A DNA stretch of 64,000 nt from Hymenobacter latericoloratus (GTDB lineage Bacteria > Bacteroidota > Bacteroidia > Cytophagales > Hymenobacteraceae). The stretch lies in assembly GCF_014199535.1 (NCBI RefSeq), contig NZ_JACHNV010000003.1, forward strand, positions 559,289-623,288, given 5' to 3'. Position 1 is the first letter of the stretch. Every line of letters starts with the position of its first letter. Positions 1-64,000 of the stretch are shown here, in pieces. A model generated the notes under the pieces. The model was not told where the DNA came from and made no database searches. It saw only the letters and a program-made list of their open reading frames with translations. Made by a program: the position numbers and the translations under genes.

Positions 1-836
1 GTCAGCCGCAGCACCCGCCCCGAGCCATCGGGCAGCGCCTCCACATTGCCCCCGTGCAGCTGCAGCACGTCCGAGTAGCGCAGGCCCGTGTAGCAGCAGA
101 ACAAAAACACGTCCCGCACGGGCGCCAGCGTCGTCGGCAGCACGGCCACCCGCAGCCGTTCCAGCTCCTGAGCCGAGAGAAATACCTTGTCCGTTTCCTC
201 GTAGGCCACCCGCAGCCGCCGCGGCTCCACTTGCAGCCGCTGCCCCCGCTCATCCCGCAGGTAGCCGAACAGCCGCCGCAGGTCCTTGCCCACGGTGTAC
301 AGGGAGTTCGGGCTTAGCTCCCGTTCGGTGCGCAGGTAGGCCAGCAGGGCGTCATGCGTGGCCAGGTCGTAGCCGCTCACCGTCAGCTGCCGGCCGGCCC
401 ACGCCTCAAAGTCCCGCAGCCAGTTACTCGTCACCAGGTAGTGGCGCAGGGTATTCCACATCAGCCCGCGCCCGCGCATCACCTCCCGAAACCGCCGCAG
501 CTCCTCCACCACCAGCAGTTCTGGAGCAGGCTGCTCTACTGCCGCCGGCCGCAGCGCGGCTTTGAGCCCGGCTACCGTGGGCACCTCGCCCGCGGCCCGC
601 ACCCCGCGCCACCATTTCAGCACGTTGCCCGCCATCAGCTTCAGTAGGTCATTTGCCTCTTCGGCCAGTGGGTAGGAGCGGCGGAATTGTTGCCGGTCCT
701 CGTTCCAATCGGCTGGCTTGCACTTCTCGCCCGTAGAGCAGGCCAGCCGCGCTCCATCAAAATACACGACCATTTGCACCGGGCATTCTCCGGCCTTGTT
801 TTGCTTCTGCTTGCGCAGCACGAATTGGGTAACCAT
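1..836 (-). CDS. Tyrosine recombinase (phage-type integrase), C-terminus beyond the left edge
   Basis: Site-specific tyrosine recombinase expected to integrate or excise a mobile element. About 278 residues are visible. The first ~95 (from MVTQFVLRKQKQNKAGE) look like the Arm DNA-binding domain of Bacteroidota integrases, residues ~110-200 like the SAM-like core-binding domain, and the catalytic domain begins near residue 225. The motif TGLRYSDV near residue 250 holds the first catalytic Arg. The later H-x-x-R and Tyr motifs lie off the window, so intactness cannot be judged. The ATG at 834-836 is the first in frame. The gene starts about 150 bases from the 3' end of tRNA-Thr and reads away from it, the usual layout of an integrase next to its tRNA attachment site. 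Confidence 0.85.
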   Translation of the reverse strand, partial: MVTQFVLRKQKQNKAGECPVQMVVYFDGARLACSTGEKCKPADWNEDRQQFRRSYPLAEEANDLLKLMAGNVLKWWRGVRAAGEVPTVAGLKAALRPAAVEQPAPELLVVEELRRFREVMRGRGLMWNTLRHYLVTSNWLRDFEAWAGRQLTVSGYDLATHDALLAYLRTERELSPNSLYTVGKDLRRLFGYLRDERGQRLQVEPRRLRVAYEETDKVFLSAQELERLRVAVLPTTLAPVRDVFLFCCYTGLRYSDVLQLHGGNVEALPDGSGRVLRL

Positions 837-914
837 ACTGGGTAGCGTATAGGGTAGCGTGGTTCACGCCCCGAAGTGGAAGATTCGCGCCCAGGAGTAC
901 CGATGCCCCCAAAC

Positions 915-964
915 GCAAAAAACCCGGAAACCGGCTTTCGCAGCGCGAGAAGCAAGTTTCCGGG
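915..964 (-). terminator. Intrinsic terminator downstream of tRNA-Thr
   Basis: On the minus strand CCCGGAAAC (956-964) pairs with GTTTCCGGG (923-931), followed by six T's (917-922) before GCG. It lies just past the tRNA 3' end and before the integrase gene, so it probably ends the tRNA transcript. Confidence 0.75.
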
Positions 965-985
965 CATTCCGGTATGGTAAAGATG

Positions 986-1058
<73 letters not shown>

Positions 1059-1152
1059 GTTAAGGTGGGACAAAAGTAGTAGTTGAACGGAAAGGAGCAA
1101 AAGGTTTAGCTAGAAATTCTACGCGAATGGAAGTAAGTGCCTGAGCTGCCGA

Positions 1153-1192
1153 AAAATAAAAAACGCCTTCGGCACAAGACCAAAGGCGTTTT
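1153..1192 (-). terminator. Terminator after the DUF349 gene
   Basis: AACGCCTTTGG (minus strand, 1180-1190) pairs with CCGAAGGCGTT (1162-1172), followed by a T-rich stretch TTTATTTTT. It sits 26 bases past the DUF349 stop. Confidence 0.8.
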
Positions 1193-1218
1193 CTGCGGTG
1201 GTAGCGCCAAGCAGGGGG

Positions 1219-3474
1219 TTAGCTTCGGATAAGGCGCAGCTGTTTTTTCAAGCCATCTATTTGCGCCTGCGCTTCAGTGATGCGGCCCTGATACTCTTCG
1301 CGCAGCTGATTAGCATTTTTAGAGCGGGCAAAAAACTCCAGGTTGGTCTTCAGAGTGGAAATATCGTTTTCCAGCTCGTTGATTTCCCGCCGCAGGGCCT
1401 GTTCTTTCTTATACAAGTGCTGCTGGGCGTCGGGGCCCGCTTTGAGGCGCTCTACCTGCAGAGCCAGCAGCAGATCCTGCCGCTCAGAGGCTGGCAGGCC
1501 CGGCACCTTGTCCAGGTATTTTGCCATCAGGCTCTGGAATTTTTCCTCGGCGCGGTCGGCGTGGCGGGCGGCTCCATCAAAAGCACGCCACGCCTGCACT
1601 AGCTCCTGAAAGCCCTCCACGGTGCCGGGCTGGTCGGGGGAGAGGGCCGCAACTACCTCGGCTATCTGACTCAGGTGCTGGGCCTGCTCCTGACCAAGCT
1701 GCTGGGCTTGGTGCTCCCGCTGGCGGCTTTCCTCTTTCTTGCGGTCGAAGAACGCGTCGCAGGCCGTGCGGAAGCGGTTCCACACTTTGTCGGACTGCTT
1801 TTCCGGAACCCGCCCAATGAGTTTCCACTCCTTCTGCAGCCGGATAACGGTTTCCCGGGTTTCTTCCCAGTTCGGATTCTGCAGGGCGGCCTCGGCCTGT
1901 TCGCACAGGTCCAGCTTACGCTTCAGGTTAGCGTTTTTTTCCTCGTCGAGGGCCTTGAAAAATTGATTCTTACGCTGAAAGAATCCTTTGTACGCCCCCC
2001 AGAACTGCTTGTTCATGGCCTCGGCCTTGTCGCGCGGCACCAGGCCGGCCGCATCCCAGGCTTCCTTCAGCTTCTGCAGCTCATCGGTTTTGGTGCGCCA
2101 CTCATTCACCCGTTCCGTCTGGAACTCGGCGTAGGGCCGAAGCTGGTCGAGCAGGGCCGTTTTGCGCTCCAGATTGGTATTCTCCTGGGTTTGACGCGCC
2201 GTGAGAAATTCCTTCTTGCGGTCATGCACCTGCTCGGAGGCCTGCAGAAAGCGCTGCCAGAGCGTTTCGCGCTGCTCATTCGGGACGGGGCCGATGTGCT
2301 TCCACTCCTCGTGCAGCTGCCGCAGCTCCTGCAGCGCCTTGTTGATGCTGGGTTGTTGCTGCAGGGCCTCGGCCCGGGCAATGAGAGCTTCCTTGGCTTC
2401 CAGGTTGCGCCGCCGGTCCAGCTCTTTCATTTCAAAGAACAGGCCGCGGTTGTTGTAGTAAATATCCAGCAGGGCATGGTAGCTGTTCCACAACTCCTGG
2501 GCCTCTTTTTGAGGCACCGGACCGGTGGCTTTCCAGTCGTTTTGCAGGGCCTTAATGCGGGCGGAACTGTCCTTGGTTTCGGCCGATTCCACTAACTGCC
2601 GGAGCTGGGTGAGCAGCTGCTGTTTATGGGCCAGGTTTTTGGTGCGCTGCTCATCCTCTGCTTTGGCGTCGCGGGCGCGGTTATCCCGGAATTCCTGGAG
2701 CGCTTTGGCTAGCTCAGCCTGGCCGGCGGGCCCGGCGTAGCTGAATTCTTCGGCCGGGCCACCCTCGGCCGTAAAGCGTTGCCGGGCCGCCGTGCGCTCG
2801 GCTTGCAGGGCCGTGTCGTAGAGGCGGTGCAACTCAAAAATCTGCTTCCGGTTCTGGCGGGCATCGGGGCGCTGAAGCAGGGAAAGCAGGTGAGCGGCCT
2901 GCTCCGGCAGGGAGAGAGTAGCAAAATCGGGGGCGCCCGGTTCGGGCACGTATTCTTCGTCCTCGTCCGTTGAAGCCGCCGCGTCGGAAGAAGTAGGCAG
3001 TGAGCCTACCGTAGGCGCTGCCTCCAGGGCAGCTTCCACGCTTTGGGTGGCAGAAACTTCTACCACTGGAGTTACGTGGGGTGGTTCGGCTTCAGCAGGC
3101 GTGGGCGGAGCGGCCTCCTGCAGGGGCGGGGAGGTTGGGTCAGGGGTAGAGGCCACCGGCGCCGGGGGGGTAGGCGCGCCGTAGTGAGCAACAGCGCGGG
3201 CTTCGCCGGCCGAGTGGATGGGCGCGGCCGCCGCGGCGGCTTGGGCAGGAACGTGAGCGGCTGACTCGGCCGTTGCCGCCGCTTCCGGGCTTTCGGCATC
3301 CGTTGCGGCGGGGATGGAAGCCGGAGCGGTAGCTGGCGTACCAGGCTCAGCACTGGCCGCGGCCGGAGCCTGCCGGCTGCGGATTTCGGCTAGCCGGCGG
3401 TCCAGAATGCTCTGGGGCGATTCCGCTTCGTTGCCGGAATCAGTAGGGGTAGGGGCGTCTTGTTCGGGTAGCAT
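1219..3474 (-). CDS. DUF349 repeat protein with long Pro/Ala-rich N-terminus
   Basis: 751 residues. The first ~190 are low-complexity, Pro/Ala/Glu-rich and probably disordered. The rest is almost entirely helical and charged, with four DUF349 repeats, each marked by a Trp followed by a G-x-V-P turn: NDWKATGPVP, EEWKHIGPVP, EAWDAAGLVP and KEWKLIGRVP. A final coiled-coil segment covers roughly the last 100 residues. DUF349 proteins occur widely in Bacteroidota and have no established biochemical role. No signal peptide or membrane segment is visible, so it should be cytoplasmic. It follows the YqgE gene by 41 bases on the same strand, suggesting co-transcription, and ends at a clear terminator. 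Confidence 0.9.
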   Translation of the reverse strand: MLPEQDAPTPTDSGNEAESPQSILDRRLAEIRSRQAPAAASAEPGTPATAPASIPAATDAESPEAAATAESAAHVPAQAAAAAAPIHSAGEARAVAHYGAPTPPAPVASTPDPTSPPLQEAAPPTPAEAEPPHVTPVVEVSATQSVEAALEAAPTVGSLPTSSDAAASTDEDEEYVPEPGAPDFATLSLPEQAAHLLSLLQRPDARQNRKQIFELHRLYDTALQAERTAARQRFTAEGGPAEEFSYAGPAGQAELAKALQEFRDNRARDAKAEDEQRTKNLAHKQQLLTQLRQLVESAETKDSSARIKALQNDWKATGPVPQKEAQELWNSYHALLDIYYNNRGLFFEMKELDRRRNLEAKEALIARAEALQQQPSINKALQELRQLHEEWKHIGPVPNEQRETLWQRFLQASEQVHDRKKEFLTARQTQENTNLERKTALLDQLRPYAEFQTERVNEWRTKTDELQKLKEAWDAAGLVPRDKAEAMNKQFWGAYKGFFQRKNQFFKALDEEKNANLKRKLDLCEQAEAALQNPNWEETRETVIRLQKEWKLIGRVPEKQSDKVWNRFRTACDAFFDRKKEESRQREHQAQQLGQEQAQHLSQIAEVVAALSPDQPGTVEGFQELVQAWRAFDGAARHADRAEEKFQSLMAKYLDKVPGLPASERQDLLLALQVERLKAGPDAQQHLYKKEQALRREINELENDISTLKTNLEFFARSKNANQLREEYQGRITEAQAQIDGLKKQLRLIRS

Positions 3475-3515
3475 AAAAGTCAGCAGAAGAACCCCGGAAA
3501 AGGGGGAGTGGGCGC

Positions 3516-4082
3516 TTAATTAAGGCGGGGGTCGGTGGGGTAGTTGGACAAAACGCGGTAGCGGCCGCCTTTTTCGCGCAAAATGGACCGCCAGAAGGCA
3601 TCCGTGTCCAAAGTAAATACTTTCCCGGCAGCATTGGGATGCACAATCCAGACATTTTCCCGCACTTCCTCGGCCAGCTGCCCGGCCGTCCAGCCCGAGT
3701 AGCCCATGTACAGGCGCACGGTGTCGGGCCGGATAGTACCGGCCAGCAGATGGTCGAGCAGGGGAGCAAACTCGCCACCCCAGTACACCTCCTGGCCCAG
3801 GCTTTCGGCCTGGGGCAAACCGGGCTGCTGGTGCAGATAGTGCAGTGTATCGGGCTGGACGGGGCCCCCAATGCCGAGCGGTATGCGCGCGGCCGGCAGG
3901 ACGCTGCCCCCGGGCAGCTCCAGCACGTCGCCGAGCTGCAGGGTAGCGGGCCGGTTCAGCACCAGCCCAAAGGAGCCCTCGTCCTCGGAGTGACTGCACA
4001 ACAGCACCACGGTGCGCTCAAAATTGGGGTCGCCCAGATACGGCTGGGAGATTAACAAACTACCCGGACGAAGACGCGGCAT
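3516..4082 (-). CDS. YqgE/AlgH family protein (DUF179)
   Basis: 188 residues, the usual family length. The N-terminal signature GSLLISQPYLGDPNFERTVV and the motif GLVLNRP are typical of YqgE/AlgH. A second conserved block, YMGYSGWTAGQLAEEV, lies near residue 125. AlgH was described as an alginate regulator in Pseudomonas, but the molecular role of the family is unclear. It is predicted to be cytoplasmic. It is the first gene of a probable two-gene unit with the DUF349 protein and is divergent from pdxH across about 235 bases. Confidence 0.92.
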   Translation of the reverse strand: MPRLRPGSLLISQPYLGDPNFERTVVLLCSHSEDEGSFGLVLNRPATLQLGDVLELPGGSVLPAARIPLGIGGPVQPDTLHYLHQQPGLPQAESLGQEVYWGGEFAPLLDHLLAGTIRPDTVRLYMGYSGWTAGQLAEEVRENVWIVHPNAAGKVFTLDTDAFWRSILREKGGRYRVLSNYPTDPRLN

Positions 4083-4317
4083 GGGGACAACAATTTAGTG
4101 AAGGAAGGCCAGGGCGGGAAGAAAAGAAAGGATGTTCCAGGCCTGGGGGTGGGCGCGAAGCTGCTGGCCCCGTAGCAGAAAGTACGCGAAGCAGGGGGGC
4201 AGAGGTTCCGGCCCCCGGGCCTATTATGCTACCTTGCGCCCGAATTAGTTGTTTTAGGCAGTAGTGGTGCTGCGTGTTGGCCCTGCTGTTCGTATTCCGG
4301 TCCTACTTCTTATTTCC

Positions 4318-4971
4318 ATGACTGACTCGCAACTGGCCGCCCTGCGCCAGACGTATTCCCAACGCACCCTCACCGAAGCAGACGTGCGGCCCCATGCCGT
4401 GGAACAGTTCCGGGTCTGGCTCGACGAGGCTATTGCGGCCCAACTGGAGGAGCCCACGGCCCTGACCCTGGCCACCGTAAACGAGGCCGGGCAGCCGGCG
4501 GCCCGGGTTGTGTTGCTTAAAGGCCTGCCCAACGACGAAGGGTTTCTGTTTTTTACCAACTACGATTCGCGCAAGGGACAGGAACTAGCCAGCTCGCCCC
4601 TGGCGGCCATGACGTTTTTCTGGCCGGGCCTGGAGCGCCAGGTGCGCGTAGAAGGGCGGGTGGAAAAGGCGCCGGAGTCTGTTTCGACGGAATACTTCCA
4701 GAGCCGGCCGCGGGGTAGCCAGGTCGGCGCCTGGGCCTCGCCCCAGAGCCAGCCGATTCGGAGCCGCGAGGAGCTGGAGCAGCGTGAGCAGGAAGTCGAG
4801 CGGCGCTTTGCCGGTCAGGAGCCGCTGCCGCGCCCTCCCCACTGGGGCGGCTACCTGCTGCGGCCCCAGCGCGTGGAGTTCTGGCAGGGGCGCCCCTCCC
4901 GCCTCCACGACCGGATTGTGTACGAGCGGGTGGGCCTCCAGGACTGGCGCCTGAGCCGGCTGGCACCCTGA
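4318..4971 (+). CDS. pdxH: Pyridoxamine/pyridoxine 5'-phosphate oxidase
   Basis: FMN-dependent oxidase of the last step of vitamin B6 synthesis and salvage, converting pyridoxine or pyridoxamine 5'-phosphate to pyridoxal 5'-phosphate. 217 residues, close to the 218 of E. coli PdxH. FMN- and substrate-binding blocks are visible: ARVVLLKG and [10 protein letters not shown] near residues 60-85, [13 protein letters not shown] near 135, and the C-terminal block [12 protein letters not shown] ending in RLSRLAP. An upstream in-frame ATG exists at 4264, but the ATG at 4318 ([13 protein letters not shown]) matches the family N-terminus and is preferred. A weak -7-like TACCTTGC lies about 85 bases upstream. 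Confidence 0.96.
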
Positions 4972-5109
4972 GGCGGCGGCCGCGGCTGTGGCCTCAGGTG
5001 CAGGAAGGCAGCGGGCGGGGTAGGGAAGCGGCCCTGCCCAAGCCGGCCGCGCCGTCCTTGGTGGCTACCTCATCCTCTTTATTTCTTCACTACCTCATCA
5101 CTTACTCCG

Positions 5110-6432
5110 TTGCCTGATATTCAACCCGTCCGGGGCTGGCGCTACCATCCCACGCTCAGCCAGCAGATTGACGAGTATGTTTCGCCCCTCTTCGACGTGG
5201 TATCGCCGAAGCAGCGGGAGGCCTTGTACCGTAACCCGCTCAACAGCATTCATTTATCGGTGCCACGGGGCGAGCACCCGGCCGAGGCAGCGCGCCAGCG
5301 CCTGCTGCAATGGCAGCAGCAGGGCGTGCTGGTGCAGGATGAGCTGCCGGGCATCTACGCCTACTATCAGTATTTCCGGCTGCCGGGCAGCCCCCGCGAG
5401 TACTGTCGGAAGGGGTTTATGTGCCACATCCGGGCCACGGAGTGGGAGGAAAACGTGGTGCTGCGTCACGAAAACACCCTGCCCGTGGCCGTTAACGACC
5501 GGGCCGAGCTGTTGGCCTGCACCCAGTTCCAGACCAGTGCGACCCACGGCCTCTACCGCGACGAGGACTTCGAGCTGGAAGCCTACCTGGACGAGGCCAT
5601 CCGGAACCCGCTGTATCAGACGGAGGAAGACTACCAGGGAGCCCGCGATGTGCTGGCCGTAATTCAGGACGCGCGCGTGATCCGGCGGTTTCAGCAGGTG
5701 CTGGCCGGGCGGGAGGTGATTCTGGCCGACGGGCACCACCGCTACGAGGGCTCCCTGGCCTACCGGCGGGCCCGGCGGGCGGCGGCCGGCGCGGCGTACA
5801 CCGGTGCGGAAGCCTGGAACTTTCACCTGATGTACCTAACCAACGCCGCCGCCGACGACTTACGCATTCTGCCTACCCACCGGCTGCTGCTGGAGCTACC
5901 CGGGGGCCTGACGACGGAGCAGCTGCTAACCCGCCTGACGCCCTACTTCACCCTGCTGCCCCTCGATGACCCCTACGACCTGCCCGAGCGTATTGCGGGC
6001 AAGCCGTGGGCCTTTGGCCTGTACCTGGGCCAGGGGCAGAGTTACAAGCTGCGCCTGCGGCCGGAGGTACACCCCCACCTGGACTGGGCCACTACCCCCG
6101 AAGTAAAAGCCCTGGATCTGACGGTGCTGCATTACTTCGTGCTGGAAAAAGCCCTGGGCATCGTCGGCCCCGAGGCCCAGCGCCAATGGACCGGGGTAGC
6201 CTACGTGCGCAGCTTTTCCGAGTGCCTGAGCCGGGTAGACCGGGGCGAGGCGCGGGCCGCCCTCATCACCAATGAGGTGAGCATGGCGGAAGTGGAGCGC
6301 GTTTGCCATTCGGGGGCGGTGATGCCGCCTAAGTCCACCTTTTTCTATCCCAAAACCATCGGCGGATTTCTGTTCAGCAGCATCCGCGACGAGGAAACGA
6401 CTTCGCCCTTTTATGCTGCCTTCCGCTCCTGA
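5110..6432 (+). CDS. DUF1015 family protein
   Basis: 440 residues, family-typical. It starts PDIQPVRGWRYHP and contains the strongly conserved block EVILADGHHRYEGSLAYRR near residue 205. The C-terminus carries the conserved MPPKSTFFYPK and ends soon after. The family is widespread, sometimes annotated as a putative HTH protein, and its biochemical role is not established. No ATG lies near the conserved N-terminus, so the TTG at 5110 is taken as the start; an alternative start cannot be excluded. The 3' end overlaps maf by 20 bases, implying translational coupling. Confidence 0.88.
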   Translation: MPDIQPVRGWRYHPTLSQQIDEYVSPLFDVVSPKQREALYRNPLNSIHLSVPRGEHPAEAARQRLLQWQQQGVLVQDELPGIYAYYQYFRLPGSPREYCRKGFMCHIRATEWEENVVLRHENTLPVAVNDRAELLACTQFQTSATHGLYRDEDFELEAYLDEAIRNPLYQTEEDYQGARDVLAVIQDARVIRRFQQVLAGREVILADGHHRYEGSLAYRRARRAAAGAAYTGAEAWNFHLMYLTNAAADDLRILPTHRLLLELPGGLTTEQLLTRLTPYFTLLPLDDPYDLPERIAGKPWAFGLYLGQGQSYKLRLRPEVHPHLDWATTPEVKALDLTVLHYFVLEKALGIVGPEAQRQWTGVAYVRSFSECLSRVDRGEARAALITNEVSMAEVERVCHSGAVMPPKSTFFYPKTIGGFLFSSIRDEETTSPFYAAFRS

Positions 6433-7039
6433 TGTAACGGCCGCCCCGCTGGCGCCCCGGCTCCGGCTGGTGCTGGCTTCCAACTCGCCCCGCCGCCGCC
6501 AACTGCTCCGGGAGCTGGGCCTGAGCTACGAGGTGCGGCTGCGGGAAGTCGAGGAAAACTTTCCGCCCCACCTGGTTCGGGCGGAGGTAGCCGAGTATCT
6601 GGCCGCCCACAAAGCCGCCGCTTACGCGCCTGATCTGGCCCCGGATGAGCTGGTTATCACGGCCGACACCATCGTGTGTCTCGACCACGACGTGCTCAAC
6701 AAACCCGCCGACGCGGCCGAGGCCGTGCAAATGCTCCAGCGCCTGCAGGGCCGCGCCCACGACGTGTATACGGGCGTGTGCCTGCTCTGCGGCGACGGCC
6801 GCCGGGTGGTGTTTTCCGACCAGACCCGGGTGCACTTCCGCTCCCTTTCGCGGGCAGAAATCGAGCATTACGTGGCCACCTACTCCCCCCTGGACAAGGC
6901 CGGCGCCTACGGGGCCCAGGATTGGATCGGGATGGTGGCCGTAACCCGCCTGGAGGGCTCTTACTTTAACGTGATGGGGTTGCCCGTGCACCGGGTTTGG
7001 GAGGAGCTGGAAAAACTGGGGGCCGTACGTCTCGGATGA
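6413..7039 (+). CDS. maf: Maf-family nucleoside triphosphate pyrophosphatase
   Basis: Hydrolyses non-canonical or excess nucleoside triphosphates to monophosphates plus pyrophosphate; Maf proteins are linked to house-cleaning and to septum control. 208 residues. Family motifs are all present: ASNSPRRRQLL near residue 25, the catalytic-site ITADTIV near 82, the substrate-specificity region with DKAGAYGAQDW near 163, and NVMGLPVHRVWEEL near the C-terminus. The ATG at 6413 lies inside the end of the DUF1015 gene. Subfamily (dTTP/UTP versus 7-methyl-GTP) cannot be settled by eye. Confidence 0.95.
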   Translation: MLPSAPDVTAAPLAPRLRLVLASNSPRRRQLLRELGLSYEVRLREVEENFPPHLVRAEVAEYLAAHKAAAYAPDLAPDELVITADTIVCLDHDVLNKPADAAEAVQMLQRLQGRAHDVYTGVCLLCGDGRRVVFSDQTRVHFRSLSRAEIEHYVATYSPLDKAGAYGAQDWIGMVAVTRLEGSYFNVMGLPVHRVWEELEKLGAVRLG

Positions 7040-7143
7040 TAGCGGTGAGGGGGCGTGTGGCGAAGAGCCGCCGGTGCCCCGGGCGCGCATGTGGCCGGGA
7101 TTAGCGTACTTCGTGGTCTGGCTACTTTACTTGTTCTGCCCGT

Positions 7144-7710
7144 ATGCTGCCCGTTTCCGCCCCTGCTTCCGTTCTGCACCGCCTGCGTCAGGAAACCCAG
7201 CCCTACCACGCTGCCCTGGAGCAGAGCGCGTTCAACCGCGCGCTGATGGCGGGCACCATCACCTCCGACGTCACGACGCATTTTCTCTCCCGGTTATACG
7301 GCTTTCTGCGACCCTATGAGGCCGCGCTGCGGGCGCATGCGTTTCCGGCCGAATGGGAGGTAGCGGCCCGCTGCCGGGCCCATCTGATTGAGCAGGACCT
7401 GGCGCAGGCCGCCGGCTTGCCCCAGTGCCCCGACATGCCCCCCCTGCGCACCCGGGCGCAGCTGCTGGGGGCTCTGTACGTGGTGGAGGGCTCCACGCTG
7501 GGCGGGCAGATAATTACCCGGCAGTTGGCCCGGGCCGGCATTACCGCCCGCACGTACTTTACCGGGTACGCCGAGCAGACCGGGGCCCGGTGGAAAAGCT
7601 TCTGCGGGCTGCTGAGTGCCGCCGCCCTCCACCCAGCCGACCAGGACCAAGTGGTGCAGTCGGCTATTGTTACGTTTCAAAAGCTACACGCGTGGATCGA
7701 GCAACCGTAA
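7144..7710 (+). CDS. bphO: Biliverdin-producing heme oxygenase
   Basis: 188 residues, the compact size of bacterial BphO-type heme oxygenases. It opens heme to biliverdin IXalpha with release of iron and CO, using external electrons. The probable proximal heme ligand is His22 in ETQPYHAALE. The distal-helix glycine motif appears as YVVEGSTLGGQII near residue 117. Its stop overlaps the start of the bacteriophytochrome gene by 19 bases, the classic bphO-bphP pairing in which the enzyme makes the chromophore for the photoreceptor. Heme-iron recovery is a possible second role. Confidence 0.93.
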   Translation: MLPVSAPASVLHRLRQETQPYHAALEQSAFNRALMAGTITSDVTTHFLSRLYGFLRPYEAALRAHAFPAEWEVAARCRAHLIEQDLAQAAGLPQCPDMPPLRTRAQLLGALYVVEGSTLGGQIITRQLARAGITARTYFTGYAEQTGARWKSFCGLLSAAALHPADQDQVVQSAIVTFQKLHAWIEQP

Positions 7711-10007
7711 TTAACTCTGATGAGCCCCTGCTCAACGCACCCGTCACCTTGACCAACTGCGACCGGGAGCCCATTCACATTCCCGGCTCGGTGCAGCCCT
7801 ACGGGTTTCTGCTGTGCCTGGCGGAGGACACCCACCGCATCGTGCATGCCAGTCAGAACACCGAGCAGCTGCTGGGCCTGCCGGCCCGGCAGCTGCTCGG
7901 TGAAGGGCTGGAGCTCTTGCTGAACCCGGAGCAGGTAGCCCAGGTCCGGGGGCAGTTTGCTACCCTCACGGAGGCTGCCCGGCTGCTGGGCGTGCGCCTT
8001 GACCGGGTGCCGGATCAGCCTTTCTACAAGCTTATTCTACACCGCTACGATCAGCTGCTGTGGCTGGAATTTGAACCCGTAACTGAAACCGCGACCAGCG
8101 TGCTGGATCTGCCGGCCCTGAACGTTACCCTAAGCCAGATGCTGACCGCTACCTCCGTGCGGGAGTTCTGCCAGCGGGCCGTGGACGAGGTACGCGCCCT
8201 TACCGGCTTCGACCGGGTGCTTATGTACCGCTTTGCCGAGGATGCCAGCGGGGAAGTGGTGGCGGAAGCCAAACGGGAAGACCTGGAGCCCTACCTGGGC
8301 CTGCACTACCCCGCCACCGACATTCCGCCGCAGGCCCGGGCGCTGTACCTCAAGAACTGGCTGCGATTTATTCCGGATGTAGCCTACCAGCCGGCTCCGC
8401 TCGTGCCCGTGCTCCACCCCACGGCCGCCCGCCCGCCCGACATGACCCACGCGGTGCTGCGCAGCGTATCGCCCGTGCATCTGGAGTATCTGCGCAACAT
8501 GGGCGTGGCCGCCACCATGACTATTTCCGTGATTCAGGAGGGCCGCCTCTGGGGACTCATGACCTGCCACCACCTCACCCCCCGCCTGATCAGCTACGAG
8601 CTGCGCGAGCTGTGCTTGTTTGTCGGCAAAACGTTCTCGGCCCTGCTGGCGACCAAGCAGCAGCACGACGATTACGCTTACCAGCTGCACATCCGCGAAA
8701 CGCAGGCCCGGCTGTTTGAGCAGGTAAGCCGGCACGCCAACTTCATGGAAGGCCTCTACCGGCACACGCCCACGGTGCAGGATGTCATCGACTGCGGCGG
8801 GGCCGCCATCTGTTTTGAGGGCGACATCATCACGCTGGGCACCACCCCCACCACTGACCAGATTCAGGCCCTGCTTCAGTGGCTGCGGGAAAACGTGCGG
8901 GGCGATGTATTCAGCACGGATTCCTACGTGCAGCACAACCCTGCCGGGCTGGAGCTGCGCGCTACGGCCAGTGGGCTGCTGGCTATTGCCCTGGCCCATG
9001 AGCCCGGCGACTACATCATCTGGTTTCGGCCGGAGCAGGTGCAAACCGTGACCTGGGCCGGCAAAACCCAGAAGGCGCAGGTGCTGCAGGATGGGCAGCT
9101 GTACCTCTCGCCGCGCCAGTCATTTGAGGCCTGGAAGCAGACGGTGGACAATACCTCCGCCCCCTGGCGCCCTCTGGAAGTGGCCGCCGCCGGGGAAATC
9201 CGCCTTCACCTCTCGGATCTGCGCCTGAAAATAGTGAATGAGCTGCAGGCCCGGGCCGCTATCCTCAGCCGCCTGAATGCGGAGCTGGAGCGCAGCAACA
9301 ACGAGTTGGATTCTTTTGCCTACGTGGCCTCCCATGACCTGAAGGAGCCCCTGCGCGGGATTCACAACTACTCTATCTTTCTGCTGGAAGACTACGCCGA
9401 CCAGCTGGACGCCGACGGGGTCAACAAGCTCCAAACCCTGGTGCGTCTCAGCCAGCGCATGGAATCCCTGATTGAGTCGCTGCTGCAGCTCTCGCGGGTA
9501 GGGCGGCAGGAACTGGTTATAGCCGAAACCGACTTGGGTGAGGTGGCCACGGAAGTGCTGGAGCTGCTGCAGCCCCGCCTGGAGGAATTGCATACCACTG
9601 TCAGCGTGCGGGGCCCGCTGCCGACGCTGCGCTGCGACCGAATCAGGGTGCAGGAGGTGCTGGCTAACCTGCTGACCAACGCCATGCGCTACCACGACTC
9701 GCCCGAGGGCCGCGTGACTATTGGGCTGGCTCCGGCCGGCACGCTGGGGCCCCGCGGTACCGGGAACCCTGAGGACTATCACGTGTTGTATGTGCGCGAT
9801 AATGGCATTGGCATTGACCCCAAGCACCATCACACCATTTTTCGAATCTTTAAGCGCCTGCATGCGCAGGATAAATACGGGGGCGGTACTGGCGCCGGTC
9901 TGGCCATTGCCCGTAAAATGGTGGAGCGCCACGATGGCGAAATGTGGGTAGAATCCGTACCAGGTCGTGGAGCTACCTTTTACTTTTCTCTCTCAAAGCA
10001 TTTATAA
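7692..10007 (+). CDS. bphP: Bacteriophytochrome sensor histidine kinase
   Basis: Red/far-red photoreceptor kinase of about 771 residues. Domain order is PAS (to ~115), GAF (~135-310), PHY (~320-500), then HisKA and HATPase. The biliverdin-binding Cys is Cys23 in TNCDREPIHIPG, the GAF has PATDIPPQAR, and the PHY tongue has SPRQSFEAW. The kinase H-box SHDLKEPLR puts the phospho-acceptor at His548; N-box (NLLTNAMRYH), G1 (DNGIGID) and G2 (GGGTGAGLAIA) are present. No ATG lies before the conserved Cys. GTG at 7692 is chosen because it leaves 22 residues ahead of the Cys, as in Deinococcus BphP, and overlaps bphO. TTG at 7749 is possible but too short. The open frame continues far upstream inside bphO without biological meaning. 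Confidence 0.95.
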   Translation: MDRATVINSDEPLLNAPVTLTNCDREPIHIPGSVQPYGFLLCLAEDTHRIVHASQNTEQLLGLPARQLLGEGLELLLNPEQVAQVRGQFATLTEAARLLGVRLDRVPDQPFYKLILHRYDQLLWLEFEPVTETATSVLDLPALNVTLSQMLTATSVREFCQRAVDEVRALTGFDRVLMYRFAEDASGEVVAEAKREDLEPYLGLHYPATDIPPQARALYLKNWLRFIPDVAYQPAPLVPVLHPTAARPPDMTHAVLRSVSPVHLEYLRNMGVAATMTISVIQEGRLWGLMTCHHLTPRLISYELRELCLFVGKTFSALLATKQQHDDYAYQLHIRETQARLFEQVSRHANFMEGLYRHTPTVQDVIDCGGAAICFEGDIITLGTTPTTDQIQALLQWLRENVRGDVFSTDSYVQHNPAGLELRATASGLLAIALAHEPGDYIIWFRPEQVQTVTWAGKTQKAQVLQDGQLYLSPRQSFEAWKQTVDNTSAPWRPLEVAAAGEIRLHLSDLRLKIVNELQARAAILSRLNAELERSNNELDSFAYVASHDLKEPLRGIHNYSIFLLEDYADQLDADGVNKLQTLVRLSQRMESLIESLLQLSRVGRQELVIAETDLGEVATEVLELLQPRLEELHTTVSVRGPLPTLRCDRIRVQEVLANLLTNAMRYHDSPEGRVTIGLAPAGTLGPRGTGNPEDYHVLYVRDNGIGIDPKHHHTIFRIFKRLHAQDKYGGGTGAGLAIARKMVERHDGEMWVESVPGRGATFYFSLSKHL

Positions 10008-10009
10008 AA

Positions 10010-10462
10010 GTGATTACCTCATTTCTTAAGCCCATTCTGGTGGTGGAAGACAGCGTGGAGGATTTTACGGCGCTGGGGCGGGTATTCCGTAAGCAGGCGC
10101 TGCCCAATCCGCTGTTGCGCTGCGAAGACGGCGACCAGGCCCTGGAGTATCTGCAGGGCTACGGCAAGCACCCCGGCTGGCCCCCAACGCTGCCCGCCTT
10201 TGTGCTGCTGGACCTGAACCTGCCCGGTACGGATGGGCGCACGGTGCTGGGCATTCTCAAGCAGGACCCGCGGCTGCAGTCGATTCCGGTTATCATTTTC
10301 AGCACCTCCTCCAGCAGCCACGACGTGGAGGAGTGCTACCGCTTGGGGGCCAACAGCTACCTCACCAAACCGATTGAGTACGCTTCGCTGGAGGAAAAAA
10401 TGCAGGTGCTGGTAAGCTACTGGCTGAAAGCGTCGGAATTACCCCCGATGAGCCAGGCATGA
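10010..10462 (+). CDS. Single-domain response regulator, phytochrome-associated (Rcp1-like)
   Basis: 150 residues forming only a receiver domain. The acidic pocket is Glu13/Asp14 in LVVEDSVED, the phospho-acceptor is Asp68 in LLDLNLPGTDG, the switch Ser/Thr lies in IIFSTSSS, and the conserved Lys in YLTKPIE. It has no output domain and resembles Rcp1-type partners that take phosphate from phytochrome kinases. GTG at 10010 begins two bases after the bphP stop and gives a normal receiver N-terminus; an in-frame ATG at 9944 lies inside bphP and adds an implausible extension. The 3' end overlaps the next gene by ATGA. Confidence 0.92.
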   Translation: MITSFLKPILVVEDSVEDFTALGRVFRKQALPNPLLRCEDGDQALEYLQGYGKHPGWPPTLPAFVLLDLNLPGTDGRTVLGILKQDPRLQSIPVIIFSTSSSSHDVEECYRLGANSYLTKPIEYASLEEKMQVLVSYWLKASELPPMSQA

Positions 10463-11730
10463 GTGGAGCAAAGAAGATTTTGCTGATAGATGACAATGAG
10501 CAGGACCGTATGCTCTACAAGCGTTATCTGCGCAAACACCTGGGGCAGGAGCCGTTCCAGGTGTACGAAGCGGCTTCCGGAGAAGAAGGTCTGACCGCCT
10601 TTCAGGCCCGGCAGCCCGATTGCATTCTGCTGGACTATAACCTGCCCGATACCGATGGCCTGAGCCTGCTGCTGGCCCTGCAGCGGCTGGCCCCGCCCAA
10701 CACGTTGTGCGTGGTGATGATTACGGGCGGCGGTAGCGAGCAGCTGGCCGTGCGCGCCCTCAACAACGGGGCCCTGGATTACCTCGTGAAGCAGCACTTT
10801 GATCAGGAGCTGTTGGGCAAAACCGTGGTGCACGCCATCGAAAAAAATGAATGGCGCCAGCGCATCAGCCAGCACCACACCCAGCTGGAGGTCGTCAATC
10901 AGCAACTGCGCGATTCGCTGCGGGAGCTCACCGAAACGCGCCGGCAGGTGCAGGAGTTTAACCAACAGCTGCAGCGCGCCAACGAGGAGGTGCAGGCCCG
11001 CAACCGGGCCCTGGATGCGGCCAACCAGGAGCTGGCCCGCACCAACGCCGACCTCGATAACTTCGTGTACGCCGCCTCCCACGACCTGCGGCAGCCCGTC
11101 AACAACCTGCAGGGACTTTTTCAGGAGCTGCGGCGCTCGGCTACTTTCCACGACCCCGAGGAGGCCTACGTGCTGCGTCTGGTGGAGGAATCGTTGCGCG
11201 ACCTGTCCACCACCATTAACGGCCTGACAGCCGTGGTGCAGGAGGAGCGCCCGCCCGGCGGGGGGCTGACCGAGCCGGTGGATCTGGCCGGCCTGACGGC
11301 GGATGTGCTCCATACCCTGCGCCCCCAGCTGCTGGAAACGCAGGCCACCATCCGGACGGAATACACCGCCTTGCCCCGGGTGGTATTTGTGCGGGCTAAC
11401 CTGCGCACCATTCTGCTTAACCTGATTGCAAATGCCCTGAAGTACCGGCACCCGGCCCGCCTGCCGCACGTGAGCCTGCGCAGCTGGGCGGCCGCGGGGC
11501 AGGTAGTACTGGAGGTAGCGGATAACGGCCTGGGCATAGACCTGGAGCGCCACGGTCCGGAGCTGTTCAAGCTGTTTAGGCGCTTTCATCACCAGGCCGG
11601 CGAGGGAACCGGGGTAGGGCTATTTCTGGTAAACCGGCTGGTGCAGGGGCAAGGCGGGCGCATTGAGGTGGAAAGCCAGCCCGAGGCGGGTACCACCTTT
11701 CGGCTATATATCCCGGCCGGCCCGCTATAG
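10459..11730 (+). CDS. Hybrid protein: N-terminal receiver plus histidine kinase
   Basis: 423 residues. Residues 1-125 form a receiver domain with Asp11/Asp12 and phospho-acceptor Asp59 in LLDYNLPDTDG. A coiled coil of about 65 residues follows, rich in Gln, Arg and Glu. The HisKA H-box ASHDLRQPVNN has His208, and the HATPase domain shows NLIANALKY, DNGLGID and GTGVGLFLVNRL. There is no membrane segment or sensor domain, so its input is probably phosphate on the receiver. It is the last gene of the light-signalling operon and could form the second tier of a relay from BphP. It meets the flavin reductase gene tail to tail with a 6-base overlap. Confidence 0.93.
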   Translation: MSGAKKILLIDDNEQDRMLYKRYLRKHLGQEPFQVYEAASGEEGLTAFQARQPDCILLDYNLPDTDGLSLLLALQRLAPPNTLCVVMITGGGSEQLAVRALNNGALDYLVKQHFDQELLGKTVVHAIEKNEWRQRISQHHTQLEVVNQQLRDSLRELTETRRQVQEFNQQLQRANEEVQARNRALDAANQELARTNADLDNFVYAASHDLRQPVNNLQGLFQELRRSATFHDPEEAYVLRLVEESLRDLSTTINGLTAVVQEERPPGGGLTEPVDLAGLTADVLHTLRPQLLETQATIRTEYTALPRVVFVRANLRTILLNLIANALKYRHPARLPHVSLRSWAAAGQVVLEVADNGLGIDLERHGPELFKLFRRFHHQAGEGTGVGLFLVNRLVQGQGGRIEVESQPEAGTTFRLYIPAGPL

Positions 11731-12384
11731 CGGGTCGGTTTTGAGAGAAAGGGGAAGCTCCGGCACGGGCTGGCCGGGGCGGGCGTAGCCGTAGCGCGCT
11801 ACCGGAGTGGCCGTGTAGTACGTGTCGAGCCCGCTCAGGGCCACGGTGCCGGCCGCGGGCAGATCCAGAGACCCATCGGGGCGCAGGGCAGCCTCGGGCA
11901 GGTACAGGTGCAGCACCCGCCCGATGAGCAGCACGGTGCCGTTGGCTTCAATGGGCACTTCCTGCACCAGCTCCAAGCCAATCTGCAGGCGGCTTTCCTG
12001 CACGTAGGGGGTAGGAAAGTCGTCCCGAAACTCCGGTGTCAGGCCGCAGGCGGCAAACTCCGATACCTCTGCTTCAAAGTTGGCTGAGGTATAGTGGGCC
12101 TCCCGCACTATGCCGGCGTGCACGTGGTTAAGCGTGTAGTAGCGGGTAGCGCGGATGTTGTCGTAGGAGTGGCGCGGCACGCTGGGTGGGCGCATCACCA
12201 GGCCCAGCAGAGCCGGATTGGAGCCCAGGTGCACCACCGAGCTGATGATAGCCAGATTGGGCTGCCCCGCCGCATTGGCCGTGCCCAGCAGATTGGCGGA
12301 TTTGAACCCGGTAATGGCGTTGATCAGATTGAGCCGAAAAACCTTTTCCAGCTCGGCCAGATCAGAAGCGGTGAAATGAGGCAT
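11725..12384 (-). CDS. Flavin reductase family protein (FMN-binding split barrel)
   Basis: 219 residues with the flavin-reductase-like split-barrel fold. The block ANLLGTANAAGQPNLAIISS near residue 30 and the following GLVMRPPSVPRHSYDNIRAT are the FMN-binding core, and HYTSANFEAEVSEF near residue 98 is also typical. Such proteins bind FMN and either reduce it with NAD(P)H or act as flavoproteins of unknown substrate. It is a single-gene unit, convergent with the receiver-kinase gene. No signal peptide is present. Substrate cannot be inferred. Confidence 0.9.
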   Translation of the reverse strand: MPHFTASDLAELEKVFRLNLINAITGFKSANLLGTANAAGQPNLAIISSVVHLGSNPALLGLVMRPPSVPRHSYDNIRATRYYTLNHVHAGIVREAHYTSANFEAEVSEFAACGLTPEFRDDFPTPYVQESRLQIGLELVQEVPIEANGTVLLIGRVLHLYLPEAALRPDGSLDLPAAGTVALSGLDTYYTATPVARYGYARPGQPVPELPLSLKTDPL

Positions 12385-12480
12385 AGAATAGCAGCAAAGG
12401 GGGTACGAGAAGCATAACCGCTTCAGCAGGGAAAGGTCAGCATAATTATCGTTTTTATTTTGAAATAATATTCATGATAA

Positions 12481-12535
12481 AAATAAAATACCGTCACCCC
12501 ATTAAATCTATTAATGAGGTGACGGTATTTTATTT
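12481..12535 (-). terminator. Strong bidirectional terminator hairpin
   Basis: Perfect 18-bp inverted repeat, 12481-12498 with 12518-12535 (core ATACCGTCACC / GGTGACGGTAT), 19-base loop, and A/T-rich flanks that give a T-run on either strand. It lies directly after the fasciclin gene stop. Confidence 0.9.
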
Positions 12536-12558
12536 TTGTAAATAATAAGACGGCCGGG

Positions 12559-13131
12559 TTAGGGCATCAGAACCTTATCAATTACGTGAATCACGCCGTT
12601 GCTCTGCGTTACATCGTAGGTAGAAATCGTGCTGATATTTCCTTTTTCGTCCTGGAGCACAATGTTTTTCGGGCCGTTCATCATGGCCTTCAGCGTGCCG
12701 CCGCTTACCGTCTTGAGCGTGGCCGTACCTGTACCCGATTTAATAGCGGCCATAATCTTGTCGGCCGTCAGGTTGCCAGCTACCACGTGGTAGGTCAGGA
12801 TTTTGGTAAGCGTGGTCTTATTCTCCGGCTTCACCAGGGTTTCCACGGTACCGGCCGGCAGGGCGTTGAACGCAGCGTTGGTGGGCGCAAACACCGTAAA
12901 AGGGCCTTTGCCCTGCAGCGTTTCTGCCAGCCCGGCGGCTTTCACGGCCGCTACCAGCGTCGTATGGTCTTTGGAGTTAACGGCGTTTTCAACAATGGTC
13001 TTGTTGGGGTACATGGCCTCGCCGCCTACGGCTACGGTACCCGGGGTGAGTTTGGCCTGGGCCACGGCCGAAGTCATGGAAATGGTACCCAGCAGGGCGG
13101 CGCAGGCAAACGAAAGCAGGTGCTTTTTCAT
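12559..13131 (-). CDS. Secreted fasciclin (FAS1) domain protein
   Basis: 190 residues. It has an N-terminal signal peptide (MKKHLLSFACAALLG, cleavage likely after AVAQA) and then one FAS1 domain (~45-188). FAS1 hallmarks are visible: FTVFAPTNAAFNALP near residue 92, YHVVAGNLTADKI near 130, and NGVIHVIDKVLMP at the C-terminus. FAS1 domains mediate adhesion or surface interactions; no enzymatic role is implied. An in-frame ATG at 13174-13176 has a near-perfect AAGGAGG five bases upstream, unusual for Bacteroidota. Starting there would add 15 residues before the signal peptide. The shorter start is chosen because it gives a canonical signal sequence, but both remain open. Confidence 0.92.
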   Translation of the reverse strand: MKKHLLSFACAALLGTISMTSAVAQAKLTPGTVAVGGEAMYPNKTIVENAVNSKDHTTLVAAVKAAGLAETLQGKGPFTVFAPTNAAFNALPAGTVETLVKPENKTTLTKILTYHVVAGNLTADKIMAAIKSGTGTATLKTVSGGTLKAMMNGPKNIVLQDEKGNISTISTYDVTQSNGVIHVIDKVLMP

Positions 13132-13186
13132 GACATGAAAAGGAAAGGGTGAGGAGGAAAATATAGTTAACCGCATGTACGCCTCC

Positions 13187-13554
13187 TTTTATTCACTTGG
13201 ATTTACCAGCCTGTAAAATATTTTTTTGCTAGCTGCGGAATATTCTGGTTATCTGTCTGAGCGTGCCAAACTATTCTTTGAAGAAAGTTAATTTATGAGT
13301 TGGTTAACCGCTTGCGGACCGCTGGAAATAAAAATAAAGCGGCCGCCAGTGCGCCTTTGGATACTACAGATCGTTCAACAGACCTATCGGGGAGTTGGGG
13401 AGCTTGGCCGGGCCGGCCGGGTAGTTGCAGTTATGCGAAAAACCAGCCTATATTTGTTGACCCGCTGTTCGGCGGTGAAGGCAGCGCGCGAACGGCTCCT
13501 GCCGGAAACAAATAACGGGATAAGCCCGTAAGCCTACCCCGTTACCGTGTTCTA
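13187..13554. other. Intergenic stretch without a convincing gene
   Basis: About 370 bases between the fasciclin gene and a possible small gene. It contains short open frames on the plus strand with no recognisable protein character, and a small palindrome around GGCCGGGCCGGCC. No tRNA or known RNA is seen. A weak hairpin AACGGG/CCCGTT near 13513-13543 could end the small minus-strand ORF. Confidence 0.5.
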
Positions 13555-13686
13555 TCAGTGGCGTTCCAGCATAAAGGAAACCACCGCGCGAACAAGTCCT
13601 CCCAGAGCTGCTTTGCCCAGCTCCAGCAGGACGCGGGCCAAACCAAGCTGCTCGGTTTGTTCCGCTTTCACACGTACCTTCTTCAT
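13555..13686 (-). CDS. Possible small protein, 43 residues, amphipathic
   Basis: Short open frame beginning MKKVRVKAEQTEQLGLAR and ending VVSFMLERH. The sequence would form one basic, amphipathic helix (Leu/Val/Ala alternating with Lys/Arg), with no known motif. A weak hairpin follows the stop at about 13513-13543. There is no clear promoter, and I do not recognise a family. It is listed because the composition looks protein-like and the flanks hold nothing else, but it may be chance. Confidence 0.35.
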   Translation of the reverse strand: MKKVRVKAEQTEQLGLARVLLELGKAALGGLVRAVVSFMLERH

Positions 13687-13725
13687 TGGAGTCAGAAGTT
13701 AGGTGTTTGCCCACCTGCTTCTTGA

Positions 13726-13755
13726 AACCCCGGCTGCGCCAACAGCCGGGGTTTT
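13726..13755 (+). terminator. Terminator hairpin facing the plus strand
   Basis: AACCCCGGCTG (13726-13736) pairs perfectly with CAGCCGGGGTT (13743-13753) and is followed by TTTTCGCTTTT on the plus strand. No plus-strand gene ending here is evident, so it may insulate the HD gene or end an unrecognised transcript. Confidence 0.7.
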
Positions 13756-13914
13756 CGCTTTTCTGAAGCGACCCGCGTTGGTGAGATGGTGTAACCGTGC
13801 GTTTGGGGCAAATATACCGGGCGCCGGCTCCGGGCCCGCGCGCCGGTCAGGTTTTAGGCGCGGAAGGGGGGGGGGCAGGGGCCGTGCGGGTGGCGGGCAA
13901 AGGCCAATCCGGCG

Positions 13915-13922
13915 TACTTTTG
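13915..13922 (+). promoter_or_regulatory. Candidate -7 element TACTTTTG before the HD gene
   Basis: Exact match to TAnnTTTG, 27 bases before the ATG of the HD hydrolase gene. No clear -33 TTTG is present. A run of ten G's (13866-13875) lies about 40 bases upstream of it. Confidence 0.5.
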
Positions 13923-13949
13923 CCGGCTCATCTTTCCCGCTTGTTTTCT

Positions 13950-14624
13950 ATGCCAACTGCCCCCGAGGAGCTTATTCAGCATACCGCCGACTTTATCCGC
14001 GCCAAATTCCTGCACGAAGGCTCCGGCCACGACTGGGAGCACATCCGGCGGGTGTGGCAGGTGGCCCGCGCCCTGGCCCGCCAAACCCCCCAGGCCAATC
14101 TGCTCGTGACGGAGCTGGGCGCCCTGCTCCATGACGTGGCCGATTGGAAGTTCCACGATGGGGACGAGGAGGCTGGCCCCCGCGCCGCCCGCCAGTGGCT
14201 GGAAAGCCAGCAGACGCCGGAAGCCGTTATTGGGCAGGTAGAGGCCATTATCCGGGAAATCAGCTTTAAGGGCCTGGGGGTGGCTACCCCCATGAGCAGC
14301 CTGGAAGGGGAGTTGGTGCAGGACGCCGACCGCCTCGATGCCATCGGGGCCATTGGGGTAGCGCGGGCCTTTGCCTACGGCGGCCACAAAAACCGGCCCC
14401 TGCACGACCCCTCGGTGCCGCCGGTGCAGCACGAGAGCTTCGCGAGCTACAAGCAGAATACGGCGCCCACCATCAACCACTTCTACGAGAAGCTGCTGCA
14501 CCTGCGGGAGCGGCTGAACACGCCCGCCGCCCGCCGGGTAGCCGAGCAGCGCCACGCGTATATGGAGCAGTTTCTGGCCCAGTTCCTGCGCGAGTGGGAA
14601 GGCCAGGATGTGGCGGAGCTGTAA
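13950..14624 (+). CDS. HD-domain phosphohydrolase
   Basis: 224 residues. It carries the metal-binding HD signature: His27 and His31 in GHDWEHIRRVW, the His61-Asp62 pair in LLHDVADWKF, and a distal Asp in QDADRLDAIGAIGVARAF near residue 130. This arrangement matches small cytoplasmic HD hydrolases of the YedJ/YpgQ kind, which hydrolyse nucleotides or related phosphates; the true substrate is unknown. The ATG at 13950 fits the family; an earlier in-frame ATG at 13797 would add an unlikely Gly/Ala/Arg-rich stretch. The small lipoprotein gene follows 16 bases later. Confidence 0.92.
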   Translation: MPTAPEELIQHTADFIRAKFLHEGSGHDWEHIRRVWQVARALARQTPQANLLVTELGALLHDVADWKFHDGDEEAGPRAARQWLESQQTPEAVIGQVEAIIREISFKGLGVATPMSSLEGELVQDADRLDAIGAIGVARAFAYGGHKNRPLHDPSVPPVQHESFASYKQNTAPTINHFYEKLLHLRERLNTPAARRVAEQRHAYMEQFLAQFLREWEGQDVAEL

Positions 14625-14640
14625 TTCCTATCTTTACCCC

Positions 14641-14883
14641 ATGGCCTTTTTACCCTCTGTTTCCCGCTGCCTGGCGCCCTTGCTGGTGCTGGTAGCGGTG
14701 GCTTCCTGCCGCACTTGTCCCATTGTTTCCTGTCATACCCGCAAGGTGCACCTGCACAGCGGCGTCAAGTACCGGGGCCAGCCCTTATTCAAAAAGCAAA
14801 ACCCCGCCATTGGCGAAAAAATCAAGGTGCACAAGCAGGAAACGGGCAAGCACAAAAACGACCGGAGCAAGCCGCTGAAATAG
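14641..14883 (+). CDS. Small predicted lipoprotein, Cys-rich with basic tail
   Basis: 80 residues. A hydrophobic N-terminal segment (LAPLLVLVAVASC) ends in a plausible lipobox with Cys23. Two further Cys follow (CRTCPIVSC), then a strongly Lys/His-rich tail to the C-terminus. The tail, with repeated K-x-H/K-K spacing, would be highly basic outside the inner membrane. I do not recognise a family. It lies 16 bases after the HD hydrolase gene on the same strand and may share its transcript. A short hairpin AGCCCG/CGGGCT follows the stop. Confidence 0.6.
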   Translation: MAFLPSVSRCLAPLLVLVAVASCRTCPIVSCHTRKVHLHSGVKYRGQPLFKKQNPAIGEKIKVHKQETGKHKNDRSKPLK

Positions 14884-15012
14884 CCCGCAAATCGGGCTTC
14901 TAGCTAGGTAAAACGGGTTTTTTTGCCTATCTTGCAGGCTTAAAGAAGTTCACTCTCACGGGCCGGCAAGCTCCACTATTCGGGGCTGCCGCCGGCCGAC
15001 TACACTCTCCCT

Positions 15013-17601
15013 ATGGCGGAAGGCGAAAAGATCATTCCGATAAACATTGAAGATGAGATGCGTGGGGCCTACATCGACTACTCGATGTCGGTTATCATCT
15101 CCCGGGCCCTGCCCGACGTGCGCGATGGCCTTAAGCCCGTGCACCGGCGCGTGCTCTACGGCATGTCGGAGCTGGGCGTATCCTACAACAAATCCTATAA
15201 GAAGAGCGCCCGTATCGTGGGGGAGGTACTCGGTAAGTACCACCCCCACGGCGACTCCTCGGTGTATGATACCATGGTGCGCATGGCCCAGGACTGGAGC
15301 CTGCGCTACCCCCTCGTGGATGGCCAGGGTAACTTCGGTAGCATCGACGGCGACTCGCCGGCGGCCATGCGCTACACCGAGGCCCGCCTCAAGCGCCTCT
15401 CCGACGAGATGCTCGGGGACCTGGACAAGGACACGGTGGATTTCCAGCCCAACTTCGACGACTCCCTGGAGGAGCCGTCGGTGATGCCGGCCAAATTCCC
15501 GAATCTGCTGGTAAACGGCACTACCGGTATTGCCGTGGGGATGGCCACCAACATGGCCCCGCACAACCTAACGGAGGTAGTGGACGGCATTGTGGCCTAC
15601 CTGGCCAACCCCGAGATTACCGTGGCCGAGCTGATGGAGCACGTAACGGCTCCCGACTTCCCGACTGGTGGTATCATCTACGGCTACGAGGGCGTCAAGC
15701 AGGCCTTCGAAACCGGCCGTGGACGGGTGGTGATGCGCGCCAAGGCGCATTTCGAAACCCTGCCCTCGGGCAAGGAGCAGATCATCGTGACCGAAATTCC
15801 CTACATGGTGAATAAGGCCTCGATGATTGAGAAGACAGCAGCCCTGATCAACGAAAAGAAGATCGAGGGCATTGCCGACCTGCGCGACGAATCGGACCGC
15901 GACGGTATGCGCATCGTGTACGATCTGAAGCGCGACGCCATGCCCACGGTGGTCCTGAACAACCTGTTCAAGTACACCCAGCTGCAGTCCTCGTTCGGGG
16001 TCAACAACGTGGCCCTGGTGAAGGGCCGCCCGATGACGCTCAACCTGAAGGATCTGATTCAGCACTTTGTGGAGCACCGCGCCGATGTAGTGGTGCGCCG
16101 GACCCGCTACGAGCTGGCCGAAGCCCAGAAGCGCGCCCACATCCTGGAGGGTCTGCTCATCGCCCTCGACCACCTCGACGAGGTAATTGCCCTGATTCGG
16201 GCCTCGCGCGACGGGGATGCGGCCCGCCTGCAGCTGATTGAGCGTTTCTCGCTGAGTGAAGTGCAGGCCCGCGCCATTCTGGACATGCGTCTGCAGCGCC
16301 TTACCGGTCTGGAGCGCGACAAGCTGGTGCAGGAGTACAACGAGCTGATGGCGCAGATCGACCACCTGAAAGCCGTGCTGGCCTCGGAAGACCTGCAGCG
16401 CGACATCATCCGGCAGGAGCTCATCGACATCAAGGACCGCTACGGCGACGCCCGCCGCACCAGCATCGAGTACGCCGGCGGCGACTTCTCGATGGAGGAC
16501 ATGATTGCCGACGAGAGCATGGTGATTACCATCTCCCGCGAGGGCTACATCAAGCGCACCCCGCTGGATGAGTACCGGGCACAGGGGCGGGGAGGGGTAG
16601 GCGCCCGCGGGGCGGCCTCCAAGCAGGATGACTTCACGGAGCATCTGTTTGTGGCCACCACCCACGAGTACCTGCTGTTCTTCACCGAGCTGGGCCGCGT
16701 GTTCTGGCTGAAAGTATACGAAGTGCCGGAAGGAGGGAAGAACACCAAAGGCCGCCCGATTCAGAACCTGATTGAGATTCCGCGCGAGGACTCCGTGCGC
16801 TCCGTGCTGAACGTGCGCGGCCTGCGCGACCCGGACTACCTCGACAATACCTTCCTGATGTTCTGCACCGAGCAGGGTACCGTGAAGAAAACCCCGCTGG
16901 AAGCCTATTCGCGGCCGCGGGCTGCCGGCATCAATGCCATCACCATCAACGAGGGCGACCGGCTGCTGGACGTGCAGCTGCTCAACGGCAACTCGGAGGT
17001 AGTGCTGGCTCTGCGCTCGGGCCGTGCCGTGCGTTTCCCCGAAGAGAAAGTGCGCTCCATGGGCCGCACGGCCGCCGGGGTGCGTGGCATCACGCTGGCC
17101 GAAGACATGGCCGACGACCGGGTGGTAGGCATGGTGTGCATTGACAAGGACAGCCAGGATGAGCTGCTGGTGGTATCGGAAAACGGCTACGGCAAGCGCA
17201 GCCCGCTGGAAGAGTACCGCATTACCAACCGCGGCGGCAAAGGCGTGCGCGCTATGAAACTCACGGACAAAACCGGTCAGCTGGTAGCCATCAAGGCCGT
17301 TAGCGACTCGGATGATCTGATGATTATCAACAAGTCGGGCATTACCATCCGTCTGCGGATGAGTGAGCTGCGCAGCATTGGCCGGGCTACCCAGGGAGTG
17401 CGGCTGCTGAAAATCAACCAGGGCGACGAAATCTCGTCGGTGGCCAAAGTTGCCGCCGAGGAGAAAGACGCCGAGGCGGAGGAAGCCGGCCTCGACGGGT
17501 TGTTCCCGCCGGTTAGTCCGGACGGGGAGGAGCCAGTCGGCGCCGCGCCGGACGCCGGTCTGGAAGACCTGACGGGTCCGGATTCCATCAGCGCTAATTA
17601 A
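15013..17601 (+). CDS. gyrA: DNA gyrase subunit A
   Basis: 862 residues, normal for GyrA. Type II topoisomerase subunit that cuts and reseals DNA and, with GyrB, introduces negative supercoils using ATP. The active-site Tyr is Tyr121 in AMRYTEARL. The quinolone-resistance region reads [10 protein letters not shown] with Ser82 and Asp86 (E. coli Ser83 and Asp87), the susceptible-type residues. The C-terminal beta-pinwheel shows repeated blades with the GyrA-box-like [10 protein letters not shown] near residue 525. An acidic tail ends the protein. It stands alone between the small lipoprotein gene and a strong terminator. Confidence 0.98.
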
Positions 17602-17607
17602 CTTGCG

Positions 17608-17640
17608 ACGGCAGAACTCATCGGTGAGTTCTGCCGTTTG
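17608..17640 (+). terminator. Terminator after gyrA
   Basis: ACGGCAGAACTCA (17608-17620) and TGAGTTCTGCCGT (17625-17637) form a perfect 13-bp stem with a TCGG tetraloop, followed by TTTGCGTT. Confidence 0.92.
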
Positions 17641-17688
17641 CGTTGCAATTCCTTTCACTAACCCTGCTCATTCTTCAGTAAGACTCCC

Positions 17689-18828
17689 ATGAAGAAGACT
17701 ATTTTGACCCTCGTGGCCGCCGCGGCTCTTCACACGGCTTCGGCGCAGAACTCGGCCGTTACCAATGCCATTCTGTTTCAGAAGCAAGGCACGCTGGACA
17801 AGGCCCGCACCGAGATTGACAAGGCCATTACCAATGAGAAAACCCAGGGCAAAGCCAAAACCTGGTACACCCGGGGTGAGATTTACGAAGGCATCGTAGC
17901 CAGCCCGATCTACGGCAAATCGTTGCCGGCCAGCGAAGGCACCAAAACGGCCTTTGAATCGTATTCGAAAGCCGTAAGCCTGGAAGGCAAAGACAGCGAG
18001 TACGGCAAGATGGCCTCGCAAAAGCTCGATGGCCTTTATGGCCTGGCCCTGAACTCGGGGGTAGAGAGCTACAACGGCAAGGACTACGCGAAAGCCATTG
18101 AATCGTACCGCATGGCCCAGCAGATCCGGCCTCAGGATTCAACGGCGTATCTGTACGCTGCTTATGCTTCGGAGGCCAACCAGGATTTCACCGGCGCCAA
18201 GGAAATGTACAGCAAACTGCAGGGAATTGGCTATAAGTCGCCGCAGATGTACGGCCGCCTGCTGCAGATTGCCCGTCAGGAGAAGGACGACGCGGCAGCT
18301 CGTAAAGTACTGCAGGACGCGCTGGCGGCTTATCCTACCAACAAGGGCTTTATGCTCGAAGACCTGAATATGGAGCTGAGCGCCGGCCGCGGCAAAGAAG
18401 CCATCAGCAAGATTGAGCGTGCTATTGCCGCTGACCCGACCAACTCCAACCTGTATGCCGTGCTGGGCTCGGTGTATGACCAGGATAAGCAGCCGGCCAA
18501 AGCCCTGGAAGCCTATAAAAAGGCGGTGGAAGTGGATCCGAATAACTTCGATGCCAACTTTAACCTAGGGGTGTACAACTACAACAAAGCAGCTGACCTG
18601 TACACGCGGGCCAGCAAAATGAGCTTGGCTGAGTACCAGAAGTCGGGCAAGAAGTATGAGGCCGATGGGAAGAAGTTCTTCCAGGAGTCGATTCCGTATT
18701 TCGAGAAAGCACTGCAGGCTCAGCCCGATGATCGTTCAACCATTTCGTCGCTCCAGAAAGCCTACCTGCGGGTTGGCCGTACTGCCGACTCGGAGCGGAT
18801 GGCGGCTAAGCTGGATACAAAGAAATAA
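17689..18828 (+). CDS. Secreted/periplasmic TPR protein
   Basis: 379 residues beginning with a clear signal peptide (MKKTILTLVAAAALHTASAQ). The rest is made of tetratricopeptide repeats: for example AIESYRMAQQIRPQDSTAYL near residue 138 and ALEAYKKAVEVDPNNFDANF near 275, with the Asp-Pro-x-Asn turns typical of TPRs. TPRs are protein-binding scaffolds. The location outside the cytoplasm suggests a role in envelope assembly or secretion, but no partner can be named. It has its own terminators on both sides, so it is probably monocistronic. Confidence 0.9.
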   Translation: MKKTILTLVAAAALHTASAQNSAVTNAILFQKQGTLDKARTEIDKAITNEKTQGKAKTWYTRGEIYEGIVASPIYGKSLPASEGTKTAFESYSKAVSLEGKDSEYGKMASQKLDGLYGLALNSGVESYNGKDYAKAIESYRMAQQIRPQDSTAYLYAAYASEANQDFTGAKEMYSKLQGIGYKSPQMYGRLLQIARQEKDDAAARKVLQDALAAYPTNKGFMLEDLNMELSAGRGKEAISKIERAIAADPTNSNLYAVLGSVYDQDKQPAKALEAYKKAVEVDPNNFDANFNLGVYNYNKAADLYTRASKMSLAEYQKSGKKYEADGKKFFQESIPYFEKALQAQPDDRSTISSLQKAYLRVGRTADSERMAAKLDTKK

Positions 18829-18863
18829 AACGAGCTCCTCGGCTCAAGCAGGGGAGTTGATTT

Positions 18864-18903
18864 ACAGCCCGAGGTGCACGAGAAAGCACTTCGGGCTGTT
18901 TGC
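18864..18903 (+). terminator. Terminator after the TPR gene
   Basis: ACAGCCCGAGGTGC pairs with GCACTTCGGGCTGT (one G.T), loop of eight, then TTTGC. It lies 35 bases after the stop. Confidence 0.85.
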
Positions 18904-18960
18904 TAAAAACACCACTTAACATAATATAAATTATAAGACAAATAGAATATTTTAGGAACC

Positions 18961-19004
18961 GGCTGGTCAGCGCGCAATTTCGCCGGATTACATATTGACC
19001 AGCC
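18961..19004. repeat. 9-bp perfect inverted repeat
   Basis: GGCTGGTCA (18961-18969) and TGACCAGCC (18996-19004) flank 26 bases. It lies at the GC-to-AT transition just beyond the TPR terminator. It could be an element end or a regulatory hairpin; no partner copy was seen. Confidence 0.5.
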
Positions 19005-19736
19005 CACTCATCTAACGAGGCTCAGAAAGTGGTCGTAGATTGTCGTCTTAGGTGCGATAGGCAGACGTCCTTGTTCCGTGCAGTTGGTGTATCTGACTTA
19101 CACGGCGAGTAGCGTGCTGTTTTCTTGTGAAGCTAGAGCCACAGATGCTCTTCCAGCAGCATCAGTTACGTCGGCCAATGCACAAGTCTGAGCCCAGGTT
19201 GGTGCGTTGCCAAAAGACTGCGGCTCTATATGGAAGTTGTCAAACTGGCCAGGTCAAACGCGGCTTCGTGTTGCTGCCTCTCGTAGCTGGGTCTTCGGGT
19301 ACATGCTAAGCTAGAGCACGCTACTAACAACTTGCGTTTTGCTCCCAGGTGCATGCTACTACTAACGAAGTCTGGCTTTTCAGCGGATGAAGTTTTGAAA
19401 TTGAAAGTGGCGCTGAAGCAGTACAAATAGGTTACGAGGTTACGGAACTTTTAAGCTTTCTCTCCCCTATCCTATTAGACTTTATTTTTGTGCGCTATTA
19501 ACTGTACGGCGAAAACAATATGATTTAAGGCGTATAAAGGACCTCACATCGTAAATAGAGCTGATAAGTCACATTTAGCTGTTATGGCGGCAGAACAAAG
19601 CCAAACGATCAAAATAGATAAACTCTATAGCCTGCCCGCCCCCGCCCCCCTACGGTAGAGGGTATAAAAAATAGGATGTGAATAAAAGAGTAGTAAAATA
19701 TATAAAGGAGGTATCTATAAGCTCGCATAAGTACAT

Positions 19737-19790
19737 AAAAGCACAAAAAGTATAAATAGGTATTACTTTTGTATATTATTTTGTGCTTTT
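19737..19790. repeat. Inverted repeat enclosing a promoter-like box upstream of the orphan gene
   Basis: AAAAGCACAAAA (19737-19748) is perfectly inverted as TTTTGTGCTTTT (19779-19790), extended by CATAA/TTATG with one slipped base. The 30-base interior holds TACTTTTG at 19764-19771, an exact TAnnTTTG. It could be the operator of the gene at 19888, about 100 bases downstream. Confidence 0.55.
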
Positions 19791-19887
19791 TATGCCTTTT
19801 ATGCACTGATTGGTATAACTCTTTCATCTTATACCTCGTACATTTACCGCCTCATCACCCTGACATCTTTTTACACTGTCCTCAGTT

Positions 19888-20958
19888 ATGCCTAAAACAA
19901 TTGATTACCCCCGTACCAGTTACAGCGGCGCCTGGGAAGTTGCTGAAGTAGTAGATGACACCGGAGGCAAGTGCGCCATTGAAACTGCAGCGCGCAAACT
20001 GAATCGCAAAGTCAGTGGCTCCTTTAAGGCCATTATCGGTTCTGCGGTAAAGTTCGGGTTGCTCACCAGTAAGCGAGAGTTGCTTACAACAACCAATCTA
20101 TTCCGCCGCATCAAGCATGCCTATGATAAGCAGGAGGAAAAAATCTACCACCGCGAAGCTTTCCTCCACCCTCCACTATTCACTCAGATATGCCGTAAAT
20201 TCAGAAACCGGGAGCTGCCCGTGCATATGTTTGACGTGATGCTTATCCGGGAATTCGGTGTTGAGGAGATAAACGCACAAGGCGTAGCAAAAGCCTTTGT
20301 AGACGGAGCACGTATGGCAGGCATCCTGGATGAGCGCAACGTTATTGTGGATATCGACCAGTTAGCGGCTCAACAAACACCCCGACGGGAACTCGCTAGC
20401 TCAGAAATGCCCCTGAACATGTTCCGGGCCGGGTCAGTAGCCGTAGCTTCTCCGGAATCAGCCCCGCTGGCCAGCGCCCCCCCCGCAGCCCCCAAAGAAC
20501 CTACCCCCCATTCTAATGGTATATCTTCGGCGCCGGCATTTGTACCTTCGGGCCGAAACCTGGATGCCGTATCCAGTTTATTTGGCTTGGACACAGCAGA
20601 CCTGGAAGATAGTACTCCGGCTTCCACTACACCTGCTGCTCTTGTCGGCGCAGGACCAGAGGCAATCTTTACCACACCCCTCCCTTCTGCGGCAACTAGG
20701 CCTTCTGGTTCCGGTGCAGCTGGCAGCCTTGCCGAACCAGCTGCCCCGCCCAGCAACACTCTTCCTATCGCCTCTGAGACACCCCAGCGACCCGTAGCAC
20801 ATACGCCCGCAGAACCTTCCGGTACTACCTCAGCAGCTTCTTACACCATCCGGATTATCGGGCCAGGGCTGGATTCTCAGCTCTCTGTGCAGGAACTGGA
20901 TGATCTTGACATTGTAGAGGCCCTTTTAGAAAAAATACGGCGACGGCTCAAAAGCTAA
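19888..20958 (+). CDS. Unrecognised protein: conserved-looking N-domain, Pro/Ser-rich linker, short C-terminal helix
   Basis: 356 residues. Residues 1-160 look globular and could contain one or two winged-helix-like units: YSGAWEVAEVVDDTGGK, a basic SGSFKAIIGSAVKFGLLTSK, then FRNRELPVHMFDVMLIREFG. Residues ~170-310 are a Pro/Ala/Ser/Thr linker. The last ~40 are a small domain starting SYTIRIIGPGLDSQL and ending in the charged helix VEALLEKIRRRLKS. No signal peptide or membrane segment. I do not recognise the family and assign no function. It is alone in an AT-rich island with no nearby co-directional gene. A DNA-binding or defence-island role would be a guess from architecture and context. 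Confidence 0.8.
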   Translation: MPKTIDYPRTSYSGAWEVAEVVDDTGGKCAIETAARKLNRKVSGSFKAIIGSAVKFGLLTSKRELLTTTNLFRRIKHAYDKQEEKIYHREAFLHPPLFTQICRKFRNRELPVHMFDVMLIREFGVEEINAQGVAKAFVDGARMAGILDERNVIVDIDQLAAQQTPRRELASSEMPLNMFRAGSVAVASPESAPLASAPPAAPKEPTPHSNGISSAPAFVPSGRNLDAVSSLFGLDTADLEDSTPASTTPAALVGAGPEAIFTTPLPSAATRPSGSGAAGSLAEPAAPPSNTLPIASETPQRPVAHTPAEPSGTTSAASYTIRIIGPGLDSQLSVQELDDLDIVEALLEKIRRRLKS

Positions 20959-21098
20959 AACTATCAATCGGGTTGACGCCTAGCGCACAAATCCTGAGAC
21001 AGTCATCTAAACGTAAAAAATATTGCCTGTTTCTATATTATGTTAACTGCCAAGATTAATTAACACATTACTTCACAATAACTTATGGCATTAGGACC

Positions 21099-22772
21099 CT
21101 ATTCGAGGATAGGATCCAGCCGGGAAACAAACCAGTAACCGGATTGCGGGTCGCGGCCCAGGAAGAAAGTATCCAGGGGCGTGACCCGCACTCGGGTGTC
21201 CCAGCCGACGGGCAACCGGGTTGTGATGGGAGAAGCGCTAAAAACCGCCACGGGTTTCCGCAAAGCCTGCAGTGTGTCTGCTGTGGGGTACCACACGGCC
21301 ACGGTACGGCCGGCCGCCCAGACCTGCTTTATAGGCAGGGTATCCAGACTGCGCCAAGTTGCAAGGCCGGCCAGGCCCGCCACGGTGCGCATAGCAGCCA
21401 TCCGCCGCAGGCCGGGCGTCTGCTTGCGGGCCTCCCAGAGCGGGTACGCAGGCGCCAGCAGGGCTATGATGGCTGCTACGCCGACCAACGTGGCGCTAAT
21501 CAGCACCCCCACGTTGCTCCGACGTACCCCCCACCCGCAAACCCAGGAAGCCAGCCCCCCAAAGAGCAAAGCACCCAGTATAAACCGGGGAGTTGCCCAA
21601 CCCAGCCCAGGCAGGTGGCTTAGAACCATGGCTACGGGCAATGCGGCAAAAACTACCGTCAGCAGACTACCCCACCCCCGCACCAGCCAGGCATCCGGAC
21701 GGGGCCGGGCCGCACCCAGAGTAGTTTCCCAGTACCGCAGCATGCCGGCGCTCAGCAAGGCCAGGGCAGGCATAAGAGGGAGCATATACCGTTCTTTTTT
21801 TTCGGGCACCAGGCTCAGTAACACTACCCCACCCAGCACCCACCCCAGCGCCACGGCGTAGGGAATAAACCGCCCGGCCCGGGGCCGGGCGTAGGGCATG
21901 ATCAGACTAGCCAGCGCGACCAGGGCCCATAAACCCGTGAAGGCAAAGAAGGACCAGTAGTACCACAGGGGCTGCACGTGCCGCTCGCCCCAGGAGGACA
22001 TTTCTGTGCGGGCTACCTTCAAGGCCACCGGCGCTACTTCCTGCCAGATGTACACCGGCCAGCTGCCCCCCAGCAGCAAGGCGACTATTCCGGCCGCCAG
22101 CGTAGCCCACCCGTGCCGCTTTACTTGTCGGCGGTGCTGGGCCTGGGTCAGCAGGTAGGCCCCCACAAAGGGCAACAGCAAGGCATACACCGCAACCGGC
22201 CCCTTACTCAGCAGAGAAAGCCCCGCCAGCGCGCCCGCGCCCAACAAGGGCCGCCACGCCCGCCGCGGGCGCTGCCAGCCCCGAACCAACAGCCACAGGC
22301 TCCCCATCATCAGGCTAGTGGCGAAGATGTCCCACTGCCCTTCCCGGCCCGTGGTCACGACCAGCAGGCTGCTGGCCAGTACCAAAGCCGCCAGCCAGGC
22401 CGTGCGGCCGGGATGACGAGCCTCTCCCGGCGCCGGCCGCGTCAGCTCACGCGCCAGCCCCCAGAAAAACAGAACCAGCAGCGTGGCCGCCAGCCCCGCT
22501 GGTACCCGCAGCAGCCCCAGGTCCTCGGTCGGACCAATAAGCTGCTGCCAGGCGGCCACCGCCCAGGTAGGCAGCGGCGGCTTGGCCAGCCGAAGCTCCC
22601 CGTTCATGGTCGGAATCAGCCAGGAGCCACCGGCTACCATTTCCCGGGCGGCTACCAAGTTGCGCGCCTCCATCAGGCTGACTTCCGGCGCGCCGGCGTG
22701 CAAAAAGAAATTTACCCCGCACACGGCCAGCACCGTTACCCATTGCCCCCACTTCGTTGTTGTAATCCGCAT
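21099..22772 (-). CDS. GT39-family membrane glycosyltransferase (ArnT-like)
   Basis: 557 residues with roughly 11-12 membrane segments. It belongs to the ArnT/PMT superfamily that transfers a sugar from a polyprenyl-phosphate donor to lipid A, glycans or proteins on the periplasmic face. The first periplasmic loop carries the hallmark MEARNLVAAREMVAGGSW with conserved Glu/Arg near residue 35, followed by NGELRLAKPPLPTW. A soluble C-terminal region of about 100 residues ends the protein. It lies 62 bases after the GDPD gene on the same strand. The nearby GT2 synthase and UDP-uronate epimerase suggest a complete donor-to-transfer pathway. The acceptor is unknown. Confidence 0.88.
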   Translation of the reverse strand: MRITTTKWGQWVTVLAVCGVNFFLHAGAPEVSLMEARNLVAAREMVAGGSWLIPTMNGELRLAKPPLPTWAVAAWQQLIGPTEDLGLLRVPAGLAATLLVLFFWGLARELTRPAPGEARHPGRTAWLAALVLASSLLVVTTGREGQWDIFATSLMMGSLWLLVRGWQRPRRAWRPLLGAGALAGLSLLSKGPVAVYALLLPFVGAYLLTQAQHRRQVKRHGWATLAAGIVALLLGGSWPVYIWQEVAPVALKVARTEMSSWGERHVQPLWYYWSFFAFTGLWALVALASLIMPYARPRAGRFIPYAVALGWVLGGVVLLSLVPEKKERYMLPLMPALALLSAGMLRYWETTLGAARPRPDAWLVRGWGSLLTVVFAALPVAMVLSHLPGLGWATPRFILGALLFGGLASWVCGWGVRRSNVGVLISATLVGVAAIIALLAPAYPLWEARKQTPGLRRMAAMRTVAGLAGLATWRSLDTLPIKQVWAAGRTVAVWYPTADTLQALRKPVAVFSASPITTRLPVGWDTRVRVTPLDTFFLGRDPQSGYWFVSRLDPILE

Positions 22773-22834
22773 AGAATCCCGTCTGTGTTTCCCAAGGTAC
22801 CCCCCGCCCGGCTTGGCCCCGTAGCCAGAACCCG

Positions 22835-23731
22835 CTATCGTCGCCGCAACGTGGCCCGCAGCCGCCGCACGTTGTCCACCTCATAGGAGTCGGGGCCTAC
22901 CCCAACCACCCGCCGGACGGCCCGGCCGGAGCGCCCGCCAAACACCACTACCTGCTTGCCCAGGGCGCGCACCCAGGCCACCCGCTCGGGGGTAACATCG
23001 TCTTTGTGCAGCACCGCGGCTCCCACCGTGGGCAGGCCCGCTAACTCTTGCAGCCCGGTATCAAAACCCTCGGTAAACTCAAACCCCAGCGGCACGGCCG
23101 GCAGCAGCCGGCGCAGGTAGTGGAGCGTGGCGGACCGGTTGGTTAGAATGAGCACCCGTTCGGCAGGAAGCTGGTAGCGAGCCAGCAGTTGCTGCAGCCG
23201 GCGGGCCAGGGCCGCGCTACGGGCTGCTTCCCCGCTGGAACAGGCATCGTCTTCGTGCAGATCCAGGTGCAGGTAGGGAAATGTGGGGTACTGGGCCAGC
23301 TGGGCCAGAAAAGTTTCCAGGGTGATCAGCTGCTCGCGCTGCCGCCAGTTGTGAAGCCAGCCGACGCGGTAGCGCAGGCCGGTAAGCCGGGCCGCCGGGG
23401 TCTGGCTGACGCAGCCCGTGCCATCGGTCATGGACTCTAGGGTGTGGTTGTGGTAGAGAACCGGGATGCTGTCCTGGCTTAGGCGCACGTCCACCTCTAC
23501 CCCATCCGCCCCGCGGCGCAGGGCCCGGCGCAGGCTGCGGAGGCTGCTGGGGGGTAGGGCGTTAAACAAATGCACGAAGCCCGAACCAGCGTGGCCGATG
23601 ACCAGCGGCCGGGGCGTGACCACCGAAGCATGGGCCGCCGGTTGCGCCAGCAGCCCACCAGCGGGCACAACAAAACTCAGCAGCAGACCTCCGAGCCGGC
23701 CCCACCCCGCGGCCCACGAAAATAGCATCAT
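22835..23731 (-). CDS. Glycerophosphodiester phosphodiesterase-like protein, exported
   Basis: About 298 residues from ATG at 23731, opening with a signal-like segment (MMLFSWAAGWGRLGG...LLAQPAAHA). An in-frame ATG at 23851 would extend it by 40 residues and is less likely. The GDPD TIM-barrel core is clear: GADGVEVDVRLSQDSIPVLY near residue 75 has the Glu-x-Asp metal pair, followed by a catalytic-type His. Departures from the consensus: the usual His-Arg-Gly is His-Ala-Gly (VIGHAGSG), the PENT motif is missing, and the usual His-Asp is His-Asn. It probably still binds metal; the substrate may differ from glycerophosphodiesters. It precedes the GT39 gene. Confidence 0.85.
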   Translation of the reverse strand: MMLFSWAAGWGRLGGLLLSFVVPAGGLLAQPAAHASVVTPRPLVIGHAGSGFVHLFNALPPSSLRSLRRALRRGADGVEVDVRLSQDSIPVLYHNHTLESMTDGTGCVSQTPAARLTGLRYRVGWLHNWRQREQLITLETFLAQLAQYPTFPYLHLDLHEDDACSSGEAARSAALARRLQQLLARYQLPAERVLILTNRSATLHYLRRLLPAVPLGFEFTEGFDTGLQELAGLPTVGAAVLHKDDVTPERVAWVRALGKQVVVFGGRSGRAVRRVVGVGPDSYEVDNVRRLRATLRRR

Positions 23732-23812
23732 CAGGAAGTACAACAGCAGAACAGAGAAAAGCCGGCCGGATGGCCCCGCCCCAACCCGGGTGAGCCGTCC
23801 ACTCGCCAAGGT

Positions 23813-23843
23813 AACCGGAAAAGGGCATTTCCGGTTACATTTG
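23813..23843 (+). promoter_or_regulatory. Promoter with overlapping palindrome before the epimerase gene
   Basis: TACATTTG (23836-23843) is an exact TAnnTTTG box 53 bases before the ATG. A perfect 9-bp inverted repeat AACCGGAAA (23813-23821) / TTTCCGGTT (23828-23836) fills the spacer and touches the box, suggesting an operator or a hairpin covering the promoter. Confidence 0.55.
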
Positions 23844-23896
23844 CGCCCCACCCCTCCCGGGCGCTTCTCCCTTCACTTTCCCGCTGCACTTCACGC

Positions 23897-24874
23897 ATGG
23901 CTTCCATTCTGGTTACAGGCTGTGCGGGCTTTATTGGCTCGCACCTCGCCGAGCGGCTGCTCCTCGACGGGCACCGCGTGGTGGGCCTGGATAATTTCGA
24001 CCCTTTTTATGACCGTGCCCGCAAGCAGCAGAACCTGCGCGCCTGTCTCCAGCACCCGCGCTTTACCTTTCATGAAGCCGACCTGCGCCACGGGCTCGAT
24101 GCGCTGGTAGATGCCCTGCCCGCCGACCCCGTTGAGGTGGTGGTGCACCTGGCGGCCAAGGCGGGGGTAGGCCCTTCGGTGCGGGAACCCATTGCCTACC
24201 TGGAAAACAACGTCGTCGGGACGACGCACCTGCTGGAATGGATGCGTCTGCGGGATATCGGGAAGCTGTTTTTTGCTTCTTCGTCCTCGGTGTACGGCAA
24301 CACCCCCGAGCGGCCCTTCCGCGAGGACGTGAGCCTGCTGGCTTCCTGCATTTCGCCCTACGCGGCCTCCAAGCTCAGCGGCGAGCAGCTCACCTACACC
24401 TACCACCACCTCTACGGGCTGTCGGTACTCAATGCCCGCTTCTTTACCGTGTACGGGCCCCGCCAGCGCCCCGACCTGGCCATTCATAAGTTTGTGCGGC
24501 TGCTGCGGGCCGGCGAGCCCATTCCGGTGTTCGGCGACGGTACCACGGCCCGCGACTATACCTTTGTGCTCGACACGGTGGACGGTATTGCCCGGGGCGT
24601 GGCCTACCTGCTCACCCACGACCAGGTCTATGAAACGATTAACCTGGGCAACAACCGCCCGGTCGCTTTGCTGGAGCTGATTGAGGCCGTTGGGCAGGCC
24701 GTGCACACTACCCCCCGGCTGGCCTTCCAACCCATGCAGGCCGGCGACGTGGACGTAACCTACGCCGACATCAGCAAAGCCCAGCGCCTGCTGGGGTACG
24801 CCCCCCAAACCACCCTCACGGACGGGCTGCAGGCCTTTGTGCAGTGGATGGACCAGACGGAACCGGTGTTCTAG
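23897..24874 (+). CDS. NAD-dependent epimerase, UDP-glucuronate 4-epimerase type
   Basis: 325 residues, extended short-chain dehydrogenase fold. NAD-binding TGCAGFIGSHLAERL near residue 7, then LDNFDPFYDRARKQQNL, a form typical of UDP-glucuronate 4-epimerases. The catalytic motifs are SSSSVYG near residue 131 and Tyr-x-x-x-Lys in SPYAASK near 153. The likely reaction is UDP-GlcA to UDP-GalA, although dehydratase or other 4-epimerase activity cannot be excluded by eye. It is divergent from the GDPD-GT39 pair and convergent with the LpxB-N-like gene, in the middle of the glycosylation cluster. Confidence 0.92.
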   Translation: MASILVTGCAGFIGSHLAERLLLDGHRVVGLDNFDPFYDRARKQQNLRACLQHPRFTFHEADLRHGLDALVDALPADPVEVVVHLAAKAGVGPSVREPIAYLENNVVGTTHLLEWMRLRDIGKLFFASSSSVYGNTPERPFREDVSLLASCISPYAASKLSGEQLTYTYHHLYGLSVLNARFFTVYGPRQRPDLAIHKFVRLLRAGEPIPVFGDGTTARDYTFVLDTVDGIARGVAYLLTHDQVYETINLGNNRPVALLELIEAVGQAVHTTPRLAFQPMQAGDVDVTYADISKAQRLLGYAPQTTLTDGLQAFVQWMDQTEPVF

Positions 24875-24917
24875 CCCCCCGGTAGCTGGTCGTTGCTACC
24901 CCCGCGTTCAGCGTAAA

Positions 24918-24953
24918 GGCCCGCCAGCTACGTTCTGGCGGGCCGTTGCTTTT
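24918..24953 (+). terminator. Terminator between convergent genes
   Basis: GGCCCGCCAG (24918-24927) and CTGGCGGGCC (24935-24944) form a perfect stem, followed by GTTGCTTTT on the plus strand. It ends the epimerase transcript and may also serve the gene arriving from the other side. Confidence 0.85.
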
Positions 24954-24971
24954 CCTTGACTTCCAGGAAAC

Positions 24972-25622
24972 CTAGAGGGTAGGCGTGCGGGCCAGGCGGG
25001 CTTCTTCGCGGCGCAGCAGCACAATGTTGCGGGCGTAGACCACCGTGCCAAAGATGTTGCCGATCAGCAGCACGGCATCCCGCCGCAGCAGGGCGTAAAT
25101 CAGGATAAGCACCGAGCCCACGAAACTGATCAGCCAGAAACTCAGGGGCAATGACGATTCGCCTTTGCGCTCCGAATACAGCCACTGGTACACGAAGCGC
25201 AGCAGAAAGATGGTTTGCCCCACGGCGCCCAGCAGCAGCACCCCGCGCGGAATGCGGCTGCCCAGCATGGCCCGCAGGCTGAAGTGCTGGTTGCCGGCCA
25301 CAAACCAGCCCAGCATCGCCACCGGAAACACGTAGGCCCCCGCCCGAAACCAGGGATTCAGCTTGCTCCACTCCCCTAGCAGCTGCAGGTTGCGGATGTA
25401 GATGGCGTAGCTGATGAGCTGAGCGGCCAGGATGATGGGGTCGTGGCGCAGAATGCCGTACACAATCATCAGAAACGAGGACACCAGGCTGATCTGCCAG
25501 AACAAGGTAGGCACCAGCACCCGCTTGGCCCGCTCGCTCTGAATCCACTGCAGCACAATCCGGCTGGAAAACAAGAGCTGCGACACCAGCCCAATGCCCA
25601 GCGCCAGGGTTTGCGTGCTCAT
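24972..25622 (-). CDS. LpxB N-terminal-domain-like membrane protein, tandem
   Basis: 216 residues with about six to seven membrane segments and no catalytic glycosyltransferase domain. It contains two copies of the small membrane domain found at the N-terminus of some lipid-A-disaccharide synthases (LAB_N): one near residues 5-70 (LFSSRIVLQWIQSERAKR) and one near 135-200 (TIFLLRFVYQWLYSERKG). The domain also occurs as a stand-alone protein beside polyprenyl-phosphate sugar transferases. It follows the GT2 gene with an 18-base gap if ATG at 25622 is used. A GTG at 25640 would abut the GT2 stop and is possible. An accessory or flippase-like role in lipid-linked sugar delivery is an inference. 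Confidence 0.88.
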   Translation of the reverse strand: MSTQTLALGIGLVSQLLFSSRIVLQWIQSERAKRVLVPTLFWQISLVSSFLMIVYGILRHDPIILAAQLISYAIYIRNLQLLGEWSKLNPWFRAGAYVFPVAMLGWFVAGNQHFSLRAMLGSRIPRGVLLLGAVGQTIFLLRFVYQWLYSERKGESSLPLSFWLISFVGSVLILIYALLRRDAVLLIGNIFGTVVYARNIVLLRREEARLARTPTL

Positions 25623-25640
25623 ATCCGGTAGGGCTCCCAC

Positions 25641-26438
25641 TTAGCGGCTGGCGTTACGGAGGTTACCCACCGAAGCTTCTGACGCTTCAGGGGCCGACTG
25701 GCGGTGGTGCTCCCCGATTTCGTAGTTTTTCCAGCGGCTGCGGATCCAGCGGAACCCGAACGTGTCGACCAGGGGCTTCCAGGCCCGGTTCCAGAGGTTG
25801 TACTTGGCCGTGCCCGCAAAGCGCGGGAAGTGGCGCACCGGCAGCTGCTTCACCCGGCCGCCCTGCAGCTGCACCAGCGCCCCCAGGAAGCGGTGCATGC
25901 CGTGAAACAGCGGCAGCCGGCGGGCATAGTCGGTTTTGATAATTTTCAGCGGGCAGCCCGTATCCTGAATGCCGTCGTTGATGAGCGTGCGCCGCACCCC
26001 GTTGGCAATCTTGGAGGAAAGCTTCTTGACCAGCGTATCCTGGCGCTTGGCCCGAATGCCGTTCACCATGTCGTACTCCGGGAAAAACGTCAGGAACTCC
26101 AGAAAATCCAGCGGGGTGGTTTGAATGTCGGAGTCGATGTAGCCGATCAGGGTGGTGCGGGCGTGGTCGATGCCGGCTTTGATGGCCGTGCTCAGCCCCC
26201 GGTTCTGGCTCAGGCTGATAAACTCGTAGTGAGCATCCCGGCCGCACACCTCGCGCAGAATAGCCAGGGAGCCGTCGGTGGAGCCATCATTAACGAACAA
26301 GACGGTCGTTTCCACCGGCGTTACGGCCAGAAACTTATCCATCTCCACCACAAACTGCCCCAGGCTTTCTTCTTCGTTGTAAACAGGCACCAGCACCGTC
26401 AGGCTTTGCTGGGCTAAATAGGAGGCATTTTCGGGCAT
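25641..26438 (-). CDS. GT2 glycosyltransferase, polyprenyl-phosphate sugar synthase type
   Basis: 265 residues, GT-A fold. Nucleotide-sugar motifs: LVPVYNEEESL near residue 15, FVNDGSTDGS near 49, the metal-binding Asp-x-Asp in GYIDSDIQT near 100, and the DPM1/ArnC-like block DTGCPLKIIKTDYARRLP near 155. No clear C-terminal membrane anchors are present, so it resembles soluble dolichol-phosphate-mannose synthase. The expected job is to load a sugar from a nucleotide donor onto undecaprenyl phosphate at the cytoplasmic face. It is followed directly by the LpxB-N-like gene. A weak -7-like TACCTTGC lies about 25 bases upstream. Confidence 0.9.
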   Translation of the reverse strand: MPENASYLAQQSLTVLVPVYNEEESLGQFVVEMDKFLAVTPVETTVLFVNDGSTDGSLAILREVCGRDAHYEFISLSQNRGLSTAIKAGIDHARTTLIGYIDSDIQTTPLDFLEFLTFFPEYDMVNGIRAKRQDTLVKKLSSKIANGVRRTLINDGIQDTGCPLKIIKTDYARRLPLFHGMHRFLGALVQLQGGRVKQLPVRHFPRFAGTAKYNLWNRAWKPLVDTFGFRWIRSRWKNYEIGEHHRQSAPEASEASVGNLRNASR

Positions 26439-26568
26439 ACAGACGAACGTAAAACGGGGCGCAAGGTACTCAAGGATTTTTCAGCAGAATACTTCTGCGG
26501 AATGCAACCCAAGGGGCTGGGCGGCCTATCTTACTGCCAAGTATCCGAACAAGTTGTATGAATCTGAA

Positions 26569-27207
26569 ATGAATCTGAAATTATACTATCTGGCCGCCCT
26601 GGGCCTCGGTATCTCACCACGTTTGCACGCCCAACACCAGCCGGGGCCCGACCTCCCACCGTCCCCCGCCCAAGTAGTAAAAGCCGGCGTGCGCGTATTT
26701 AATCAGCCCGATGCGACAGGCACTTACGAGAGACAACTCACACCTCAACTAAGCCTACTGGGGGGCCTGGGATATTTTCGCCAGCGCTATTCCCTCTATG
26801 GCCTGTGGTTTAGCCCTGCCGCTGGCCCACGCCAGCCGGAGGAGTTGCGGGGCATTTCTCACTCCTATCACGCCGACCTGCAGTTGCGTTATTATTTCCG
26901 GCCGCGCGTTGCCCGGCCGGCCCTCACGGGCTGGTACGCGGCTTTCGCCCTGCAGGGCACCTACCGGCGCACTACGGAAGTGTACGTGGCCTCTGCTACC
27001 ATTCCGAGCGGTTCCAGCCGCCGCTACGGCAGCACCCAGGTGCAGCCCCAGGTGTATCTGGGCCGGCAATGGGGGCTGGGACCAAGAATAGTGCTGGACA
27101 CGTTTGTGGGCACTTGCGTTTACCGGCGCGAATCCGTTAACCGGCGCAACCCCAAGGCCCTGTACCTTGATGCAGGCGGGGGCCTGCAGATTGGCTGGCG
27201 GTTGTAA
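26569..27207 (+). CDS. Predicted outer-membrane beta-barrel protein, unknown role
   Basis: 212 residues with a signal peptide (MNLKLYYLAALGLGISPRLHAQ). The mature part alternates aromatic and polar residues in strand-like stretches (LSLLGGLGYFRQRYSLYG, HADLQLRYYFRPR) and ends in a beta-signal-like GGGLQIGWRL, as expected of a small barrel. I do not recognise a specific family. ATG at 26569 is preferred over TTG at 26554 five codons earlier. It stands between the divergent GT2 gene and a strong terminator facing the his operon end. Confidence 0.75.
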   Translation: MNLKLYYLAALGLGISPRLHAQHQPGPDLPPSPAQVVKAGVRVFNQPDATGTYERQLTPQLSLLGGLGYFRQRYSLYGLWFSPAAGPRQPEELRGISHSYHADLQLRYYFRPRVARPALTGWYAAFALQGTYRRTTEVYVASATIPSGSSRRYGSTQVQPQVYLGRQWGLGPRIVLDTFVGTCVYRRESVNRRNPKALYLDAGGGLQIGWRL

Positions 27208-27225
27208 CGGCGGCGGGCCGGAAAT

Positions 27226-27262
27226 GCCACCGCCGTTCCGGGTAGGGCGAAACGGCGGTGGC
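27226..27262 (+). terminator. Terminator between the barrel gene and the his operon
   Basis: GCCACCGCCGTT (27226-27237) pairs perfectly with AACGGCGGTGGC (27251-27262). The plus-strand downstream sequence GGCTTATTTATC is only moderately T-rich. It may also stop his transcripts arriving on the minus strand. Confidence 0.75.
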
Positions 27263-27300
27263 GGCTTATTTATCAGTTTACTAGGTTAGTGCCTACCCGC

Positions 27301-27939
27301 TTACTCCCGCCGAACCCCGCCGGAAATGGTGGTGTGGCGCTGGCGCAGTACCTGCACAATATCTTCCAACGACAGCCCCGAGGCCGTCAGGAGTACCAGC
27401 AGGTGGTAGAGTAGGTCGGCGGCCTCCCCTTTCAGGCCTTCCAGGTTTCCGCCTACGGCATCAATCACCGTTTCCACGGCCTCCTCGCCTACTTTCTGGG
27501 CAATCTTTGGCATTCCCTTACGCAGCAGCGACACCGTGTAGGATTTGGGGTCTTCGTTGGGGAACTGCTGACGGCGCTGCACCAGCCGCTCCAACTCTGC
27601 AATAAAACTGACGGCCGGGGCCGGGTAGGCCGTTTGGTCGGGCTGCTCGAAGCAGCTGGTAGTGCCGCGGTGGCAGGTAGGCCCGTCCGGCAGGGCCCGG
27701 ATCAGCAGGGCGTCCTGGTCGCAGTCGGGGTGCTGGCTGACTACGGTGAGGTAGTTGCCCGAGGTTTCGCCCTTGGTCCAGAGGCGCTGCTTGGAGCGGG
27801 AATAGAAGGTCACGCGGCCCGTTTGCTCGGTCACGCGCCGGGCTTCCTCGTTCTGGTAGCCCAGCATCAGCACCTGGCCCGTCTGAGCATCCTGCACAAT
27901 CACGGGAATCAGCCCATCGGGCATTTTGGCAAAGTCCAT
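27301..27939 (-). CDS. hisI: Bifunctional phosphoribosyl-AMP cyclohydrolase / phosphoribosyl-ATP pyrophosphatase
   Basis: Histidine steps 2 and 3 in one 212-residue polypeptide. Residues ~10-105 are the HisI cyclohydrolase with zinc and metal ligands in VSQHPDCDQDALL and the Cys in TCHRGTTSCF. Residues ~112-205 are the HisE pyrophosphohydrolase with the helical metal-binding motif GEEAVETVIDA and LKGEAADLLYHLLVLL. It is the last gene of the operon. Its start is followed upstream by a 32-bp-arm palindrome that separates it from hisF. Confidence 0.97.
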   Translation of the reverse strand: MDFAKMPDGLIPVIVQDAQTGQVLMLGYQNEEARRVTEQTGRVTFYSRSKQRLWTKGETSGNYLTVVSQHPDCDQDALLIRALPDGPTCHRGTTSCFEQPDQTAYPAPAVSFIAELERLVQRRQQFPNEDPKSYTVSLLRKGMPKIAQKVGEEAVETVIDAVGGNLEGLKGEAADLLYHLLVLLTASGLSLEDIVQVLRQRHTTISGGVRRE

Positions 27940-27945
27940 TTTTTT

Positions 27946-28029
27946 AGTTGTCAGTTGGGAGTTGTCGGTTGTCAGTACTGATGGGGGCCGTTATCATTAC
28001 TGACAACCGACAACTCCCAACTGACAACT
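27946..28029. repeat. Perfect 32-bp inverted repeat built from heptads, between hisF and hisI
   Basis: Arms 27946-27977 and 27998-28029 are exact reverse complements with a 20-base loop. Each arm is a run of related 7-mers: AGTTGTC, AGTTGGG, AGTTGTC, GGTTGTC. It nearly fills the gap between the hisF stop and the hisI start. A related heptad element occurs at 52236-52329. Confidence 0.9.
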
Positions 28030-28034
28030 CATAT

Positions 28035-28793
28035 TTACAGCCGCACCGGAATACCATCGGCCCGCAGATGCTCTTTCAGCTCCCGGATGCCAATTTCGCC
28101 GAAGTGAAAAATGCTGGCCGCCAGCCCGGCATCGGCGTGGGCCTGCTGGAATACGCGGGTGAAGTCCTGCTTGGAGCCGGCCCCACCGGAAGCTACCACC
28201 GGCACCGACACGGCCCGGCTGACGGCCCCGGTAATGTCCAGCGCGAAGCCGTCCTTGGTGCCATCGTTGCTCATGGAGGTCAGCAGTAGCTCGCCGGCGC
28301 CCCGCTCCGCCGCCTCCCGGCACCATTGCACCGCGTCGCGGCCGGTATTATGGGTGCCGGCCCGGGTGTAGATCTGCCAGCCGTCGGCATCGTTATAGCG
28401 GGCATCGGCGGCTACCACAATGCACTGCGACCCGAAACGGGCGGCCAGCTCGTCAATGAGCTCGGGCCGGGCCAGGGCCGCGGAGTTGATGCTGACCTTG
28501 TCGGCCCCGTTCAGCAGCAAGGCTTCCACATCGGCCACGGTACCAATGCCGCCGCCTACGGTGAACGGGATGTCCAGCTCGCGCGCTACGTCGCGCACCA
28601 GCGCCACCAGGGTCGCGCGCTTCTGGTTGGTGGCCGTAATATCGAGGAACACCAGCTCGTCGGCGCCCTCGCGGGCGTAGCGGGAAGCCAGGGCCACGGG
28701 GTCACCGGCGTCGCGCAGGCCCTCAAACCGGACGCCCTTTACGGTGCGGCCATCCTTTACATCGAGGCAGGGTATAATTCGTTTGGTTAGCAT
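28035..28793 (-). CDS. hisF: Imidazole glycerol phosphate synthase, cyclase subunit
   Basis: 252 residues, (beta-alpha)8 barrel. With HisH it converts PRFAR plus glutamine-derived ammonia into IGP and AICAR. Catalytic Asp11 is in [10 protein letters not shown] and the second acid is the Asp in [10 protein letters not shown] near residue 130. Phosphate-binding glycines are in TVGGGI and VVASGGAGS. The ATG at 28793 (MLTKRIIPC) is the family start. The open frame extends 17 codons upstream, but those codons come from the repeat element at 28814-28906 and are not expected to be translated. Confidence 0.97.
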
Positions 28794-28813
28794 CGGGTGG
28801 TCTAAATATGCTG

Positions 28814-28906
28814 TCATCCTGAGCGGAGCGAAGGACCTTATCACGCCGGCGCGAAGCCGTTGTTATCCTTCAACCGTGATAAGGTCCTTCGCTCCGCTCA
28901 GGATGA
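28814..28906. repeat. REP-like palindrome with 32-bp perfect arms, between hisA and hisF
   Basis: Arms 28814-28845 and 28875-28906 are exact reverse complements. The outer end is TCATCCTGAGCGGAGCGAAG and the loop is 29 bases. Diverged relatives lie at 50685-50759 and 54499-54579, always between genes. Open frames crossing it give spurious peptides such as RSFAPLRMT. Confidence 0.92.
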
Positions 28907-28931
28907 TAAAAGAACCAATCAATAGACGCCC

Positions 28932-29648
28932 CTATAGCCAGGGCTGCAGTTCGGCCAGGGTAATGGTGCCCTCATAGATGGCCTTGCCAATAATAGCGCC
29001 GTGCATGCCGATTGCCGCCAGGGCTTCCACATCGGCTAGGGTGGTAACCCCGCCGCTGGCCACCAGCTGGGCAGCGGGCAGCTGCTCGCGCAATTGCTGG
29101 TAGGTAGCCAGCGCGGGGCCCTGCAGCTTGCCATCTTTGCTGACATCGGTGCAGATAAAGGTACTGGCGCCCGCCGTCAGGTAGTCGGCCACGAACTCCT
29201 GTAGGGTCCGCTCGCTCTGCTCGGCCCAGGCGTTAATGGAAATAAAGTTGTCGCGGAAATCAGCCCCTACAATGATGCATTCAGCGCCAAAAACGCGCAG
29301 CCAACCAGCCACCGTTTCGGGTTCCCGCACGGCAATGCTGCCGGCCGTAATCTGGCGGGCACCCGCCCCGAAGGCTTGGCGCACGGCCTCCTCGCTTTGC
29401 AGCCCCCCGCCAAAGTCAATCTCCAGGGCGGTGTGCCGGGCAATGCGCTCCAGCACCGGCAGGTTCACCGGCTGCTTGGCCCGGGCCCCGTCCAGGTCCA
29501 CCAGGTGAAGGCGCTTTACCCCGTGCTGTTCGAAGCGCTGGGCCACGGCTAGGGGGTCGGAGTCGTAGGTGGTCTGCTGGGAGAAGTCGCCTTCGGTGAG
29601 GCGCACGCACTGGCCATTGATGAGGTCAATAGCGGGAATGATTTCCAT
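28932..29648 (-). CDS. hisA: ProFAR isomerase (phosphoribosylformimino-AICAR-P isomerase)
   Basis: 238 residues, (beta-alpha)8 barrel homologous to HisF. It performs the Amadori rearrangement of ProFAR to PRFAR. The catalytic Asp8 is in IPAIDLINGQCVRL; IDFGGGLQSEE and ASGGVTTLADV hold the two phosphate-binding sites; the second catalytic Asp is in FICTDVSKDG near residue 130. It lies between hisH and hisF as expected. A 93-bp palindrome follows it before hisF. Confidence 0.97.
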   Translation of the reverse strand: MEIIPAIDLINGQCVRLTEGDFSQQTTYDSDPLAVAQRFEQHGVKRLHLVDLDGARAKQPVNLPVLERIARHTALEIDFGGGLQSEEAVRQAFGAGARQITAGSIAVREPETVAGWLRVFGAECIIVGADFRDNFISINAWAEQSERTLQEFVADYLTAGASTFICTDVSKDGKLQGPALATYQQLREQLPAAQLVASGGVTTLADVEALAAIGMHGAIIGKAIYEGTITLAELQPWL

Positions 29649-29756
29649 GGGTGTCTGCTATCTGCTAGAATGATGGGGTAGGAAAACTCTGTGGCGCTTT
29701 GGTCTGCCGGCGCAGGTAGTGAAATACTCCCTACCCCCTGTCGGTGGCCAAGGCTG

Positions 29757-30347
29757 CTAGAGCTTCAGAAAGTTTTCCAGAATCCGCGTCCCGACCGGGC
29801 CGCTTTTCTCGGTGTGAAACTGCACGGCGTAGAAGTTCTTATACTGCACGGCGGCACTAAAGGGCGCGGGGTACTCGGCCTGGGCAATGGTGTAGTCCCC
29901 GACGGGTGCGTAGTAGCTGTGCACGAAGTACACGTAGTCCTCCTCGCGCAGCCCTTCGAAGAGCGGGGAGCGAAGCGCCTGCAGGTTGTTCCAACCCATG
30001 TGCGGCACTTTATACTCCGGAGCGCTGGGGAAGCGAATCACGTTAAAAGGCAAAATTCCGAGCAGGCCGGTACCGCCCCCTTCTTCGCTGTGCTGCCCCA
30101 GCAGCTGCATGCCCAGGCAGATGCCCAGGAATGGTTGAGTAAGTGTCGGTAGAAGCTCATCAAGGCCCTGGGCCCGCAGCTCGCGCATGGCCGAAGCGGC
30201 TTCGCCTTCACCCGGAAACAAAACCTTATCGGCCCGCCGAATCACTTCGGGCTCCGAGGTCAGGGTAGCCTGTACGCCCAGGCGTTCCAGCGCAAACAGC
30301 ACAGACTGTACGTTGCCGCCTTTGTAATCAATTACTGCTATTTCCAT
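29757..30347 (-). CDS. hisH: Imidazole glycerol phosphate synthase, glutamine amidotransferase subunit
   Basis: 196 residues, class I glutaminase that supplies ammonia to HisF. The nucleophile Cys is in FLGICLGMQLL near residue 77, and the His and Glu of the triad are in VQFHTEKSGPVG near residue 180. It starts MEIAVIDYKGGNVQSV, normal for the family. There are 108 bases between it and hisA and 166 between hisB and it; the latter gap holds a 128-bp palindromic element. Confidence 0.97.
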   Translation of the reverse strand: MEIAVIDYKGGNVQSVLFALERLGVQATLTSEPEVIRRADKVLFPGEGEAASAMRELRAQGLDELLPTLTQPFLGICLGMQLLGQHSEEGGGTGLLGILPFNVIRFPSAPEYKVPHMGWNNLQALRSPLFEGLREEDYVYFVHSYYAPVGDYTIAQAEYPAPFSAAVQYKNFYAVQFHTEKSGPVGTRILENFLKL

Positions 30348-30379
30348 TTGAAGGATTATAGGCGAATTATGTGTTTACT

Positions 30380-30507
30380 CATTTGTATAAACATATGGTG
30401 TAGCCCCTGTTCTCCTATAATTGCTTAACGCACCTTCCTAACTTTATAAGCAGGGGTGCTTGACGAGCTGCAGACAATGAAGGCTTTACCATATGTTTAT
30501 ACAAATG
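30380..30507. repeat. 128-bp palindromic element with 20-bp perfect terminal inverted repeats, between hisB and hisH
   Basis: CATTTGTATAAACATATGGT (30380-30399) is exactly inverted at 30488-30507. The interior has a second, imperfect pair (AGCCCCTG with CAGGGGTGCT). The AT-rich ends contrast with the surrounding genes. Size and terminal repeats recall a miniature inverted-repeat element; no clear target duplication is visible at its edges. Confidence 0.85.
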
Positions 30508-30513
30508 TTAAAA

Positions 30514-31626
30514 CTACAGAACTCCCTTTGTGCTGGGAATTTCCATCCGGGCGGCGTCCCGTACTAGGGCCATCTTGATAGACTTAGCTACAGCCTTAAA
30601 TATGGCCTCAATCTTATGATGCTCGTTCTGCCCCTCGGCCTTGATGTTCAGGTTGCAGCGGGCTGCATCGGAGAAGCTTTTAAAGAAATGGTAAAACATT
30701 TCCGTGGGCATGTCCCCGATTTTTTCCCGCTTAAACTCCGCATCCCACACCATCCAGGGGCGGCCGGAGAAGTCGATGGCGGCTTGGGCCAGCACGTCGT
30801 CCATGGGGAGCAGGAAACCGTAGCGGGCCAGACCGCGCTTGTCGCCGAGGGCCTGGGTGAAGGCCTCGCCCAAGGCAATGGCCGTGTCTTCGATGGTGTG
30901 GTGCTCGTCGATGTGCAAGTCACCCTGTACCGAAATTTTCATATCCACGCCCGAGTGCTTGCTGAGCTGATCAAGCATATGATCGAAGAACCCCAGCCCA
31001 GTCTGCATCTGCGGACGACCATTTCCATCGAGGTTTATTTCGATGCTGATTTTGGTTTCGTTGGTGTCGCGTTGTACTGCCGCCGTGCGAGCAGGCAACC
31101 GCAGGAATTGGTATATCTTTTCCCAGTTGGTTGTCGAGAGAGCGGCGCGGTCATCGGCCTCCCCTTCCGGCCGGATCAGAATAGACTGGCAGCCTAAGTT
31201 CTGCGCGAGCTCCACATCGGTGAGCCGGTCGCCGATAACAAAGGAGCCGGCCAGGTCGTAGCCGCTGCCTTCCCCAAGGTATTGCTGCAACATCCCGATG
31301 CCGGGCTTGCGGGTAGCCAGGTTTTCGTGCGGAAAGCTCCGGTCGATGTGCTCCCGCGCAAACTCCACTCCTTCCGAGCGCAGAATATCGAGCATCATGG
31401 TGTGGGCCGGCCAGAAGGTGTCTTCCGGAAAGCTGTCGGTGCCCAAGCCATCCTGGTTACTTACTAGTACCAGCTCGTAGTCCAGTTCGCGGGCAATGCG
31501 CGCCAGTCCGGTGATGGAGCCCGGCACAAACTGAAATTTTTCCCGGCTCAGGGAGTCAACCTGAAAATCGGTGGGCGGCTCAATCAGGATGGTGCCGTCC
31601 CGGTCAATGAAAAGAACTTTCTTCAT
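30514..31626 (-). CDS. hisB: Bifunctional histidinol-phosphatase / imidazoleglycerol-phosphate dehydratase
   Basis: 370 residues. The N-terminal HAD phosphatase (1-~170) shows the nucleophile motif FIDRDGTIL near residue 6 and [10 protein letters not shown] near 142. The C-terminal dehydratase (~175-370) has the metal-binding motifs [14 protein letters not shown] and [14 protein letters not shown], and [14 protein letters not shown] near the end. Histidine steps 6 and 8 are therefore fused, as in enterobacteria and many Bacteroidota. Confidence 0.97.
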
Positions 31627-31689
31627 GATAGAGAAATGACCCAGGTGGGGTCAGGTAAAATCGGAGTGTCGTACTGTTGTCGGGCGGGC

Positions 31690-32739
31690 TTACTCGAACT
31701 GTTGGAGCGCCTCCAGCAGTTGCTCATTTTCCTGTGGCGAGCCCACGGTAAGTCGGAGCGTGCCGGCGCAGCCTGGCTGGGTAGTACGGTTGCGCACAAT
31801 AATGCCACGGCTTACCAGGAAGTCGTACACGGCTGTGGCATCAGGCCGGAAGCGCACCAGCAGGAAATTCGCATCCGAAGGAAATACGGTTTCCACGATG
31901 GGCACGGCCGGCAGGCGCTCGGCCAGCCAGTCACGGCCCCGGAGCAGCTGCTGGCGCATACCCTCAAAACGAGCCGCATCGCGCAGAGCCTGCAGGGCGT
32001 GCTGTTGGGTAGCTTCCGAAACGTTGTAGGGCGGCTTGATTTTGTTGAGGTAGCCGACAATTTCCGGACTGGCGAAGGCCATGCCCAGGCGCAGGCCGGC
32101 CAAGCCCCAGGCCTTGGAGAAGGTTTGCAGAATCACCAGGTTCGGGAACTCCTCCAGGCGCGTGGTCCAGCTGGGAGCTGCAGCGAAATCGGCATAGGCC
32201 TCGTCGACTACTACCAGCCCCCGGAAGCCGCGCAGGATTTGCTCGATGGCTTCGGCGTGGAGCAGATTGCCCGTGGGGTTGTTGGGCGAGCACAAAAATA
32301 CCAGCTTGGCCTCGGAAGCTACTACCCCCGCTACTGTCTCGGAGGAGAGCTGAAAGTCCTCGGTGAGCGGCAGCCGCTCGATGCGCACGTCATTCAGATT
32401 AGCGGCTACCTCATACATGCCATAGGTAGGCGGCAGAATCAGAATGCTGTCCTGGCCGGGAGTGCAGGTCAGGCGCACCAGCAGGTCAATGGCTTCGTCG
32501 GAGCCGTTGCCCAGAAAAATCTGCTCGGGCCGCACGCCTTTCAGCGGGGCCAGCTCGGCTTTCACGGCCCGCTGCACGGGGTCGGGGTAGCGGTTGAACC
32601 GCTCGGGGCCGGCGCTGCCCAGGCTATTCTCGTTGGCGTCGAGCATTACATGCGCCTCTCCCTGAAATTCGTCGCGGGCCGAAGAATAGGGTTTCATGGC
32701 CCGGATGTTGGGCCGCACGAGGCTATCGAGGTTAAACAT
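31690..32739 (-). CDS. hisC: Histidinol-phosphate aminotransferase
   Basis: 349 residues, fold-type I PLP enzyme, converting imidazole acetol phosphate and glutamate to histidinol phosphate. The PLP Lys is in LQTFSKAWGLAGLRLG near residue 210. Other signatures are MLDANENSLG near the start, CSPNNPTGN near 152, VVVDEAYADF near 178, and the C-terminal Arg in GTLRLTVGSPQEN. It lies 28 bases after hisD and 63 before hisB, so it is likely co-translated. Confidence 0.97.
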   Translation of the reverse strand: MFNLDSLVRPNIRAMKPYSSARDEFQGEAHVMLDANENSLGSAGPERFNRYPDPVQRAVKAELAPLKGVRPEQIFLGNGSDEAIDLLVRLTCTPGQDSILILPPTYGMYEVAANLNDVRIERLPLTEDFQLSSETVAGVVASEAKLVFLCSPNNPTGNLLHAEAIEQILRGFRGLVVVDEAYADFAAAPSWTTRLEEFPNLVILQTFSKAWGLAGLRLGMAFASPEIVGYLNKIKPPYNVSEATQQHALQALRDAARFEGMRQQLLRGRDWLAERLPAVPIVETVFPSDANFLLVRFRPDATAVYDFLVSRGIIVRNRTTQPGCAGTLRLTVGSPQENEQLLEALQQFE

Positions 32740-32767
32740 TGATTCTGAATTTAGGATGACCGCACTG

Positions 32768-34081
32768 CTAGCGCGGATTCTGTTCTATTGACCGCCCAAG
32801 CGACTCCAGCCGCAGCGTGATGGCGCGGGCGTGAGCCCGTAGGCCTTCGGCTTCGGCCATCAGCTCCACTACCGGCCCCACCTGGCGCAACCCTTCGGTG
32901 GAAAGCCGCTGGAACGTTATCTTTTTCAGAAACGAATCCAGGGATACACCACTGTAGTTGCGGGCGTAGCCGTTGGTGGGCAGCGTGTGGTTGGTACCCG
33001 AGGCATAGTCGCCGGCAGCTTCCGGAGTCAGGTGGCCCAGGAATACGGAGCCGGCGCTGGTGACGCCTTCGGCCAATTGCTCGGGGTTCTCAACGGCCAG
33101 AATCAGGTGTTCGGGCGCGTACTGATTCGAGAAGTAAAGCATTTCCTCCGGGGTGCGGAGCAGAATGGCGCGGCTTTCCTGCAGGGCCTGAGCGGCTACC
33201 TCAGCCCGGGGCAGCTGCTGCAGCTGGCGGGTTACTTCGGCCTGCGTAGCTTCCAGGAGGCTCAGTGAATCCGACAGCAGAATCACCTGCGAATCGGGTC
33301 CGTGCTCGGCCTGGCTCAGCAAGTCAGCGGCGACGAAAGCGGGGTTAGCCGAGGCGTCGGCAATAACCAGCACTTCCGAGGGGCCGGCCGGCATGTCAAT
33401 GGCTACCCCGTAGCGCGTGGCCAACTGCTTGGCGGCCGTCACGTAGCGGTTGCCGGGGCCGAAGATCTTATCAACAGCGGGCACCGAGGCCGTACCGCCG
33501 GTAAGGGCCGCCACGGCCTGGGCCCCGCCGGCTTTGATAATGGTGGTAATGCCCAGCAGCTGCGCCGTGAACAGAATCACCGGGTTCACGGAGCCATCGC
33601 GCTGGGGCGGGGTGCACAGCACTACCTCCGGGCAGGCGGCCAACCGAGCCGGGACGCCCAGCATCAGCAGGGTACTAAACAGCGGGGCCGTACCGCCCGG
33701 AATGTAGAGGCCCACCCGCTGCACCGGCACGGCCCGGCGCCAGCAGTGCACACCCGGCATGGTTTCTACCTGTTCCGGCTGCGGCACCTGGGCCTCGTGA
33801 AACCGCAGAATATTCGCGTAGGCCTGACGAATGGCGGCCTGCAGCCCGGCCGGTACTTGCGCGGCCGCGGCGGTAAGTTCATCGAGACTGACGCGCAAAC
33901 CGCCCGAGAGGTCGGCGCCGTCGAAGCGCTGGGCGTAGTCGAGAAGGGCCGCGTCGCCGCGCTGGCGCACATCCTCAAAAATCTGTTGTACCCGCTCGTC
34001 GATGTCCTGAGCCTGCTGGGCCGCGGCCCGCTGCTGCAGGGCGGGCCAGTCCGTTTGGGGGGGGTAAGAAAATAATTGCAT
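32768..34081 (-). CDS. hisD: Histidinol dehydrogenase
   Basis: 437 residues. Zinc-dependent NAD enzyme catalysing the last two oxidations to histidine. Signatures are GLYIPGGTAPLFSTLLMLG near residue 127, DKIFGPGNRYVTAAK near 210, GPSEVLVIAD near 240, zinc and catalytic-base region DLLSQAEHGPDSQVI near 260 and the C-terminal SGTNHTLPTNGYAR. ATG at 34081 (MQLFSYPP) fits family length; an upstream in-frame ATG adds an unrelated stretch. Confidence 0.97.
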   Translation of the reverse strand: MQLFSYPPQTDWPALQQRAAAQQAQDIDERVQQIFEDVRQRGDAALLDYAQRFDGADLSGGLRVSLDELTAAAAQVPAGLQAAIRQAYANILRFHEAQVPQPEQVETMPGVHCWRRAVPVQRVGLYIPGGTAPLFSTLLMLGVPARLAACPEVVLCTPPQRDGSVNPVILFTAQLLGITTIIKAGGAQAVAALTGGTASVPAVDKIFGPGNRYVTAAKQLATRYGVAIDMPAGPSEVLVIADASANPAFVAADLLSQAEHGPDSQVILLSDSLSLLEATQAEVTRQLQQLPRAEVAAQALQESRAILLRTPEEMLYFSNQYAPEHLILAVENPEQLAEGVTSAGSVFLGHLTPEAAGDYASGTNHTLPTNGYARNYSGVSLDSFLKKITFQRLSTEGLRQVGPVVELMAEAEGLRAHARAITLRLESLGRSIEQNPR

Positions 34082-34136
34082 GACGTTTTCTGGCTGACGT
34101 GTAGTAGTGATTTTACTAATGACTGCAGGTAGACGG

Positions 34137-34176
34137 CGCGAGTGCACTCCTATATTATAAGGAGTAGCTGCTCGCG
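34137..34176. repeat. Interrupted hairpin between hisG and hisD
   Basis: CGCGAG (34137-34142) pairs with CTCGCG (34171-34176), and inside it ACTCCT (34146-34151) pairs with AGGAGT (34160-34165), loop ATATTATA. It could modulate read-through or mRNA stability after hisG. Confidence 0.6.
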
Positions 34177-34192
34177 GCCTACCCCCGCCGGC

Positions 34193-35044
34193 TCAGGCAA
34201 TCATCTTCTCAATCGGCAGCACCAGAATACCCTCGGCACCTACAGCTTTCAGCTGCCCGGTAATGTGCCAGAAATCATCCTCATTGATAACGGACTGCAC
34301 CGACACCCAGCCTTCCTCGGCCAGCTTGGTCACGGTGGGCGACTTGATACCGGGTAGCAAGGCTTTCACCGCATCCAGCGAGGCCACCGGAGCGTTCAGC
34401 AGAATGTACTTGTTGCGGCGGGCCCGGCGCACGGCCTGCATCCGGAACTGTAGCTGCTCCAGCAGCTCCTTTTTCTCGGCGCTCAACTGCTGGTTGGCAA
34501 TCAGCACGGCTTCGGAGCGAAACACGGTTTCTACTTCCCGCAGCCCGTTGCCTAGCAGCGTAGAGCCGCTGCTCACAATATCACAGATAGCCTCGGCCAG
34601 CCCGATGCTGGGGGCAATTTCTACCGAACCGCTAATGGTATGCAGGTTGGCCGTTACGCCCCGCTCCTGCAGGTAGCTACCCAGAATGCGGGGGTAGGAC
34701 GTGGCAATGTTCTTACCCGAGAGGTCAGCCACGGAGTCGTAGCCGGCAGCGCGGGGCACGGCCAGGCTCAGGCGGCACTTGCTGAAACCAAGCCCTTCGA
34801 TTTCCAGTTGGGGTAGGCCGGCTTCCACTAGCACGTTTTGCCCCACAATGCCCAGGTCGGCCACGCCATCCTGCACGTAGCCGGGAATATCGTCGTCGCG
34901 GAGGTAGAGGATTTCGAGGGGGAAGTTGGTGGCTTCGGTTTTCAGCTTGTACGAGGAGCTGAGGAAGCTGATACCGCACTCCCGAATCAGGTTCAGGGAG
35001 TCTTCGCTAAGGCGGCCCGATTTCTGGATGGCCAGACGGAGCAT
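34193..35044 (-). CDS. hisG: ATP phosphoribosyltransferase, long form
   Basis: 283 residues. Commits PRPP and ATP to histidine synthesis. The catalytic domain begins LRLAIQKSGRLSEDSLNL and contains DDIPGYVQDGVADLGIVG and the PRPP loop region near EAICDIVSSGSTLLGNGL. The last ~75 residues form the ACT-like regulatory domain of the long HisG, so it should be feedback-inhibited by histidine and not need HisZ. It is the first structural gene of the operon, 192 bases after the end of the His-rich leader ORF. Confidence 0.97.
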   Translation of the reverse strand: MLRLAIQKSGRLSEDSLNLIRECGISFLSSSYKLKTEATNFPLEILYLRDDDIPGYVQDGVADLGIVGQNVLVEAGLPQLEIEGLGFSKCRLSLAVPRAAGYDSVADLSGKNIATSYPRILGSYLQERGVTANLHTISGSVEIAPSIGLAEAICDIVSSGSTLLGNGLREVETVFRSEAVLIANQQLSAEKKELLEQLQFRMQAVRRARRNKYILLNAPVASLDAVKALLPGIKSPTVTKLAEEGWVSVQSVINEDDFWHITGQLKAVGAEGILVLPIEKMIA

Positions 35045-35236
35045 ATGGTTAAGTTAAGGGGTGGGACGAAGAACCGACCGCAAGGCAGTTCCTCGTTGTA
35101 CTTCAGTAAGATTCGGGAGGGAGTCGGGACCCAGGTCGTCGGGAAACGGCAATACACTGCCGGGGCCACCAGTTTGCGGGGGCCGGGGAACCAAGTGCGG
35201 TTCGCCCAACGGGGTCAATATGATGCGTGCATTCCT
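35045..35236 (-). promoter_or_regulatory. Putative attenuator region of the his operon
   Basis: Transcribed leader between the leader-peptide stop and hisG. Candidate structures on the minus strand: CATTCCTC/GAGGAATG (35230-35251), which includes two His codons and the leader stop; GAACC/GGTTC with GGG/CCC further on; and CGGCA/TGCCG (35147-35162) followed by TTTCCC. I do not see a canonical long T-run, so control could be Rho- or translation-linked instead of a simple intrinsic terminator. Confidence 0.55.
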
Positions 35237-35362
35237 CTAGAAAGAGGAATGATGCCCGTGATGATGATGGTGCTGCTGCGACGCGCTGGACCCGGCCCGG
35301 CGGCCCAGGGAGCGGGCGGCCACAGTACGGCAAGGGGTCAGAAACAACGCGGAGAAAAGCAT
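35237..35362 (-). CDS. hisL: His operon leader peptide, 41 residues with seven His codons near the end
   Basis: Short ORF starting MLFSALFLTPCRTV and ending QQHHHHHGHHSSF, then TAG. Five consecutive His codons (35258-35272), one Gly, then two more His (35249-35254). Seven His in eight codons, just before a hairpin that overlaps the stop, is the signature of a leader peptide that senses charged tRNA-His by ribosome stalling. It starts 22 bases after an exact TAnnTTTG box and sits 192 bases upstream of hisG on the same strand. An upstream in-frame start (35425) precedes the promoter box and is rejected. Confidence 0.8.
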   Translation of the reverse strand: MLFSALFLTPCRTVAARSLGRRAGSSASQQHHHHHGHHSSF

Positions 35363-35383
35363 ACGGGGCTGGTAGTAGCGGAA

Positions 35384-35391
35384 CAAATGTA
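35384..35391 (-). promoter_or_regulatory. -7 element of the his operon promoter
   Basis: TACATTTG on the minus strand, an exact TAnnTTTG. Transcription would start about 35377, leaving some 15 bases before the leader ATG. A clear -33 TTTG is not present; TTTTC lies at a slightly long spacing. Confidence 0.6.
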
Positions 35392-35558
35392 CGGGCCAAC
35401 GGGTAGGATGAAAACTTTTCAGCAAAAATTTTACATGAAAGCCGGACCTTTGCGTTTTCCGTGCTTCTGCAACCTGATTTCTGGCATCATTGTTTCAGGA
35501 AAATCTGTACCTGAATGCCCGCCTTGGGTTTCGCTCCTTCCACCTACTGCTTTCGCGT

Positions 35559-36569
35559 ATGTATCGTGTCCGGCTTCTGGCTCTTCGTCTGGGATTAGGA
35601 ATCAGCCTGCTCGGGGCCGCTTCGCTGGCGCAGGCCCAAACGGCGGCCCCTACCCCCGCTGCGGCCGCTGAACCCGCTAGCCCTACCCCTGCCCCGGCTT
35701 CAAGCCCTGCCGCCGCCACCGCGCCCGTTACCAGCCAGGCTCCTGCGCCGGCTACGGGCGCCCAGCCCGTGCAGCTGCCCCTACCCCAGGCCAGCCCCCG
35801 GGCTTCGGTCACGCAAACCTTTGGCCTCACCGAAGTCACCGTAGACTACCACGCGCCCTCGGTGCGCGGCCGGGCCGTGTGGGGCGGCCTCGTTCCCTAC
35901 GACCAGATCTGGCGGGCCGGCGCCAATGAAAATACCCTGATCCGGTTTTCGACGCCGGTGCTGCTGCGCGGCCAGACGGTGCCGGCCGGGCAATACTCCT
36001 TTTATGTGATGCCCCACCAGGACCGGGACTGGGAACTGGTGCTTAACCGCGTGACTACCCACTGGGGCGCCGAGGGCTACGACCAGCGCGACGATGTTAT
36101 TCGGGTGCCGGTGATACCCGAAACGGCCCCTTTCCACGAAAACCTGCTGTACTGGTTTTCCGACATCAAATCGACCGGGGCTCACCTCAACCTGACCTGG
36201 GAGAAGCGCACGCTCACCCTCCCCATCGAGACGGAAGTACACAAGCAGGTGCTCAGCGGCATCGAACAGGTGCTGCAGCAGAAGCCCGGCGACTGGCAGC
36301 TGCTGGCTCAGGCCGCTGATTACCTGGTGCAGAATAACATCGAAGCCGAACGCGCGCTAACGTATATCAATGAGTCGTTGCGCCTGCAGGATGCGGCCTC
36401 CAATAACTGGATTAAGGCCCGGCTACTGGCCCAGCAGCAGGATTTCGGTACGGCCATCGTGTACGCCCGCAAGGCCATCAAGCTCGGCGACAAGGAAGAT
36501 AGCGCCTTCAAGAACCAGCTCCCCAGCATGCGTATTGCCCTTACCGAGTGGCAGGCCAAGGCCTATTAA
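35559..36569 (+). CDS. DUF2911 domain protein, exported
   Basis: 336 residues with a signal peptide (MYRVRLLALRLGLG... to AQAQ). A Pro/Ala/Ser linker covers residues ~27-85. The DUF2911 core (~85-215) starts SPRASVTQTFGLTEVTVDYH and includes IWRAGANENTLIRFSTPV and GQYSFYVMPH. The remaining ~120 residues are helical and TPR-like. DUF2911 proteins are common in Bacteroidota and have no known function. The ATG at 35559 places the signal peptide correctly; an upstream ATG at 35490 adds 23 unlikely residues. It is divergent from the his leader. Confidence 0.9.
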   Translation: MYRVRLLALRLGLGISLLGAASLAQAQTAAPTPAAAAEPASPTPAPASSPAAATAPVTSQAPAPATGAQPVQLPLPQASPRASVTQTFGLTEVTVDYHAPSVRGRAVWGGLVPYDQIWRAGANENTLIRFSTPVLLRGQTVPAGQYSFYVMPHQDRDWELVLNRVTTHWGAEGYDQRDDVIRVPVIPETAPFHENLLYWFSDIKSTGAHLNLTWEKRTLTLPIETEVHKQVLSGIEQVLQQKPGDWQLLAQAADYLVQNNIEAERALTYINESLRLQDAASNNWIKARLLAQQQDFGTAIVYARKAIKLGDKEDSAFKNQLPSMRIALTEWQAKAY

Positions 36570-36660
36570 GTTGGTGATGAGCTGAATGGTGACAGGTGAC
36601 AGGTCAGGGTAAAGGGAGAAGCTTTTTGGTGGCTTGTCTGACAGGTTTTTATTTCAAGCT

Positions 36661-37227
36661 GTGGAGGAGTTTTTAGCGCTTTGTCACGCTATTCAGGCGT
36701 TGTCGCCTGGGTTGGAATTGGCCCTGCGCCAGCAGGTACGGCAGGAATCCGTGGCCCAGCGGCAGCTCTTGCTCCAGCCCGGCCAGATTGCTCACCGGCT
36801 CTACTTTCTGGAAACCGGCCTGGTGCGGGGTTTCTACCTGAAAGACGGCAAGGAAGTAACCGCCTGGTTTATGCAGGAAGGTGACTTTGTTATTTCCATC
36901 CTGAGCTTCTTTTCCCGGCAGCCCTCGCACGAGTATCTGCAAGCCCTGACGCCGTGCACGCTGTGGTCGTTGGGTTACGAGCAGTTGCAGCACCTGTACC
37001 AGCAGTTTCCGGAGTTTAACTACATCGGCCGCGTACTCACCGAGAAATACTACGTGCTCAGTGAGCAACGGGCTCTGCACCTGCGCATGCTCTCGGCCCC
37101 GGAACGCTACGAAAAGCTTCTGCTCGACTTCCCGGATATCTTTCAGCGGGTTCCCCTGAAGCTGTTGGCCTCGCACCTGGGCCTCACCCCCGAAACGCTC
37201 AGCCGCTTGCGTGCCCGCCGTTCTTGA
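36661..37227 (+). CDS. Crp/Fnr family transcriptional regulator
   Basis: About 188 residues. The cyclic-nucleotide-binding-like beta-barrel is recognised by LLLQPGQIAHRLYFLETGLVR near residue 38 and FMQEGDFVISILSFFSRQPS near 70. The C-terminal winged helix-turn-helix reads VPLKLLASHLGLTPETLSRLR, a typical Crp-family recognition helix in the Bacteroidota subgroup. No ATG is available: GTG at 36661 and TTG at 36634 are both in frame; GTG is preferred by alignment to related short Crp proteins. The gene may control the adjoining sterol-desaturase pair; this is inferred from proximity only. Confidence 0.9.
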   Translation: MEEFLALCHAIQALSPGLELALRQQVRQESVAQRQLLLQPGQIAHRLYFLETGLVRGFYLKDGKEVTAWFMQEGDFVISILSFFSRQPSHEYLQALTPCTLWSLGYEQLQHLYQQFPEFNYIGRVLTEKYYVLSEQRALHLRMLSAPERYEKLLLDFPDIFQRVPLKLLASHLGLTPETLSRLRARRS

Positions 37228-37298
37228 TAAATGTCAAGAGTTGTCAGAAGCTGAACCCTCACCTTTGAGCATGGTTTCACCTTCTCTTCTGGCACTGT

Positions 37299-38123
37299 AT
37301 GGACGCCCAGTTTCTTGCCCTGCTTTCCGGTAACGCCTTCCCAAGTTTAGGCCTACCCTCCTGGAGTGCCCCGCCCATGCTGGTGGTTATTTTCGTGGCC
37401 TTCGCCTTCTGCTTTGTGCTGGAACGGCTTATTCCGGGCTGGAAGCTCCCATGGGTGCCTACCTGGCCCGTACGGGTGCTAACTGTAAATCTGGCGCAGC
37501 TGCTGGTGGTCGTCGTGGCCGGGCTGACCTGGGAAACCTGGTTTTCGGCGTACTCCGTTTTTCACGTATCACGCCATGTTCATCCGGTAGCGGCGGGCGT
37601 CCTGGCGTACGTTATTGCCACCTTTATTTTCTATTGGTGGCACCGCTGGCGCCACACCCAGGATTTTTTGTGGCTGCACTTTCACCAGATTCATCACAGC
37701 CCCCAGCGCATTGAGGTCATTACCTCCTTTTACAAGCACCCGCTGGAAATGACCGTCAACTCCCTGATTGGGGGCCTGCTCGTGTACACCCTACTCGGGC
37801 TGAGCCCGGCGGCCGGGGCGGTTTATACCCTCTGCACCGCGCTGGGCGAGTTTTTCTATCATACCAATGTGCGCACGCCGCGCTGGGTAGGCTATATCTT
37901 TCAGCGGCCGGAAATGCACCGGGTGCATCATCAGTACCAGCAGCACAGCCATAACTACGGCGACCTGGTCATCTGGGACTGGCTGTTTGGCACGTACCGC
38001 AACCCCGCGGAGTTTCAGGCCACCTGTGGCTTCGATGCCGACAAGGAAGAGCAGTTGCTGGCCATGCTCCGCTTCCAGGATGTGCACCAGGAAAAGGAGT
38101 TGAGTAACTCCACCTCCAACTAG
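37299..38123 (+). CDS. Sterol desaturase / fatty-acid hydroxylase family membrane protein
   Basis: 274 residues, four or more membrane segments. The di-iron histidine boxes are complete: His115 and His119 in HRWRH, His129/132/133 in HQIHH, and His207/210/211 in HRVHH. The family introduces hydroxyl groups or double bonds into lipids or carotenoids using O2. The real substrate in this bacterium is not predictable; carotenoid or hydroxylated lipid synthesis are possibilities. Two bases separate it from the following membrane-protein gene, so they are surely co-transcribed. Confidence 0.92.
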   Translation: MDAQFLALLSGNAFPSLGLPSWSAPPMLVVIFVAFAFCFVLERLIPGWKLPWVPTWPVRVLTVNLAQLLVVVVAGLTWETWFSAYSVFHVSRHVHPVAAGVLAYVIATFIFYWWHRWRHTQDFLWLHFHQIHHSPQRIEVITSFYKHPLEMTVNSLIGGLLVYTLLGLSPAAGAVYTLCTALGEFFYHTNVRTPRWVGYIFQRPEMHRVHHQYQQHSHNYGDLVIWDWLFGTYRNPAEFQATCGFDADKEEQLLAMLRFQDVHQEKELSNSTSN

Positions 38124-38125
38124 CC

Positions 38126-38581
38126 ATGAATACCATAACGGCCACTTTGCTTTCAGCGCTTTTGCTGGCGGGCAATGTTCTGCTGGGCTACTACCTGGCA
38201 CCGTGGGAAATCCTGCTGACCCCGGTAGTAATTGTAGCTACTACCCTGCTTCTGCTCACTGCCCGCTCTTCGCGCCCTACCCCCATGCTCCGCACGCTCC
38301 TGCTGGCCGGACTGATTTGCGGGCACGATATGGGAGTGAAACTCTACGGCGGCGGCAGCCACGACGCGGAAGGCCAGGGCTTTATTCATGCCTTTCTGTT
38401 GATGGGCTTGCTCCCTGCTTATGGCATTCTAGTCCTGAAGGTAAGTCAGCTTAAAGGGGTAGTGCCCGGGTATCTCCGAGTGGCAGCTTGCCTGCTGTTT
38501 CCGCTACTGTTGGCGCTGTACCTCTACTTTTTTGGCGAGGTAGGGTATGGCCTCGCGAATGAGTGCCGCTACGGCTGCTGA
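38126..38581 (+). CDS. Small integral membrane protein of unknown function
   Basis: 151 residues with four predicted membrane segments: ~5-22, 30-47, 56-75 with a conserved-looking ICGHDMGVKLYGGGSHD loop after it, and 85-102, plus a final hydrophobic stretch near 120-138. The loop contains His, Asp and Lys that could be functional. I do not recognise a family. It is translationally linked to the desaturase-like gene, so a role in the same lipid modification is possible. Its stop lies 8 bases from the end of the convergent receptor gene. Confidence 0.75.
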   Translation: MNTITATLLSALLLAGNVLLGYYLAPWEILLTPVVIVATTLLLLTARSSRPTPMLRTLLLAGLICGHDMGVKLYGGGSHDAEGQGFIHAFLLMGLLPAYGILVLKVSQLKGVVPGYLRVAACLLFPLLLALYLYFFGEVGYGLANECRYGC

Positions 38582-38589
38582 CGAGGCGC

Positions 38590-41151
38590 TTAAAACCGGG
38601 CAATGACCCGCAGGTTCACCAGGCGGCGCGACAGGAAGTTGGGCACGGCGTAGGTGCGGCCGTTCAAATCCTGGATGTAATTGTAGCCGGCCAGGTTATC
38701 GGCGGCCAGAATGTTGAGAATTTCCAGACTGGCCCACAGGGTTTTCAGCTGCACGGCCCGGCCACTAGCTTCCTCCACCGGAGTGCGCAGGGTCAGCACT
38801 TTGGTAAAGCCCAGATCCACGCGCTTGTAGGCCCGGGTCAGCTCGCTGGTACCGCGCAGGTTGGGGTCGTCGGGGGGGCTAAAGGGCAGGCCCGTACCAA
38901 ACACCAGGTTCACGTAGCCTTTCACCGAGGGGTTGCCCGGCAGGTTGTCCTGCAGAAATATGCCCAGGTTCAGGCGCTGATCCGAGGGGCGGCGGATGTA
39001 GCCCTTGGGCTGGCGGCCGATTACCGTGGTCCCGTCCTCGTCGTAGATGTTGAGAGAGTCGCCGGTCAGGTTTTCGCGGGTGGTGAGCAGGCCCAGGCTA
39101 AACCACGACTCGGTACCCGGAATAAACTCCCCGCTCACGCGGGCATCGAGGCCGGCGGCGTAGGCCGTGGCGTTGTTTTGGGCGTAGTAGCGCAGGCGCA
39201 CGTTGTCGATGTCGTAGGGCACTACGTCGGTGAGGTACTTGTAGTAGGCCTCGCCGGTGAAACGGAATGGCCGCCCCCACTTGGTAAAGCGCAGCTCATT
39301 ACCCACAATAACGTGCACAGAGCGTTGGGCCCGCAGCGCCAGGTTCAGCTGGCCCTGCTGGGCCTGGGGCGCCCCGGACTGGTAGCGCAGTTCCCGGTAG
39401 AACGGCGGCTGGTAGTACACGCCGGCGGCGGCCTTCCACGACACCCGCGGGTTGCGGGCGCTGGTAAAGGCGTACTGCACCCGCGGGCTGAAGGTCAGCT
39501 GGTCATTAACGGTCCAGTGGTTGAGGCGCAGCCCGTAGGTGAGCGTCTTCAGCGAATCGAACTGGTAGGTGTGCTGCAGGTAGCCCTGGGTGCGGGTGCT
39601 TTCCAGGCTCTGATCAGAAACCAGACGGGTGCGCCGGGCATCGGGCACGTAGTCGGCCGAGTCCGTGAAGCTGTACTCGTTGAGTTGGTCCCCGATTCTT
39701 TCCCGCCCCACTTTCAATCCCCAGCGCACGGCGCTTCGTTCGCCCGGCGTCCAGGTGCCGCGGGTTTCCAGGGTAGCAATACGGGCCGTGAGATTGTTGC
39801 GGGAGTGGTCGAAGCGGGAGCCGAGCCCGCGGCGGTTTACGTCCAGATTGTAGTCCGGCGAGTTCGGGTCGCGGTTAATTTCGGCAATGCTGTAGCTGGC
39901 TTCCACGTCGCGGTACTCAAACTCGCGCGAGTACAGCAGCCCCCCCAGCAGCTCCAGCTGCAGGTTAGGCCGCAGCGCGTGGCGCAGGTTCAGTCCGCCC
40001 TGATAGGTATCGTACTGCATGCGCTCCTGTCCCCCGTAAATAATATACAGGCGGGAAAGCTGATTGGCGGCCGTGCTGAAGGTGCTTTCCCCACTTTCCG
40101 GGTTAAAGCGGTAATCGTTGTGGGCGAAGGTATTCAGCAGGCCCAGGGTAGTACGCTCCGGGTTACCCTGGGGGCCCAGGGCTACGGTAATCAGGCTCTG
40201 CCCGTCGTAGAAGGTAGGGTTATAGCGGCCCTGCTGCTGCTGCAGGGAGTTGAACACGTAGGTGGCATTCTTGTAGCGCACCCCGGCCAGGTAGCTCACC
40301 CGCTTGTTTGGTGAGGACGCCTCTACGTGGGCCGTGCCGCCCACCAGGCTGGCCGTGGCCGAAGCCCCGAATTTCACGGGCTGCTTGTACTCAATATTGA
40401 GTACCGAGGATAGCTTGTCGCCGAACTTGGGCTGCCAGCCCCCAGTTGAAAACTCGACCCGATTGACCAGATCGGGGTTGATAAAGCTGAGGCCTTCCTG
40501 GGTGGCGGCCGTCACCAGAAACGGCCGGTACACCTCAAAGCCGTTGACGTACACCAGGTTTTCCTCGTAGTTGCCGCCGCGCACGGAGTAGGTGCTGGTC
40601 AGCTCATTGGTGCTGGCTACCCCCGGCAGGGTTTTGAGCACGGCGCTGAAATCACCGAAGGGCGAGGGAATTTCCTTGGCCGTGCGCGGCTCCAGCTGCA
40701 GGATACTCACTTGCTCCCGCGAGTCGGCCGCCTCGGCGCGGCCCCGCACGGTTACGTTGCCCAGGGCCCGGGAATCTTCGGTCAGGGTAAGGCTCAGCTC
40801 CCGCTTCTCCTGCAGGTTTAAGGGTAGGCGCAGGGTCTGGTAGCCCAGGCGGCGCGCCACCAACACGGGTTCCTTGCCGCTCAGGGGCCGCACCACGCTC
40901 AGGGCAAAACGGCCCCGGTCATCGGTATTGGTGCCCCCGGCCAGGCCCTCCACCCCTACCGCTACCTGCTCCAGGGGCTGGCCGGCCGCGTCGCGCACGG
41001 TGCCCGTTACCAGCACCCGCGCCGAGGCCGGCTGCTGGGCCTGAACCGCCCACAGCGGACCGGCTGCCAGCACCAGGGTAGCGCAAACGGGAAGCGGCCG
41101 GAGCAGCAAGGGCAGCCACAGCAGCGGATGAGAGCGGGAAAGAGTGGGCAT
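38590..41151 (-). CDS. TonB-dependent outer-membrane receptor with carboxypeptidase-regulatory domain
   Basis: 853 residues. Signal-like N-terminus to ~40, then a CarboxypepD_reg-like beta-sandwich (VLVTGTVRDAAGQPLEQVAV to ~125), a plug domain (~150-260, with RGGNYEENLVYVNGFEVYRP) and a 22-strand-type barrel ending in NLRVIARF. This is the single-receptor type, without a partnered SusD gene nearby, so the ligand (siderophore, metal, peptide or glycan) is unknown. It begins 8 bases after the rpe stop, an odd pairing that implies one transcript from the rpe promoter. Confidence 0.93.
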   Translation of the reverse strand: MPTLSRSHPLLWLPLLLRPLPVCATLVLAAGPLWAVQAQQPASARVLVTGTVRDAAGQPLEQVAVGVEGLAGGTNTDDRGRFALSVVRPLSGKEPVLVARRLGYQTLRLPLNLQEKRELSLTLTEDSRALGNVTVRGRAEAADSREQVSILQLEPRTAKEIPSPFGDFSAVLKTLPGVASTNELTSTYSVRGGNYEENLVYVNGFEVYRPFLVTAATQEGLSFINPDLVNRVEFSTGGWQPKFGDKLSSVLNIEYKQPVKFGASATASLVGGTAHVEASSPNKRVSYLAGVRYKNATYVFNSLQQQQGRYNPTFYDGQSLITVALGPQGNPERTTLGLLNTFAHNDYRFNPESGESTFSTAANQLSRLYIIYGGQERMQYDTYQGGLNLRHALRPNLQLELLGGLLYSREFEYRDVEASYSIAEINRDPNSPDYNLDVNRRGLGSRFDHSRNNLTARIATLETRGTWTPGERSAVRWGLKVGRERIGDQLNEYSFTDSADYVPDARRTRLVSDQSLESTRTQGYLQHTYQFDSLKTLTYGLRLNHWTVNDQLTFSPRVQYAFTSARNPRVSWKAAAGVYYQPPFYRELRYQSGAPQAQQGQLNLALRAQRSVHVIVGNELRFTKWGRPFRFTGEAYYKYLTDVVPYDIDNVRLRYYAQNNATAYAAGLDARVSGEFIPGTESWFSLGLLTTRENLTGDSLNIYDEDGTTVIGRQPKGYIRRPSDQRLNLGIFLQDNLPGNPSVKGYVNLVFGTGLPFSPPDDPNLRGTSELTRAYKRVDLGFTKVLTLRTPVEEASGRAVQLKTLWASLEILNILAADNLAGYNYIQDLNGRTYAVPNFLSRRLVNLRVIARF

Positions 41152-41159
41152 CTGCGGGC

Positions 41160-41843
41160 TTAGTTGTAATCTTCCATATCAGCCGGCGCTACCAGTTGCT
41201 GGCGCATCTGGGCCAGGGTAGCGACGGGGTCGGGGGAGTTGAACACAAAGGAGCCGGCCACCAGCACATCGGCGCCGGCCTCTACCAGGGCACTGGCGTT
41301 ATCCAGGGTCACGCCGCCGTCAATCTCAATCAGGGCCGCCGAGCCGCTATCTACCAGCAGCTCCTTCAGGGCCGCTACTTTGCGCAGGGTATTCGGGATA
41401 AACGTTTGACCGCCGAAGCCCGGATTGACGGACATCACGCAGACCAGGTCCAGGTCGGCGGCAATTTCCTCGAGCACCCACACCGGCGTATGCGGGTTCA
41501 GGGCTACCCCGGCCCGGCAACCCAGCTGCTTGATCTGCTGCACCACCCGGTGCAGGTGAGGGCAGGCCTCGTAGTGCACCGTGATATTGGCGGCCCCGGC
41601 GTCGCGGAAGGCGCTGAGGTAGTGCTGGGGCTCTTCTATCATCAGGTGCACATCAATGGGCTGTTGGGCGTGCCGGTGCACGGCCTGCAGCACCGGCATA
41701 CCAAAGGAGATATTGGGCACGAAGCGGCCATCCATCACGTCGAAGTGCAACCAGTCAGCGGCAGAGCCGGCCAGCCGTTCGGTTTCAAATTGCAGGTTGC
41801 CAAAATCAGCGGCGAGAAGTGAAGGGGCCAGCAGCGGGGCCAT
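41160..41843 (-). CDS. rpe: Ribulose-phosphate 3-epimerase
   Basis: 227 residues, (beta-alpha)8 barrel. Interconverts ribulose 5-phosphate and xylulose 5-phosphate in the pentose phosphate pathway. Signatures are APSLLAADFGNL at the start, LHFDVMDGRFVPNISFG with metal ligands, VHLMIEEP, VMSVNPGFGGQTF and EIDGGVTLDNA. ATG at 41843 gives the family N-terminus and leaves room for a leader after the promoter at 41866-41895. An ATG at 41861 would lie almost at the transcription start and is less likely. Confidence 0.96.
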   Translation of the reverse strand: MAPLLAPSLLAADFGNLQFETERLAGSAADWLHFDVMDGRFVPNISFGMPVLQAVHRHAQQPIDVHLMIEEPQHYLSAFRDAGAANITVHYEACPHLHRVVQQIKQLGCRAGVALNPHTPVWVLEEIAADLDLVCVMSVNPGFGGQTFIPNTLRKVAALKELLVDSGSAALIEIDGGVTLDNASALVEAGADVLVAGSFVFNSPDPVATLAQMRQQLVAPADMEDYN

Positions 41844-41865
41844 ACGGCGGGTCGGGTTCATAGCA

Positions 41866-41895
41866 CGAAAGTAGCGGATTGCCGTGAGGTGCAAA
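41866..41895 (-). promoter_or_regulatory. Promoter of rpe
   Basis: Minus strand TTTG (41892-41895), 18-base spacer, then TACTTTCG (41866-41873), one mismatch to TAnnTTTG. This is the only promoter in the window where both boxes and the spacing fit well. Confidence 0.6.
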
Positions 41896-42007
41896 CAGGG
41901 TCAGCCCCGGATACTCCCCGGAAAGCCATGGGCAGTTCAGCCTGTTAGGCTGCCCATGTCATTTTCCCGGGCTACCTGCGGGCCCAGCAGGGCGCCACAC
42001 GAAACAA

Positions 42008-42042
42008 CGAGGCGCCGGAACAACTAGTGTTCCGGCGCCTCG
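42008..42042 (-). terminator. Strong hairpin terminator after the zinc-ribbon gene
   Basis: CGAGGCGCCGGAACA (42008-42022) and its exact complement (42028-42042) form a 15-bp stem with a 5-base loop, followed on the minus strand by TTGTTTCG. A second hairpin, CATGGGCAG/CTGCCCATG (41927-41958), lies further on, before the rpe promoter. Confidence 0.85.
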
Positions 42043-42068
42043 GCTTCTATCAGGCAGCAGGCTAAAAG

Positions 42069-42389
42069 CTAGCTGGGCTTTTCCCAGGCCCGCCAATCGA
42101 GCTTGCCATCCTCGGTTTTACGCAAAAATACGGTTTGGTCGTCGTCCTGGCGCTTGCCAAAGGTCACGTCGCCGCGGCAATCCAAGCACTTCACGGAGGT
42201 GTACTTGAACTTATCCTGGGCTACTCGGGCCGTGAGGTCCAGATTCTCGGAGCCGCAGAGGCCGCACTTGGGCACGTCGGGAAAGCTCAGCCGGTCGTAC
42301 TCAGCCACCACTTCGTGAAAATTGGCGCCCTGCACCGTGAAGTGAAACTGCCGGCGCCCGATGCGCTTGGAGACCATCATTTGTAGCAT
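42069..42389 (-). CDS. Small zinc-ribbon protein
   Basis: 106 residues. Four cysteines in two pairs (Cys42, Cys45 in KCGLCGSENL and Cys68, Cys71 in VKCLDCRGDV) make a zinc ribbon. The N-terminal half is a small alpha/beta region (RRQFHFTVQGANFHEVV) and the C-terminus is short and charged. The layout resembles small phage- or nucleic-acid-associated zinc proteins, but I do not recognise a named family. Starts at Met1, Met4 or Met5 are all possible. It is a single-gene unit ended by a strong terminator. Confidence 0.8.
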   Translation of the reverse strand: MLQMMVSKRIGRRQFHFTVQGANFHEVVAEYDRLSFPDVPKCGLCGSENLDLTARVAQDKFKYTSVKCLDCRGDVTFGKRQDDDQTVFLRKTEDGKLDWRAWEKPS

Positions 42390-42580
42390 GCTGGAAGAGA
42401 GTTGAAAAGTGTATAAATGCCTTTATGGCCGTTCTTGTCAAACAAGGCCGTCCCCTGATGAGTGCCCCGTTGACTAATTAAATTTGCACATCACTAATCA
42501 CAATAGCAAATCAAAAGCGACTATTCCTCAACACATGGGCAACTTTCCGAGCCTACGGCACCCAACGCGCCCAGCGCGGC

Positions 42581-44296
42581 CTAGAGTTTCACGAAGCGCA
42601 CGGTGCGCTGCTCCCGGCCAGCACTCACGGTGCAGGTGTACACGCCCTTGACCAGCACGCCAGGCTGCAGGCGCACGGCCGCGGCCGTGGTGGCCGCTAC
42701 CTGCTCTTCGGCTACCAGCGCCCCCCGGGCGTCATAAATCCGTACGCGCAGCGGCACGCCCTGGAAGCCAACGGCCAGCTGCAGGTACAGCTCCGTTTCT
42801 TTCACCGGATTGGGGTAGATAAACAAGTTCTGCTGGGCTGAGGCAGCCTGGGTTGCCAACGGGGCCCCGGGGTTGGCCAGGTTATAGGCCTGCACAAAGT
42901 CGGGGATGCCGTAGCCCACCTCATCGTTGGGGGTAGCAGCCCGGCTACCGGAACGCTGCAGAAAGCTGATAACCTGTTGGGCCGTTAGCTGCGGATTCGC
43001 CTGCCAGAAGCCGGCTACCATTCCCGCCAGTACCGGGCACGAGTACGAGGTGCCATTGCCCCGGTTCACGCGGCCGTCCGGCGTCACAATGGCGGTCTGC
43101 TCACCCATGGCGGCCAGATTGGGCTTGATGCGCCCATCGGCCGTAGGGCCGCGGGAGCTGAAACTGGCCCGCCCCCGCAAGGAGTCCACGGCTCCCACGG
43201 TCAGGATGGAGTCGGCATCGGCGGGAGCCGTGATGTAGCGCCAGGTATTGTTTCCCTCGTTGCCGGCGCTGTTGACCACCAGCATGCCTACCCGGGCGGC
43301 CAGGGTAGCGGCGCGGGTAGAAATAGCCGTGCGCCCGTTCAGATCGGCGTAGGTATAATCGATGGACGGGTAATCAAAGGTGGTATAGCCCAGCGAGGAG
43401 CTGATGATATCCACTCCTGCCGAGTCGGCGTACTCGGCCGCAATCAGCCAGTTGGCTTCCTCCACCGGATGCTCGGAGTAACTATCCTCCGTAATACAGA
43501 GGTGGTAGGTAGCCTGGGGAGCCGTCCCGATGTACACGCCGGGCTCGTTGGCGGCCATGGTGGACAAGCAGTGGGTGCCGTGGCTGTTGCGCTGATAAAC
43601 CGCCTTATTCTTATCCACGAAGTTGAAGGTGCTGGCCAGCCGCTGCTCGTTGCGCAGGGCGGCAAAAGCCGGGGCCGTGTTCACGCCCGGAAAACCGGCG
43701 TCAAATACGGCAATCTGCAGGCCCTCGCCCCGAAAGCCCGCCTCGTGCATGCGCACGGCCCCAAGCATCTGGGCCTGGGGGTACGCCTTGCCGTAAGGGT
43801 TGGCGGCCGTGCTCTCCGGCGCAGTGGAGGTCTGTTCGCCTTCGCCCCGCTTGCGGCTGCCGGGCAGGCCCCGGTTCAGGGTCCGGGCCCCGCGCACGCA
43901 CGGCAGGGCCTGCAGTTGTTGCAGGGTGGCCGAATCGCAGGCCACCACGGCGGCGTTAAACCAGCGGGAGGTGTACCAGAGCTGAGCGCCGGGTACGGCC
44001 TTTACCTGCTGCACGTAGGCCGGACTGACCGGCAAATCGCGGGGGAGCAGCGCAATGCCCTGCCGCTGCCGCCGCTGCACGGCCCGGGCCGAGAGAAACG
44101 TTTGGGGCCGGCTGAGTTGGTGGGGCGTGCCGGCTTTGTCCTTGAAATAAATCAGATGCTTACGTACGGTACCAGGGGCCGGTGAAGCAGGCCCGGGGGC
44201 CGCCGGCCGGGAGCTTGCTTCGGCAGGCGTGGGGGCCACTGATGCACTCAGCCCAAGGGCCAGCGCCAGGCCGGAAAAGAAACGAGAAAAAACCAT
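42581..44296 (-). CDS. Secreted subtilisin-like (S8) serine protease with T9SS sorting domain
   Basis: 571 residues. Signal peptide (~1-27). A proregion-like N-terminal part runs to ~170. The catalytic triad is Asp199 in AVFDAGFPG, His239 in RNSHGTHC and Ser417 in GNGTSYSCPV, with the oxyanion Asn346 in NSAGNEG. The last ~80 residues (FIYPNPVKETELYLQL ... RTVRFVKL) are a type A C-terminal sorting domain of the type IX secretion system, so the protease is likely exported and perhaps surface-anchored. ATG at 44296 gives the signal peptide; an earlier in-frame ATG at 44377 adds a basic stretch with no sense. Confidence 0.95.
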   Translation of the reverse strand: MVFSRFFSGLALALGLSASVAPTPAEASSRPAAPGPASPAPGTVRKHLIYFKDKAGTPHQLSRPQTFLSARAVQRRQRQGIALLPRDLPVSPAYVQQVKAVPGAQLWYTSRWFNAAVVACDSATLQQLQALPCVRGARTLNRGLPGSRKRGEGEQTSTAPESTAANPYGKAYPQAQMLGAVRMHEAGFRGEGLQIAVFDAGFPGVNTAPAFAALRNEQRLASTFNFVDKNKAVYQRNSHGTHCLSTMAANEPGVYIGTAPQATYHLCITEDSYSEHPVEEANWLIAAEYADSAGVDIISSSLGYTTFDYPSIDYTYADLNGRTAISTRAATLAARVGMLVVNSAGNEGNNTWRYITAPADADSILTVGAVDSLRGRASFSSRGPTADGRIKPNLAAMGEQTAIVTPDGRVNRGNGTSYSCPVLAGMVAGFWQANPQLTAQQVISFLQRSGSRAATPNDEVGYGIPDFVQAYNLANPGAPLATQAASAQQNLFIYPNPVKETELYLQLAVGFQGVPLRVRIYDARGALVAEEQVAATTAAAVRLQPGVLVKGVYTCTVSAGREQRTVRFVKL

Positions 44297-44460
44297 TCGG
44301 ATGGCAACTTGACTTGCCGGAAGATACAAAGGAATCCGGTCTTTTGTCCTTTTCCGGGGCCTTTTGTACGGCCTCACCTACTCCCTCGAAAGTAAAAAAC
44401 CAGCTGGCGCAGCTTGCTGCACCGGCCGGTTTTGCTGGCAGGGGACTTCGCGCAAGGCGC

Positions 44461-45210
44461 CTACTTGCCCGAATCAATCAGCACCTCACTGCGCGACTGG
44501 CCCTGCTGGCGGAAAGCTGGGTTACAGCCAATGGCGTCGCAGCGGCTGATGAAGCGGCGGCGCACCCGGTACACCGGTCCTACCCCGCGCGCGAACGTTG
44601 TCCGGAGCACGGTGGCATAGGCAGCATTCACGTCCTGGGCTACGTCGTTGATGGTGGTAACGGTTTGGTTATACTCGTAGGTCTGGCCGTTGCGCGTAAT
44701 CCGGAACGGCTGGCCGGCGCCCACGTAAAACCGGTTTACCACCGGCAGCGTGTCCAGGGTATTGAAGGCGTTGATGTTCCAGGACTTGCCCTCCCGCACC
44801 GGAAAGACCAGCTCCACGGTGCGGCGGTTGTTGCGCTGCTCGGTCAGGGCCCGGCCATTGGCCGTCACGGTGATGACGGAATCCACCTGCCAGGCCTGCG
44901 TGGGCAGCGTGCGGCGCGAGCGAATGATGCGGTACACGGGCTGCCCGGTAGCATCCGGTTCCAGCCCGGCATCTACCTGCTCCTTGAATTGAAAGCGGCT
45001 GACAGTGGGCACGTTGGCCTGGTAGGCAGTATCCACCACATCATACACCCGGTAGGCGCCCACCTCCAGGGGAAAATAGTCGCGGCCCAACTCGGGTGCG
45101 GCTTCCGTCTGGTTTTCGCAGCCCGCCAGCCCGGCTGCCAGCAGCCCGCCCAGCCACAGCCCGGCCCGGCCCCCCAACACGAAAGGTGCTAGTGAATACT
45201 TCTGATTCAT
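44461..45210 (-). CDS. Predicted lipoprotein of unknown function
   Basis: 249 residues. A hydrophobic N-terminal segment ends in the lipobox LAGC with Cys31, after which the mature protein starts ENQTEAAPELG. The body opens with YFPLEVGAYRVYDVVDTAY and continues as beta-rich, Asn/Thr/Arg-rich sequence; two Cys sit near the C-terminus in SRCDAIGCNP. The pattern is common among outer-membrane lipoproteins of Bacteroidota, but no named family is recognised. It lies upstream of and on the same strand as the protease gene, 164 bases away. Confidence 0.8.
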   Translation of the reverse strand: MNQKYSLAPFVLGGRAGLWLGGLLAAGLAGCENQTEAAPELGRDYFPLEVGAYRVYDVVDTAYQANVPTVSRFQFKEQVDAGLEPDATGQPVYRIIRSRRTLPTQAWQVDSVITVTANGRALTEQRNNRRTVELVFPVREGKSWNINAFNTLDTLPVVNRFYVGAGQPFRITRNGQTYEYNQTVTTINDVAQDVNAAYATVLRTTFARGVGPVYRVRRRFISRCDAIGCNPAFRQQGQSRSEVLIDSGK

Positions 45211-45321
45211 ACAGTCTTAATAAGGGCCGAAAAATAGCACAGGAATCTGACACCTTCCCCTGCCGCCGGCTGAAACCCTATTCATTGCCGACCGGTTCCG
45301 TCGCTGGCCCCGTCAGCCGGT

Positions 45322-45361
45322 AACACGGGGGGCGCACACTTACGCTTGCGCCCCCAGTGTT
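45322..45361 (-). terminator. Hairpin after mnmA
   Basis: AACAC-G-GGGGGCGCA (from 45322) pairs with TGCGCCCCC-A-GTGTT (to 45361), a 14-bp stem with one mismatch and a 10-base loop. There is no clear T-run, so efficiency is uncertain. Confidence 0.6.
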
Positions 45362-45395
45362 GCTCGTGCCCTACCCTACCGGCCGGCCCGTAGGC

Positions 45396-46544
45396 TTAGC
45401 CGGCCGCGGCTACCGCGGCCGAAGGCTCCGGAATTTCGCCGATGGTATGGCGCTCAATCCAGCCGCCGCCCAGCACATCCTGGCCCTCGTAGAACACGGC
45501 GGCCTGGCCGGGGGTTACGGCGTGCACCGCTTCCTCGAAGTAGATGTAGATTTTGTCGCCTTTCTGCTCCAGAAAAGCCGGGGAGCCGTCGTGGTTGTAG
45601 CGGATTTTGGTGATGCTGGGCACCAGCCCGCGCCCTTCCAGGGAGGCGTACTTGCCCATGTTGAGCTTGCCAACTACCGTGCGGGTGCTGGCCAAGTCCT
45701 CGAAGTTGCCCAGCACCACCCGGTTGGTTTCGGGGTCGATGGCCGTGACGTAGGCCGGGAAGCCCAGGGCCACACCCAGCCCTTTGCGCTGTCCGATGGT
45801 GTAGAAGGGGTAGCCCTCGTGCTTGCCCACTACGGTGCCGTCGCGCAGCACAAACTCGCCCCCGGCCACGCGCTCCTCCAGGCCCGGCACCCGGCGGCGC
45901 AGGAAGCCGCGGTAGTCGTTGTCGGGGATAAAGCAGATTTCGTAGCTCTCGGGCTTGTTCACCAGCTCCGTGAAGCCCCGCTCCCGGGCAAAGTCGTAGA
46001 TGGCCGTTTTGCGCAGCTGCCCCAGCGGAAACAGGGTGCGGGCCAGGCTTTCCTGGGTCACGCCCCAGAGCGCGTAGCTCTGGTCCTTGTTTTCGTCGAT
46101 GCCTTTGCTGATGACGTAGCGGCCGTTTTCCTCGCGCACCTGGGCGTAGTGGCCCGTGGCAATAAACTCGCAGCCCAGCTGGTCGGCCCGGCGCAGCAGC
46201 GCGTCCCACTTGATGTGGGTGTTGCAGAGCACGCAGGGGTTGGGCGTGCGGCCCGCCAGATATTCCTCGGTGAAGTTGCTGATAACAAAGTCCCCGAACT
46301 CGTCGCGGATGTCGATGATGTAGTGCGGGAAGCCGAGCTCCACGGCAATCTGCCGGGCGTCGTTGATGCTGTCGAGGGAGCAGCAGCCGGTTTCCTTTTT
46401 GCTGCCGCCCGCCGAGGCGTAATCCCAGGTTTTCATGGTCATTCCCACCACTTCGTAGCCCTGCTCGTGCAGCAGCACGGCGGCCACGGAGCTGTCGATG
46501 CCGCCGCTCATGGCAACCAGCACCCGTCCTTTCGTTGTGTTCAT
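45396..46544 (-). CDS. mnmA: tRNA-specific 2-thiouridylase
   Basis: 382 residues. Thiolates U34 of tRNA Lys, Glu and Gln in the mnm5s2U pathway, using ATP and a sulfur relay. The PP-loop is VAMSGGIDSSVAAVLL near residue 10. The two catalytic cysteines are in PNPCVLCNTHIKW near residue 100 and SYEICFIPDNDYRGF near residue 197. The C-terminal beta-barrel is complete. ATG at 46544 is the family start; the frame is open for another 74 codons upstream but crosses the promoter box at 46592. Confidence 0.97.
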   Translation of the reverse strand: MNTTKGRVLVAMSGGIDSSVAAVLLHEQGYEVVGMTMKTWDYASAGGSKKETGCCSLDSINDARQIAVELGFPHYIIDIRDEFGDFVISNFTEEYLAGRTPNPCVLCNTHIKWDALLRRADQLGCEFIATGHYAQVREENGRYVISKGIDENKDQSYALWGVTQESLARTLFPLGQLRKTAIYDFARERGFTELVNKPESYEICFIPDNDYRGFLRRRVPGLEERVAGGEFVLRDGTVVGKHEGYPFYTIGQRKGLGVALGFPAYVTAIDPETNRVVLGNFEDLASTRTVVGKLNMGKYASLEGRGLVPSITKIRYNHDGSPAFLEQKGDKIYIYFEEAVHAVTPGQAAVFYEGQDVLGGGWIERHTIGEIPEPSAAVAAAG

Positions 46545-46591
46545 ATGCAGTGAAATTGCGCCCGAAGCGTGAAAGGTTCCGGCCGAATACG

Positions 46592-46599
46592 CAAAGGTA
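46592..46599 (-). promoter_or_regulatory. -7 element of the mnmA promoter
   Basis: TACCTTTG on the minus strand, exact TAnnTTTG, 47 bases before the mnmA ATG. No clear -33 box. The rest of the 319-base gap between mnmA and the TrpF-like gene shows nothing else recognisable. Confidence 0.55.
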
Positions 46600-46863
46600 C
46601 GCCAATTGCCAGTTTTGCCGGTTGCCGGGGCGTTCGTTTCTGCCTGTGGCCCATTTGGGCTGGCGATAGTACCCGCCCCACGCGAAACGGTTATTTCTTT
46701 TAGCGGGCTAGCGGCATGTTTTAGAGGCATTTGTCCGCTCCGGATCAAGCACTTCATACTAGGCACATAAAAATCTCCGAATATTGCACTCCCATACCGC
46801 GCTGGCGTCTTCGTCAGGGCTCCGCTCCTTCGGTTTCTTTTTGCCTCTGCTTACTCTTTTTCT

Positions 46864-47484
46864 ATGCCTTTGATTGTTCCCGTGATGGTGCGCGGCATCA
46901 ATAACCTCTCCGATGCCCGGTACTGCGCCGGCATGGGCGCCGACTCGCTCACCTTCCGTCTCGACTCCGCCTTCCCCGATGCCCTTACGCCGGAAACCGT
47001 GCAGGAGCTCAGCAGCTGGGTGGCGGGTGTGCAGCTCATCGGCGAGTTTGACACGCTGCCCATCGACCAGATTAATTCCCTGGCCCGGCAGTGCGGCCTG
47101 CACGCGGTGCTGCTCCACCGCCGCCACACCCCCGATGAGCTGGCCGAGCTGACTATTCCGGCCCTGCGTGCTATCAACTGGATTCCGGATATGCTGCCCG
47201 AGGATGTGGATATGCTGCTGCGGGAGCAGGCGCCGCACTACGCCGGCTTTGTTATTGCCACTGCCCCCCAGCCCCTACCGAACCCGGCCGAAGTAACCCG
47301 CCTCACGGAGCATGCCCGCATGTACCGCATCTGGCTGGGCGCCGGCTTTGCGCCCGATAACCTGCGCAGCTACGTAGAGGCCGTAAACCCGGCCGGTATC
47401 GTGCTGCAGGGCGGCGACGAAATCAAGCCCGGCCTGCGCGACTTCGACGAGATGGAAGCCGTCTTCGAGCAGCTGGAAGACTAG
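46864..47484 (+). CDS. TrpF-like (phosphoribosylanthranilate isomerase fold) protein without the catalytic residues
   Basis: 206 residues with the TrpF barrel pattern: GINNLSDARYCAGMGADSLTF at the start matches the G-x-T-x-x-x-D-A and G-A-D-x-x-G-F blocks, AGFAPDNLRSYVEAVNPAG matches the G-G-L-x-P-x-N-V block, and GGDEIKPGLRDFDEM matches S-S-G-V-E-x-x-P-G-x-K-D. The catalytic Cys of the K-x-C-G motif is replaced (VMVRG), and the catalytic Asp position reads FVIATA. It is therefore unlikely to be a working PRA isomerase. No other trp genes are nearby. It could be a regulatory or repurposed paralogue; function unknown. Confidence 0.75.
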   Translation: MPLIVPVMVRGINNLSDARYCAGMGADSLTFRLDSAFPDALTPETVQELSSWVAGVQLIGEFDTLPIDQINSLARQCGLHAVLLHRRHTPDELAELTIPALRAINWIPDMLPEDVDMLLREQAPHYAGFVIATAPQPLPNPAEVTRLTEHARMYRIWLGAGFAPDNLRSYVEAVNPAGIVLQGGDEIKPGLRDFDEMEAVFEQLED

Positions 47485-47503
47485 TTCAGCGAGCCATATG
47501 CAT

Positions 47504-47547
47504 ACGTAACGGGGCCCTTCTCTGCGCAGAGAAGGGCCCCGTTACGT
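47504..47547. terminator. 44-base perfect palindrome, bidirectional terminator
   Basis: ACGTAACGGGGCCCTTCTCTGC (22 bases, 47504-47525; first 20 shown by ACGTAACGGGGCCCTTCTCT) is followed at once by its exact reverse complement (47526-47547). It sits between convergent genes ending at 47484 and 47567 and gives short T-rich tails. Confidence 0.8.
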
Positions 47548-47566
47548 TTAGGGATGCCGGTACTTT

Positions 47567-48409
47567 CTAAGCCATTACCGTGAGCAGAGAATACACTGGA
47601 GCCGTTAAGAGCTCTGGCCCCCGTAGCACCAGGCGGGTTTTGGCCTCGGCGAGGGGTAGGCTTTTAGTGAGCAGGCGCCACGCTACCTCGCCGGGCAGCT
47701 TTATATCGGCAGCTACGGGGCCCCCGGTATAATTCTGCCCCAGAACCCAGCCCGCTGCCGTCCGGAGCAGAAACCATGTATCGCCGCCCTCCCCGGTAAC
47801 GTGAAAGCGCACCGCCGTCCCTTTGGGCGCCGCCACGGCCCGGTAGTGGTGCGGCAGAGCCTGCAGGCTGGTGGCCAGGAAAGGCCGGTAAAGCTGCGGG
47901 CTCAGCAGGGGGGGCCCCTGCCCTACTGCCTGCCGGATTTGCTGCTGATGATGCCACTTCTCGGTGTACTCGCGGGCCACGTGGAAGTGGTTGGTTGACT
48001 GTGCCTCCCCGGCCCACGCCACCGCAAACATGGCCGGCGCGGCGGGGTCCAGCGAGGCCAGGAAGGCGTTGTACTCGGGCCCTACCCCTTCCAGCAGCCC
48101 AATCAGCACCGCCGGGCTGAGCCGCTGTCCCACCTGTACCCAGGAGTTGTTCAGCTCGTTGAGGTAGCGTACTACGTCCGGGTACTCGCCACTGGCGGGG
48201 CCGGGCCCGGCGAAATGGCCGTCGCGGAGCATGGAGAGGCTGCGCAGGCTGCCATCGAGTAGGTGCAGGGCCACGTCGCGCACCGTCCAGGCGGGGGCTA
48301 GCGTGGGCCGCGCCCAGTCGGCCGCAGACAGGCTGCGGAGTACTTCGAGCAGCAAACGGTCCAGCTCCGGGAACAGCGGCAGGGTATCGGGGATAGAAGC
48401 AGGTGTCAT
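47567..48409 (-). CDS. Maleylpyruvate isomerase N-terminal-like (DinB superfamily) protein
   Basis: 280 residues. The first ~160 form the DinB-type four-helix bundle found in mycothiol-dependent maleylpyruvate isomerases: LAPAWTVRDVALHLLDG near residue 40 gives one His, and NHFHVAREYTEKWHHQQQIR near residue 140 gives the His/Glu/His set for a metal. The C-terminal ~110 residues are a beta-rich region containing TWFLLRTAAGWVLGQ. Bacteroidota do not make mycothiol, so the thiol cofactor and substrate are open. No signal peptide. It lies downstream of trmB on the same strand. Confidence 0.82.
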   Translation of the reverse strand: MTPASIPDTLPLFPELDRLLLEVLRSLSAADWARPTLAPAWTVRDVALHLLDGSLRSLSMLRDGHFAGPGPASGEYPDVVRYLNELNNSWVQVGQRLSPAVLIGLLEGVGPEYNAFLASLDPAAPAMFAVAWAGEAQSTNHFHVAREYTEKWHHQQQIRQAVGQGPPLLSPQLYRPFLATSLQALPHHYRAVAAPKGTAVRFHVTGEGGDTWFLLRTAAGWVLGQNYTGGPVAADIKLPGEVAWRLLTKSLPLAEAKTRLVLRGPELLTAPVYSLLTVMA

Positions 48410-48464
48410 GCCGCTAAACTAGTAGTTTCGGGCTTTTCTCCTACCCCCGCTACCGACCCGAACC

Positions 48465-49127
48465 CTAACTCAGCTGAAACTGCAGGTACTTGATAGGTAC
48501 GCCCAGCGTGCGGTATTTCCGCTCAAAGGTCGTCTGGATGTCCTCGGCGTGCGGGAGCAGCTCGGGGGTTTGGTAGAGGTCTTTGGTGTGGGCGAGGATG
48601 GTAGCGCCGGCCCGCTGCTGGAGGGTTTCGAGAGAGAAATCGAATAAGCCTTCGTTATCGGTTTTGAGGTGCACGAGGCCGCCGGGGCGTAGCACCTGCT
48701 GGTAGAGGTCCAAAAAGCGCGGGGCCGTGAGGCGGCGCTTGATGTCCCGGTCGCGGGGGCGCGGGTCGGGGAAGGTAATCCAGATTTCGTGCAGCTCACC
48801 GGGCGCGAAGTGGGTAAGCAAATCATGGGCGCGGGTGCGCAGGAAACCCACATTGGTCAGGCCCAGAGCCTCGGCGCGGGTGCTGCCCCGCCAGATCCGC
48901 TCCCCCTTGATATCAAGGCCCAGAAAGTTGCGCTCGGGGTAGCGTTCGGCCAGCCCCACGGTGTATTCGCCCTTGCCGCAGCCTACTTCCAGGGTAATGG
49001 GGTTGGGGTTGCGGAAGAACTCTTCGTGCCAACGTCCGCCTAGCTGCTGGTAGGTAGCCTTACCGGGTTCAATTACGTCGGGGCGCTCAGCGTTATCGGC
49101 GAAGCGCTTCAGTTTAACTCGACTCAA
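48465..49127 (-). CDS. trmB: tRNA (guanine-N7-)-methyltransferase
   Basis: 220 residues. SAM-dependent methylation of G46 in the variable loop of tRNAs. The SAM motif is LEVGCGKGEYTVGLAERYP near residue 45, followed by FLGLDIKGERIWRG, and the catalytic block EIWITFPDPRPRDRDIKRRL near residue 113. The C-terminal part has LKTDNEGLFDFSLETL. Normal family length. It lies between folC and the DinB-superfamily gene. Confidence 0.96.
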   Translation of the reverse strand: MSRVKLKRFADNAERPDVIEPGKATYQQLGGRWHEEFFRNPNPITLEVGCGKGEYTVGLAERYPERNFLGLDIKGERIWRGSTRAEALGLTNVGFLRTRAHDLLTHFAPGELHEIWITFPDPRPRDRDIKRRLTAPRFLDLYQQVLRPGGLVHLKTDNEGLFDFSLETLQQRAGATILAHTKDLYQTPELLPHAEDIQTTFERKYRTLGVPIKYLQFQLS

Positions 49128-49269
49128 AACGAGGAAATGGTGAAATAGTGAAAGGGTAGGTTTGAACAGCCGACGGGGGTAGCAGCCCTCCGCTAGTGCT
49201 CAGAATTGAGAAAGCAGAACCGAGAACCAGGCGACCTTCTTGTGCAGAGACGTAGAAGCGCCAGAGCCG

Positions 49270-50571
49270 CTACAGCTCCTCGATTTCGGCCACTACAAAA
49301 GTACTACCCCCAATGAAGACCACATCATCGGGCGCGGCGGCGGCGCGGGCGGCGGCTACGGCAGCTGGCACGGGTCCGTACGCCTGGCCGTGCAGTCCCA
49401 CGGCAGCGGCTCGCTCAGCCAGCTCGGCAGCCGACAAGGCCCGCGGAATGGTGGCCTGGCAGAAATAATACGTGGCGTGCCGGGGTAGCAAGTTCAGCAT
49501 CTTGCTCACGTCCTTATCATTTACTACCCCCAGCACGAAGTGCAACTGCCGCTGCGGCAGCCGCGCTAGCTGCCCGGTGATGAATCTAATGCCCGCTTCG
49601 TTGTGGCCCGTGTCGCAGACCACCAGGGGCCGGCGGCCCAGAATAGTCCAGCGGCCCCGGAAACCGGTAAGGCGGCCTACTTCCCGCAGTCCTTCGCGCA
49701 CGGCTGCTTCGGGTATCACGAAGTCCTGGCGGCGCAGCTCATCCAGCACGGCCAGCACGCCGGGCAGGTTCAGGCGTTGGTAGTCGCCCACCAGGCCTAG
49801 CGCTACGTCTTCCAGATAGGTTGCATTCTGGTAGGTCAGGCGCAGGCGTTGGGTGTCTTCCTCGGGGGTAGGCTCCTGCAGCAGCTCGGCGCGGTAAAGG
49901 GCGTCAGCAAACAGCAGTGGGGCGCCTTCCTGCTGAGCTTTCTGCTCGAACACCGGGGCTACCTCGGGCTGGGTCTGACTGATGATGGCCGGTACGCCGG
50001 GCTTGATGATGCCGGCCTTTTCGCTGGCAATCAGGGGTAGCGTATTGCCCAGCAGGTTCTGGTGGTCGAAGCTGATATTGGTAATCAGGGAAACCAGAGG
50101 CCGGATGATGTTGGTGGAATCGAGGCGCCCGCCCAGACCGACTTCCACCACGGCAATGTCCACCTGCTCCTCGGCAAAGTAGTCGAAGGCCAGGGCCACG
50201 CACATTTCAAAGAACGAGGGCTGCACCTCCTCGAAGTATCCGCGCCAGCGTTCCACCCAAGCCACCAAGTAGTCGGGGGCTAGATCCTGGCCGTTTACTT
50301 TGATGCGCTCGGTAAACTCCTTGAGGTGGGGCGAGGTGTAGAGGCCGACCTTGTAGCCGGCCGCCTGCAGCACGGCCGCCAGCAGGTTCGAGGAGCTGCC
50401 TTTGCCGTTGGTCCCCGCTACGTGCACGCTTTTGAACTTCCGCTCCGGGTTGCCCGTAGCCGCCGCCAGGGCCTCCGTGCGCTCCAACCCCGGCTTGTAC
50501 CCCGCTTCCCCTACCCGCTGAAACATGGGCAGCTGCTGGTAGAGGTAGTCAAGGGTTTGCTGGTAAGTCAT
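49270..50571 (-). CDS. folC: Bifunctional folylpolyglutamate synthase / dihydrofolate synthase
   Basis: 433 residues. Mur-ligase-like enzyme that adds Glu to dihydropteroate and to folates. The ATP P-loop is VAGTNGKGSSSNLLAAVL near residue 48. Further Mur-type motifs are LYTSPHLKEFTERI near 75, VEVGLGGRLDSTNII near 145, and ISFDHQNLLGNTL near 170; the C-terminal Rossmann domain has VVCDTGHNEAGI near 320. ATG at 50571 (MTYQQTLDYLYQQLPMF) matches family N-termini; the ATG at 50580 is possible. Confidence 0.96.
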   Translation of the reverse strand: MTYQQTLDYLYQQLPMFQRVGEAGYKPGLERTEALAAATGNPERKFKSVHVAGTNGKGSSSNLLAAVLQAAGYKVGLYTSPHLKEFTERIKVNGQDLAPDYLVAWVERWRGYFEEVQPSFFEMCVALAFDYFAEEQVDIAVVEVGLGGRLDSTNIIRPLVSLITNISFDHQNLLGNTLPLIASEKAGIIKPGVPAIISQTQPEVAPVFEQKAQQEGAPLLFADALYRAELLQEPTPEEDTQRLRLTYQNATYLEDVALGLVGDYQRLNLPGVLAVLDELRRQDFVIPEAAVREGLREVGRLTGFRGRWTILGRRPLVVCDTGHNEAGIRFITGQLARLPQRQLHFVLGVVNDKDVSKMLNLLPRHATYYFCQATIPRALSAAELAERAAAVGLHGQAYGPVPAAVAAARAAAAPDDVVFIGGSTFVVAEIEEL

Positions 50572-50597
50572 GGGTAGCATAGCGAGGATTCAGACCG

Positions 50598-50605
50598 CAA
50601 AGGTA
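50598..50605 (-). promoter_or_regulatory. -7 element of the folC promoter
   Basis: TACCTTTG on the minus strand, exact TAnnTTTG, 26 bases before the folC start. No clear -33 box. Confidence 0.5.
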
Positions 50606-50640
50606 AGCGGCTACATCTGCTTTGTGTTCCCACCATTAAA

Positions 50641-50683
50641 AGCCAAAAGCGCCGCCCTACGTGGTAGAGCGGCGCTTTTGGCT
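50641..50683 (-). terminator. Terminator after the TonB gene
   Basis: AGCCAAAAGCGCCGC (50641-50655) pairs perfectly with its complement at 50669-50683. On the minus strand the stem is followed by TTTTAATGG. Confidence 0.88.
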
Positions 50684-50684
50684 G

Positions 50685-50759
50685 TCATTCCGAGCTTAAG
50701 TGAGGAATCTGGGTTAGCCTCTCGTGAGTAACCCAGATTCCTCGCTCCGCTCTGGATGA
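50685..50759. repeat. REP-like palindrome, second copy
   Basis: Outer ends TCATTCCGAGC and GCTCTGGATGA with inner arms GAGGAATCTGGGTTA / TAACCCAGATTCCTC. Related in its ends to the palindrome at 28814-28906 but with different inner arms. It begins one base from the preceding terminator and ends five bases from the TonB gene stop. Confidence 0.8.
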
Positions 50760-50764
50760 AAAAT

Positions 50765-51655
50765 TTACTGAACGGTAAAGCGGAACGTGTAGAACCCGGT
50801 AGCTCCGCCCTCTGCCGAGTTGGTGCGGCGGAACTCCACATTTTCCAGAGCGTCGCGGCAGACCTTTTCCTGAGCTGGCGTCACGTTGCCCGAAACTTTG
50901 GTCACGGACTCTACCTCGCCATCGGCGTTAATCTTGATTTTGAAGCGCACGAAGCCGGAATTGTTGTCCAGGAACTGCGGATTCGGCTTGCTGACCACGG
51001 CCCAGCCGGCCATTTCCAGGCCGCCGCTGCCGGGGCTGGTGCCGCGGCCGCCTTTGCCCGGCTCGCCGGAATAAGCGGTGCCGCCGTAAGTGCCGCGCGG
51101 GTCGCCTTTGTCACCCACGGTGCCGGGGTTGTCGCCGTTGTTGTTGCCGGTGGGTGCGTTGCTGGTGCCGTTCACCCCATTACCACCCCCATCGGCGCGG
51201 TTGGCGCGCGGCGTAAATACGGCCCGCTGATCCACCTTCGGGCGCGGTGGTTCAGGCTTCACTTCTTCCCTGGGCGCCTCGGCTACCTTCTTCACGGGCG
51301 GCACTGTTACGGGGCTTTCCTCGGCCTCACTGGTGACTACCCGCTGCTCAGTGGGCGGTGTGGGGTCGGGTTGGGCTACGGGGCGGGGCGGGGTGGGGTC
51401 GGGCTGCGAGGCCGGCGGACGGCTGTCCTCCCGGTTCTTCGACTCGTTGGCCGGGGCCTGACTCTGGATGTCGCCGGAGCCGACCTCATCCACCCCGTAG
51501 TTTAGCTCTACCCCGTCGCCGCCGGCCAACTCCTCCAAGGGCGGATCGGGGCCTTTGAACACGGTAAAGAAGAACAAGGCAGCCAGCGCCGCATTTATCA
51601 TCACCGTGCCCAGGAGGGCTTCCCGCCGATGCTCTTCCCGATATTCGGTTGCCAT
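50765..51655 (-). CDS. TonB-like energy transducer
   Basis: 296 residues. One membrane anchor near residues 14-33 (LLGTVMINAALAALFFF) follows a short basic N-terminus. A long periplasmic Pro/Glu/Lys/Asn-rich linker spans ~40-200, and a compact C-terminal domain (~215-296) contains VRFKIKINADGEVESVTKV and ends YTFRFTVQ. It should carry proton-motive energy from ExbB/ExbD to outer-membrane receptors. It is the third gene after exbB and exbD. The classic C-terminal Tyr-Pro motif of E. coli TonB is not evident, as is common in Bacteroidota transducers. Confidence 0.88.
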   Translation of the reverse strand: MATEYREEHRREALLGTVMINAALAALFFFTVFKGPDPPLEELAGGDGVELNYGVDEVGSGDIQSQAPANESKNREDSRPPASQPDPTPPRPVAQPDPTPPTEQRVVTSEAEESPVTVPPVKKVAEAPREEVKPEPPRPKVDQRAVFTPRANRADGGGNGVNGTSNAPTGNNNGDNPGTVGDKGDPRGTYGGTAYSGEPGKGGRGTSPGSGGLEMAGWAVVSKPNPQFLDNNSGFVRFKIKINADGEVESVTKVSGNVTPAQEKVCRDALENVEFRRTNSAEGGATGFYTFRFTVQ

Positions 51656-51722
51656 GGGACTTGTATTTTTAAGAATGCTACCCCGCCGGCAACAGCCAGC
51701 TGGCAGCTTCTGGTAATCAATA

Positions 51723-51753
51723 CGCCCCGCTCCGAAAAACGGCAGACGGGGCG
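51723..51753 (-). terminator. Possible hairpin between exbD and the TonB gene
   Basis: CGCCCCG (51723-51729) pairs with CGGGGCG (51747-51753), with an inner CCG/CGG extension. There is no T-run on the minus strand, so it may be a processing or stability hairpin instead of a full terminator. Confidence 0.4.
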
Positions 51754-51820
51754 CTGTATTGCTTTCTATAACGGCCGAACCCGCTTAGCTGGTTCACGAG
51801 CCGCCGGCTGAGGTAGCGAC

Positions 51821-52231
51821 CTACTTACCCGACGCTTGCTGGGCCTGGGTGGCCATGACCATTTTAATCTTGAGGCGGTTGCCTACCTCCAGAATATCGA
51901 CCAGCTTCTGTACGTTCAGCGAGGCATCTACGCGCAGCACGGCCGTGGGACTTTCCAGGCCCTGCACGCGGCGAGCCAGCTCGGGCTCCAGCTGATCGGG
52001 GGTGATGTTCTGGCGGTCAATGAAGTACTTACCGGCCGCGTCCACGGAAACCGTGATGGGCTGCTTCATGGCCTGCTTGCCCGAGCGGGCGTTAGGCAGC
52101 ATAAGCTTAATAACATTGGGGTTCACCATCGTCGAGACAATCAGGAAGAACAGCATCAGGAAGAACATGATGTCGTTCATCGAGCTGGTCTCGACGTGGG
52201 AAGAAACTTTGCGGCGCCGGCTGAGGTCCAT
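51821..52231 (-). CDS. exbD: ExbD/TolR biopolymer transport protein
   Basis: 136 residues. Short cytoplasmic N-terminus, one membrane helix (~18-37), then a periplasmic domain. The essential membrane Asp is Asp20 in SSMNDIMFFLMLFFLIVS. With ExbB it forms the proton-driven motor that powers TonB. It lies 99 bases after exbB, in a gap filled by a heptad repeat element, and 165 bases before the TonB-like gene. Confidence 0.95.
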   Translation of the reverse strand: MDLSRRRKVSSHVETSSMNDIMFFLMLFFLIVSTMVNPNVIKLMLPNARSGKQAMKQPITVSVDAAGKYFIDRQNITPDQLEPELARRVQGLESPTAVLRVDASLNVQKLVDILEVGNRLKIKMVMATQAQQASGK

Positions 52232-52235
52232 GCTG

Positions 52236-52329
52236 AGTTGTCAGTTGCCGGTTGCCAGTTGCCAGTTTGTTTTTGCTACCACTTCAGGCTTTCCCCTGTT
52301 GGCAACTCGTAACTGGCAACTGACAACTG
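52236..52329. repeat. Heptad-repeat inverted element between exbB and exbD
   Basis: Left side is a run of 7-mers AGTTGTC, AGTTGCC, GGTTGCC, AGTTGCC. The right side carries the inverse AACTGGCAACTGACAACT, matching 17 of 18 bases to the inverted left end. Same unit as the element at 27946-28029. It occupies almost the whole intergenic gap. Confidence 0.8.
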
Positions 52330-52330
52330 A

Positions 52331-53065
52331 TTAGTTGTCCTGAAGAATGTCCATGAACTCGATGGCCGAGTTCTCCATGCGGAACACCATGCGCTCCACC
52401 ATAATGCTGAGCCAGTGGTAGCCGATATGGGCCACGATACCCACGATAAGGCCGGCCGCCGAGGTGACCATTTTGGTGTACAGACCGCCCGAAATCTGGG
52501 CAATACCGAAGTCGCCGGTGGAGCTGATGGCATAGAAGATTTTGATTACGCCAATAATTGTACCCACAAAGCCGAGCATGGGCGCAATACCGGCCACGAT
52601 GCCCAGCACGTTGATGTTCTTCTCGAGGCGGGCAATTTCAATCTTCCCCACGTTTTCCACGCTGGTTTCGATTTCCTTGAGGGGTAGGCCAATGCGGCGG
52701 ATACCCTTCTCAATCATGCGGGCCAGCGGCGTGGGGTTCTGGGCGCAGAGCATTTTAGCTCCCTGCAAATCACCTTTCACCATCAGCCCCCGGATGCCGG
52801 GCATAAACGACTCAGGCACGGCCCCAGCCTTACGGATGGTCAGGTAGCGCTCCAGAATGATGTAAACGGAAACGAAGAAGAGCAGAAACAGCGGCACCAT
52901 AATCCAGCCCCCGGCCAGAATCAGGTCGATAAGCGAGAGGCCGGGCGCGGCATTGGCGGCCGCGTTGGCTGCGGTAGCAGCCGAGTCGGCAGCGGCGGGC
53001 GAAGCGGCCGGAGCCGCGTCGCTGCCAACCTGGAGTTGCAGCAGCAGGGAGAGCAGGTGCGTCAT
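52331..53065 (-). CDS. exbB: MotA/TolQ/ExbB proton channel protein
   Basis: 244 residues, three membrane helices: ~45-70 (LILAGGWIMVPLFLLFFVSV), ~150-172 (LGIVAGIAPMLGFVGTIIG) and ~190-215 (KMVTSAAGLIVGIVAHIGY). The last two blocks carry the Gly/Pro/Thr residues typical of the ExbB/TolQ channel. An Ala/Ser-rich segment of about 35 residues follows a short N-terminus. It is the first gene of the exbB-exbD-tonB unit and follows a strong terminator. Confidence 0.95.
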   Translation of the reverse strand: MTHLLSLLLQLQVGSDAAPAASPAAADSAATAANAAANAAPGLSLIDLILAGGWIMVPLFLLFFVSVYIILERYLTIRKAGAVPESFMPGIRGLMVKGDLQGAKMLCAQNPTPLARMIEKGIRRIGLPLKEIETSVENVGKIEIARLEKNINVLGIVAGIAPMLGFVGTIIGVIKIFYAISSTGDFGIAQISGGLYTKMVTSAAGLIVGIVAHIGYHWLSIMVERMVFRMENSAIEFMDILQDN

Positions 53066-53090
53066 GCGTGGGGTGAGGTGAGAAGCAAAA

Positions 53091-53145
53091 GAATAGCTAA
53101 AACACTCGAGGCTTTTATTACTCTGCCTGAGCGTTTTAGCTATTC
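53091..53145 (-). terminator. Terminator between the SPOR-protein gene and exbB
   Basis: Long stem GAATAGCTAAAAC...(53091-53112) with its near-exact complement (53125-53145), one mismatch and one bulge, followed on the minus strand by TTTTGCTTCTC. Confidence 0.85.
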
Positions 53146-53175
53146 AAATTTTCTAGTTACTGATTCAAGTTCTGG

Positions 53176-54435
53176 TTAGTAGTTTTTAATCCACAGGTCG
53201 CCCATGCGCTTGCGCAGGATGCTGGCCTGACGGTCGGCCGAAGCCCGGTCGGGGAAGTCGGCCACCGACAGCATGTACTGGCGGCTACCGGGCGCGGGCA
53301 GAATCACGCGGGCCGGGTGGCCCAGGCGCACCAGGGCCTGGCGGCCCTTCTCGGCGTTAGCCAGGCTGGTGTACGAGCCCGCCACGATGTAGTAACGGCC
53401 CGTCCGGCTTTTAATTGTCGCGGCCGAGGCCCCGGCGGTTGCATTGGTAGCGGCCGCTTTTTCCCAACCCGGTGCTTTGGGCTTAGCGGCGGGCTTGCTT
53501 TTTACAGTTTGTACCGGGGCGGCGGTTACCGTGGCGGCAGGCTTAAGGGCCGAAGCGGGTACTGTGGCCTTCGCAACCGGTTTAACTGCCTTGGCGGGGG
53601 TAGTAACGGGCTTGGCGGCTGGCTTCAGGGCGGCTTTGGGAGCAGCAGCCGGGGTAGCGGCTTTCTCCCACTCCTCGTGGGCAGCGGCTTCGGCGGCCGT
53701 GATGGCCGGCGTGGGCGTAGCGGCCAGCTCCGAGGGCCGGGCGGTATTCACTAGGTCTGCCTGCTGGCGCAGTACCGGCTTGGCGGCCAGCGTGGGGGTA
53801 GCAGCCGGAGCCTCCGCCGTGGTAGCCGACAGGGCGTTAAGGCGCAGGTTTTCGGGGAGGTAGCCGAACATATCGGCAAAGATGTAGTTGGCCGACAGTA
53901 CCAGCCCGGCAATAGCCACCGAGCCGATAACGCGGAAGACGCGGGCGGCCCGTGCCGAGCGGCTCGAAGCCAACAGGGGCGCGGCCACGGGCCGCTCGCG
54001 GGCCAGCAGGGCGTCCGTCGCGCGCACGGGGCGCGACACCAGCTCGGGCAGCCCGAAGCTGGCGCTTAGCAGGTTCTGACCGCCGGTGTACTCAAAATCC
54101 AGGCCGCGACCGGGGGCCCGGCGGAAAACGCCTACCCCTTGCAGCTCGGTGCGCTGACCGGTTTCCAGCTCCGTTTCCATGCGTACCACGGCCTCGCGCA
54201 CCAGTTGGCGGGCCTGGGCGGTGCTCACGTTCAGCTCCCGGCTCAGGGCATCTACCAGCAGGCCGTCGTTGCGGGTCAGGGACTGGTTGAAAGCCACGCG
54301 CTTGGTCGGCGGGGCCAACGTGTGCCGCACCGGATGAATCTGGGCGGGCGCATAATCGGCAATCAGGCCGCCAAAATCGGGGATGATGACGCAGTCATGG
54401 TCCCGGAGCAAGGTGCGGATATGGTCAGATAGCAT
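53176..54435 (-). CDS. HU-CCDC81-like and SPOR domain membrane protein
   Basis: 419 residues. The N-terminal part starts MLSDHIRTLLRDHDCVIIP and contains GGLIADYAPAQIHP and an HU/IHF-like helical unit (~1-115), matching the prokaryotic CCDC81-like HU domain of Bacteroidota. A membrane helix lies near 172-195. A long Ala/Pro/Lys/Thr linker follows, and the C-terminal ~75 residues form a SPOR domain (YYIVAGSYTSLANAEKGRQ to MGDLWIKNY) that binds denuded peptidoglycan. Such proteins may link DNA or cytoplasmic factors to the cell wall at division; that is inference. ATG at 54435 is used; the earlier in-frame ATG at 54477 adds 14 residues. Confidence 0.9.
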   Translation of the reverse strand: MLSDHIRTLLRDHDCVIIPDFGGLIADYAPAQIHPVRHTLAPPTKRVAFNQSLTRNDGLLVDALSRELNVSTAQARQLVREAVVRMETELETGQRTELQGVGVFRRAPGRGLDFEYTGGQNLLSASFGLPELVSRPVRATDALLARERPVAAPLLASSRSARAARVFRVIGSVAIAGLVLSANYIFADMFGYLPENLRLNALSATTAEAPAATPTLAAKPVLRQQADLVNTARPSELAATPTPAITAAEAAAHEEWEKAATPAAAPKAALKPAAKPVTTPAKAVKPVAKATVPASALKPAATVTAAPVQTVKSKPAAKPKAPGWEKAAATNATAGASAATIKSRTGRYYIVAGSYTSLANAEKGRQALVRLGHPARVILPAPGSRQYMLSVADFPDRASADRQASILRKRMGDLWIKNY

Positions 54436-54498
54436 GCTGAAGGAGGCGAGGTGGGAAGAAGGTGCGGCGGGAGCCAAGGTAGCAGCCCAGGCACGGCA

Positions 54499-54579
54499 AA
54501 GGACCTTATCAGCGGAGAACGGAACGCTGGTACGTTGGCGGTTCTCGCGTGATAAGGTCCTTCGCTGTGCTCAGGATGA
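54499..54579. repeat. REP-like palindrome, third copy
   Basis: Arms AAGGACCTTATCA... and ...GTGATAAGGTCCTT, extended inward by GAGAAC/GTTCTC. It ends CTGTGCTCAGGATGA, nearly the same end as the element at 28814-28906. The left outer end is missing or diverged, so the copy is shortened. Confidence 0.8.
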
Positions 54580-54618
54580 CAGATGGCCGGTGCCGTGCCG
54601 CATCAAGTTCAGATCAGA

Positions 54619-56304
54619 TTAAAAGTCGTAGGTGACACCGGCCAAGACGTTGATTCCTTTCACGGGGTAGTTGAGGAATCGTTCGTATTTCTTGCCGATG
54701 AGGTTGTTGCCCAGAGCAAATATGGACAGATTTTCCATAATGCGGTAATCCCCGCGCAGATTCAGGTCGATGACCGTGTCGGTGGGGCGCACCACGGCTT
54801 CGAAGGGCACGCCGACCGTGGTGGGCCGCCGGTAGCCCGTACCATAGCTCGAACTATAGGTGTACAACTCGGCGCCTAGCAGGAGCTTGTCGTAGAGATT
54901 ATACGTGCCGAACAGCACCGATTGGAAGGCTGGGCGGTGGAAGGCTTCGGCCAGGGTTTTCACGTTGTACCCGTTGTAATCGGCCTTGAAACCGAGGCGA
55001 AATTGCTCGGCGGCGTTGTAAATAATTTCGCCGTGTACGTTAATCAGCTGGGTCGCCTTGGGGTCGTACACCAGGTCAAACTTGCTGGAGTCGCGGCGGG
55101 AGTTGTTGTAGAAGTACAGGTTCCGGTCGTTGGACAGGGTCACGCGGGCGTTTACCTGCAGGGCCCGGGCCGGGGTAGCATTGAAGCCGAAGTAGAGGGT
55201 AGGCCCACGGCGGGTGTCGGCCACGCGCACATTGGGAGCCAGCCAGGGGTTCTCCGTGGTCAGGTCGTACATCGTCACGCGCTGGATGGCGCCGCCGAGG
55301 CCCGCAAAGGCCACGAACTTATCTTCGGTTACAGTGTAAGCGACCCGCACGGCCGGGTAGGCGTTGAACTGCCGGGCCTTGCCGATGGTGTCGCCGGTGT
55401 AGCCCAGAGTAGCGCCCACCGACAACGCCAGCCGGTTCAGGGTCACCTCGTAGGCGGGGGTTACCTGCACGAAGGGCCGGCTTACGGTCAGGGAATCCTT
55501 ATGAGAGAGGAACGACACGTCGCCGTTGATGCTCACGCGGCTGGTTTCGCCGAGGCGGTAGCCGGAGCGCAGGGTGGCGTACACGTTGCTTTCCCGGGCC
55601 TGGTAGTAGTCGCTCCAGTAGTTGAAGCCTAGGCCCAAGTCGTACTGGAAGGCAGCGTCCTGGGCGCGGTTGCGGGCGTACACCTTGATGGCCGCGCGCT
55701 TAAACACCTGCTTGATGCTGTCCTGGGTGGGCAAATCGGCTACGTTGCGGTTGTAACCATAGAAGTTATACCGCTCCCGGCCCAGGTCAATTTTGGCGCC
55801 CAGCGCCACGGGGCCGCTGTAGGTTTCGCCGTTGAGGCCTAGGCTGGTTTGGGCCTGGCTGGAGTTCTTCTTGTCAACTGGCCCGCGGGAGGACGACAGG
55901 TGCTGGAAGTCGAGGCCGTAGGAGGCGGTTTCGGAGCGGGTGTTGTGCAGGTAGGCCCGGCCGTAGGCGGTGCCGTAGTTGCCCAGGGCGGCCTTGAGGT
56001 AGTTGCCCGTGAGCGGAGCCAGCTCTTCCTGCCGGATGGTAAGCACCCGCACCGAGGGATTAAGCTTATCGGCCGGGAGGCGGAAATCGGGGTAGGTGTA
56101 ACCAACGGCCTCGCCGGTTTTGGCTGGGGCTTCCATCTTTACTTTCTCGAAGTTGCGGGTAGCTTCGGGCAGCTCATTCACCCGCTCCTTCACAATCTCA
56201 ATTTCGGCGTCCTCAATCTTGCCGCGCGTCTTCTGCGCCCAGGCATCCGTAGCCGGAACGGTGGTAGTCAGCAGGGCCGCGGCGGCCAGTAGTTTATGCT
56301 TCAT
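54619..56304 (-). CDS. Outer-membrane beta-barrel, TonB-dependent-receptor-like
   Basis: 561 residues. Signal peptide (MKHKLLAAAALLTTT to DAWAQ). A short N-terminal region (KTRGKIEDAEIEIVKER) precedes a plug-like segment around residues 60-120 and a large beta-barrel with aromatic, alternating strands ending GINVLAGVTYDF. It lacks a full plug with a TonB box that I can recognise and is shorter than typical receptors. It lies 187 bases downstream of a very long TPR gene on the same strand, a neighbour pair that suggests a shared envelope function. ATG at 56304 gives the signal peptide. Confidence 0.85.
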   Translation of the reverse strand: MKHKLLAAAALLTTTVPATDAWAQKTRGKIEDAEIEIVKERVNELPEATRNFEKVKMEAPAKTGEAVGYTYPDFRLPADKLNPSVRVLTIRQEELAPLTGNYLKAALGNYGTAYGRAYLHNTRSETASYGLDFQHLSSSRGPVDKKNSSQAQTSLGLNGETYSGPVALGAKIDLGRERYNFYGYNRNVADLPTQDSIKQVFKRAAIKVYARNRAQDAAFQYDLGLGFNYWSDYYQARESNVYATLRSGYRLGETSRVSINGDVSFLSHKDSLTVSRPFVQVTPAYEVTLNRLALSVGATLGYTGDTIGKARQFNAYPAVRVAYTVTEDKFVAFAGLGGAIQRVTMYDLTTENPWLAPNVRVADTRRGPTLYFGFNATPARALQVNARVTLSNDRNLYFYNNSRRDSSKFDLVYDPKATQLINVHGEIIYNAAEQFRLGFKADYNGYNVKTLAEAFHRPAFQSVLFGTYNLYDKLLLGAELYTYSSSYGTGYRRPTTVGVPFEAVVRPTDTVIDLNLRGDYRIMENLSIFALGNNLIGKKYERFLNYPVKGINVLAGVTYDF

Positions 56305-56491
56305 ATAGGGTCTTGGGGACTTGGGGCTTCGGGTCCTGAATGATGCGCATAGGCTCATTCTTGCTTGCCACCCCTCTCCTATTATTTTCTGACTTTGAAT
56401 GATTTACAACCTTCTTCCTGAACATATACTTCAGGAAAATCCCTACCGCAACCCGTCCCGCTCGCTGCATGCCGGATTGCGGTAGGGTCGG

Positions 56492-59400
56492 CTACTCTTC
56501 TTGGGGTGAGGCCGTGGAGTTGGTTGTAGAATCGGTGGGCACGGCCTCGCTCGGCACCAGGGAACTGCGCACCGACGTTTTGCCGGTAGCGGGCTTGCTG
56601 GTGGTTTTACCGGTAGCCGGTTTGGTAGCCGGCGTGGTGGCTTTGGGCGTGGCCTTGGGGGTAGCGGGCGTAGTCTTGCCCGGTTGGGTTTTGGGCGCGC
56701 TTGGGGCCGGCGTGGCGGCCGGGTCGGCGGGCAGGGCGGCAAGGCGCTGCTTAGCACCCTCCACAATTTCCGCTACCGGGAATTTATTGTCGATGATGGA
56801 GTTGAGCGTGGCGCGGGCCTGGAAGATTTCATTCTGCTCCTTGTACACGTCGGCAATCAGCAGGAAGGCCCTCCCCAGCCACAGGTCGTAGTTGGCGAAG
56901 TCGGAGTTGCTCTTGTAGGCCGCGTCCAGGGCTTCGGGGTATTTTTTCTGCTGGTAGAGCGCACTAGCAATGAGGTACTGAGCTTCGGCCCCGCTCTCAT
57001 CCTTGGCCGTGTTAGCCGCCGTGGTCAGCTCGCCAATGGCCTGCTCCAGGCTGCCGGCTTTGTAGCTGGCCTTACCCATATACAGCAGGGCCAGGTTGGT
57101 AGCGTTGAGGGAAGCCCCACCCTGAGCCTGCAGTTCCTGCGCTACCCGGCGGGTGCCTTCCAGGTCGCCGGCCTCGTAGTAGCTCTTCATCAGCCCGATG
57201 CCGGCGTTGGCTACCTCGCGCTTGTTCTGGGATACTTCGCGCAGGCGGCTGTAGTAGCGGGCCGCTTCGGAGTAATTCTTGTTTTCAAACTCCAAATCAG
57301 CCACCCGGCCCACGGCCCGGTTCACAAACTCGCTCTTGCCCTCCTCTACCACGGCTTTCAGGCGGGGCAGGGCGTCGGCTTTGCGGCCCGTGCGCAGGTA
57401 GGCGTCGGCCAGGAAGTAGCGGCCATCGGCGGCCAGGGTGGTGTTGGGGTACTGCTGCAGATAGCTTTCCAGGCGCGGAATGGCCTGGGCGTACTTCTCC
57501 GCCAGATACAAGGACTTGGCGGCCTCAAATTCTACGCTTTCGGTGGCCTTGCTGTCGGGGTTCTGCTGCTTGAACTGGGCCAGGTATTGGTCGAACTCCT
57601 CGGTTTTGCCCTGAGCCGACAGGCTTTCCTGCAAACTGTAGATGGCGCTGCCGGCCGCCTTCGTGCGCGGATACTGGCTGAGCACCCGCTTGAAGTCCTC
57701 GGCGGCCTTGGCGTGCTGCTCCAGGTTCTGGTAGGCCACCCCGCGCTTCTGCAGAGCCTGTGGAATCAGGGGGGAGTTGGGGCGGTTGGTAATCAGGCGG
57801 GAGAAGCCCTCCACGGCGGGCTGGAACGAGCCGGCCTCGAAGTCGAGCTGGGCCTGCTGGTACACGGCGTCATCGGCGTAGCGCGAGGTAGGCGAGGTTT
57901 TCAGCAGGGTGCTCAGGGTGCTGCTGGCTTCCTCGCGGCGGCCCATTAGCCCCAGCGTTACGCTCTTCTGGTAGTAGGCGTAGTCCTTGTCGGCGGCGTT
58001 GGCCTGAATGACTTTGTTGTACTGCTCCAGGGCCTGCGGGTACTGCTTGGCCACGTAATAGGTGTCGCCGAGGCGCAGGGTCACGTCGTAGTAGTTCGGA
58101 TCGGCGGGCTTGGCTACCGGGTCCTGGAGCCAAGCCTGGAACTGCTGGCGGGCCCGGTCGTACTGCTTGGTGTTGTAGTAGGCGTAGCCCAGGCCGTAGC
58201 GGGCTTTCTGGTCGAAGTCGGTTTCGGAGGCCGAGCCGGTGCGGGCTGTGCGCGCGGCCGCCGTGTAGGCCGTAATGGCGGGCTGGTACTGCTGGCCGTA
58301 GCTGTAAATTTCGCCTTTCAGCACCTGAGCGGCGGCGCGCAGGGCGTCGTCCTGGGGGTACTTCAGGCTCTTATCGAGTACCGGCAGCGCGTCCTGGTAG
58401 CGGTTGTTGTTGTAGAGGGTAGCGGCCTGCAGGTAAGCCACGCGCTGGTAGGTAGCGTTGAGCTTAGTGCTCCGCTCGTCGAGGTTATCGAGGTAGTTGA
58501 GGGCCTGGGCGTAGTCAGAGGAGTTCAGGAAACTCTCGCTCAGAATGTCGTCGGCGGCCGCCTGGTTTTTGGAGCGAGGGAAACGCTTCGAGAAGTCGCG
58601 CAGGGCGGCAATAACTTCCTGGGTGTTGCCCAGCTCGTAGTTTACCTGGGCGTACTTCAGGGTCGCGTTTTCCGTGATGACCTTGTCAAATGTCACCTTG
58701 CGGGCTGCATCGAAAGAATTCAGGGCCAGCGGCTTCTGGCTAGTTTTCAGGTAGCTCAAGCCCAGGTGATAGGCGGCGTTCTGGCCCAGGGAGTCGCGGC
58801 GGGCCGCTACCCCCTTCAGGCTACCGATAGCGCCTTTAAAGTCGCCCTGCTTGAAGTTGGCGTACCCGATTTTGTACTGCACCTTGGGGTCGATGTTCTT
58901 GCGGCCGGCGGCGTACTTATCGAAGTACTCAGCGGCCTGCTTGAAATCCTCCTTCTGGTAATAGGCATCGCCCACCAGCAGCTGAATCTCGTCGGCGCTC
59001 TGGGGCGGTGGGGTTTGCTGCAGGGCCTGGGTGCCGTAGGTAATCAGGCCCTCGTAGTCGCCTTCCTTGTAGTAAATCTGCGACATGACGGCCGGCACCA
59101 CGGGCTTGTAGGCGTCGTTCTGCTCGGCCACGGCCAGGTCCTTGCGGGCCCCGGCGTAGTCGCCGGCCCGGTAGGCCAGGTAGCCGGCGTAGTAGGAACT
59201 GGCGTAGCGGTACTCGCTGGCTCCGGCCTTGTTGCGGTCGAACTGCAGCTTGGCCTTGTCAAACTCCTTCTGGGCGAAGTAGCTGTAGCCGAGCTTGAAT
59301 TCGGCTTCGGCCCGCTGGTCGTCGGAAAGGTTGTCGGGCCCTACCTTCTGCAGGTAGTCAATGGCCTTCACGTAGTCCTTCTTATCGAAGTAGAACTTCC

Positions 59401-59752
59401 CCAGCTCGAAATAGGCCTGCGCGGCTTTGGGGTGGGCCGGGTTGTTGGTGGCAAAAGCCAGAATGCGCGACTCCGAATCGGGGTGGAACAGGTACAGACC
59501 CGACACGGCGTAGTAGTACTCGGCATCGGTGGTGCGGCCGGGGGCCAGTTCGCCGGTGCGGCGCTGGGTTTGGTCGAGGTAGCGCTGGAAGGCTTGCTGG
59601 GCCGCGCCGTACTTGCCGCGGTCGAAGAGTTCGAGGCCTTCCTGGTAGTGGCGTTCGTCGGCGGTGAACACCTGCGTTTGCTGGGCCTGCGCGGCCAGGG
59701 GGGCGGCAGCGGAAAGGGAGGCGGCCAGCGCCAGGCGGGGGAATAGTTTCAT
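56492..59752 (-). CDS. Very long tetratricopeptide-repeat protein, exported
   Basis: 1086 residues. Signal peptide (MKLFPRLALAASLSAAAPLAAQAQ). Then almost continuous TPRs from ~30 to ~1010: for example YQEGLELFDRGKYGAAQQAF, AYFELGKFYFDKKDYVKAI, ALEQYNKVIQANAADKDYAY and ALYQQKKYPEALDAAYKS. The last ~75 residues are a Pro/Thr/Lys-rich tail. Periplasmic TPR solenoids of this size occur in Bacteroidota envelope assembly, but no specific role is established here. A TAnnTTTG box lies 55 bases upstream. The beta-barrel gene follows. Confidence 0.93.
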   Translation of the reverse strand: MKLFPRLALAASLSAAAPLAAQAQQTQVFTADERHYQEGLELFDRGKYGAAQQAFQRYLDQTQRRTGELAPGRTTDAEYYYAVSGLYLFHPDSESRILAFATNNPAHPKAAQAYFELGKFYFDKKDYVKAIDYLQKVGPDNLSDDQRAEAEFKLGYSYFAQKEFDKAKLQFDRNKAGASEYRYASSYYAGYLAYRAGDYAGARKDLAVAEQNDAYKPVVPAVMSQIYYKEGDYEGLITYGTQALQQTPPPQSADEIQLLVGDAYYQKEDFKQAAEYFDKYAAGRKNIDPKVQYKIGYANFKQGDFKGAIGSLKGVAARRDSLGQNAAYHLGLSYLKTSQKPLALNSFDAARKVTFDKVITENATLKYAQVNYELGNTQEVIAALRDFSKRFPRSKNQAAADDILSESFLNSSDYAQALNYLDNLDERSTKLNATYQRVAYLQAATLYNNNRYQDALPVLDKSLKYPQDDALRAAAQVLKGEIYSYGQQYQPAITAYTAAARTARTGSASETDFDQKARYGLGYAYYNTKQYDRARQQFQAWLQDPVAKPADPNYYDVTLRLGDTYYVAKQYPQALEQYNKVIQANAADKDYAYYQKSVTLGLMGRREEASSTLSTLLKTSPTSRYADDAVYQQAQLDFEAGSFQPAVEGFSRLITNRPNSPLIPQALQKRGVAYQNLEQHAKAAEDFKRVLSQYPRTKAAGSAIYSLQESLSAQGKTEEFDQYLAQFKQQNPDSKATESVEFEAAKSLYLAEKYAQAIPRLESYLQQYPNTTLAADGRYFLADAYLRTGRKADALPRLKAVVEEGKSEFVNRAVGRVADLEFENKNYSEAARYYSRLREVSQNKREVANAGIGLMKSYYEAGDLEGTRRVAQELQAQGGASLNATNLALLYMGKASYKAGSLEQAIGELTTAANTAKDESGAEAQYLIASALYQQKKYPEALDAAYKSNSDFANYDLWLGRAFLLIADVYKEQNEIFQARATLNSIIDNKFPVAEIVEGAKQRLAALPADPAATPAPSAPKTQPGKTTPATPKATPKATTPATKPATGKTTSKPATGKTSVRSSLVPSEAVPTDSTTNSTASPQEE

Positions 59753-59806
59753 CAGAAAGCGTTACGCACAAGGGAGGCCGGCGCCGCCAGGGCACCGGGA
59801 AGCAGC

Positions 59807-59814
59807 CAAAAGTA
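59807..59814 (-). promoter_or_regulatory. -7 element of the long TPR gene promoter
   Basis: TACTTTTG on the minus strand, exact TAnnTTTG, 54 bases before the start codon. No clear -33 box. Confidence 0.5.
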
Positions 59815-59950
59815 GCGAAAAGTTCGGCCGAGGTTGCCCGGAAACGGCCCTTTTTGCCGGTGGTAACGCGGTGCGCGGTCGGTTTGGTGTACCTAAGTGG
59901 GCTAGCGCCTCAGGTTTCTCCTCTCGTCTCACCTTATTGTCACCTGACTG

Positions 59951-60409
59951 CTAACGCGCCAAAGCGTAGTCCGCAGCGGTTATCGTGTAGCTGAACCGGC
60001 TGGTTTGCTCACTCAAGGCCTCCACTTGGTATTGATTCAATGCCAGAAGATTACGCAATGGCAGGCACTGGCCGCCGGTTTGCTGGGCCTGCGGGCAATA
60101 GTGCAGCAATTGCTTTCCGTCCTGGAATAGTAGCCGAACGGAATCACCCTGCGAAAACAGCTCCGGATACGCAATATTGCCCGCCCCGCCATAGCTCACA
60201 CGCTCTACGCTTGTGGTATTAGGCAACCGCAGAATCAAGGGCAATTGCTGGCGGTTTCCGGTGCTGTATATTTTCAGCTCAAGGTCCTGGCCGGACTGAT
60301 TGGTAATAATAAAAACGCCTTTCTGTTCCTCATCCACCGTTGTTTGGCAAGCGCTTAGCATTGCTGCGCTTAAGAGAAGCAAAGTCCCGTAGTGCAAATA
60401 CTTGTTCAT
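59951..60409 (-). CDS. Small predicted lipoprotein
   Basis: 152 residues. N-terminal hydrophobic segment and lipobox LSAC with Cys21. The mature part starts QTTVDEEQKGVFIITNQSG and is beta-rich, with one conserved-looking pair of Cys (HYCPQAQQTGGQC). No family is recognised. Codon use and base composition are more AT-rich than the housekeeping genes nearby, as for the next gene. The two lipoprotein genes are divergent across 200 bases that show no clear promoter. Confidence 0.75.
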   Translation of the reverse strand: MNKYLHYGTLLLLSAAMLSACQTTVDEEQKGVFIITNQSGQDLELKIYSTGNRQQLPLILRLPNTTSVERVSYGGAGNIAYPELFSQGDSVRLLFQDGKQLLHYCPQAQQTGGQCLPLRNLLALNQYQVEALSEQTSRFSYTITAADYALAR

Positions 60410-60609
60410 CTTTATTTCCGGTAAAAATCAGAGCTAGTTACTTCCCTTACCAATAGCGCTACTTAGTTGTTAGAGCGTGTTTGGACTGCTACTGGCGCCG
60501 CTAAATGTAGTGAAAAGCTCAACCGATTTTAAGTCGGTACGCGGCTGGTCTAGTGTAGAAAACCCGAGGATTCTGCCGTGTTCAGAGAACCTATTTCCTA
60601 TATAGCTCT

Positions 60610-61470
60610 ATGCAACGGTTCTATTCTGCTTTGTTAACCGGGCTTATCGGCCTCTGCCTCGGGGGGTGCTCCGCCCCTGCTTCTCCTACCCCTGCTTACC
60701 CGCAAAACCCCGCCATTTCCGATGCGCAGGGCAGACCGCGGGACTCTACTACGTTTTACTTTCCGGCGGCCACGTGGCTTGATGCCGAATATGCTCTAAA
60801 GGATAGGAGTTCGAAATTAAGCGTAGATAATCAGCCATTCGACGAACATAGAGAAACGTGTCGGTTAAGCATGAAAGCGGCTTCTGAAAATCTCTATTGC
60901 TTTGGGGCGCCGGTACTTTCCAACTACTACCTAGGCACCGACACCTACCGTTTCCTGTGGTTGCGCTCCTTCCAGCGCCCAGTATTGCTCACATTACAAC
61001 ACCGCCCCGATGGCAGTATACTTCGCACGCAGTTACTTACAAAATGGGCCATTTTACCGAAGACCAAGCTGAGTGAAATTATTTTTGCCTTGCCTAATTC
61101 TACTCCGACTCAGCTTGAAAAACTTCGCGCTGAACACAAAGCTCAACAGCAAGATCCCGAAATTCAACACCAGTTGGCGGAAAAAAACCAACCAGCTGTT
61201 CAGGTAATCGCCCAAGAAACTACTGTAGCAGTTACACTGGAGCAAGAACAACACTTTCACACCCTGCTTCAAGACTCCCATTTTCAACTACTTCCGGCTT
61301 GTCAATCTAGCCCTGACATGCTCGATGGCGCCTACTGGGTCTTAGAATCCCACCAAGCCAGCGGCTACCACATGGTATTTCGCTACAGCCCAGATGAGGC
61401 TGACGGTTTCCGCAAAGCCTGTGAGTATTTGCTGGATCTAAGCTCGGCACGCAACGAGGAGCGACACTAA
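60610..61470 (+). CDS. Predicted lipoprotein of unknown function
   Basis: 286 residues. Lipobox LGGC with Cys20 after a short hydrophobic segment. The mature protein begins SAPASPTPAYPQN. Its body mixes beta-type sequence (FLWLRSFQRPVLLTLQHRP) with a charged helical stretch near residues 165-210 (EKLRAEHKAQQQDPEIQHQL). It has four Cys besides the lipid Cys. I do not recognise a family. Codons are less GC-biased than in neighbours, which may indicate transfer or relaxed selection. It lies 81 bases before the hydrolase fusion gene on the same strand. Confidence 0.75.
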   Translation: MQRFYSALLTGLIGLCLGGCSAPASPTPAYPQNPAISDAQGRPRDSTTFYFPAATWLDAEYALKDRSSKLSVDNQPFDEHRETCRLSMKAASENLYCFGAPVLSNYYLGTDTYRFLWLRSFQRPVLLTLQHRPDGSILRTQLLTKWAILPKTKLSEIIFALPNSTPTQLEKLRAEHKAQQQDPEIQHQLAEKNQPAVQVIAQETTVAVTLEQEQHFHTLLQDSHFQLLPACQSSPDMLDGAYWVLESHQASGYHMVFRYSPDEADGFRKACEYLLDLSSARNEERH

Positions 61471-61551
61471 GCCAAACCGGGTGCTTGGGTAGCTAAAGGC
61501 AACCTTCCGCTCGCCGGGCGGCTCCCTTAGCCAACTCCCTACCTCCTTTCC

Positions 61552-63243
61552 ATGCGTCTGTTTACTTATCTACTCTGCCTGCTGAGCCTGGTTACTACCC
61601 CCCGTTTACTTGCCCAAACCCTGCTGCAAGGTACCGTGCTGGATGCGCAGACCCAGGCACCGGTGCCCTTTGCCTCGGTAGGCGTATCGGGCAAGCCGCT
61701 CGGGACTGTGGCCGATGAACAGGGGCGTTTCCGGTTTACTACCCCCACCGACCTAGCTGAACCCGTAGTTGTTTCGTGCGTGGGCTACCAGTCGGCCACC
61801 GTTTCCGCGGCTACGTTGCAGGCCACCGGACAGGTAGTGCGCCTACGCCCCAGCGGCGTTAGTCTGGCGGCCGTGACGGTGCGGCCGGGCAAGGTGAAAA
61901 CCAAGACATTTGGCCGCACCAGCAGCTCCACGCTCATGGGGGCCAGCCTGTACACCGAGGCCGATCTGGTGAGCGACGCCCTGGCCAAAGAGCAGGGCAC
62001 CATCATTGGCATTGATAAAGACTGCCGCCTGCGCGACTTCAACATGCACGTTGCCTTCAACCGGTTCAAGTCCGTGAAGTTCCGGCTGAACCTGTACAGG
62101 GTGAAAGCCGGCCTGCCCGACCAGCCCCTGCTCCGGCAGGATGTACGCTTCGACGTGACCCAGCCCCGCGGTTGGGTGCGGGTGGATCTGTCGCCCTACC
62201 AGGTGCAGCTGCAGGGCCAGCGGGAGGTAGCCGTAACCATTCAGTGGCTGCAGAGCGAGGCCCTGGAAGGCAGCCCGAAGGCCTTTGGGGTATCGGCGGT
62301 GCCCACGCCGGGCCACAGCATCCTGACCCGCAACAAAAGCCAGGCAGCGTGGCAGCAGAAATCCGGCTACCTCAGCTTCTACCTCACCGCCGACTCTTAC
62401 AGCTCCAGTAAAGCCGCGCCCACTACCCCTGCTCCTGACTACGAACTACCCGACAGCCTGCGGTATCTGCGCTACCTCGCGGCGCCTACCCTGCCTAACC
62501 TCTCCAACCCTCAGCACTACGGCGAGAATGCGCAAGCGGGCCATTACGTAGCCGTGAAGGGCGGGCGGCTGTACTACGAGCGGTACGGGAAGGGCACCCC
62601 ACTCCTGCTCCTGCACGGCAACGGCCAGTCTATTGCCGCGTTCCAGCGGCAGATCGGCGAGCTGGCTCGCCACTTCGAGGTACTTGCCGTGGACACCCGC
62701 GCCCAGGGCCGCAGCCAGGACCACACTACCGCCGACTTCACCTACGACCTGTTTGCCGAGGATACGCGCCAACTGCTCGACTCGCTGGGCTTGCGCCAAG
62801 TAGATATCCTGGGTTGGAGCGACGGGGGCAATACCGCCCTCACGCTGGCGCTCCGCCACCCCGCGTACGTGCGGCGCCTGGCCATTATGGGCGCCAATCT
62901 ATTCCCAACTCCTGAGGCCATTGAGCCCGATTTCCTGGCTTTCTTGCGCCGGCAGCGGCGGGAAGAGCAGCAACTCCCGGCGCAGGACCTGAACCGTACG
63001 CGCTTACTGCGCATCCTGCTGCAAGAGCCCTACCTGACGTTTGCCGAGCTGCAGGGGGTAGCAGCTCCTACCCTGGTTATGGCCGGTCAGCACGATGTGA
63101 TTCTGGAAGCGCATACCCGGGCCCTGGCGAAGGCCTTGCCCAAAAGTGAGTTGATTATCTTCCCCAACGCTACCCACTACGCGCCCCAAGAGGCCCCGGA
63201 GGCATTTAATAAAGCTGTACTACGGTTCCTGCAGCAGCGCTAG
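61552..63243 (+). CDS. Fusion: carboxypeptidase-regulatory-like domain plus alpha/beta hydrolase
   Basis: 563 residues. Signal peptide (MRLFTYLLCLLSLVTTPRLLAQ). Residues ~24-105 form a CarboxypepD_reg-like beta-sandwich (LQGTVLDAQTQAPVPFASVG) of the kind normally found on TonB receptors. Residues ~115-290 are beta-rich and of unknown fold. Residues ~300-563 are an alpha/beta hydrolase: oxyanion region LLLLHGNGQS, nucleophile Ser in LGWSDGGN near 423, Asp in AGQHDVIL near 519 and His in NATHYAPQ near 545. The enzyme should act outside the cytoplasm, on an ester or similar substrate. The domain combination is uncommon. Confidence 0.9.
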   Translation: MRLFTYLLCLLSLVTTPRLLAQTLLQGTVLDAQTQAPVPFASVGVSGKPLGTVADEQGRFRFTTPTDLAEPVVVSCVGYQSATVSAATLQATGQVVRLRPSGVSLAAVTVRPGKVKTKTFGRTSSSTLMGASLYTEADLVSDALAKEQGTIIGIDKDCRLRDFNMHVAFNRFKSVKFRLNLYRVKAGLPDQPLLRQDVRFDVTQPRGWVRVDLSPYQVQLQGQREVAVTIQWLQSEALEGSPKAFGVSAVPTPGHSILTRNKSQAAWQQKSGYLSFYLTADSYSSSKAAPTTPAPDYELPDSLRYLRYLAAPTLPNLSNPQHYGENAQAGHYVAVKGGRLYYERYGKGTPLLLLHGNGQSIAAFQRQIGELARHFEVLAVDTRAQGRSQDHTTADFTYDLFAEDTRQLLDSLGLRQVDILGWSDGGNTALTLALRHPAYVRRLAIMGANLFPTPEAIEPDFLAFLRRQRREEQQLPAQDLNRTRLLRILLQEPYLTFAELQGVAAPTLVMAGQHDVILEAHTRALAKALPKSELIIFPNATHYAPQEAPEAFNKAVLRFLQQR

Positions 63244-63430
63244 CAGCCAGCGCGGCTCTACCCCTGGCGCACTATGAACCACTTAGGCTTTCCGTTATCC
63301 TGCCTACTCAGCCTTACTTTTCCTCCCTCCTCCATGGCCTGGTAATTCGCTTTACCCTCTGGCTCCGGTTTTCTTTAGGGGAGAAATTATAGAAGTGAAG
63401 CTACCCCGGCGCCCAGCCTGGAAATGCGTA

Positions 63431-63480
63431 TTGCTCGCTACCCTAACCAGGCTCCGGGAGCAGACCAGAGTAGCGAGCAA
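63431..63480 (-). terminator. Hairpin after purK
   Basis: TTGCTCGCTAC (63431-63441) and GTAGCGAGCAA (63470-63480) are exact complements around 28 bases. On the minus strand it follows the purK stop by about 16 bases; the T-run is weak. Confidence 0.6.
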
Positions 63481-63495
63481 CAGGTTGAAAGACTG

Positions 63496-64000
63496 CTAAA
63501 TGGTATCCAGGCCGGGTAAGCTGAGCAGACCAGCGGCACGCCGCGCTACGGTTTTGACGCTAGCAACGTCCGGGCCGGTAATGGTGAGGTGGCCCATTTT
63601 GCGGCCTGGGCGCGCTTCGGCCTTGCCGTACAGGTGCAGGTGGGTGCCCGGCAGGCTCAGCACGGCTTGCCAGTCCGGTTCGCGTTGCTGCCCGCTGGCG
63701 TCGAACCACACCTCGCCCAGCAGGTTCAGCATGATGGCCGGGGAATGCTGGCGCGGCTGCGGCAAGGGCAGGCCCGCCATAGCATGCACCTGCAAGTCAA
63801 ACTGCGACGCGTTGCAGGCATCCAGAGTGTAGTGGCCGCTGTTGTGCGGGCGCGGGGCCATTTCGTTCACCACCAGGCCGCCGTGCGCACTGCCGTCGTT
63901 CACCACAAAAAACTCAACGCACAGCATCCCGACGTAGCCCAAGTGCTGCGCAATGGCCACGGCCGCGTCGCGGGCACTAGTTGCCAGGGCAGGCGGCATA
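63496..64000 (-). CDS. purK: N5-carboxyaminoimidazole ribonucleotide synthase, 3' part
   Basis: The visible ~168 residues are the C-terminal half of PurK; the 5' end lies beyond the right edge. The ATP-grasp domain is seen in [14 protein letters not shown] with its metal-binding Glu, and [26 protein letters not shown], a very characteristic PurK block, follows. The C-terminus has [20 protein letters not shown]. PurK carboxylates AIR with ATP and bicarbonate in purine synthesis. In many Bacteroidota purE lies next to purK; that would be outside this window. Confidence 0.95.

Follow-up and report, generated by a model that had tools for sequence, protein, structure and literature searches.

Introduction

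In enterobacteria the his operon is controlled by an attenuator (hisL; RF00514) in which hisG is preceded by a leader peptide encoded with consecutive His codons, a shortage of histidine is sensed by ribosome stalling, and a hairpin covers the place where the leader frame ends. The his and trp leaders of E. coli also contain hairpin-stabilised polymerase pauses. This sensing by ribosome stalling is described in a study of his control in Firmicutes (PMC9413887), and a survey of bacterial leader genes that includes Bacteroidetes (PMC4833913) names, in the sections consulted, gamma-proteobacteria and some Firmicutes for his attenuation, but not Bacteroidetes. Long 5' UTRs with short ORFs reminiscent of leader peptides have been described in Bacteroides thetaiotaomicron (PMC7366714), in a report whose main text contains neither 'hisG' nor 'histidine'. 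Closest in phylum and gene is Flavobacterium psychrophilum, for which the consulted parts of PMC9723704 give strong clues that amino-acid operons are attenuated through leader peptides, and list ahead of hisG a structured 5' element that also occurs in other Flavobacteriaceae genera and has no Rfam hits.

The present study concerns the his leader in a 64,000-nt stretch of the Hymenobacter latericoloratus genome, referred to here as the window. A sequence-only reading had proposed a classic-type attenuator in a Bacteroidota; the leader is confirmed below, but leader-peptide attenuation in this phylum is, on the consulted part of PMC9723704, already reported and not new as such. For the form of leader carried by Hymenobacter and Pontibacter, no description was found in the open-access literature, to which the search was mostly confined, subscription papers lying largely outside its scope.

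Results

The his operon and its leader ORF

The window carries a his operon, hisGDCBHAF with a bifunctional hisB, on the minus strand from 35044 down to 28035. All seven genes match NCBIfam models above the curated cut-off, and Hymenobacter sediminis ELS1360 has an identical hisG protein. The features at the 5' end of the operon are as follows.

35384–35391, minus strand: exact TAnnTTTG box, TACATTTG, 29 nt 5' of the leader ATG
35237–35362, minus strand: leader peptide ORF of 41 codons, MLFSALFLTPCRTVAARSLGRRAGSSASQQHHHHHGHHSSF, with ATG at 35362 and TAG at 35239–35237, ending HHHHHGHHSSF before the stop
35249–35272, minus strand: regulatory His codons, five at 35272–35258, then Gly at 35257–35255 and two at 35254–35249
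34193–35044, minus strand: hisG, ATG at 35044, followed by hisD, hisC, bifunctional hisB, hisH, hisA and hisF

We take TACATTTG to be a Bacteroidota-type -7 box, matching the TAnnTTTG consensus. The box, the 41-codon ORF ending in five His, Gly and two His (7 His in 8 codons), and its distance of about 190 bases from hisG were all as the sequence-only reading had given them. The leader peptide matches no NCBIfam or Pfam family, and a search of the window at gathering score gave no match to Rfam RF00514 (His_leader) or to the T-box models, the sole Rfam match being one tRNA. A short ORF in which codons for the amino acid made by the operon stand in a run, one of the traits of leader-peptide attenuators, is found directly before the operon.

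Conservation of the His leader

The best 80 of at least 563 hisG relatives, from Hymenobacter, Solirubrum, Pontibacter, Rufibacter and Adhaeribacter, were compared. Every one of the 80 carries, ahead of hisG, a His-rich ORF that starts with ATG and has 3 to 8 His within ten codons, so that the His-run leader proposed for the window is indeed present in related genomes; an exact TAnnTTTG box lies 14–33 nt before the leader ATG in 70 of these best 80, and the other 10 have no exact box there. Sub-groups (Hym-A, 27 loci; Hym-B1, 10; Hym-B2, 6; Hym-C, 3; Pontibacter, 27; Rufibacter, 4; Adhaeribacter, 3) were drawn from genus and leader ends, not from a phylogeny, and all statistics given here ignore kinship. 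In the runs of Hym-A and Pontibacter both His codons are in use (CAT 221, CAC 80), and most non-His residues of the peptide vary among relatives. The distance from first to last His is 7 codons in 19 of 27 Hym-A loci, and the first His of the cluster stands 5–8 codons ahead of the last in 53 of the 54 Hym-A and Pontibacter loci.

A wider sample comprised 80 further upstream regions, picked from Bacteroidota genomes with a hisG match, in which a His leader was called when an ATG-started frame held at least 3 His in 8 codons. Such leaders were found in 46 of the 80 regions, with at least 5 His in 29. The reverse strands of the same regions gave 2/80 and 0/80, and their mononucleotide shuffles gave 53/1600 and 0/1600, for the two levels respectively. 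Another 40 Cytophagales contributed 5 leaders, for a running total of 51/120, and most Cytophagales families among these 40 have no His leader. The His leader is widespread but patchy, and the His run of the window is more than chance.

Some Adhaeribacter and Rufibacter loci have a second TAnnTTTG box (TATCTTTG) right 5' of hisG, at -24/-25 in L077, L091 and L095 and at -45/-46 in L092, L096 and L097, which could by-pass the attenuator.

Hairpins and ruler in the leader RNA

Among Cytophagales the window's leader belongs to a class whose predicted order of elements is a hairpin at the leader stop (P1), 14–16 nt of variable sequence, the motif CAUAUNG, two back-to-back hairpins and, some 21 nt short of hisG, a final hairpin. 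In the following list, pairing counts refer to an alignment of 28 sequences, the window and 27 Hym-A relatives.

35231–35250, minus strand: hairpin P1, AUUCCUC-UUUCUA-GAGGAAU, with the stop codon (35239–35237) at the border of loop and 3' arm
35216–35231, minus strand: ruler of 15 nt between the final A of GAGGAA in P1 (35232) and the G that ends CAUAUUG (35222–35216); candidate polymerase pause at 35217/35216
35185–35207, minus strand: hairpin B:C, GGGCGAACC / GGUUCCCC; 91.8% of cells paired, two-sided changes at 5 of 8 pairs in some sequences
35164–35184, minus strand: hairpin D:E, GGCCCCC / GGUGGCC; 93.3% of cells paired, 2 of 7 pairs changed on both sides
35148–35161, minus strand: weak hairpin H4, GGCA / UGCC, followed by GUUUCCC; 58.0% of cells paired
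35066–35096, minus strand: last hairpin H5, ACGAGGAACUGCC..GGUCGGUUCUUCGU, with 21 nt between its 3' foot and the hisG ATG and with no U tail (CCCACCCC)

P1 encloses the TAG, as expected of the stop-codon hairpin described in the sequence-only reading. It is nearly invariant (98.0% of cells paired), and because it hardly varies, covariation offers no proof of it. It is, however, retained where the stop codon falls 3' of P1 (L048, L053, L075 and L091), and in L117 its arms differ yet match (AUUCUCC/GGAGAAU), both of which suggest that the RNA hairpin, and not the peptide, is under selection. RNAalifold predicts a further helix, P0 (ACGG/CCGU), around P1; it is nearly invariant and no counterpart was seen in Pontibacter.

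The ruler was examined in 66 loci (Hym-A 27, Pontibacter 27, Rufibacter 4, other families 8). Among the 59 that bear the motif, the spacing is 15 nt in 53 and 14–16 nt in every one. Across 52 loci of Hym-A and Pontibacter, identity between the two groups is 39% in the spacer (eight positions) against 83% in CATATNG. The ruler also occurs in two other families (L117 and L248, families f9 and f19); four loci (L126, L128, L247 and L250) have P1 without CATAT. Within the genus, the P1–CATAT pattern is found exactly once per genome in 33 of 61 genomes (reversed control, 0/61), and in all 22 pattern-bearing genomes with a listed hisG position it lies directly upstream of hisG. The Hym-B members of the genus have another arrangement. 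Because the spacing between a hairpin and a conserved site is constant, the ruler is read as a putative hairpin-stabilised pause. It might mark something other than a pause, since the base preceding the G of CATATNG is A in 14 of 52 loci, contrary to the E. coli pause consensus.

Downstream, D:E abuts B:C with 0 nt between them, and in the window D:E has one C.U mismatch. Set against 500 shuffles, the whole structure is higher in cells paired, in cells changed on both sides and in covariation score (0/500 reach each), and in pairs changed on both sides (6/500), with no excess in further pair types (414/500 reach the value); in cells paired and covariation score it also beats all six slid versions of itself. 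The best local hairpin before hisG (H5) has its foot at -16 to -28 in 25 of 28 Hym-A sequences, with a mean z of -2.7, compared with 10/28 and -0.95 for other window ORFs, whose starts were assigned mechanically; the z values come from 8 mononucleotide shuffles per sequence and are rough. H5 sequences are very different among Hym-A members, and the window and L031 differ by two compensating pairs. In several relatives the 3' arm of H5 is part of a short dispersed repeat, and H5 may have originated from a repeat; in the window's genome the H5 stretch is single-copy.

Some further elements may be recorded here. The short dispersed repeat of Hymenobacter, AATTCTTANTTNCTAATTC, has up to 8 sites per genome, sometimes as inverted pairs, with 7 in the window's genome (G000) and others in 25 more of the 61 genus genomes; it supplies the 3' arm and tail of the last pre-hisG hairpin in several species. 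By eye, a small alternative A:B (GCCCCC/GGGU) can be drawn ahead of B:C in several groups. Pairing of an upstream GGCCGGG with CCGGCCC was considered and dropped, being GC-rich and weak. Far from the his operon, at 50699–50746 on the plus strand, the window has a 48-nt hairpin of almost perfect pairing (-33 kcal/mol), which ends 9 nt ahead of an ORF that starts at 50756.

Leaders with U-run terminators in other Bacteroidota and in the trp operon of Hymenobacter

A U-run terminator was called when a hairpin of -8 kcal/mol or lower, between leader and hisG, had at least 5 T in the next six bases. By this rule, 33 of the 51 wider Bacteroidota His leaders have one (e.g., L134, ACCCGUUUGAG..UCAAACGGGU-UUUUU), L117 being counted as canonical but doubtful. 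The threshold misses weak AT-rich hairpins, as seen by eye in L155 and L156, so the 18 of 51 left as non-canonical are an upper limit. In the 33, the 5' arm of the terminator pairs with its own leader-stop region at a mean of -10.06 kcal/mol, and with permuted partners at -7.15 (0/5000), and in 30 of them this pairing stops no more than 9 nt from the stop-codon end (15 nt in L149, 16 in L179 and 24 in L117). A ribosome at the stop codon would then cover an antiterminator-like arm. This own-arm pairing, together with the U-run terminators, makes classic His attenuation very likely in much of the phylum. In three leaders of family f40 (L166, L172 and L178, Bacteroidota), a His-rich ORF precedes hisG and, by eye, no clear P1-like stop hairpin or U-run terminator was seen; they are possibly another variant.

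A trp leader with WWW precedes trpE in 12 of 13 Hymenobacter genomes, including that of the window (L192, G000:C2 near 893010; the others are L191, L193–L200, L202 and L203). In these leaders, with peptides such as MTFSMTQQAWWWPYGNSGRDSMCVR, a GC-rich hairpin is followed by at least 6 T in 8 in 11 of 12, the twelfth, L203, having five T. Each of the six displayed has a TAnnTTTG box farther upstream, and trpE begins 102–145 nt downstream in five of these six, those with a start found. Since the genus has U-run terminators for trp, their lack in the his leader is not due to high G+C. In one Hymenobacter genome, a short Ile/Val/Leu-rich ORF (L210, MRPFLLPVISVVIIPILAG, near 1245–1305) lies upstream of ilvD and is perhaps a branched-chain leader.

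Control of the step before hisG

The sequence-only reading had found no canonical T-run terminator in the window's leader and suspected a differing downstream step. Both points are borne out: a terminator scan around the leader gave 0 sites, and from the leader stop to hisG the T runs reach 3 bases at most and no hairpin with a U-run was found, although 33 of the 51 wider His leaders and the trp leaders of the same genus have such terminators. As for the alternative pairings that it proposed to look for, no mutually exclusive helix with convincing covariation was found over the whole leader in Hym-A or Pontibacter. Of the elements of a classic attenuator that were sought, neither an intrinsic terminator nor an antiterminator helix was found in the window's leader. 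A score for folding at different ribosome positions (downstream pairing when stalled and at the stop) was discarded because it was noisy and did not separate classic from non-classic leaders.

The alternative that survives best is Rho-dependent termination, by which the ribosome would leave at the leader stop, Rho would load on the C-rich RNA before hisG, and a stalled ribosome would alter its access. This was among the options raised from the sequence alone, and the genome does have a Rho gene (L254, a 747-aa open frame matching a 415-position model). The last 110 nt before hisG have an excess of C over G, with a median for the best 60 nt of 0.22 in Hym-A compared with 0.08 in Hym-B and Hym-C (Mann-Whitney p 2e-6, a value that ignores kinship), and the Hym-A mean of 0.25 compares with 0.10 (sd 0.11) upstream of 23 other window ORFs. 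However, an equal C excess (0.23) precedes trpE, a gene that has a terminator, and therefore the C content gives Rho no positive support. Moreover, an upstream stall alone would not bar Rho, so an additional switch would be needed. A purely Rho-based account is possible, but we incline against it.

A fully classic attenuator would require that H4 or H5, with a pyrimidine-rich tail, act as a weak intrinsic terminator and that an antiterminator has been overlooked. Relatives offer some encouragement: a loose scan (5 T in 8) flags hairpins of -8 kcal/mol or lower in 15 of 27 Hym-A loci, at varying positions, the H5 tail has 4–6 T in 8 in 14 of 28 Hym-A sequences, and two of three Adhaeribacter loci (L077 and L091) have a hairpin with a U-rich tail. 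In the window itself, however, the H5 tail has 0 T in 8, and mean T counts in the eight bases after the Hym-A hairpins are 1.21 for P1, 0.32 for B:C and 0.68 for D:E. For 27 of the 28 Hym-A sequences, pairing of the leader-stop region with the H5 5' arm is no stronger than with shuffled versions of that arm (mean p 0.51); a value below 0.05 is reached by the window alone (p 0.01). Hym-B has a candidate four-arm arrangement with partly U-rich tails, but covariation of its arms 3:4 is not beyond shuffles. Its acceptance as a proven four-arm switch was also rejected on arms 2:3, where 92.7% of cells are paired and no pair is changed on both sides; the inner hairpin has two pairs so changed. A fully classic attenuator in the window is unlikely.

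Translational attenuation, with the hisG start masked by structure unless a ribosome stalls at the His codons, had also been put forward from the sequence alone, and it appears quite improbable. The leader UUCCAU of family f19 can pair with the hisG start AUGGAA, and H5 lies 21 nt before that start. But leader and hisG start pair at the level of permuted partners (p 0.28, 86 loci), and the base-pairing seen in f19 folds between the leader's His region and the hisG start was set aside because permuted partners do as well. The predicted access to the hisG start is slightly raised by stalling in Hym-B1 (0.55, compared with 0.47 at the stop and 0.45 without a ribosome), but in Hym-A it is 0.62 and in Pontibacter 0.58 whether the ribosome is stalled, at the stop or absent. 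These predictions are against translational control of hisG in the window's group, for which it is not supported.

That the ORF has no part in translation-based regulation, and either encodes a small metal-binding protein rich in His or arose by chance, is scarcely credible, since nothing beyond composition favours it, while conservation is confined to the RNA elements and the His run as the rest of the peptide varies widely, and the ORF, which has no family match, stands directly before hisG in all of the best 80 of at least 563 relatives.

Discussion

The element in the window is likely to be a ribosome-mediated, histidine-sensing his attenuator with a U-less and probably factor-assisted stop of transcription, the stop step being put forward with clearly less confidence than the whole. 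Conservation strongly supports the first half of the enterobacterial logic that had been proposed for this locus: a shortage of His is very probably sensed by ribosome stalling. The second half finds no such counterpart, as neither a U-run nor an antiterminator was found, and the output step, the stop before hisG, probably differs from the textbook.

In the preferred attenuation model, RNA polymerase would pause at CAUAU(U)G with P1 behind it, allowing the ribosome to catch up. The ribosome footprint was used to place the stalled ribosome relative to P1. With charged tRNA-His present, the ribosome would enter P1 and finish at the stop codon, where P1 would be melted, and most transcripts would end before hisG. 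With tRNA-His short, it would stall on the earliest His codons, some 7 codons ahead of the last, its edge just short of P1; P1 would stay folded and transcription would reach hisG. Premature termination would take place within the 190 nt before hisG, with the help of Rho or a pausing factor, of the hairpins B:C, D:E and H5, which lack U tails, or of both. Since no mutually exclusive helix was found, what P1 switches is left unexplained by this model.

It is a reasonable, if still tentative, proposal that these leaders form a distinct class of attenuator in at least three Cytophagales families, in which a stop-codon hairpin and a 15-nt ruler would set a pause and a factor would read the state of the hairpin, without a U-run terminator or a classic antiterminator. 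Attenuation and transcription-translation coupling have been little studied in Bacteroidota. The 15-nt ruler amounts to a precise prediction of a programmed pause, and a single genome whose trp leader has a U-run while its his leader lacks it provides a matched pair for the study of control without the textbook off-switch.

Comparison with known systems

Like the enterobacterial his attenuator, the window has a leader peptide with a His-codon run before hisG and would sense by ribosome stalling, but it does not match RF00514, has a Bacteroidota-type box, and neither a U-run terminator nor an antiterminator was found. The structured element of F. psychrophilum, in the same phylum and before the same gene, is comparable by its description in the consulted part of PMC9723704, not by sequence. 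The 33 wider Bacteroidota His leaders have U-run terminators and, on average, antiterminator-like stop arms, whereas the window's class has neither and is marked by P1 and its ruler to CAUAUNG. The Hymenobacter trp leader, from the same genus and genome, shares the upstream TAnnTTTG box and a run of regulatory codons (WWW), but has the GC-rich hairpin and U-run that the his leader lacks. As with the pause hairpins of E. coli his and trp, a hairpin sits where the leader frame ends and is separated by a constant spacing from a candidate pause; in the window's class that pause is predicted, and is placed 15 ± 1 nt from the GAGGAA arm, at CAUAUNG.
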